From IMG/VR virus record IMGVR_UViG_3300021482_000007, positions 1 to 23,608 of that record: a stretch of DNA of 23,608 nt. The stretch is one strand, 5' to 3'. Shown in pieces: positions 1-23,608 of the stretch. Source of the DNA: a virus. The notes beneath the pieces are model-generated. The model had not been told where the DNA came from. It worked only from the letters and a program-made list of their open reading frames with translations, and searched no databases. The translations under genes and the position numbers were made by a program. Each line of letters opens with the position of its first letter. Within the stretch, counting starts at the first letter, position 1.

Positions 1-719
1 TATTGTCCCATATCCAGCACGTAAAAATAGTCCTTGATTATGGCTGAATAGGACTTCTGGAAACTGAATGGATTAGGGATAATTGTTTGTGTGAATGTAT
101 CAATCAATGTGTTGTGGTCTGGTGTTCCTGTAAGTGTAAACCTAAGCTTGATTTTATTCTTTTTGATTAGCTTGACTGCGTTTTCAAACAACTGTGTTTT
201 TGGATTTTTAATTTTTTGGGATTCGTCAAAGACTACAATATCAATAGGTTTGGTCACTTTGTGTAAGCTTTCATAGGTAGTAAGTGTGATGTTTAGATTA
301 TGGCCTTTACTAGCAAAAAATCTTTTGTGCTCGTCTTCCCATTCTCTAAGGACGCTTTTAGGTGCGACTATTAATGGGTTTTTCCCTTTATTCTTTAGCT
401 TCTGGAGTAAAAAAATAATAGACAGGGCAATGACTGTTTTTCCCGCCCCCATAGTCAAATAAAATGCTCCTATCCCACATTTATAGCCTATAAATACTGG
501 TATTCTTTGGAACGGTTTGAGCTTCAATGGAAGTTTAGACAATACAATATCCATTTCCTCTTGATAAGCGTCCTCAAAATGTCCCTTTCCAGAGTTAGCT
601 TTAGCACACATAATTTGGTAGGCTAGAAATCTTTTTCTTTCCTTAACTTCCTCTGGAAGGATAAATGTCCCTTTCCCTTTATAATGTTTCCAGAGTTTTT
701 TCAGATTTTTGCTTGACAT
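1..719 (-). CDS. SF2/SNF2-like DNA helicase, N-terminal part (runs off the left edge)
   Basis: Reading leftward from an ATG at 719 gives an open frame to position 1, so the 3' part is outside the window. The protein has an LKPFQ Q-motif-like start of the helicase domain (about residue 67), Walker A GAGKT (91-95), motif Ia LIVAPKSVLREWEDE (from 116), a DESQ Walker B motif (about 165) followed by KIKNP, and motif III LTGTP (196-200). This order is that of SNF2-like superfamily 2 ATPases, which translocate on DNA and occur in phage replication and recombination blocks. The ribosome site AGGAGAGGAG precedes the ATG; this gene does not use the G-run site common in this block. A perfect 8-bp hairpin (752-770) separates it from the upstream gene. 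The helicase class is well supported; the exact cellular role is inferred. Confidence 0.85.
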   Translation of the reverse strand, partial: MSSKNLKKLWKHYKGKGTFILPEEVKERKRFLAYQIMCAKANSGKGHFEDAYQEEMDIVLSKLPLKLKPFQRIPVFIGYKCGIGAFYLTMGAGKTVIALSIIFLLQKLKNKGKNPLIVAPKSVLREWEDEHKRFFASKGHNLNITLTTYESLHKVTKPIDIVVFDESQKIKNPKTQLFENAVKLIKKNKIKLRFTLTGTPDHNTLIDTFTQTIIPNPFSFQKSYSAIIKDYFYVLDMGQ

Positions 720-751
720 ACATCTCCTCTCCTGTATGGGATTTTTTGGTA

Positions 752-770
752 AGGGCGCTATAAGCGCCCT
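752..770 (-). repeat. Intergenic hairpin AGGGCGCT/AGCGCCCT
   Basis: A perfect 8-bp stem with a 3-nt loop lies just after the stop of the 775-1128 gene. In the leftward transcript it is followed by UUACCAAAAAAU, not by a U tract. On the opposite strand it is followed by CTTTTT, so if it terminates transcription it would do so better for rightward RNA. Confidence 0.6.
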
Positions 771-774
771 CTTT

Positions 775-1128
775 TTAGAGTCCTTTGACTGCAATATAAG
801 GTTTTCTCTCTTTTCTTATCACTGCGTTTGAGCTAGCATACTTCTTATATCCAGTATTTCCAAGTGCCTTTTTTACGGTGTTAAGATTAACAATGATTTC
901 GTCTTTTATAGCTTCAGCGTCGTCTGGTTCCAGTGCTACGTATGGTATTTGCAGCGTGGGATTTGGAGTAACCTTTGTGATTTTTACTTTTCCAATTTCA
1001 GCCTTTTCAAATCCGTTATTTAGTAGCAGTTCTTTTAGTTTGTTAATTTTCCCTTCCAACTCCCTCTTCCTTTTTTCAAGCTCAATTAGTCCTTTTAAAG
1101 CAATTTCCATTTTTTCTTTGTTTAACAT
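775..1128 (-). CDS. Small coiled-coil phage protein, function unknown
   Basis: The 117-residue protein starts with a charged helix (about residues 3-40, rich in Lys, Glu and Leu) that looks like a coiled coil, followed by a mixed region with VALEPDDAEAIKDEI and a basic C-terminus. This layout, a helical hairpin followed by a small folded part, resembles Gp157-like and host-nuclease-inhibitor-like phage proteins, but I see no diagnostic motif and do not assign one. The ATG at 1128 follows AAGGGGGTAAAACC, the G-run ribosome site of this gene block. It lies 15 nt downstream of the previous gene's stop, so the two are probably co-transcribed. Confidence 0.6.
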   Translation of the reverse strand: MLNKEKMEIALKGLIELEKRKRELEGKINKLKELLLNNGFEKAEIGKVKITKVTPNPTLQIPYVALEPDDAEAIKDEIIVNLNTVKKALGNTGYKKYASSNAVIRKERKPYIAVKGL

Positions 1129-1143
1129 GGTTTTACCCCCTTT

Positions 1144-1416
1144 TTAGATTTTTAGGTTTAAAACTTTTTTAAAGCTTTTTTTAATTAAGAGACCCTCTGG
1201 AGTCTCTTTTACCCAGCGTTTTATGTACTTTTTAAAGGCTTCAAGGTCGAAGAATTTCAATAACAAAGCTTCATTTGTAACCTTTCTTTCCAACAATTCA
1301 ACAATAAAGTCGTCCAATGTCCATCCTTCTTTGTATATCCATTCATTTAGCTCCTCTTTACTAAGGTCTGTTTTGAATGGATATACGTGTTTCAATAAGA
1401 CTTCTTTTTTACTCAC
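1144..1416 (-). CDS. Small basic protein of unknown function
   Basis: About 90 residues, rich in Lys and Leu, with no recognised domain. The start is ambiguous. An ATG at 1422 sits directly against the ribosome site GGGGGG (1423-1428), which leaves no spacer, whereas a GTG at 1416 in the same frame has a 6-nt spacer and is preferred here. The ribosome site and start lie inside the last codons of the upstream gene (stop 1409-1411), so the two genes overlap and are probably translationally coupled. It contains the Leu-Glu-Ala encoded by the TTGAAGC word repeated through this block. Confidence 0.5.
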   Translation of the reverse strand: MSKKEVLLKHVYPFKTDLSKEELNEWIYKEGWTLDDFIVELLERKVTNEALLLKFFDLEAFKKYIKRWVKETPEGLLIKKSFKKVLNLKI

Positions 1417-1828
1417 ATACATCCCCCCTTTCTGATTTTAGGATTTCAATTACTTTGTTTATTAAATCCTCGCTTGTTTCTACGGATTTCCAGTCAATTT
1501 CGTCTAAAGGATTATTAAACCAGCTATCCAGATAGTTTATGTATGGTGAGAAATCGTCTTCCCATTCCTGGAGTTTGTTTAAAAGCTCTCTGTGCTCCTC
1601 GTCGTCCTCGTCTAATATGTTTCTTATAGTATTGACAATCTTGTAGAACATCAAAGACATTACTCCATGAAACCAGCTATTGATATCGGTCACGTTCATA
1701 TAGTTATTTTCAATATATTCTCTTATATCCTCTGGATATATCTCTAATAACTCAGCTTTTTCTATCAATTCATTTAATGCTTCTATGTCTAAACTCCCCC
1801 AGTTTAAGACATCTTTTAATTCTAACAT
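1409..1828 (-). CDS. Acidic helical protein of unknown function
   Basis: The 139-residue protein is strongly acidic and predicted helical, with many Trp and Tyr in the second half (EWEDDFSPYINYLDSWF). I recognise no family. The ATG at 1828 follows AAGGGGGTAAGCC. Upstream, between it and the 1910-2599 gene, lie a TGTCAA motif (leftward reading, 1858-1863) and a 12-bp hairpin (1872-1904), the arrangement that recurs at the head of transcription units in this block. Its 3' end overlaps the next gene. Small acidic phage proteins are often inhibitors of host enzymes or DNA mimics, but nothing here proves that. Confidence 0.55.
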   Translation of the reverse strand: MLELKDVLNWGSLDIEALNELIEKAELLEIYPEDIREYIENNYMNVTDINSWFHGVMSLMFYKIVNTIRNILDEDDEEHRELLNKLQEWEDDFSPYINYLDSWFNNPLDEIDWKSVETSEDLINKVIEILKSERGDVCE

Positions 1829-1871
1829 GGCTTACCCCCTTATTTTGTTTTTTATTGTTGACAATTTTCAC

Positions 1872-1904
1872 TAGAAAGAGGGATATAGAGTTTCCCTCTT
1901 TCTA
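1872..1904 (-). repeat. Intergenic hairpin TAGAAAGAGGGA/TCCCTCTTTCTA
   Basis: A perfect 12-bp stem with a 9-nt loop lies right after the stop of the 1910-2599 gene in the leftward direction. No U tract follows in that direction; the sequence continues GUGAAAAUUGUCAAC, which contains the TGTCAA motif. It is better read as a 3'-end stabiliser, processing site or protein site than as an ordinary terminator. Confidence 0.6.
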
Positions 1905-1909
1905 ATGGT

Positions 1910-2599
1910 TTACTTATTTACACATTCAAGTTTAAGGTACTGTTCCTCTTCCAGGTGAAACATTTCACCTGTATGTTTATCAAAGACAAAGTTATTAGCT
2001 TCAAAGTATTCCTTTAAATATTCGTCTGATGTTTGGTATTCCAGCTCCTTGACCAATCTATCATACAATTCTTTTGATATATCCTTACAGAATTCGTCCC
2101 AGTCTTTTTTAAAGTTTTCAATGGCTTCCTCTATCTCTTCAATTGTGATGTCCTCGTATGTTTCTTTCAACTCTTTAATAATAGGTTCTAAGTCCTCGTC
2201 GTAATAATTTTCTATTTCAACGTTGCTGTCTTGGTAGAGATTTCGTCCTGGTTTAGCTTCAATAAAGTATATTATTCCATGTTCCACAAGTGCCTGGACT
2301 ATCCTACCAAATCTCTTATCCCCAAAGTCCTTAGTATATTTTTTGATATCCACTAGCTCACCGCCCCATGCAGCGCCGTCGCTTTGGCAGTATCCGATGG
2401 AAAACTGGATACTATCTTTATCCACTTCAACACCATATTTTTCTTTCATGTCTTCCATAAATCCTTCTATAACTGGATAGTACCAATCAAAGTAGTCTAA
2501 ATTTTCATAATGATTATTTCTTACTTTCTCTTTTATTTCTTCTGGTAGGTCTTGATATTTTACGCATTCGTGTTGTTTTACAATTATGTATTTTTCCAT
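1910..2599 (-). CDS. Conserved phage protein of the 'YCQ.DGA' type
   Basis: The 229-residue acidic protein has a start pattern LPEEIKEKVRNNHYE, then DWYYPVIEGFMEDMKEKYGVEVD and the sequence FSIGYCQSDGAAWGGE (about residues 66-82). A segment of the form 'LSEEAK.KA' followed by 'LSYCQGDGA.F' marks a family of phage proteins that is sometimes annotated, without good evidence, as an antitoxin of a stability system. The C-terminal half is helical and highly charged, ending EYFEANNFVFDKHTGEMFHLEEEQ. The ATG at 2599 follows AAGGGGGTAAAGCT and lies 4 nt beyond the upstream gene's stop, so the two are coupled. Family recognition is fair; its function is unknown. Confidence 0.65.
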   Translation of the reverse strand: MEKYIIVKQHECVKYQDLPEEIKEKVRNNHYENLDYFDWYYPVIEGFMEDMKEKYGVEVDKDSIQFSIGYCQSDGAAWGGELVDIKKYTKDFGDKRFGRIVQALVEHGIIYFIEAKPGRNLYQDSNVEIENYYDEDLEPIIKELKETYEDITIEEIEEAIENFKKDWDEFCKDISKELYDRLVKELEYQTSDEYLKEYFEANNFVFDKHTGEMFHLEEEQYLKLECVNK

Positions 2600-2603
2600 A
2601 GCT

Positions 2604-2831
2604 TTACCCCCTTATTGGTTTAATTTCATATATGGCCTTTTTTGTCCCTTCTGGAGTTTCAATGTAACATAGTACTGCACCGTGCCTTTGGAATATTGCA
2701 GGCTTCCCTTTTTTCTTTTTGGATTCCAGGACAGTCCCTCTATATTTCCTTTTACCACTAACACCTTCAATCAATTCCCCTGGTCTTGGATACCAGTTTT
2801 TTGGTGCTTCAACGGATATAAATTTTGCCAT
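2604..2831 (-). CDS. Small basic protein, possibly a beta-barrel
   Basis: The 75-residue protein is rich in Lys, Gly and Pro and has alternating hydrophobic and charged stretches (GVSGKRKYRGTVLESKKKKG, then AVLCYIETPEGTKKAIYEIKPI). This suggests a small SH3- or OB-like barrel, possibly binding nucleic acid; that is inference from composition only. The ATG at 2831 follows AAGGGGGTGATAGT. It sits 13 nt beyond the end of the upstream gene and 4 nt before the next, in a tight run of genes that includes 1910-2599 and 2845-3249. Confidence 0.55.
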   Translation of the reverse strand: MAKFISVEAPKNWYPRPGELIEGVSGKRKYRGTVLESKKKKGKPAIFQRHGAVLCYIETPEGTKKAIYEIKPIRG

Positions 2832-2844
2832 ACTATCACCCCCT

Positions 2845-3249
2845 TTATATTGTTTTAAAGGCCTTAGTGCCTATGATTTGCCCTCTATCGTTTCTTACAA
2901 CGTATTTCTCTCCAGTATGAGGACTGACAAACATAATTGGCTTCAGTCCCCTATGCATTAGAAGTTTTTTTGCTTTTTCTATAAGGCTTCTATTGCGCTT
3001 GAATTCTAATAGTACTGGTAAAGAAACAATTACAATTGTCTCTTTACCTTCCAGAATTTTTGGTAGTTTTTCTATTATTATCCCTACGTCTTTAAAGTCC
3101 CCCTGGATAAGAGGGATATTTTTGAAACTACCTTTTATGTCCTCGGATTCTATGAGTCTTAAGCTTCCGTGTGATTCAATTGTTAAGATTTTTTTGTTTT
3201 CCTTATACACATTAACGACATGAGGAGTTAGGTTTAATAGTATTTTCAT
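2845..3249 (-). CDS. Conserved phage protein with N-terminal LTPH motif
   Basis: The 134-residue protein begins ILLNLTPHVVNVY. It continues with a SHGSLRL segment, a central VSLPVLLEF strand, and ends with VRNDRGQIIGTKAF. These blocks match a widespread small phage protein that starts 'NLTPH.(L/V)N', has a central 'YIVS.LVA.A' strand and ends with 'VRD..GRIIGC.A(F/L)'. The function of that family is not known to me. Here the central strand-to-C-terminus segment is longer than usual and basic (KRNRSLIEKAKKLLMHRG). The ATG at 3249 follows AAAGGGGGTAAGACA, and the upstream gene ends 4 nt earlier. Confidence 0.7.
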   Translation of the reverse strand: MKILLNLTPHVVNVYKENKKILTIESHGSLRLIESEDIKGSFKNIPLIQGDFKDVGIIIEKLPKILEGKETIVIVSLPVLLEFKRNRSLIEKAKKLLMHRGLKPIMFVSPHTGEKYVVRNDRGQIIGTKAFKTI

Positions 3250-3253
3250 TGTC

Positions 3254-3940
3254 TTACCCCCTTTTTGCTATTTCGTTTAAAAAGAGTTGCCTTAAAAAGT
3301 TTTTAACGTATTTTCTTAAGTTTTTTCTAAACCTTACTCTAACCTTTCGCTTATCTCCTTTGAAGGTTCTTAATATGAGATAGTCGGTTTTATATATTGT
3401 CCCGTCATGAAGGAAATTTGTTTTAATCAAGTTTTCAGATATGTCCTTGCGCCTATCCATGAGCAATCCAAATAAGTCATAACTCCGTACTAGGTTTTTG
3501 ATTTTTTCGTTAAGGCTTCCGTGTACATCTCTACCATCTATTATATTTAATCCTCTTTCTGAGTATGTTACGTCAAAAAATTCTTTCCAAATTCTTTCTA
3601 TATTTAGGTTTTCAAATTGCTTCAATGTCTCTTCGTTAATATCCCGTTGCTTTTGTTTATAAAATCGTTTCAAATATTCGTAGTATGTGAATGGGATTTT
3701 TAAGTATGCATAGTTTTTAAGTATTTTATTCCAAAAACTTATTTTAATTCTTTTTATTAGCTTTGTTTTATAGGCTTCAAATACTTCTGGAGACACAATA
3801 CTTAATTCTAAATTTATGTTTTTAAATTCTTTCTCCAGTAAACTTATATCTTTTTTTATGTCTTTTGCCTTTTTAACCGACTTGTTGTACGCTTTAATCA
3901 GTTTTGTTTTTTCTCTTTCTGGGATTATAATTTTCTCCAT
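3254..3940 (-). CDS. DUF4942-like protein, first of two paralogues
   Basis: The 228-residue protein has an N-terminal helix (MEKIIIPEREKTKLIKAYN), a middle ISFWNKILKN segment, an IWKEFFDV segment, RSYDLFGLLMD, and a C-terminal TDYLILRTFKGDKRKVRVRF strand pair followed by KNLRKYVKNF. The order of helix-rich middle and a final 'YF..R.FKNGN.H..F.R.DLV..LN'-type strand pair resembles DUF4942, a domain found in phages and beside DNA methyltransferases. The match is by eye and tentative. The gene at 4012-4704 is a clear paralogue with the same blocks in the same order. The ATG at 3940 follows AAAGGGGTAAACT; a TGTCGA motif and a 14-bp hairpin lie upstream. Confidence 0.6.
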   Translation of the reverse strand: MEKIIIPEREKTKLIKAYNKSVKKAKDIKKDISLLEKEFKNINLELSIVSPEVFEAYKTKLIKRIKISFWNKILKNYAYLKIPFTYYEYLKRFYKQKQRDINEETLKQFENLNIERIWKEFFDVTYSERGLNIIDGRDVHGSLNEKIKNLVRSYDLFGLLMDRRKDISENLIKTNFLHDGTIYKTDYLILRTFKGDKRKVRVRFRKNLRKYVKNFLRQLFLNEIAKRG

Positions 3941-3973
3941 AGTTTACCCCTTTTTTTCTTTTATTATCGACAT

Positions 3974-4005
3974 ACTGGGATAAGGGATAGCTCCCTTATC
4001 CCAGT
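3974..4005 (-). repeat. Intergenic hairpin, perfect 14-bp stem
   Basis: ACTGGGATAAGGGA pairs perfectly with TCCCTTATCCCAGT across a 4-nt loop, right after the stop of the 4012-4704 gene. The leftward transcript continues AUGUCGAUAAUAAAAG, again the TGTCAA-like motif and an A-rich stretch instead of a U tract. Confidence 0.65.
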
Positions 4006-4011
4006 TATTAC

Positions 4012-4704
4012 TTATTGCTTGCCATATCTTTTGATAAAGTTATTGACATATCTTTGTAATTTTTTCTTAAAGGTTAGTCTTATTTTGTATCTATCCCCCT
4101 TAAATGTTCTCATTTTTAAATAGTCGGTTTCATAAGTGACCCCACTGATTATAAAATTTGCGCTAATAAACTTATTATAGATTTCTCCACTGTTTTTATA
4201 GCCGTCCATTAGCAATCCAAACAGGTCAAAGCTCCATACAACGTCTTTGACCTGTTCGGTCAAGCTTCCATATTCATTGCGAGCGCCTTCAATTTCAATT
4301 GTACGTCCGCCGTGAAAATTCCAGTCAAAGAATTTTACCCATATTTTATGGATACTTGCACAAAATTCTTTCTCAAATTTGTTAAGATTCTCCATGTTAA
4401 TTGGGTATTCTTTCCTTTGGTATATCGCCAAGTTAGCTTTATAAACATTGAATGGGATTCTAAGGTGTAAATATCTATGAAATATCTCGTCCCAGAACGC
4501 CCTTGTGATTTCGCCTTCAATGTCTGTTTGCATAGTTTCAAATAACGCTTGAGATACTGCGTCCATAGACATTTTGATTTTATTTATTATTAGCTCGTTC
4601 AAGTCCCACACGTCTTTTTTAAGGCCTTTTGCTCTTGCAATTGCTTCGTTATAAGCTTCAACCAATTCTTTTTTCTCTTTTTGCTCAATTATAATTTTCT
4701 CCAT
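4012..4704 (-). CDS. DUF4942-like protein, second paralogue
   Basis: The 230-residue protein shares with the 3254-3940 product the start MEKIII, a FWDEIFHRYLHLRIPF segment, IWVKFFDW, SFDLFGLLMDG and the final TDYLKMRTFKGDRYKIRLTF. It is therefore a tandem duplicate that has diverged widely, mostly in the first 60 residues and in the loop after LLMD. DUF4942 is a tentative family assignment. The coding sequence itself contains a perfect 12-bp inverted repeat (4220-4256). The ATG at 4704 follows AAAGGGGGTAAGTC, and upstream is a perfect 14-bp palindromic hairpin carrying the GGTCAA form of the unit-head motif. Confidence 0.6.
   Translation of the reverse strand: MEKIIIEQKEKKELVEAYNEAIARAKGLKKDVWDLNELIINKIKMSMDAVSQALFETMQTDIEGEITRAFWDEIFHRYLHLRIPFNVYKANLAIYQRKEYPINMENLNKFEKEFCASIHKIWVKFFDWNFHGGRTIEIEGARNEYGSLTEQVKDVVWSFDLFGLLMDGYKNSGEIYNKFISANFIISGVTYETDYLKMRTFKGDRYKIRLTFKKKLQRYVNNFIKRYGKQ
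4220..4256 (-). repeat. Hairpin inside a coding region, 12-bp stem
   Basis: AACAGGTCAAAG (4220-4231) and CTTTGACCTGTT (4245-4256) are perfect inverted copies with a 13-nt loop, inside the second DUF4942-like gene. It shows that coding hairpins of this block are not limited to the dense cluster at 7776-9034. Confidence 0.6.
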
Positions 4705-4733
4705 GACTTACCCCCTTTTTGTTTTTTTGTTAT

Positions 4734-4764
4734 TGACCTATGCATATACTATATGCATAGGTCA
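4734..4764 (-). repeat. Intergenic hairpin, perfect 14-bp stem with 3-nt loop
   Basis: TGACCTATGCATAT and ATATGCATAGGTCA flank a 3-nt loop, just after the stop of the 4773-5300 gene. The last bases of the stem in the leftward RNA form GGUCAAUAAC, so the conserved TGTCAATA-type motif overlaps the stem here. Confidence 0.65.
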
Positions 4765-4772
4765 TACATTTG

Positions 4773-5300
4773 TCAAATATTATTTTTCACTTCATTTAAT
4801 ATTTTTTGGAATTTCTCTTTTAACCTTGACATAATTTTTCTAGTTGCTTCAATTTCCTGTTCCAGCGCTTCAATATTTGGGATTATATTGTTTTCAGTTA
4901 TCAAAAGGTCAATTTGGCCTTTTTTTGTGGCTTCAATTTTCCAATCATTGTCTATTGTTATATTTATCCCGCTAATTTTTATTAGTGCGAGATAGTGGAT
5001 TCCAAAGAATAGTCTTAGTTTTTCTGGTAGGATAGGTTTAACGTCACTGACCAATCTTTGATAAGCTTCAATTATACAATCAAAGTCTTTGATATACAGG
5101 TTTGCCTTGTCTAAAATATTTCTCATATCCTCTGGAGTAACTGAATAGAGAGGCTGGTCAAAGACAGTATATCCCTTGTATTTTATTATTAGCTTGTTGT
5201 CCTCACTAAGGGCTTCAAAATTGCCCTTGCAAGCGTAAAAGGGATAATCTGCATAAACTTTATAACGTGCTTCAATGAAAATCTCTTTAATTTTTTCCAT
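4773..5300 (-). CDS. Helical protein of unknown function
   Basis: The 175-residue protein has an alpha/beta-looking first half (KVYADYPFYACKGNFEAL, then a strand-rich YKGYTVFDQPLYSV) and a C-terminal amphipathic helix from about residue 140 (IEALEQEIEATRKIMSRLKEKFQ) that is probably a coiled coil. I recognise no family. More than half of its alanines follow a glutamate, and six of these Glu-Ala pairs are written with the TTGAAGC word. The ATG at 5300 follows AAAGGGGGCAAACT and lies 17 nt beyond the upstream gene's stop. Confidence 0.55.
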   Translation of the reverse strand: MEKIKEIFIEARYKVYADYPFYACKGNFEALSEDNKLIIKYKGYTVFDQPLYSVTPEDMRNILDKANLYIKDFDCIIEAYQRLVSDVKPILPEKLRLFFGIHYLALIKISGINITIDNDWKIEATKKGQIDLLITENNIIPNIEALEQEIEATRKIMSRLKEKFQKILNEVKNNI

Positions 5301-5317
5301 AGTTTGCCCCCTTTATT

Positions 5318-5530
5318 TTAGTCTTTTGTTTCGGTTGGTATTATTGAATACCAGTTACCTTTTTTGTCCTCTTTTGTCTCTAAACTTCCAGAGTCCCAGC
5401 CGTTGAAGTCTTTTTGCTTTTCAATAAATTTTTTTGCTCCTTCTAACTGTCTGAACACTGCAAGCGTTATAGTTTCAATACAGTCATTAAAGTTTTCAGT
5501 GATTTTTTTCTGGACGATATAGATTTTCAT
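5318..5530 (-). CDS. Small phage protein of unknown function
   Basis: The 70-residue protein reads MKIYIVQKK, then ETITLAVFRQLEGAKKFIEKQKD and a C-terminal WYSIIPTE strand. This beta-alpha-beta outline with an '..A.(K/E).(F/Y)I' helix is common in small phage proteins that report a strand-helix-strand fold; no function follows. The ATG at 5530 follows AAAAGGGGTTAAGAT. Upstream lie the TGTCAATATAAA motif and a 15-bp hairpin that form one copy of the long repeat flanking ardA. Confidence 0.5.
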   Translation of the reverse strand: MKIYIVQKKITENFNDCIETITLAVFRQLEGAKKFIEKQKDFNGWDSGSLETKEDKKGNWYSIIPTETKD

Positions 5531-5542
5531 ATCTTAACCCCT

Positions 5543-5620
5543 TTTTTTTCTCTTTTATATTGACATTAAAGCTTAAATTTTTTTATCTGGAATAAGAGAG
5601 AACATCTCTCTTATTCCAGT
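5543..5620 (-). repeat. Long direct repeat copy 1, downstream of ardA
   Basis: About 78 bp here is nearly identical to 6147-6226. In the leftward direction each copy comprises a hairpin with 15-bp arms (5587-5601 and 5605-5619), an A-rich spacer, a TGTCAATATAAAAGAG motif and the beginning of the ribosome-site leader. The copies flank ardA on both sides. A diverged third copy lies at about 6857-6929. Confidence 0.75.
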
Positions 5621-5642
5621 CCTTCACTTATTCCAGATAAAA
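5581..5642 (-). other. Mutually exclusive stems at the ardA stop codon
   Basis: In the leftward RNA, segment 1 (5642-5627, spanning the ardA stop), segment 2 (5619-5605) and segment 3 (5601-5581) share the word CTGGAATAAG or its complement. Segment 3 pairs perfectly with segment 2 (15 bp) or, alternatively, with segment 1 (16 bp, TTTTATCTGGAATAAG with CTTATTCCAGATAAAA). Both cannot form together. A ribosome at the ardA stop would mask segment 1 and favour the 2:3 hairpin. The base complementarity is seen directly; a switching role is inferred. Confidence 0.6.
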
Positions 5643-6131
5643 CACGCCTTTATCTGTTTCAATGTACCCGTCGTGCCTTAAATCATTGCCCAGTGCTTCA
5701 TAATTAATGTAGGGCAATATTTTTTCTGGAATTTCTCCAAGTAGTCCCTCGTCAACGAATTCTCTCGCCAAGTCCTCAAGTGAATAACCCTCATAGTAAG
5801 TAACATCGTCTATGTATTCCAGGGCTTCTGTAGGTTCATATCCCATATGCTCAATTAGAAATTCCAGCTTGTCCTTATCCTCTTGTGACATAGAGGATAA
5901 GGCCTCACCTAATTCTACCAAGTCGTCTATATCCTCATATTCGTCTATTTCCAGGTTTTGCAAGTCAGTTTCATAGTCTGTTATAAAAACTTCTTCTCCC
6001 CCGCCAGCTTCAATGATTTTATTGATTTCTCTTTCTATAGTTTCTTTGTCTAGTGCTTCAAAATCAAGCCATTTTCCTATCAATTTACCTTCATTGTATG
6101 CGTGTAAATTTGTTATAAATACTTTTAACAT
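5628..6131 (-). CDS. ardA: ArdA-type antirestriction protein
   Basis: The 167-residue acidic protein has the ArdA plan: an N-terminal FITNLHAYNEGKLIGKWLDF strand-loop-strand, EEVFITDYETDLQNLEIDEYEDIDDLVELGEAL, a helical middle (EDKDKLEFLIEHMG.EPTEALEYIDDV), then EGYSLEDLAREFVDEGLLGEIPE and a final YINYEALGNDLRHDGYI. ArdA proteins mimic bent DNA and block type I restriction enzymes; length and acidity fit. This suggests that the host carries type I restriction. The ATG at 6131 follows AAAGGGGGTAAAGCT. The gene lies between two near-identical 78-bp repeats and contains a 10-bp coding hairpin (5873-5902). Its last codons (CTG GAA TAA) recur in the hairpin that follows. Confidence 0.9.
   Translation of the reverse strand: MLKVFITNLHAYNEGKLIGKWLDFEALDKETIEREINKIIEAGGGEEVFITDYETDLQNLEIDEYEDIDDLVELGEALSSMSQEDKDKLEFLIEHMGYEPTEALEYIDDVTYYEGYSLEDLAREFVDEGLLGEIPEKILPYINYEALGNDLRHDGYIETDKGVFYLE
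5873..5902 (-). repeat. Hairpin inside ardA, 10-bp stem
   Basis: CCTTATCCTC (5873-5882) and GAGGATAAGG (5893-5902) form a perfect inverted repeat with a 10-nt loop inside the coding sequence. Confidence 0.5.
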
Positions 6132-6146
6132 AGCTTTACCCCCTTT

Positions 6147-6226
6147 ATTTTTTTCTCTTTTATATTGACATTAAATCTCAAAATTTTTTTATCTGGAATA
6201 AGAGAGAACATCTCTCTTATTCCAGT
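6147..6226 (-). repeat. Long direct repeat copy 2, upstream of ardA
   Basis: This is the second copy of the repeat at 5543-5620, with the same 15-bp hairpin (6193-6207 and 6211-6225, loop ACA) and the same TGTCAATATAAAAGAG motif. The two copies differ mainly in a few bases of the AT-rich spacer. Unlike copy 1, the preceding gene's stop region does not supply a competing arm. Confidence 0.75.
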
Positions 6227-6234
6227 TTCTTTTA

Positions 6235-6846
6235 TTAGTCCTCGTTGTCCCATTTTTCAAAAAAGCTTAACTTTGGGTAAGACATCATTAATAATGTCAC
6301 CTTATTGTCACTTGAAACTATGTCCTCAAATTCAAATATGAGGACAATATTTTTCCCTTTATCTGGTTTTTGTATTGACATTGACACCTTACCGCTTATC
6401 ACTATTTCAAGCAATGGTAGTAATATTTTTTGAATTCGTTCAATTGAAGGGATGTAATTGTATAGATGGAATATAAGAGAAGTAAGGTAGGATAGTTTCA
6501 AGTCTTTTGTGTCTAAATCATTAAAAATTGCCTTGTTAATCTCTGTTTCTCTTTCTTTATTTTCTAATATTTCTGAAAAGTCTATATCTCTATTTGAATT
6601 GGCTTCAATGTATATATTGAATTCTTTCATTAATGGTAAACTTTCGCTACAAATTTTCTCATTTCCTATATCCTCAATTGGTAAGTATAAGGCAATATAT
6701 TGGTTCCCTACCAACAATTTTTCTCCTTGTGCTTGAATGTAAAAACTATCCTCTTTTTTTCCTATCTTGTGCAAGTATTTAATAATCTTTTCAATATCTT
6801 TGTAGCCTTTCATTGAATACAGTTTCTTTAATGTTACTTCTTTCAT
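6235..6846 (-). CDS. Protein of unknown function
   Basis: A 203-residue protein with an alternating strand and helix outline: SFYIQAQGEKLLVGNQYIALYLPIED near residues 35-65, a helical middle, and a strand-rich end (KVSMSIQKPDKGKNIVLIFEFEDIV, then KVTLLMMSYPKLSF). I recognise no family. The frame is open upstream to 6879, but the ATG at 6846 is chosen because it follows AAAGGGGGATAAT, the G-run ribosome site of this block, while the upstream ATG has none. Upstream are a TGTCAATAAC motif (6873-6878) and a 12-bp hairpin with one bulge. A smaller coding hairpin of 8 bp (TGTCCTCA/TGAGGACA) lies near 6320. Confidence 0.55.
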   Translation of the reverse strand: MKEVTLKKLYSMKGYKDIEKIIKYLHKIGKKEDSFYIQAQGEKLLVGNQYIALYLPIEDIGNEKICSESLPLMKEFNIYIEANSNRDIDFSEILENKERETEINKAIFNDLDTKDLKLSYLTSLIFHLYNYIPSIERIQKILLPLLEIVISGKVSMSIQKPDKGKNIVLIFEFEDIVSSDNKVTLLMMSYPKLSFFEKWDNED

Positions 6847-6899
6847 ATTATCCCCCTTTTTTCTTTTTGTTATTGACATTAAACCTTAATTTTTTTTGT

Positions 6900-6950
6900 C
6901 TGGAATAGGGAATAAATCCCTTATTCCAGGCCTTCAATCTCCTATTCCAG
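6900..6950 (-). repeat. Hairpin with a competing arm at the end of the 6942-7130 gene
   Basis: CTGGAATAGGGA (6900-6911) pairs with TCCCTTATTCCAG (6917-6929), with one bulged base. The gene's own last codons (CTG GAA TAG) supply CCTATTCCAG (6941-6950), which could pair with the same arm for 10 bp. This repeats the three-segment layout seen after ardA. Confidence 0.5.
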
Positions 6951-7130
6951 GGCTTCACTAGCCATAACATATAGGCCAGGTTTTACCCTTTTAACATACC
7001 ATAAAGAATAGGCTTGTCTTAGGTACTCTTTGGCTTCCTTCAATGTTTTGAATTTAAGGTCGTACCCGTCGCTTGGGTGTATTTTCCAAGTATTCGTTTT
7101 GACCTTGTAAATCTCTCTTGTTACTAGCAT
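6942..7130 (-). CDS. Small protein of unknown function
   Basis: The 62-residue protein reads IYKVKTNTWKIHPSDGYDLKFKTLKEAKEYLRQ, then WYVKRVKPGLYVMASEALE. The short strand-turn-helix outline with '(F/L)KTLKEAKEYL' is common among small phage proteins, and no function can be assigned. The ATG at 7130 follows AAGGGGGATAAT. It lies 22 nt beyond the upstream gene's stop. Confidence 0.5.
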   Translation of the reverse strand: MLVTREIYKVKTNTWKIHPSDGYDLKFKTLKEAKEYLRQAYSLWYVKRVKPGLYVMASEALE

Positions 7131-7152
7131 ATTATCCCCCTTATCTTACTTT

Positions 7153-7593
7153 TTATTTTTCTAATAATTTCGCCAAGTTATCTAATTCTGGACTATCGGT
7201 TTCAAGCCATTTAATCCTTTGTTCTATTTCTTTTTCCAGTTTGGTAGTCATAATATCTAGGAACATTATTTTTTTATCCTCTTCTATACTTTCAAATGCT
7301 TCTATGTCACCAGTTGGTAAAAATGGCCAAACAATCACATAACCACTGGAGATATCGTACTCATGAATTTTTAAACCCTTTTCAAAATGATATTTAGCTT
7401 CAAATTTGATGTTAAAGCCAAGGTTTTTTAATCCTTCAAGTAAGGTCAGCATATCCCTTACTTGCCTTATTTTTTCTAAATCTTCTTTTAACGAAGATTT
7501 GTTGAATCTGTGTCTTTTGGCTTCAATCAAAACTACCAAATAATTTTCCTTAAAGTACTTTTGTAGTTTCTCAATAAATTTTTCTCTTTTCAT
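7153..7593 (-). CDS. Protein of unknown function with helical ends
   Basis: The 146-residue protein is charged, with an N-terminal helix (KREKFIEKLQKYFKENYLVVLIEAKRHRF), a central strand-rich HEYDISSGYVIVWPFLPTG, and a C-terminal helix (TKLEKEIEQRIKWLE). No family is recognised. The ribosome site GGGAG precedes the ATG by 8 nt (GGGAGAAAGAAAAATG), different from the G-run used by genes to its left and like that of the 8435-9034 gene. Its upstream region carries the GGTCAATAAA motif (7635-7640) and the 26-bp tandem repeats. Confidence 0.55.
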   Translation of the reverse strand: MKREKFIEKLQKYFKENYLVVLIEAKRHRFNKSSLKEDLEKIRQVRDMLTLLEGLKNLGFNIKFEAKYHFEKGLKIHEYDISSGYVIVWPFLPTGDIEAFESIEEDKKIMFLDIMTTKLEKEIEQRIKWLETDSPELDNLAKLLEK

Positions 7594-7650
7594 TTTTCTT
7601 TCTCCCTTTTAAGTTATTGGTTTTATTAACTTTATTGACCTAACCAATTA

Positions 7651-7748
7651 ACCTGGTAAGGTGAAGGGATAAACTGACCTGGTAAGGTGAAGGGATAAAC
7701 TGACCTGGTAAGGTGAAGGGATAAACTGACCTGGTAAGGTGAAGGGAT
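7651..7748 (-). repeat. 26-bp tandem repeat, about 3.8 copies
   Basis: A 26-bp unit beginning ACCTGGTAAGGTGAAGGGAT starts at 7651, 7677, 7703 and 7729, the last copy being cut after 20 bp. Copies are identical. The GGTGAAGGGAT part of each unit matches the arm of the hairpin that follows directly (7738-7768), so in the leftward RNA one hairpin arm has four possible partners. Confidence 0.9.
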
Positions 7749-7768
7749 TGTTAAACAATCCCTTCACC
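7738..7768 (-). repeat. Intergenic hairpin, 14- to 15-bp stem next to the tandem repeats
   Basis: GGTGAAGGGATTGT and ACAATCCCTTCACC form a perfect stem just after the stop of the 7776-8408 gene. On the rightward strand it is followed by AGTTTTTTT, which makes it terminator-like for rightward (antisense) RNA; in the leftward RNA no U tract follows. Confidence 0.7.
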
Positions 7769-7775
7769 AGTTTTT

Positions 7776-8408
7776 TTAGACGGTGATTGTTTTATTTTCT
7801 AGCAATGTTTTTTTGCCATGCCTTACGTAAGACATAGCAAACTTTTGGGAAAAAGGTAAAACTACAAAGATACCTTTTTCCCAATGAGTCCCACCATTGC
7901 TGGTGTTTTTCCAGCAATGGTGGAATATAGTATGGTCAAAACTGTCAACTGACAGTTTTGACCAGCTCCCTACCATTGTTTCTTTCTCTTTATATAATCC
8001 GATAAATACCTTTGCTTGTTTCTCCTCTTTTAATGGAATCCTTTGTTTTTCAATTACTATTTGATTGACACAGTCAATCAAATAGTAATCCCTAGACAAT
8101 ATTTTTGGTGGACGGACACACAAGCTGTTTTGGAAGGTTATAAGTAAGGGATAGTCTAAACTATCAAGGGATATATCCCTTGATAGTTTAATTTGCGGAT
8201 TGTTCTTGTGACTATAAGCACACTCCACGTCAAAATAAATCCAGTTATCCGTTTCCTTGAGTTTCCTTAAGGAAACGGATAACTTTAATTCAACAATGTT
8301 AAAAAATCTTTTCCTGTATCCCTTGAAACCAATAAGTTTTTTGGCTTCAAGAGGATGTTCTCTTAAAAATTTCCTTGCTTCACTGAAAGAATTAAATTTG
8401 TTTTGCAT
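7776..8408 (-). CDS. Protein of unknown function encoded by a hairpin-dense gene
   Basis: The 210-residue protein starts with a basic helix (SFSEARKFLREHPLEAKKLIGFKGYRKRFF), followed by a strand-rich part with YFDVECAYSHKNNP and YYLIDCVNQIVIE, and a C-terminal half with His and Trp (FDHTIFHHCWKNTSNGGTHWEKG). I recognise no family. Its main feature is at the nucleic-acid level: at least six long perfect inverted repeats (13 to 17 bp) lie wholly within the frame, so both arms of each stem encode protein. The ATG at 8408 follows AAGGGGGGTTTATT. The TGTCAATAAA motif (8438-8443) overlaps the stop of the gene upstream. Confidence 0.6.
   Translation of the reverse strand: MQNKFNSFSEARKFLREHPLEAKKLIGFKGYRKRFFNIVELKLSVSLRKLKETDNWIYFDVECAYSHKNNPQIKLSRDISLDSLDYPLLITFQNSLCVRPPKILSRDYYLIDCVNQIVIEKQRIPLKEEKQAKVFIGLYKEKETMVGSWSKLSVDSFDHTIFHHCWKNTSNGGTHWEKGIFVVLPFSQKFAMSYVRHGKKTLLENKTITV
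7813..7840 (-). repeat. Imperfect palindrome in coding sequence
   Basis: A 28-nt palindrome centred on ACGT, with 14-nt arms and two mismatches, near the 3' end of the 7776-8408 gene. It looks like a less perfect member of the hairpin series. Confidence 0.45.
7845..7884 (-). repeat. Coding hairpin, perfect 14-bp stem
   Basis: TTGGGAAAAAGGTA and TACCTTTTTCCCAA, loop 12 nt. The arms encode WEKGI and LPFSQ of the same protein. Confidence 0.8.
7891..7923 (-). repeat. Coding hairpin, perfect 13-bp stem
   Basis: CCACCATTGCTGG and CCAGCAATGGTGG, loop 7 nt, starting 6 nt from the previous hairpin. The arms encode HHCW and SNGG. Confidence 0.8.
7933..7964 (-). repeat. Coding hairpin, perfect 15-bp stem
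   Basis: TGGTCAAAACTGTCA and TGACAGTTTTGACCA are separated by only 2 nt. The arms encode WSKLS and DSFDH. Confidence 0.85.
8053..8089 (-). repeat. Coding hairpin, perfect 17-bp stem
   Basis: ATTACTATTTGATTGAC and GTCAATCAAATAGTAAT with a 3-nt loop. The arms encode YYLID and NQIVI. Confidence 0.85.
8157..8190 (-). repeat. Perfect 34-nt palindrome in coding sequence
   Basis: Two 17-nt arms, TAAACTATCAAGGGATA and its reverse complement, meet with no loop, encoding KLSRDISLDSLD. A gapless palindrome can extrude as a DNA cruciform as well as fold in RNA. Confidence 0.85.
8243..8284 (-). repeat. Coding hairpin, perfect 16-bp stem
   Basis: AGTTATCCGTTTCCTT and AAGGAAACGGATAACT with a 10-nt loop, encoding KLSVSLRKLKETDN. 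Confidence 0.85.
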
Positions 8409-8434
8409 AATAAACCCCCCTTAAGTTATTGATT

Positions 8435-9034
8435 TTATTGACAAATTTCCTTTTGTCCATACATTGTGTTATTGTCCAATGTATGGACAAATTTTATCTC
8501 ATACCTTTTCAAATAATCTTTAATTTTCCTTTTCAAGGATTTGTACAAGTAAGCGTCAGGGTACTCTATCCCGTCCAGGGATAGCGTATAAGCAAAATTC
8601 AAGAGATAATCTTTCAAATGTTCCCTTTCTATCCCGCTTAAGAGATAGGGAACATTTGAAATGATTTTATTTACATAACCATAAACCGATATGGGATTGT
8701 CCAAATAATCCCATATCGGTTTAAATTTTTTATTCTTTTTTGTCTTGACAGTTTCAGAGTAGTCTGGATTGTCCATGTACTTTTGGAACAGTCTATGTGC
8801 TGTTCCATGTGGACAATCCAATATTTCGCCTATCTGACGATAGGTGAAATTAAAGGATTTTCTCAAGACATATACATGCCTTGAGAAAATTCTTCTTTCG
8901 TCAAAATTCATTTCATAAATTTTAGTGATAGTCTTAATCCTTAGTTCGGGATTAAGACTATCACTAAAATTTTTCTCCAGGTTTTTTAACCTGGAGAAAA
9001 GATATTTTTTTGTATAGCAATTAAGATTTAACAT
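8435..9034 (-). CDS. HTH DNA-binding protein encoded by a hairpin-dense gene
   Basis: The 199-residue basic protein carries a helix-turn-helix at about residues 62-86 (FNFTYRQIGEILDCPHGTAHRLFQK), which matches the 'LS(Y/F)REIAEIL.CP.GTVKSRL' pattern of sigma-70 region 4 and similar domains. The rest is helical with no other clear domain; a sigma core (region 2) is not visible. It is the first full-size gene of the leftward early block, so a regulator of transcription or replication is plausible. Its coding sequence contains at least eight inverted repeats, up to a perfect 24-bp stem. The ATG at 9034 follows TTGGAGAAAGAAAG. Its 3' end includes a 15-bp hairpin and overlaps the next unit's TGTCAA motif. 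Confidence 0.65.
   Translation of the reverse strand: MLNLNCYTKKYLFSRLKNLEKNFSDSLNPELRIKTITKIYEMNFDERRIFSRHVYVLRKSFNFTYRQIGEILDCPHGTAHRLFQKYMDNPDYSETVKTKKNKKFKPIWDYLDNPISVYGYVNKIISNVPYLLSGIEREHLKDYLLNFAYTLSLDGIEYPDAYLYKSLKRKIKDYLKRYEIKFVHTLDNNTMYGQKEICQ
8452..8491 (-). repeat. Coding hairpin, perfect 15-bp stem
   Basis: TTTGTCCATACATTG and CAATGTATGGACAAA with a 10-nt loop, at the 3' end of the HTH gene, encoding part of FVHTLDNNTMYGQK. Confidence 0.8.
8562..8588 (-). repeat. Coding hairpin, 7-bp stem extended by 3 bp
   Basis: CTATCCC and GGGATAG surround a 5-nt loop; after one mismatch, TAC and GTA extend the stem. A weaker member of the series. Confidence 0.5.
8612..8661 (-). repeat. Coding hairpin, perfect 15-bp stem
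   Basis: TTTCAAATGTTCCCT and AGGGAACATTTGAAA with a 20-nt loop. Confidence 0.8.
8682..8723 (-). repeat. Coding hairpin, perfect 17-bp stem
   Basis: TAAACCGATATGGGATT and AATCCCATATCGGTTTA with an 8-nt loop, encoding KPIWDYLDNPISVYG. Confidence 0.85.
8765..8820 (-). repeat. Two-tier coding hairpin (11 bp plus 8 bp)
   Basis: The outer arms TGGATTGTCCA and TGGACAATCCA and the inner arms TGGAACAG and CTGTTCCA are perfect, separated by an asymmetric internal loop of 8 and 2 nt. It covers the end of the HTH coding region. Confidence 0.75.
8823..8850 (-). repeat. Coding hairpin, 12-bp stem with one G.T pair
   Basis: ATTTCGCCTATC and GATAGGTGAAAT with a 4-nt loop, inside the HTH-coding sequence. 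The single mispair is a wobble, which keeps an RNA or DNA stem intact. Confidence 0.7.
8853..8894 (-). repeat. Coding hairpin, 15-bp stem with one G.T pair
   Basis: The arms read AAGGATTTTCTCAAG and CTTGAGAAAATTCTT; after one mismatch, an inner CAT/ATG extends the stem. It lies 3 nt from the previous hairpin. Confidence 0.75.
8917..8972 (-). repeat. Longest coding hairpin, perfect 24-bp stem
   Basis: The arms at 8917-8940 and 8949-8972 are exact reverse complements over 24 bp with an 8-nt loop. They encode NFSDSLNP and RIKTITKIY. It is the longest stem I found in the window and abuts the next hairpin. Confidence 0.9.
8971..9000 (-). repeat. Coding hairpin, perfect 13-bp stem
   Basis: TTTTCTCCAGGTT and AACCTGGAGAAAA with a TTTT loop; it overlaps the 24-bp hairpin by 2 nt and encodes LFSRLKNLEKN. 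Confidence 0.85.
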
Positions 9035-9066
9035 CTTTCTTTCTCCAAATTTTTAAAGGTTAAACG

Positions 9067-9114
9067 AAAAAAAAAGGCAATACAATTTTAAGATAAACTT
9101 AAAATTGTATTGCC
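9067..9114 (-). terminator. Intrinsic terminator or attenuator before the early block
   Basis: In the leftward RNA a perfect 17-bp stem (9114-9098 with 9092-9076, 5-nt loop) is followed directly by nine U residues (9075-9067). This is the only hairpin of the early block with a good U tract in the reading direction. It sits between the control region and the HTH gene, so it would stop early transcription unless overridden. Its first arm is also the last codons of the small ORF at 9099-9194. Confidence 0.8.
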
Positions 9115-9194
9115 CACAGATAACCAACATAGCAACTAGCGATTATACTAGTTGCTACAAATACAAAATTTTTAACATAGTTTAAAATTTTCAT
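9099..9194 (-). CDS. Putative 31-residue leader peptide, hydrophobic
   Basis: An ATG at 9194, 8 nt after AGAGG, opens a 31-codon frame reading MKILNYVKNFVFVATSII then ASCYVGYLWAIQF, with the stop at 9099-9101. The peptide looks like one transmembrane segment. Its stop and last five codons lie inside the first arm of the intrinsic terminator, and codons in its middle form a separate 10-bp hairpin. A translating ribosome reaching the stop would cover the terminator arm, which is the layout of a translation-controlled attenuator. An ATG at 9201 lacks ribosome-site spacing and gives only nine codons. It could instead be a small membrane protein. Coding is inferred from the start site and position, as the frame is too short for codon statistics. 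Confidence 0.5.
   Translation of the reverse strand: MKILNYVKNFVFVATSIIASCYVGYLWAIQF
9130..9157 (-). repeat. Hairpin inside the leader peptide frame, 10-bp stem
   Basis: TAGCAACTAG and CTAGTTGCTA with an 8-nt loop, 15 nt before the terminator stem. It could act as a pause or anti-pause stem. Confidence 0.65.
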
Positions 9195-9249
9195 TTTCCA
9201 TACCTCTTTTTTTTCTTTTTTCCTTGACATTACCAACAATCACTTATCT

Positions 9250-9268
9250 ATATGCTATACCCATGCCA
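9250..9268 (-). promoter_or_regulatory. Sigma-54-like -24/-12 element, proximal and degenerate
   Basis: Leftward it reads TTGGCATGGGTATAGCATAT. The invariant GG and GC dinucleotides are 10 nt apart, as in RpoN promoters, although the -12 part is TAGCAT instead of TTGCAT. A start about 12 nt downstream would fall near 9242, roughly 50 nt before the leader peptide ATG. Confidence 0.45.
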
Positions 9269-9269
9269 A

Positions 9270-9545
9270 ATGTATGATATACACATAATTTATATAAAAT
9301 TTTTATAAATATGTGGAATCACTGGAAAAAATTTAAAATTGTCAAAATATAGACACCAATTTTTTTGATTTTACATTGACATTTATTTTTATATTGACAA
9401 AATTTGAAATAGCGATTTTACAAAATTTCATAAATGTATAAATTTTTTGAAAAATATTGTTGACAAAAATTGTCAAAAAATTACAAAAATTGTCAGCGTA
9501 ATTACAAAAAAATTGTCAATATAAAATAGTCAAAAAAGCGACATT
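9270..9545. other. AT-rich non-coding region with TTGACA/TGTCAA cluster
   Basis: This stretch has no plausible gene. TTGACA or its complement occurs at 9340-9345, 9376-9381, 9394-9399, 9460-9465, 9471-9476 and 9514-9519, two of them as an inverted pair with 5 nt between. The word ATTACAAAAATTGTCA is repeated, with small changes, around 9458-9520. Such an AT-rich stretch with repeated sites could be a replication origin with iterons, or an operator cluster; the sequence does not decide. Confidence 0.5.
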
Positions 9546-9645
9546 ATATTCAAAAACCATGCCAAAATTATATATGCAATGTGTGTGCCATGTGTATGAT
9601 ATATGCAAGAGATGTGCCAATGGTGCATATGCAAGGGGTGTGCCA
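9546..9645 (-). promoter_or_regulatory. Array of four tandem sigma-54-like -24/-12 elements
   Basis: Four 19-bp direct repeats start at 9546, 9572, 9601 and 9627 (spacings 26, 29 and 26). In the leftward direction the last three read TGGCAC-N5-TTGCATAT, a full match to the RpoN consensus TGGCAC-N5-TTGC with GG and GC 10 nt apart; the one at 9546 has TTGAAT in the -12 place. All point toward the early block. Matching iterons for a replication initiator would look similar, so the sites could have either role. Confidence 0.6.
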
Positions 9646-9672
9646 AGACGGGGGCGGGTGGCGCACTAGGCC

Positions 9673-9785
9673 TCTCTCACATATATAGTAAAATTTTACT
9701 ATAAAGATTCTTATTAAATTTTTACCGTAAGAGTTTTTATAAGAGTTTTAGTAAGAATCCTTCTCTCACATATATAGTAAAATTT
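9673..9785. promoter_or_regulatory. Repeats upstream of the sigma-54-like array
   Basis: A 24-bp block beginning TCTCTCACATATATAG occurs at 9673-9696 and again, identically, at 9762-9785. The first copy runs into a perfect 20-nt palindrome (9684-9703), and between the copies GATTCTTA and TAAGAATC form an inverted repeat (about 9706-9758). They lie some 30 to 140 bp upstream of the sigma-54-like sites, the distance at which enhancer-binding activators bind. The repeats are seen directly; an activator role is inferred. Confidence 0.5.
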
Positions 9786-10070
9786 CATAATGGAAGCTTT
9801 GTAGAGACCCACTTCTATACGCATTAAGTCCGATGGAGCATTCTCCCCTCCAGATGTATGAGGAGTGTGTTAGAATAATTCCGTGTAATCCTGTGTAATC
9901 CTGAATTTTCGGGAATTTTGTATTTTAAATGATTTCAGTGGGTTAAATGGTAGAATGGGTGTTCTTACAGCGAGGATATGGAGTGAAGTTGGTGTTGTAA
10001 TGTGTTGAAATTATTGTTTAAAAAATGAAATTTTGAGGAATTTGAAGGAATATTGAGATTTGTGGAGATT
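9786..10070. other. Non-coding stretch with little structure
   Basis: I see no gene here. A 10-bp tandem repeat GTGTAATCCT occupies 9883-9902. The rightward strand is G- and T-rich. No promoter or tRNA could be supported. Confidence 0.4.
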
Positions 10071-10092
10071 GAGGGAGGATTGTTCCTCCCTC
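10071..10092 (-). terminator. Hairpin after the leftward lysis genes
   Basis: GAGGGAGGA and TCCTCCCTC form a 9-bp stem with a 4-nt loop, 12 nt beyond the stop of the nuclease gene. No U tract follows (CAAUCUCC), so it is only a candidate end for the leftward late transcript. Confidence 0.45.
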
Positions 10093-10103
10093 CAGAGGTT
10101 GGT

Positions 10104-10562
10104 TTATTTGTGTGTGCAGTTTAGGTTGACTATGTTTTCGTGGTAATTTTTCATTATATTGTTGACGTTTAACCACTTGTTTTTTGTTGGGAGGAGTATT
10201 GTTCCCGTCAGTCTTCCATAAAAACCATATCTCCTATCGTGTAGCTGGAGGAGAACTGGGGTGGGAGGATGGAGTAAGGTTTCTAAGTATTCCTTCTCCC
10301 CAGCTCCCATTAAAATGATTTTGTCTATGGATACTCCACATGAGAATGCCTGCCTCTTTCCCTTCCTCCCAGACCTAACCTCAAACGTGTCTATGCCAAA
10401 TAACCTGACTACACGATTACCTCTGAATGTGCAATTACACTCAACAGTATCACCATCTATTACCCTGACTAAAATACAATAATCATAAGAAGGTAAAAAC
10501 GACGAAGAAAACCCAGAGAAAATAAAAATTGATGAGATTAATAATAAAAGGTATTTTTTCAT
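10104..10562 (-). CDS. Secreted SNase-like (thermonuclease) nuclease
   Basis: A 152-residue protein with a signal peptide (MKKYLLLLISSIFIFSGFSS) and an SNase-like barrel: VRVIDGDTVEC (about 32-42), VVRLFGIDTFE (51-61) and YGFYGRLTG (112-120). Arg53, Glu61 and Arg117 sit where staphylococcal nuclease has its catalytic Arg35, Glu43 and Arg87, so activity is likely. Cysteines at about 29, 42, 44, 75 and 149 could form disulphides outside the cytoplasm. It is the last gene of the leftward run that contains the 3D-domain protein, so a role in host DNA clearance at lysis or in virion-associated nuclease action is possible. The ATG at 10562 follows AGGAGG by 11 nt. Confidence 0.8.
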   Translation of the reverse strand: MKKYLLLLISSIFIFSGFSSSFLPSYDYCILVRVIDGDTVECNCTFRGNRVVRLFGIDTFEVRSGRKGKRQAFSCGVSIDKIILMGAGEKEYLETLLHPPTPVLLQLHDRRYGFYGRLTGTILLPTKNKWLNVNNIMKNYHENIVNLNCTHK

Positions 10563-10602
10563 TTTTGACTTGACCTCCTGTTTTTATAATTTTCCTTGAC
10601 AA

Positions 10603-11109
10603 TTAGTCCCAGTAGTTTGATAAGAGTATAAGCTTTACTTTGACGTTTTTCTTCTTCCCCAGAGTTTTTGCAATGAGAGGGCTGGAGACGAGGATATCTA
10701 CTGTTCGTGTGTACCTCTTGTCCATTAAATCAACTACCTTCTTGACACCATAACCCTCTATGTAAATGTACTTCCCTAATAAATGCATTAAATCACGACT
10801 GACCGCAACATCCCTCCCAACTACAACACGCTTGTTAAGAGCATTTTTGAAAGGAGTGGCGTCACACTCAGACTCCCTGGGAGTGTAAAAAGTGACAGTT
10901 ACCTCGTAAGACGTTACACTCCTTAACCTCTCCTTCAACTCCCTTATCCCTCCCTCCAGAAAAGATACCCTGCTCTTTAAACGAATGTTCTCCACAATTA
11001 ACCTGTCCACCCCTACATCGAAAATCCTATCATAACATAAAAAACTACATAAAACTAAACTAACTATTAATAGCAATACTACTAACACCTCCTTAACCCT
11101 AAAAAACAC
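10603..11109 (-). CDS. Membrane-anchored 3D-domain protein, probable cell-wall hydrolase
   Basis: The 168-residue protein has an N-terminal transmembrane segment (about residues 7-25), a short coiled coil (about 36-64) and a C-terminal double-psi barrel of the 3D type: VTFYTPRESECDATPF, VVVGRDVAVSRDLMHLLGKYIYIEGYGVKKVVDLMDKRYTRTVDIL. The Asp residues near 83, 127-130 and 138 are the three that name the family, found in RlpA/MltA-like peptidoglycan glycosidases. It probably acts on the wall during lysis or DNA entry. The start is a GTG at 11109 after GAGGAGG with an 8-nt spacer; a nearby ATG is out of frame. Confidence 0.75.
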   Translation of the reverse strand: MFFRVKEVLVVLLLIVSLVLCSFLCYDRIFDVGVDRLIVENIRLKSRVSFLEGGIRELKERLRSVTSYEVTVTFYTPRESECDATPFKNALNKRVVVGRDVAVSRDLMHLLGKYIYIEGYGVKKVVDLMDKRYTRTVDILVSSPLIAKTLGKKKNVKVKLILLSNYWD

Positions 11110-11133
11110 CCCTCATACCTCCTCTTTTTACAT

Positions 11134-11457
11134 TTATTTGTTGACCTTTTCTAAACAGAAGTACGGGAATGTGAATGACCTAGTGTCCTCGTCGTGTAAT
11201 TCTACCAAAAACCCATAACCACCATAGTCATCCTTAATCCTCCCTACCTTCCCAATAAACTTATCCATCTCCTTTACCCAGACATCCTCCCAACCACCTT
11301 CCTTGCTCTCTGCCTTCCTCACAATCCTCACCTCATCCCCTATAGATAACCCCGAAGCCTTGTGATTTTCTACATATTCCTTGACACTTTCCTCCCTCAA
11401 TACCTCCCTCTCTAACCTTGCCCTCAAAGTCCCTCTCCATAATTTCTCCTTCCACAT
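11134..11457 (-). CDS. Conserved phage protein with a small SH3-like barrel
   Basis: The 107-residue protein has a charged helical start and a barrel-like second part: IGDEVRIVRKAESKEGGWEDVWVKEMDKFIGKVGRIKDD, then FPYFCLEKV. The pattern 'GD.V.VVRKA.S...GW...W..EMD...GK.G.I' followed by '(F/Y)PYF.LEK' recurs in small proteins of unrelated phages and resembles KOW/Mind-bomb-type barrels. Function is unknown. The ATG at 11457 follows GGAGGTGTAGT, identical to the site of the gene just upstream, whose stop is 1 nt away. Confidence 0.6.
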   Translation of the reverse strand: MWKEKLWRGTLRARLEREVLREESVKEYVENHKASGLSIGDEVRIVRKAESKEGGWEDVWVKEMDKFIGKVGRIKDDYGGYGFLVELHDEDTRSFTFPYFCLEKVNK

Positions 11458-11458
11458 A

Positions 11459-11992
11459 CTACACCTCCTTTTTGTTGTTAACCCTTGACATTAATATATC
11501 ATAAAAAACAAATTCATTAAAATAGTCTGCACTGTAAATTGAATATAAATAACCATAATGCGCAGGGACTCCCGTCTTTCCATCTAATAACAAAGCACCC
11601 CACACCCTCCTCCTCTCTTCCCAGTCAGCAGCAGAAATGGTGTCTGGCCTGTCCGTGTTATCCCAATAAGAAAAATCCTCATACTTGACGTTCTTTAACC
11701 CAAATGGCGGTAACTCAAAATTATCATAAAATAACATGCCATAAATTTTACCCTCAAATGGGAAAATAGCTACATCTAACTCGTAAAACTTCACAAACTC
11801 CTTCTTTCGCTTCTCTACCTCATCCAAAAAATCCGTTACAGTACCTATCCCAATACCTTTCCTCACATAAAAATCCGCTAACCTGTCATACACCTTCCTC
11901 GTCCACCTCTCCCTCTCCTTAACCAAATTCCCTAACAATACCTCCATATTACTATCAATAAACCTAACCCCCGTGTAAATCTTTACACTCAT
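11459..11992 (-). CDS. Conserved phage protein, function unknown
   Basis: A 177-residue protein with a helical middle and a C-terminal part FSYWDNTDRPDTISAADWEERRRVWGALL. The '(Y/F)W(D/N)NTDRP..IS...WEERR..W' string looks like one found in a family of phage proteins of unknown role. The frame is open upstream to 12034, but the ATG at 11992 is chosen because it follows GGAGGTGTAGT, while the upstream ATG has no ribosome site and would lie in the promoter region. It is the first gene after the sigma-70-like promoter at 12043-12071. Confidence 0.6.
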   Translation of the reverse strand: MSVKIYTGVRFIDSNMEVLLGNLVKERERWTRKVYDRLADFYVRKGIGIGTVTDFLDEVEKRKKEFVKFYELDVAIFPFEGKIYGMLFYDNFELPPFGLKNVKYEDFSYWDNTDRPDTISAADWEERRRVWGALLLDGKTGVPAHYGYLYSIYSADYFNEFVFYDILMSRVNNKKEV

Positions 11993-12042
11993 ACTACACC
12001 TCCATCCGTTAAAATATAATAGTATCCTTGCCATCTATGTGG

Positions 12043-12071
12043 AATATACACATGATGTGTCTATTTGTCAA
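12043..12071 (-). promoter_or_regulatory. Sigma-70-like promoter for the leftward lysis genes
   Basis: On the leftward strand TTGACA (12071-12066) and TATATT (12048-12043) are separated by 17 nt, a near-consensus promoter. It lies about 50 nt before the 11992 ATG and after the stop of the chaperone-like gene. Two small palindromes (ACACAT/ATGTGT and CTATTT/AAATAG) overlap it and could be operators. Confidence 0.65.
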
Positions 12072-12088
12072 ATAGAAATTTTTACTTT

Positions 12089-12580
12089 TTACTCTTGTGG
12101 TGGGTTGTTGAGGAGTGAGACTACGTATTCAAGTTCTACGTGCTCTGTTTCTTCTACTACACCCCAGTCCCATATTATTTCGTCTAGGGCCTCTTCTGTT
12201 TCTGCGTTTCTGATTTCATTCTTTGTCTGGTAGTAGTATGCCATAACGCTGCTAATCCAGTCCCACACTTTTTGAATTTCATTAATGACATCTGTATTCC
12301 CAGAATCTTTAGCAATCTGGTAGAGGGATAGGAAGCTGGCTTGTGTTCCCTGATTGTAGTGTGAGCATATAAAGTCCTCAAATTCTTTTTTGAGTTTTGC
12401 TAATTTATATTCTTTCAATTCATCTAGTGTGTACCCTGGAAGGGGTGTGTTTCCTTCCGAAATCCAGTCCATGATTTCATTGTAATGTCTGTTTCCAGGG
12501 TCCAGAGGAACAAACATTCCGTCTAATAAATATCCTTTAAGTTCTTTTGTCTCCATGTCTCTTACTTCTTTTACTTCCAT
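12089..12580 (-). CDS. Tail-fibre assembly chaperone-like protein
   Basis: The 163-residue protein starts with a small strand region (LKGYLLDGMFVPLDPGNRHYNEIMDWISEGNTPLPGYT), whose 'N.HY.E...W..EGNTP.P' string is typical of tail-fibre assembly proteins, and continues into a helical DUF4376-like region (KLKKEFEDFICSHYNQGTQASFLSLYQIA, WDWISSVMAYYYQTKNEIRN). It directly follows the two tail-fibre genes, the usual position. Such proteins help fold or trimerise fibres or become minor fibre parts. The ATG at 12580 follows GAGGAGGTTAAATC and is only 15 nt beyond the upstream stop. Confidence 0.75.
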   Translation of the reverse strand: MEVKEVRDMETKELKGYLLDGMFVPLDPGNRHYNEIMDWISEGNTPLPGYTLDELKEYKLAKLKKEFEDFICSHYNQGTQASFLSLYQIAKDSGNTDVINEIQKVWDWISSVMAYYYQTKNEIRNAETEEALDEIIWDWGVVEETEHVELEYVVSLLNNPPQE

Positions 12581-12595
12581 GATTTAACCTCCTCT

Positions 12596-14140
12596 TTATA
12601 GTTCAGCATCAAATCTATATGGACTTGATAAGATTGTAGGTATGGTTCTCATTGGAATAATCCTGTCATTATAGGAATACGTTCCATCATCCGAATACCT
12701 GTAATACCTCAAGCACCTTATCCTTTGCATATCTGGAGGGATGTATTCATATGCAGTTGCAACATCCCCTTCTTCTAGTTGAACATAATTTACCTTTATC
12801 CAATCTCCTACATCTTCCAAGCAATTCTCTCCGATTACTACCCTAAATGCCTCTTTCTCATAAAAGTGTATCTTATCAATATCAATATCTATTAAATCAA
12901 ACGTAACTGAGAGCGTCTGATACTCTCCGTTTCCAGTGTACGCAAGCGTCCGAGTCCTATAAACCGTGTCATCTGAATATTTTAAAGAAACCTCAATATT
13001 TCTTGGCTTGTTTGAGGCTAGCTTAAACGAAATCGTGACTGGGCTCTTTTTAATTAAAATGTCCGAAACCATATTCCCTTCTATCCTCTGCTCTAAAGGA
13101 ATGACTCTGTTGGATGTTCCCTTCTCCAGTAGAGTTATCTTACATGATTGTTTTTCAACTATTGACTTTCCTGTCTCTTGGACCAGAGATTGGATTTCAA
13201 ATGGCTGGAGGACTTTGTTGAAAATTCTTACCTGGTCTATCTTATAGTTTTTGCTGGTCCACTGGTTTCCTATATAAACCCAACCGTCATTATGGTAGAG
13301 GTAATTGCTTTCAGTCGCCTCTACTTCATTATCAAAAGTTCCATCAATGTATAATTTTAGATGGGTTCGGTCTATGGTAACCGTTATATTGTGCCATTGT
13401 CTATAATTTAACAGTGTGTTGGCATATAAGAATTTTAACTTGTCTCTATACCAAGTATTGGCAATATAACGAAATCCGTTTTCAACTACTACTTGCCGAT
13501 TGTCGGTGCTTACTAACCATATACCAGGTTGCCTAGAATTATCCTGCGTAGTCTTCCACTGGTTGGTGTAACGATATGTTGTATCTTTTCCGTCAGGTGT
13601 TAGATGAAAGATATTTTGTCCAGCTCCTATATGTCCATACACATAAATCCATAAAGAGACTGTAAATTCGTTTGTCCCCCCTCTCTGAACCTTGTTTTCC
13701 GTTCTGAGCCAGCTACCCGTTCCTTTGTTGTAGTAATCTATACATCCGCCGAATTTTCCCATTCCCCAAACAATATTATTTTCTATGCAGTTATAGTTTC
13801 CCCCTAGGTCCTGTCCGTTTCCATCCAAAGGCCAGCAGGCAAGACAACTTCCATCTCCTAGAATATCCAGCACATCAACTGTAGCGCCCGCTTCTCCTGC
13901 AATCTCTATGTAGTTTAGACATTCAATTTTGTTATCGTCAAAAGCTCCGCTCAGCCATCTATCAAAGGTATATTGTTTATTATTCTGAATAATAAATTTT
14001 TGTCCTCTTTGCATGACAGTAAAGTCACCATTAATTATCCTGTTCTTGTATCCAGAAATTGTAATTCTTTCTGTTCCAGGAATTATTGTTTCTAGGTCTC
14101 TTATTACTGTCTCTGTTATTGGGTCGTATATGTAACTCAT
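12596..14140 (-). CDS. Tail-fibre/receptor-binding protein with inserted LamG domain (copy 1)
   Basis: The 514-residue protein starts with a short anchor (YIYDPITETVIRD), then NRIINGDFTVMQRGQKF...YTFDRW, the common start of a phage fibre carbohydrate-binding domain. That domain is interrupted by a LamG/concanavalin-like domain (about 88-325; CLACWPLDG, EFTVSLWIYVYG, WHNITVTIDRTHLKLYIDG, YIGNQW, KIDQVRIFNKVLQPFEI) and resumes with QRIEGNMVSDILIKKSPVTISF and LRYYRYSDDGTY. It ends soon after 'MRTIPTI' with FDAEL, whereas related fibres usually continue with more strands. The ATG at 14140 follows AAAGGAG. It is a paralogue of the gene at 14159-15640 and probably binds surface sugars. Confidence 0.8.
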   Translation of the reverse strand: MSYIYDPITETVIRDLETIIPGTERITISGYKNRIINGDFTVMQRGQKFIIQNNKQYTFDRWLSGAFDDNKIECLNYIEIAGEAGATVDVLDILGDGSCLACWPLDGNGQDLGGNYNCIENNIVWGMGKFGGCIDYYNKGTGSWLRTENKVQRGGTNEFTVSLWIYVYGHIGAGQNIFHLTPDGKDTTYRYTNQWKTTQDNSRQPGIWLVSTDNRQVVVENGFRYIANTWYRDKLKFLYANTLLNYRQWHNITVTIDRTHLKLYIDGTFDNEVEATESNYLYHNDGWVYIGNQWTSKNYKIDQVRIFNKVLQPFEIQSLVQETGKSIVEKQSCKITLLEKGTSNRVIPLEQRIEGNMVSDILIKKSPVTISFKLASNKPRNIEVSLKYSDDTVYRTRTLAYTGNGEYQTLSVTFDLIDIDIDKIHFYEKEAFRVVIGENCLEDVGDWIKVNYVQLEEGDVATAYEYIPPDMQRIRCLRYYRYSDDGTYSYNDRIIPMRTIPTILSSPYRFDAEL

Positions 14141-14158
14141 CTTAAGGAACTCCTTTGA

Positions 14159-15640
14159 TTAAAGTTCAGCATCATATATATAATATGACCCTACATGAGA
14201 AATTGTTGGGTCTGTTCTCATAACGACAAGCTTTTTGAAGTGGTTGTAACTATTATCATCCATTATTCTGTAGTAGCGGATACATCTAAGATACTCCACA
14301 TCAACAGGAATGTTTTCAAAGTATGTGGCTTCCTCTCCCTCCTCCATTTGTATGTTTTTTATTTTTATCCAATCTCCCGCATATTCAAGGTCTCCTTCTC
14401 CTATAACTAATCTAAAGGCCTCTCGCTCAGTTAATTTGTCTGGTTCGTTCGTAGTGTCTATGGAACTTAAATCAAACGTGGTTGACAATAACTGATAGTT
14501 CCCACTACCAGAGTAAGATACTGTATTCTCTGCATAAGTAGATTCATCAGGATTTTTGATAGCTACTTTAAAATCTCTATTGACATTTGAGGCCAGCTCA
14601 AATGATACCGTAACTTTTTCTTTCTGGAGGATTAAGTCGTAGGCAAACGTTCCTTCTATCCTTTGCTCCAGAGGAATAACGTTATTAGAAGACCCCTTAT
14701 TGACAAGCTTTACTCTATAAAGCAATCCATATTTTTCCCGTTCTGTCATCTCTTCTATACGAATGTGATTAATCTCTTCTGCCGTTAATATCTTTTTAAA
14801 GATTCTTACTTGGTCTATCTTGAAATTTTTGTAGTGCCATTTATTTCCTATATAAAAATAGCCATCATTGTGTTTGAAATTTTCTGATGCCGTAAATTCG
14901 TCTGTAAGCTCTCCATCAATATATAGCTGGATGGTTTGAAGGCCTACGGTTACCACAATGTGATGCCATTCATTGAATGTTATCCCTCCAGTCGTCTTAT
15001 ATATTCCAATATCTCCGTGAGTAACCCCATCATTTTTTATAGTAAATTTTGTATTATCATCATGACAAAGCCATAGAGCTGGCTGGCGGGAATTTCCATT
15101 ATTGTTATTGTTGTCTGGAGATAGATGCCATATGCTAATGCTCTTTCCAAGACTTCCATATACATAAATCCAAGCGCTTATGCTTATCTCATTAGTCCCG
15201 CCTCTAGCGATTTTGTTGTTTGTGACCATGTAACTTGTCTCAGGAGCATTATTGTAATCAATACATTCATATAGCATTCCGTCTTCTGTAAAACTTACAT
15301 CGTGCCCAGTGAGAGGGTAGTTCCCGCTGAGGTCCAAAAAATCTCTATCTAAATTCCAGCAGGCCAAGCAACTATTATCGTCCAAAATATCTAAGACATA
15401 ACCAGGGATTATTGTTGAGCATTGAATATCATTATCATCAAAGGCCCCGCTTAACCATCTGTCTGCAGTGTATTTTTTATCATTCTTTATTCTAAATAAA
15501 CTTCCCCGTTGATAAAATCTAAAGCTTCCATTTATCAGTCTGTTTTTGAACTCAATAAAAGGTAGGTCGTCTAGGCTGGGACCCTCTGCTCGCTTGGTTT
15601 CATATAGTTTCCGTGTGAAAGGGTTATACTTATAAGCCAT
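14159..15640 (-). CDS. Tail-fibre/receptor-binding protein with inserted LamG domain (copy 2)
   Basis: The 493-residue protein has the same plan as its neighbour: AYKYNPFTRKLYETKR anchor, NRLINGSFRFYQRGSLF...YTADRW, LamG (about 68-300; CLACWNLDRD, EISISAWIYVYG, WHHIVVTVGLQTIQLYIDGEL, FYIGNKW, KIDQVRIFKKIL), then QRIEGTFAYDLILQKEKVTVSF and IRYYRIMDDNSY, ending YDAEL shortly after 'MRTDPTI'. The frame is open to a GTG at 15668-15670, but the ATG at 15640 follows GAGGGTATAAAC and is preferred. Blocks shared with the neighbour are close to identical in places (DRWLSGAFDDN), while LamG loops differ, which fits two binding specificities. It is the first leftward gene of the divergent late region. 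Confidence 0.8.
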   Translation of the reverse strand: MAYKYNPFTRKLYETKRAEGPSLDDLPFIEFKNRLINGSFRFYQRGSLFRIKNDKKYTADRWLSGAFDDNDIQCSTIIPGYVLDILDDNSCLACWNLDRDFLDLSGNYPLTGHDVSFTEDGMLYECIDYNNAPETSYMVTNNKIARGGTNEISISAWIYVYGSLGKSISIWHLSPDNNNNNGNSRQPALWLCHDDNTKFTIKNDGVTHGDIGIYKTTGGITFNEWHHIVVTVGLQTIQLYIDGELTDEFTASENFKHNDGYFYIGNKWHYKNFKIDQVRIFKKILTAEEINHIRIEEMTEREKYGLLYRVKLVNKGSSNNVIPLEQRIEGTFAYDLILQKEKVTVSFELASNVNRDFKVAIKNPDESTYAENTVSYSGSGNYQLLSTTFDLSSIDTTNEPDKLTEREAFRLVIGEGDLEYAGDWIKIKNIQMEEGEEATYFENIPVDVEYLRCIRYYRIMDDNSYNHFKKLVVMRTDPTISHVGSYYIYDAEL

Positions 15641-15690
15641 GTTTATACCCTCATTTTTTGCTTGATTCACTTTAAACTATAATCTATTGC

Positions 15691-15746
15691 TTGACAATAA
15701 TCTACTTATATCAGTAATATTGACACAAGTATATAGAACATATAAT
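15691..15746 (+). promoter_or_regulatory. Probable rightward late promoters
   Basis: TTGACA (15691-15696) is followed after 18 nt by TAATAT (15715-15720). A second TTGACA (15720-15725) is followed after 15 nt by TATAAT (15741-15746). Either could start the rightward structural transcript ahead of the 15771 ATG. This 130-nt region is shared with the divergent tail-fibre genes. Confidence 0.55.
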
Positions 15747-15770
15747 GATTTTTTTCTCGGAGGATTAGCT

Positions 15771-16511
15771 ATGAGTAAAATTCTGCTTCCTGCAGAAGCG
15801 CCTTTAGATTTATACAAGGCAGCCTTCATATTTTATAAGAAGTATAATCTAAACTTTTGTGACTTTCTTTTTATTTACCCTAACAAACCTTTCACGGTGA
15901 GGAATAATGATATTTTACTAGGTGTAAATATAGAAGTGAACGAAAAAGTTGTCAAACTCAATTCCCTAGAGGAAGCGGTTAGTTATCTAGGAGCATCAGA
16001 TGAATTTGAATTTCTCTTTTCCATTCCAGACTCAGTTCTTTTAGGTTTTAGTGTGAAAGACAAAACCCTTACCTTAATAAGATTGTTTGAGTTCTTTTCT
16101 ACCTACTATAGAAATCTAGTTAGAAATACGCCTTTGACAGAATTACTTGACAAAATAGACATCGTAAAATATAATAATCTGAAAATAAGTATCCAAAAAG
16201 ATGGACACTTTATCTCTCCAGAAGAGCGACTTGTCTTATTCAAAAGTCCTGGAGTGGACTTTTGTATCTTTTATTCCAACGGGACAGTTGGAATACAGAA
16301 GAATTTAATTAGAAAGAAGACGCCCCTTCTCACACAATTATCTCTGAAGAAATATCTGCCGACCGAATACAATTGGTTTATTCACAGGCGGGGACATCTG
16401 CTGGTGTCTAAGTCAAATGTGAAAGAGGATATGATTGATGTTGTAAGAGAGGCCTTAATTAAGGCCTTGAAAGATTTTAAGCAAGATAAGGAGGAAACTT
16501 ATGAGGGTTAA
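15771..16511 (+). CDS. Protein of unknown function heading the capsid operon
   Basis: The 246-residue protein starts MSKILLPAEAPLDLYKAAF. It contains a strand-rich middle (DILLGVNIEVNEKVVKLNSLEEAVSYLG), then LTLIRLFEFFSTYYRNL, and a C-terminal part with SPGVDFCIFYSNGTVGIQKN and YNWFIHRRGHLLVSKSN followed by a helix. The end recalls the last part of DHH/MYG1-type phosphoesterases (hydrophobic strand, 'H..G.L'), but no DHH motif is visible, so I do not assign it. It stands where a scaffold or protease often lies, just before the decoration and capsid genes. The ATG at 15771 follows CGGAGG; the open frame extends upstream to 15687 without a ribosome site. Confidence 0.55.
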   Translation: MSKILLPAEAPLDLYKAAFIFYKKYNLNFCDFLFIYPNKPFTVRNNDILLGVNIEVNEKVVKLNSLEEAVSYLGASDEFEFLFSIPDSVLLGFSVKDKTLTLIRLFEFFSTYYRNLVRNTPLTELLDKIDIVKYNNLKISIQKDGHFISPEERLVLFKSPGVDFCIFYSNGTVGIQKNLIRKKTPLLTQLSLKKYLPTEYNWFIHRRGHLLVSKSNVKEDMIDVVREALIKALKDFKQDKEETYEG

Positions 16512-16977
16512 ATATCCAATGTGTGTTAGTGGAGATGGCATCGGCAAATGGTTTAAACTAAATGCAAACCTGACAATCAAGCCGATGTCTGGAAGATTTA
16601 TAGGGATGAACTCTAGCAATGAACTTGTGCTCATTAATGGAAGTACTGGAGGAAAAATCTTAGGCTGGTTAGACATGCCTAACGATGCTCGTGTATATCA
16701 AATGTCTGACATCTTTGAATCTACCCTTCATCCAGATTACACTTATAAGGCTGGCGACCATGTGTTTTTAATCACTCAAGACTTAGGAGACTCTTTGTTT
16801 AGAGTTCCTCTTGTCGGTGGTTCTTTGAGTGATGTTGTAGAGGGCAAGGCAATGGCCTTAGTAGTAAATAGTGATGGCCTACAGGGTATAGACACTTCCT
16901 ACAGTGGCACAGAGCAGCACGTAATTATATTTAGTGCTGAGAGTGAGGAAGATATTATCGTGAAACCTATTGTCTAA
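16501..16977 (+). CDS. Head decoration-like protein
   Basis: The 158-residue protein is strand-rich and Gly-rich with few charged clusters (GKWFKLNANLTIKPMSGRFIGMNSSNELVLI, AGDHVFLITQDLGDSLFRVPLVGG, EGKAMALVVNSDGLQG). Small beta-rich proteins directly before the major capsid gene are commonly capsid decoration or cement proteins, often of the DUF2190 or gpD-like type; this assignment rests on size, composition and position. The ATG at 16501 lies inside the end of the previous gene (stop 16509-16511) and follows AAGGAGGAAACTT, so translation is probably coupled. Confidence 0.6.
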   Translation: MRVKYPMCVSGDGIGKWFKLNANLTIKPMSGRFIGMNSSNELVLINGSTGGKILGWLDMPNDARVYQMSDIFESTLHPDYTYKAGDHVFLITQDLGDSLFRVPLVGGSLSDVVEGKAMALVVNSDGLQGIDTSYSGTEQHVIIFSAESEEDIIVKPIV

Positions 16978-17011
16978 ATTTAAATGAACAAACTACTGGA
17001 GGTTATAGACT

Positions 17012-18007
17012 ATGGCTATGAAAAGAACTGATTTTACTAAATACCTTTTAAAACTTGGTTATGAGGTATTTTGGGATAATTATGATGAAATTGGGTCAGT
17101 CTGGGAGCAATTATTTGATGAAGAAGATACAGATAAGCCCTACGTTGAAAGGATGTCCATGTCTGGACTGGATGACTTAGAGGAAAAGGGCGAGGACGAG
17201 CCAATCAAATATGATAAGATGGCAGACGGTTGGCCAATTCTTGGAAAGGTTAGGACCTTTGCTAAAGGTATCGCTTTCTCTATGGAACTCTATGAAGACA
17301 CCCAAATTGAGCAATTATTCTCCCAGGCAGTAGCATCCTGGTCCAAAGCATATACAAGGACTAGGGATAGGTTTTATGCACGCTTCTTTAATGAAGGTGC
17401 ATTGCTTTCTGGGTCTGATGTTTTTGATAATAGTATTCCTGGTGTAAAGTTAGACCCGACAGGAAAATTCATTTACGACGGCAAACCTTTCTTTGCTGAT
17501 GCAGGAAATCCTCATCCATTGAGGCATTCATCGGATGCAATCGTTAATTATGCACCACTACCTATTGATGAGTCTGTATCTTTGGACGTAGCCACTCAAA
17601 ATTTAATTGATGTTTACCAGAAAATGACTATTGACAATGCTAAAGATGAGAAGGGTGATGAGATTTTAGTCACCCCTGATACCATTGTTATTCCCCCAGC
17701 ACTGAAATTTAGGGTGAACCAGATATTAAATTCTGACTATTTTCCAAAACTAGATTCCACTCCTTCTGCTATTAACCCATTGAAGGGAATGCTTGATGTT
17801 GTTGTATGGCCCAGGTTGAAAGACCCAACAGGGTGGTTCCTAGTCGAGAGAAAGCGTGGTTTGAAGGCTCTTAACAGGAAAGACGTTACTATAGATGTTT
17901 GGGAAGACCCAGAAACAAAACAGGTGAAGGCATCTGTAGTATGCAGATTTGGAGGATATGTAGAAGACGTACGTTACACTTTTGGTTGTAACATAGCACA
18001 AAGCTAA
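17012..18007 (+). CDS. Major capsid protein (HK97-fold type)
   Basis: The 331-residue protein has the plan of the Mu gpT-like branch of HK97-fold capsid proteins: an N-terminal helix and a region rich in acidic residues (WEQLFDEEDTDKPYVERMSMSG), then KVRTFAKGIAFSMELYEDTQIEQL (E-loop and spine-like), SWSKAYTRTRDRFYARFFNEG, FFADAGNPHPLRH (the 'LF...HPN' element), VSLDVATQNLIDVYQKMTIDNAKDEKGDEI, TPDTIVIPPALKFRVNQIL, and a final GWFLVERKRGLKAL...RFGGYVEDVRYTFGC. It assembles the head shell. The ATG at 17012 follows GGAGG; an in-frame ATG two codons later is less likely. No protease gene is seen upstream. Confidence 0.85.
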   Translation: MAMKRTDFTKYLLKLGYEVFWDNYDEIGSVWEQLFDEEDTDKPYVERMSMSGLDDLEEKGEDEPIKYDKMADGWPILGKVRTFAKGIAFSMELYEDTQIEQLFSQAVASWSKAYTRTRDRFYARFFNEGALLSGSDVFDNSIPGVKLDPTGKFIYDGKPFFADAGNPHPLRHSSDAIVNYAPLPIDESVSLDVATQNLIDVYQKMTIDNAKDEKGDEILVTPDTIVIPPALKFRVNQILNSDYFPKLDSTPSAINPLKGMLDVVVWPRLKDPTGWFLVERKRGLKALNRKDVTIDVWEDPETKQVKASVVCRFGGYVEDVRYTFGCNIAQS

Positions 18008-18019
18008 TAGGAGGTACTT

Positions 18020-18274
18020 ATGGCAAAGGCTACAGAAGATACGAAACTAAAACCAGGTCAGACTGGGACTCAGGAGTCTAAGCAAAACAACCCACAAGAG
18101 TCTGCAGCTAAAAATACTGGCAGTGGAGAGTCTAGTAAGGCTAAAGATTCGGCAAAGACTAAGTGGGTTGAGGTAAAAGACCCTGCAAAGGCTTTGGCTG
18201 CACATAAAGCAGGCAAGTTGGTTAGGAAGATAAGGAAGGGAATTGGTTTTGTTTATATCATAGAAAATAAATAG
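18020..18274 (+). CDS. Small low-complexity protein with a folded basic end
   Basis: The 84-residue protein has a disordered first half rich in Ser, Lys, Gln and Thr (residues 1-48), followed by a short folded part KWVEVKDPAKALAAHKAGKLVRKIRKGIGFVYIIE. Small proteins of this layout directly after a capsid gene are often head-associated linkers or fibres, but no family is identified. The ATG at 18020 follows GGAGGTACTT. The next gene is separated by an 84-nt structured intergenic region. Confidence 0.5.
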   Translation: MAKATEDTKLKPGQTGTQESKQNNPQESAAKNTGSGESSKAKDSAKTKWVEVKDPAKALAAHKAGKLVRKIRKGIGFVYIIENK

Positions 18275-18276
18275 CC

Positions 18277-18352
18277 ATACCTCCCTTATCATACAAAACC
18301 CACTCCCTGCCCCTATGCAGTTTAGTAGGGGCAGGGGAAACAAAGGAGGTAT
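18277..18352 (+). promoter_or_regulatory. Nested hairpin that sequesters the ribosome site of the adaptor gene
   Basis: An inner perfect 11-bp stem (18305-18315 CCCTGCCCCTA with 18326-18336, 10-nt loop) lies inside an outer pairing of ATACCTCC (18277-18284) with GGAGGTAT (18345-18352), which is the ribosome site of the gene starting at 18359. Two more pairs follow one mismatch. No U tract follows on the rightward strand, so it is not a standard terminator. It could hold down translation of the adaptor relative to the capsid genes, or reduce read-through. Confidence 0.6.
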
Positions 18353-18358
18353 CTTAAA

Positions 18359-19387
18359 GTGTCTATTATAGCTACGGTTGCGCACCCTAAAGCAAACTCT
18401 TACTTAAGCTTAGAGGAAGCTAACGAGATATTTTCTGTCTATCCAGACATAGGTTGGGGAGACTTTTCTGACCTTGAAAAGGAAAATATTTTAAGAGCGG
18501 TCACGGCTAAAATAGATACTTTAAGATATCTCGGAAGTAAGTTCTTTGACAATCAGCCGTTAGAATTTCCACGGAAATATGATGTGCGTGTAGTAACTCC
18601 TGTATATTCGTCTATTGTAGTGTCTGGGATAGAACAAACGTCTTCGTTTTCAGTTGTAAGTCAGAATGACTATACTTACACAATATCGAATCCAGGTTCA
18701 GCTACGTTCTTACTCCCAGCATTTCCCAAACAAAACACACTCTCGCTAATTATTGTCGATACTGGGGATGTCTATGTGGATGACGGTGCAGGCAATTTGT
18801 TAGACGTAGGTAGTGGAAGTATAGTTGGTACAGTTAATTATCAAGAGAGGACCATCACCCTTTCTTCTCCTCCAGATAGTGACATACAGGCACATGGGGA
18901 CTGGATACTTGCAGATAAGTTATCATCGCAGGCTTTAGTTTTTGATGTTGCTAAGTTTTTGCCTGATTTATTTAAAGGTGGCTCTATACATATAATATAT
19001 AATGACGGCTCAAGAGAATATTTTGATGTTACAGGTCATAATTTGATGACTGGAGAAGTGACTTTGTCGGGTAGCTATAAAAGGTATCCGCCGACGCATA
19101 TTATATTGTTTGCTCCCTATTTTCCTGAGTTAAAGAAAGCCGTAGAGTTGCAGGTGTTGGCTCAGTTAGGCGCTGACATTGCTGACTGGGATTCATTAGA
19201 AAATCGGGGAATAAAGTCTATAAAAATAGGTGATACTGCCCGCTCTTATTCTGGTGTGATGCCTAATACTTCTAAGAATGCTGCGTTAGCTGCCAAGTAT
19301 AGGATTCATCCTGTAGTCCTAACTTTATTGGCACGCTTTACTATATACGGTAAAATGGAAAGTTTTTATGGAAAGATTTCGGTGTAG
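18359..19387 (+). CDS. Head-tail connector/adaptor with a large inserted beta domain
   Basis: The 342-residue protein starts at a GTG after AAAGGAGGTATC. Residues 10-75 (ANSYLSLEEANEIFSVYP...QPLEFPRK) match the N-terminus of a phage connector family annotated as DnaT-like, 'ANSYVS.AEA..YF' and 'Q.L.(F/W)PR'. The expected continuation (PYFPELKKAVELQVLAQLGADI, then IKSIKIGDTARSYS) occurs only from residue 253. About 170 residues of strand-rich sequence (80-250) lie between, including DVYVDDGAGNLLD and GTVNYQERTITL. Similar strings occur in the tail tube protein. The adaptor joins portal to head closure; the insert is discussed as a finding. Confidence 0.75.
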   Translation: MSIIATVAHPKANSYLSLEEANEIFSVYPDIGWGDFSDLEKENILRAVTAKIDTLRYLGSKFFDNQPLEFPRKYDVRVVTPVYSSIVVSGIEQTSSFSVVSQNDYTYTISNPGSATFLLPAFPKQNTLSLIIVDTGDVYVDDGAGNLLDVGSGSIVGTVNYQERTITLSSPPDSDIQAHGDWILADKLSSQALVFDVAKFLPDLFKGGSIHIIYNDGSREYFDVTGHNLMTGEVTLSGSYKRYPPTHIILFAPYFPELKKAVELQVLAQLGADIADWDSLENRGIKSIKIGDTARSYSGVMPNTSKNAALAAKYRIHPVVLTLLARFTIYGKMESFYGKISV

Positions 19388-19392
19388 TAGCC

Positions 19393-20115
19393 ATGACTGA
19401 GTATTATTCAAAAGCTGACTTTTTTAGAAAGACTTGTCACGGAGTTCTCCAGAAGGCTAGCTGGTGGAAAGAACAAGACCCTGTAATAATACCGATAGAG
19501 CAGGGTGTTGGAGTTAAGCTAAAGACAGATTATACAAAAATATTTTCGTTTGTTCGTGACCATCACTCTGCGTGTGATTACATGAATCACGGAACTTTCT
19601 TTGGGTCAGAATCTTTCAAATATGATATTACTGATTATGTTTGGGCACTGTTTGCAATAGGTGGTTACTCTGGATATGAAATTGTTGATTGTTTATTATT
19701 AGAAGACGGTCAGTTTTATTCATTACCTTATGGGGCTGAAGTTCCATACAAATACATACGACCTTCTGGGATAGGCCTTATTGACCCAGAAAGTTCACCG
19801 TATTTATATGGGTTTCAGCGATTGGACTCTGTAGCTTTTAGGATAGAGCCTTATTTAGTAGATAATCAGCATATTTACTTTTACATAACTCGTGACCTTA
19901 CATACTGTTTGGACTCGGGTTATTTTTATGAGTTGGTGGTTATTGCACAACATAAAGATTCCTTAGCTTTAACTTATGGTGAATTTAAAAGGTTATCTCC
20001 AATGTGGAGAATTTATATGAGGCCGTTTACAATACCAACATTGGCTTTTTGCCATGATACTCCCAGAGAGTACATGGATTTCTTTGAGAATGTCATTCCT
20101 CAGAGAGGTTTATAA
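19393..20115 (+). CDS. Neck-region protein of unknown function
   Basis: The 240-residue protein is rich in aromatic residues (many Tyr and Phe) and strand-like, with an N-terminal helix (DFFRKTCHGVLQKASWWKEQ). I recognise no family. Its place, between the connector and the head-closure gene, suggests a neck or head-tail part. The ATG at 19393 has only a weak ribosome site, so it may rely on coupling to the connector gene, whose stop is 5 nt before. Its stop overlaps the next ATG by 1 nt. Confidence 0.55.
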   Translation: MTEYYSKADFFRKTCHGVLQKASWWKEQDPVIIPIEQGVGVKLKTDYTKIFSFVRDHHSACDYMNHGTFFGSESFKYDITDYVWALFAIGGYSGYEIVDCLLLEDGQFYSLPYGAEVPYKYIRPSGIGLIDPESSPYLYGFQRLDSVAFRIEPYLVDNQHIYFYITRDLTYCLDSGYFYELVVIAQHKDSLALTYGEFKRLSPMWRIYMRPFTIPTLAFCHDTPREYMDFFENVIPQRGL

Positions 20116-20444
20116 TGGCGTCAAAGACTATAAGCGGTTATACGAGACAAAGGTTTTCGGTTTATCGTAGAGCAGGTGGGGTTTACTCAGACACATCTCT
20201 GAGGCCTTTATATGAGAATGTAGCCTGTAGATTTGTAGAGTATGGGCAAATGACGTATGATAGAACTCAGGAAGTGGAATTGGTAATAGGGAAGGCGCAG
20301 GTATGGACTGAGCATGAACTTCCTGGGGTAAGGAAGGGTGATATTGTAGTTTTACAAAATAGTGATGAATATGTCATTTTAACTATAGAGAGGCGTAGGG
20401 ATATAACAGGTAAGTTCGACCACACTAAACTGATTTTGGCGTAA
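20115..20444 (+). CDS. Head-closure (stopper) protein candidate
   Basis: The 109-residue protein is a small beta barrel by pattern: FSVYRRAGGVYSDTSLRPLYENVACRF, VELVIGKAQVWTEHELPGVRKGDIVVLQNSDEYVILTIERRRD. The sequence '(V/I).GD.V......Y.V..VE' with an N-terminal antiparallel pair is that of SPP1 gp16/HK97 gp7-like head-closure proteins, which plug the connector. The assignment is supported by length and position. The ATG at 20115 overlaps the previous stop (TAATG). Confidence 0.65.
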   Translation: MASKTISGYTRQRFSVYRRAGGVYSDTSLRPLYENVACRFVEYGQMTYDRTQEVELVIGKAQVWTEHELPGVRKGDIVVLQNSDEYVILTIERRRDITGKFDHTKLILA

Positions 20445-20446
20445 CT

Positions 20447-21112
20447 ATGGCAAAGTTTTATTCTTCTTTACCAAAAAGATTTAGGAAGAGCATGAGCATA
20501 GATTTGAACTTGGGTTTTGATGAAGATGAAGTGGAGCACGCTTTAGCAGACCTGAAACTTAAGCTTTATCACTCAGGTTCGTTTATTGCTTACATAGCTG
20601 CTGAAGAATACGGCAAAACGTTTTATAGAAGTATAGTTAAATATCTTCCCACGGCTACTGGATTACTACAGTTATCTGCCACTCCAGTATCCACGGGAAG
20701 CTTAGCGGTAAGAGGTAAAGTAACTCGGACTTCCAGGGGAACGAGTACACCAATATTTGGTTGGTTGAATAAACACTCCTGGAAAACAAGGAAGGCTTAT
20801 AATGTAGAACTGAATCCAGATTTAGTGGAAGTTCAGTTTTTTATCCCTTATAAAAATTGGAAGCGCAGGCCCATGAAGGAATTGGGTTTTTACGTTACTT
20901 TTAAACGTGAGGCCTTTGATGAACCTGATTTTGAGGCTTATGCCATAATGAAAGGTATAGAAAACTATGATGTTGTATCCAATCATTACGAGTTGATAAT
21001 GGATGCAATAGCTCAGGGAAGTGCGGAGTTTGAAAGGTTGGCGAATACAGAGGTTTATAAAACGGTCTTCAACAAAGCCGTTAAGTGGATAGAGCGTCAT
21101 GTATGGTCTTAG
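20447..21112 (+). CDS. Tail completion protein candidate (HK97 gp10-like)
   Basis: A 221-residue basic protein. Helical first part (LGFDEDEVEHALADLKLKLYHSGSFIAYIAAEEYGKTFY), then YLPTATGLLQLSATPVSTGSLAVRGKVTRTSRGTSTPIFGWLNKHSW with several Gly and Thr, and a C-terminal helix. HK97 gp10-type neck proteins have an N-terminal helix followed by 'P..TG.L..SI' and a strand-rich 'W...GH' end; the match is partial, but the position after head closure is the expected one. The gene begins 2 nt after the previous stop. Confidence 0.55.
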   Translation: MAKFYSSLPKRFRKSMSIDLNLGFDEDEVEHALADLKLKLYHSGSFIAYIAAEEYGKTFYRSIVKYLPTATGLLQLSATPVSTGSLAVRGKVTRTSRGTSTPIFGWLNKHSWKTRKAYNVELNPDLVEVQFFIPYKNWKRRPMKELGFYVTFKREAFDEPDFEAYAIMKGIENYDVVSNHYELIMDAIAQGSAEFERLANTEVYKTVFNKAVKWIERHVWS

Positions 21113-21125
21113 GAGGAGGTAGAAG

Positions 21126-21620
21126 ATGAATATTATAGATTATGTAGCTACATATTTATCTAATCTTCCTCCAGACCATCCTATTAATGAAGCTTTTGGG
21201 CAGAAGTTGAATTTTTTGATGGACGACGAATTAAATTTAGATAATAATATCTTCCTATATAGATTTCCTATAACAGAGTATTCAGAGACTACTGTAGATA
21301 TTGAGGGGGTTTCGGCAGATATTATATCTTCAGAGAGGTTTGGAATTTGCTTAATTCCATTGTCGGGAAGGGGCATTAATTTAACCGACTATTCTACTTA
21401 TCCAGCGTTTCTTTGTCGCTGTCGTCACAAATTGCCTGGACGGGCGTGGCGGACATTAGAAGAAATAATTTACGAACTTCACGATAATGCTAGGGTTTTT
21501 CCCCAGAATGGCGTTATCTACTCCACTCAGACTAACCCATCTTTGTTGTATGCAGATAAACGTTTGATTTATTGTTTTCAGGCAGCTTTTAAAGTAATTG
21601 TTGCAGAACGAATTAAATAA
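21126..21620 (+). CDS. Tail terminator candidate
   Basis: The 164-residue protein begins with a helix NIIDYVATYLSNLPPDHPINEAFGQ, then alternating strands and helix, with GICLIPLSGRGINLTDYSTYPAFLCRCRHKLPGRAWRTLEEIIYELHDNA and a final LIYCFQAAFKVIVAERIK strand. This alpha/beta outline, with a middle helix 'A.....I...L' and a last hydrophobic strand, matches phage tail terminator (minor tail U-like) proteins, which cap the tail tube. The ATG at 21126 follows AGGAGG. It stands between the completion candidate and the tube gene, as expected. Confidence 0.6.
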   Translation: MNIIDYVATYLSNLPPDHPINEAFGQKLNFLMDDELNLDNNIFLYRFPITEYSETTVDIEGVSADIISSERFGICLIPLSGRGINLTDYSTYPAFLCRCRHKLPGRAWRTLEEIIYELHDNARVFPQNGVIYSTQTNPSLLYADKRLIYCFQAAFKVIVAERIK

Positions 21621-21632
21621 GGAGGGCTTTTT

Positions 21633-23234
21633 ATGGGCATTGTAGCTAAAAATGTTAATTTTTATACCGTAGGCATTCCTTTTCTATTTTTATATAAGGT
21701 AGATGATTGGAATGATGAAAATAGGGTTGATTGGGCTGCTCTTTGGAGGGCCTACACTGGAGTCGTGGACTATGATTCAGGCCACGTGTTGAATGCAAAC
21801 TCAATCACCACTTGTAAGACTCCAGAGGAAATTTTATCTAAAGCTTATGTAGGAAACCTGGCGTCTGCTGAAGTAAGTGGTGATATTAAAACTGTAGAGC
21901 ACACTGTATCTGTTTTAGGTAGGAAAGAGACAGATAAGGTTGTGCTTATTAGAAAGGCCATTGATTACAACATCTCATTTGATGAGATGGATGTACATTT
22001 GAAAAATTATCTTATCTCTAAAGATGTAAACTATCCAGACAGGAAAAAGATAGTGGCCAAAACTATCGCCAGAGCTCCACAGGGAGGAGCGGATGACTTT
22101 GGAGAAGGCGAAATTGAAATTATGGAAAACGCATTGATTCAGGTTGGTGAGGACTGTTCAAGCTTAGAATATGTCCTTACCAGAAGGTTGCGTGACCAGG
22201 GCACTCATTTTGGACCTTTTACAGACAGTGGAACCGATTATTACTTGGGCGGTATTTTTTACTTCTTAGTTGCTGACAAGGAAAGAGAACCGCAGATAGA
22301 AGACGAGTTGGAGAAATATCGCAGCAGGATAATTTGTGGATATTTCGTTTATGACCCAAACGAGCAACTGATGAAACTCCAACCATTTCCTAGCGGGATG
22401 GATACTTCTGCCTACTCTTATGAGGATACTACAATCCATAGTAATATCAAAATGTTGGTGAACAAGGCTGAGTCTCCAGTAGGTATTGAAACAAATGCTA
22501 TAGCTGCAGACAGAAGTATCTTAGAAGTTTCTGTTGAACATTATAGCTGGGATGTAGATAGTGGTGATACTACTACTCAAGTATTTAGTGTATCTTTACC
22601 TCCTGCATTAATGCGTGGGACACTAACTTTAACTATTACTGGAAAGTATTGGGATGGTACTGAGTGGAAAGAGAGGACTGAAGTATTGTATGGCCTTCCA
22701 ACATCATCTGCTGCCACTGGCGATACTGCACCTATTGGACTAACTGATGGTACTGGTTCGGTGCTAACTGATTCTACTGCCTGTAGTGTAAACTACAAGA
22801 CTGGAAATGTAACTTTAACAATTAATTCAACTCTGGTTTCCGATATGCAGTCTAATTCTATGCCCACACAGACAATGCAGATAAGCTTGTCTTTTGTATC
22901 CAGTGAGAATTCATATATTCTCTGGACTGGATTGACCTGGGCTAAAGACTCTAAGATGTTTAATTCAGCCAGAGTGGTTCGTCCAAGGCTAGAGATTGAG
23001 GGTACGGCTTTGGTAGTGTTTAAGAATAACGTAGGTGTCTCTTTTGTTCATGTCTTACCCAGAGTTGTATTTAAGCCAGATGGGACAATTGACTTTGCGA
23101 AGGATGACTGGGAGAAGGGCTCTTTTGTAGTATCGGTAATTAGAGATGATACGGCGTTTATTCCTTACTTACCAACTAAGGTTAGAGTGCCTTTTGGCTT
23201 TATTAACACTTTTAGGATTTATGAGGAAGAGTAA
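21633..23234 (+). CDS. Major tail tube protein with an extra beta domain (copy 1)
   Basis: A 533-residue protein. The N-terminal third has the tail tube pattern: YTVGIPFLFLY, then AYVGNLASAEVSGDIKTVEHTVSVLGRKETDKVVLIRKAIDYNISFDEMDVHLKNYL. The 'EH..S..G..E.DK' and 'FDEM....L..(Y/F)L' strings are shared with phage tail tube proteins. Residues about 150-290 hold a conserved VEYVLTRRLRDQG part. Residues about 295-430 are an extra strand-rich region with a DGTGSVLTD...NYKTGNVTL string, and the end is VRPRLEIEGTALVVFKNNVG. The length exceeds simple tubes (about 150-350). The ATG at 21633 follows GGAGGGC. A paralogue begins at 23294. Confidence 0.7.
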   Translation: MGIVAKNVNFYTVGIPFLFLYKVDDWNDENRVDWAALWRAYTGVVDYDSGHVLNANSITTCKTPEEILSKAYVGNLASAEVSGDIKTVEHTVSVLGRKETDKVVLIRKAIDYNISFDEMDVHLKNYLISKDVNYPDRKKIVAKTIARAPQGGADDFGEGEIEIMENALIQVGEDCSSLEYVLTRRLRDQGTHFGPFTDSGTDYYLGGIFYFLVADKEREPQIEDELEKYRSRIICGYFVYDPNEQLMKLQPFPSGMDTSAYSYEDTTIHSNIKMLVNKAESPVGIETNAIAADRSILEVSVEHYSWDVDSGDTTTQVFSVSLPPALMRGTLTLTITGKYWDGTEWKERTEVLYGLPTSSAATGDTAPIGLTDGTGSVLTDSTACSVNYKTGNVTLTINSTLVSDMQSNSMPTQTMQISLSFVSSENSYILWTGLTWAKDSKMFNSARVVRPRLEIEGTALVVFKNNVGVSFVHVLPRVVFKPDGTIDFAKDDWEKGSFVVSVIRDDTAFIPYLPTKVRVPFGFINTFRIYEEE

Positions 23235-23293
23235 TGGTGAAGGGGGTATTAACATCCCCTTCCTGTTATAAACATAAGAGGAGGTAAATTGAT

Positions 23294-23608
23294 ATGGCTA
23301 CAAAAGAAAGGATGAATTTGAGAAATCCTGATTCATATACCCTGGGTATTCCTAAAATATACTTTTCTCCAATCCCTTATTCTGGAAACTTTTCAAGATG
23401 GGTGGATTGGAAGGCATTGGTCAACGGGATTTTCGGTATTACCGATACCACAGGGCAGGTGATTAATTATCACGGTAATGCAGTTGGAACTCCAGACGAC
23501 ATTAGGAAGAAGTATTACCTTGGGTCTATAAGCAATCCAAGTCTGGGAGGAGACCTACAGACTTTGGAGCATACAATATCTAACTTAGGCTATGAGGAGA
23601 CTGACAGA
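23294..23608 (+). CDS. Second tail tube paralogue, 5' part only
   Basis: The open frame begins at an ATG after GAGGAGGTAAATT and runs off the right edge, giving 105 residues. It starts RMNLRNPDSYTLGIPKIYFS and continues with RWVDWKALVNGIFGI, GTPDDIRKKYYLGSISN and LEHTISNLGYEETDR. These match, in order, the start of the 21633-23234 product (VDWAALWRA, KTPEEILSKAYVGNLAS, VEHTVSVLGRKETDK). It is a tandem duplicate of the tail tube gene. The short intergenic region contains GAAGGGG/CCCCTTC, a 7-bp inverted repeat. Confidence 0.8.
   Translation, partial: MATKERMNLRNPDSYTLGIPKIYFSPIPYSGNFSRWVDWKALVNGIFGITDTTGQVINYHGNAVGTPDDIRKKYYLGSISNPSLGGDLQTLEHTISNLGYEETDR

Follow-up and report, generated by a model that had tools for sequence, protein, structure and literature searches.

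How did an anti-restriction gene of this uncultivated phage come to lie between two near-identical repeats, and does the arrangement make the gene an exchangeable cassette? The window, meaning the whole stretch of DNA that was analyzed, is a 23,608-bp virus record (IMGVR_UViG_3300021482_000007), and ardA occupies 5628-6131 on its minus strand and encodes 167 amino acids. The product matches Pfam PF07275 (E = 3.4e-30; 106 bits against a cutoff of 27; profile positions 1-154 of 155) and PHROG 2059 (E = 2.8e-28), and with the curated profile matched across the whole domain, it is a member of the ArdA anti-restriction proteins. The original prediction placed ardA between two near-identical repeats carrying a hairpin and a motif, with a diverged third copy nearby, and each of these claims holds. 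The repeats lie at 5543-5620 and 6149-6226, with two substitutions and a single 1-nt indel between them (the second copy beginning at 6148 or 6149), while the hairpin and A-tract are identical at 46 of 46 positions (5575-5620 and 6181-6226). Both repeats contain TGTCAATA and a 15-bp perfect stem with a 3-nt loop. BLAST within the record using 5531-5630 recovered the second copy at E = 7e-33 and a copy at 6845-6936 (80%; E = 2e-19), the latter being the third copy predicted at 6857-6929, and the similarity of the copies is far above chance. A fourth, more diverged copy at approximately 3941-4006 had been missed.

What the repeats do is best seen from their place in the operon. Genes in this region run leftward, and each repeat is thus the 5' leader of the gene on its left. 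Leader L1 (6149-6226; minus strand) precedes ardA and consists of a hairpin at 6193-6225, an A-tract, and TGTCAATA at 6163-6170. The near-identical leader L2 (5543-5620; minus strand) precedes a 70-aa gene downstream of ardA (5318-5530; minus strand), with its hairpin at 5587-5619 and TGTCAATA at 5558-5565. Leader L3 (6857-6929; minus strand), about 80% similar, precedes the gene upstream of ardA (6235-6846; minus strand) and has a bulged stem and TGTCAATA at 6871-6878. The fourth copy (3941-4006; minus strand) leads gene 3254-3940 and contains a hairpin at 3974-4005 (a CTGGGATAAGGGA stem), a TGTCGATA box, and a Shine-Dalgarno sequence. The same architecture, with unrelated hairpin sequences, recurs on the minus strand in the leaders of gene 4012-4704 (4705-4772; hairpin 4734-4764 with a 15-bp stem; GGTCAATAAC box), gene 1409-1828 (1829-1909; hairpin 1872-1904; TGTCAACAATAAAA box), and gene 7153-7593 (7594-7775; hairpin 7738-7768; GGTCAATAAA box). 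The last of these also holds 26-bp tandem repeats at approximately 7646-7748, each unit of which repeats the 3' arm of the 7738-7768 hairpin, so that several alternative hairpins are possible. Finally, an eighth leader copy, before gene 7776-8408, is embedded in the 3' end of the upstream ORF 8435-9034 (8409-8491; minus strand; hairpin 8452-8491; TGTCAATA at 8436-8443).

Read on the coding (minus) strand from one stop codon to the next start, the order is hairpin, A-tract, TTTAATGTCAATA, purine-rich stretch, GGGG(G), and start codon, with the hairpin directly after the stop codon of the preceding gene and a G-rich Shine-Dalgarno sequence before the start. The TGTCAATA-like box is present in each of the operon's seven long spacers (68-182 nt; gene 1409 to gene 7153), six of which also contain a perfect stem of 12-15 bp, longer than in any of 200 shuffles. 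Stable hairpins were predicted in every leader (RNA folding z-scores of -3.6 to -7.2). Spacers lacking the module measure at most 22 nt, in keeping with coupled genes; the exception is a 64-nt spacer ahead of 8435, the first large gene, where an intrinsic terminator stands instead. Moreover, the box lies 31-46 nt from the start codon (31-38 nt in six of seven leaders) even as its distance from the hairpin varies, and thus the box is tied to the gene start. Because all long leaders in the operon are alike in architecture, having repeats on either side is no special feature of ardA. The operon units are gene 7776; genes 7153 and 6942; gene 6235; ardA; genes 5318 and 4773; gene 4012; genes 3254, 2845, 2604, and 1910; and genes 1409, 1144, and 775; ardA, a unit of one gene, is thus one of eight. 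Our favored explanation, held with moderate confidence, is that a standard leader partitions the leftward operon into small expression units and that the repeats are two of its copies. The operon is probably early, a timing suggested by position only.

We note that the last codons and stop codon of ardA (TTTTATCTGGAATAAG) could base-pair over 16 bp with the leader hairpin's 3' arm (5581-5642), which would exclude the 15-bp inner hairpin. A similar overlap occurs at approximately 6904-6960. We considered, as conjecture, that the alternative hairpins at the end of ardA might form a switch linked to translation.

How the leaders might separate units can be approached through their two conserved parts. 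For the hairpin, the transcribed strand shows no T run after the stem and continues instead as ATAAAAAAATTT, and a terminator scan placed the T-rich side of several leader hairpins on the opposite strand only. Classical intrinsic termination was therefore rejected for the sense strand, and without a sense-strand T run, message separation or end protection is likelier than simple intrinsic termination. Most likely, the hairpin would separate neighboring messages by marking or protecting mRNA ends. For the box, the window contains 13 occurrences of TGTCAATA where 1.3 are expected, and the composite box TGTCAATAWNAAAA matches 9 times against 0.5 expected, six of the nine in leaders at similar spacing. 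TTGACA/TGTCAA boxes also cluster in a control region at 9200-10100 (7 against 0.8 expected). The enrichment of the box and the clustering of its TGTCAA core suggest a transcription signal or regulator binding site, and the box would most likely control transcription, acting as a promoter-like element or as a binding site for a phage regulator. No conserved sigma-70 promoter was found beside the box, as promoter-like sites occurred at shuffle frequency; the sole strong sigma-70-like site is a near-consensus TTGACA-17-TATAGT at 4776-4748 on the minus strand, at the leader of gene 4012-4704, with its -10 element inside a leader hairpin.

The box has the same orientation relative to transcription in all leaders, and this, together with the clustering of the same hexamer in the control region, raises another explanation in which a phage repressor bound at intergenic TGTCAA boxes stops elongation and the hairpins only help. 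Such boxes would resemble L5 stoperators in being oriented with transcription (PMC6550527), and the adjoining gene 8435-9034 looks, by eye, like a helix-turn-helix protein. The L5 consensus was not matched, however, neither an integrase nor a repressor was identified, and the helix-turn-helix reading received no support from Pfam, PHROGs, or a fold model. We consider repression of this kind rather unlikely.

Upstream of the leftward operon, a noncoding stretch at 9340-9540 carries six TTGACA/TGTCAA boxes in both orientations and is possibly an operator or origin. Repeats of the TATATGCAA...GTGCCA type lie nearby at approximately 9567-9645. A strong intrinsic terminator at 9075-9115 (minus strand; 18-bp stem; T9) lies upstream of gene 8435, pointing to antitermination or attenuation where the operon begins. 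Two adjacent leftward ORFs of this operon, 7776-8408 and 8435-9034, contain 12 palindromes at 7845-8972 with perfect arms of 11-24 nt and differing sequences, spaced approximately 40-210 nt apart, compared with 0-2 in shuffles of the whole window. The same palindrome sequences occur in contig G002, the arms show no clear codon-phase preference, and the palindrome stretch folds as RNA at -350 kcal/mol per kb versus -180 to -236 elsewhere. These palindromes are odder than the ardA repeats themselves. Perhaps the leaders and the palindromes are one phenomenon, in which hairpins are continually created and retained for a phage function and the ardA repeats are one product, an idea that we regard as highly doubtful. 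Template switching near an origin, for instance, might then generate the hairpins, and early messages bearing them, or cruciform DNA, might serve functions such as message processing or evasion of a host nuclease. If so, the ardA repeats would be one visible product of a hairpin-driven route to early operons.

Why two standard leaders should be nearly identical calls for a separate answer. Other leaders in the operon differ in hairpin sequence, and the identity of L1 and L2 thus most likely reflects recent copying rather than constraint. The copying would have been by duplication, insertion of ardA with a leader, or gene conversion, and few sites separate the three. In the same operon, the tandem paralogues 3254-3940 and 4012-4704 (42% identity) each have their own leader, and the pair with its leaders shows that the operon grows by duplication of units. 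One alternative is that both ardA leaders are of long standing and that gene conversion or local duplication homogenized them, with no accompanying acquisition of ardA. Leader L2 is indeed a mosaic that equals L1 in hairpin and box but L3 in the upstream flank and part of the linker, and the 26-bp tandem repeats show local copying elsewhere in the operon. The mosaic amounts to a handful of sites, however, and duplication with gene insertion followed by a few later substitutions gives the same picture. We consider old leaders unlikely, and the mosaic pattern fits conversion and insertion equally.

Whether ardA moves is a question on which geometry and comparison give different answers. Recombination between the repeats had been proposed to remove, add, or swap the gene, and the geometry supports the proposal, since the repeats are direct, complete leaders around one gene; actual exchange found no support. 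With full leaders on both sides and only ardA between them, crossing over would cleanly delete or add ardA and exactly one leader, leaving every neighbor with a leader of its own. From its position, ardA could be exchangeable as a cassette between leaders. The strict form of the idea, modeled on the promoter early stem-loop (PeSL) elements, is that homologous recombination between leaders brought in ardA together with its own leader and that related phages carry other genes, or none, at the site. Direct, near-identical, complete leaders around one gene argue for such an entry, and the phage encodes a UvsX-like recombinase and a RuvC-like resolvase. Moreover, the upstream flank of L2 (TGAAGG-CTGG) is like that of L3 and unlike that of L1, as expected if the downstream junction of ardA came from another unit. 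The flank resemblance spans few bases only, however, no relative, read, or second contig showed a different gene or an unoccupied site, and the composition of ardA is not foreign. Codon usage and GC content of ardA are the same as those of its operon neighbors, and the gene thus bears no sign of very recent arrival. We hold the strict form as a tentative possibility that falls short of even odds.

A search of related phages for other genes between the same repeats had been suggested as a check. It was carried out, and neither IMG/VR nor GTDB genomes nor GenBank phages yielded a relative with the ardA repeat region. Relatives were sought in IMG/VR with ardA, gene 6235, gene 8435, and the paralogue pair 3254/4012 and in GTDB genomes with gene 6235 and the capsid. 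In IMG/VR, ardA was found at 45% in an unrelated contig (L007) that has no such repeats or hairpins, and the other matches were to contigs of this phage itself; the paralogue pair had no relatives there, and gene 6235-6846 had none in IMG/VR or GTDB genomes. GenBank phages contained distant ardA genes only (33-35% identity), no relative of gene 8435-9034, and no DNA match to window positions 4000-9300. Hairpin and leader patterns matched in IMG/VR in unrelated contexts only, and an Rfam search gave no match. Record IMGVR_UViG_3300021490_000002 (81,254 bp) overlaps the window from position 7822 at 99.9% identity and adds 65 kb, and two further contigs are the same phage, which encodes a DNA polymerase, primase-helicase, ribonucleotide reductase, UvsX/RecA-like recombinase, and RuvC-like resolvase. 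These three contigs begin at window positions 7822, 10273, and 10080, without the ardA repeat region, and positions 1-7821 are known in one copy only because they are absent from all other contigs of the phage.

The original prediction also cast the region as an anti-defense array, and that description was not borne out, as no neighbor of ardA was identifiable as anti-defense by Pfam or PHROGs. Among the early-region genes tested, none but ardA scored above the Pfam cutoff, and PHROGs returned only families of unknown function for genes other than ardA. The 70-aa gene downstream of ardA has a weak likeness to DUF7336, below the Pfam cutoff. Fold models of gene 6235-6846 (single-sequence; pLDDT 47) and gene 8435-9034 were too low in confidence for use.

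Among known phage elements, the nearest parallels are the PeSL elements (T4-type phages) and the ESAS/SAS leaders (cluster K mycobacteriophages). The PeSL elements were reportedly described by Arbiol in 2010 and Comeau in 2014. They are repeated intergenic stem-loops with a candidate start signal between small accessory genes, for which shuffling by recombination is proposed, and in these respects the present leaders are like them. In T4-type phages, PeSL elements are described as mediating gene shuffling (PMC4503421). Several intergenic stem-loop copies are likewise present in this phage, whereas the terminator stem-loop with a sense-strand T run is absent from its leaders. Of an early promoter by the stem-loop, there is the one sigma-70-like site (4776-4748), promoter-like sites overall being at shuffle level, and the TGTCAATA box is conserved. 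Unlike in the PeSL case, an early promoter and shuffling would here be putative, and the phage has no detectable T4 relatives in this region.

In cluster K mycobacteriophages, ESAS/SAS leaders combine inverted repeats with start-associated sequences (PMC3203893). The likeness is that an inverted repeat directly precedes a short conserved element found close to many gene starts and almost always oriented the same way; an inverted repeat upstream of a start-associated element is present here. The 13-bp SAS GGGATAGGAGCCC is absent from gene starts, however, with one 2-mismatch match at chance level, hairpin sequences here vary by site, and the box lies upstream of, not within, the Shine-Dalgarno sequence. 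L5 stoperators have the 13-bp consensus GGTGGMTGTCAAG. The window contains one 2-mismatch match to it, at chance level, and the TGTCAA core alone is common to both. In cluster A mycobacteriophages, L5-type stoperators point along the direction of transcription and for the most part lie away from promoters (PMC6550527). The boxes described here are likewise short, asymmetric TGTCAA boxes in a single orientation relative to transcription and also cluster at the main control region, but their flanking consensus differs, they are coupled to hairpins, and no repressor was identified.

Phage morons are extra genes with their own promoter and terminator, and ardA is moron-like in being one accessory gene that carries signals of its own between phage genes. 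Nearly all units of the operon bear the same signals, however, and ardA thus does not stand out. With neither the SAS sequence nor the PeSL sense-strand terminator, the leader may act like both elements without belonging to either. A cassette mechanism, should it operate here, is by analogy already known in kind from PeSL and ESAS/SAS. If relatives carry other genes between the same leaders, the locus would generalize how phages collect counterdefense genes; as things stand, it mainly adds an architecture to seek in uncultivated phages. Ultimately, it offers a concrete case outside the T4-type and mycobacterial phages in which accessory genes like ardA are packed into an operon as units, each behind a leader of hairpin, box, and ribosome site.
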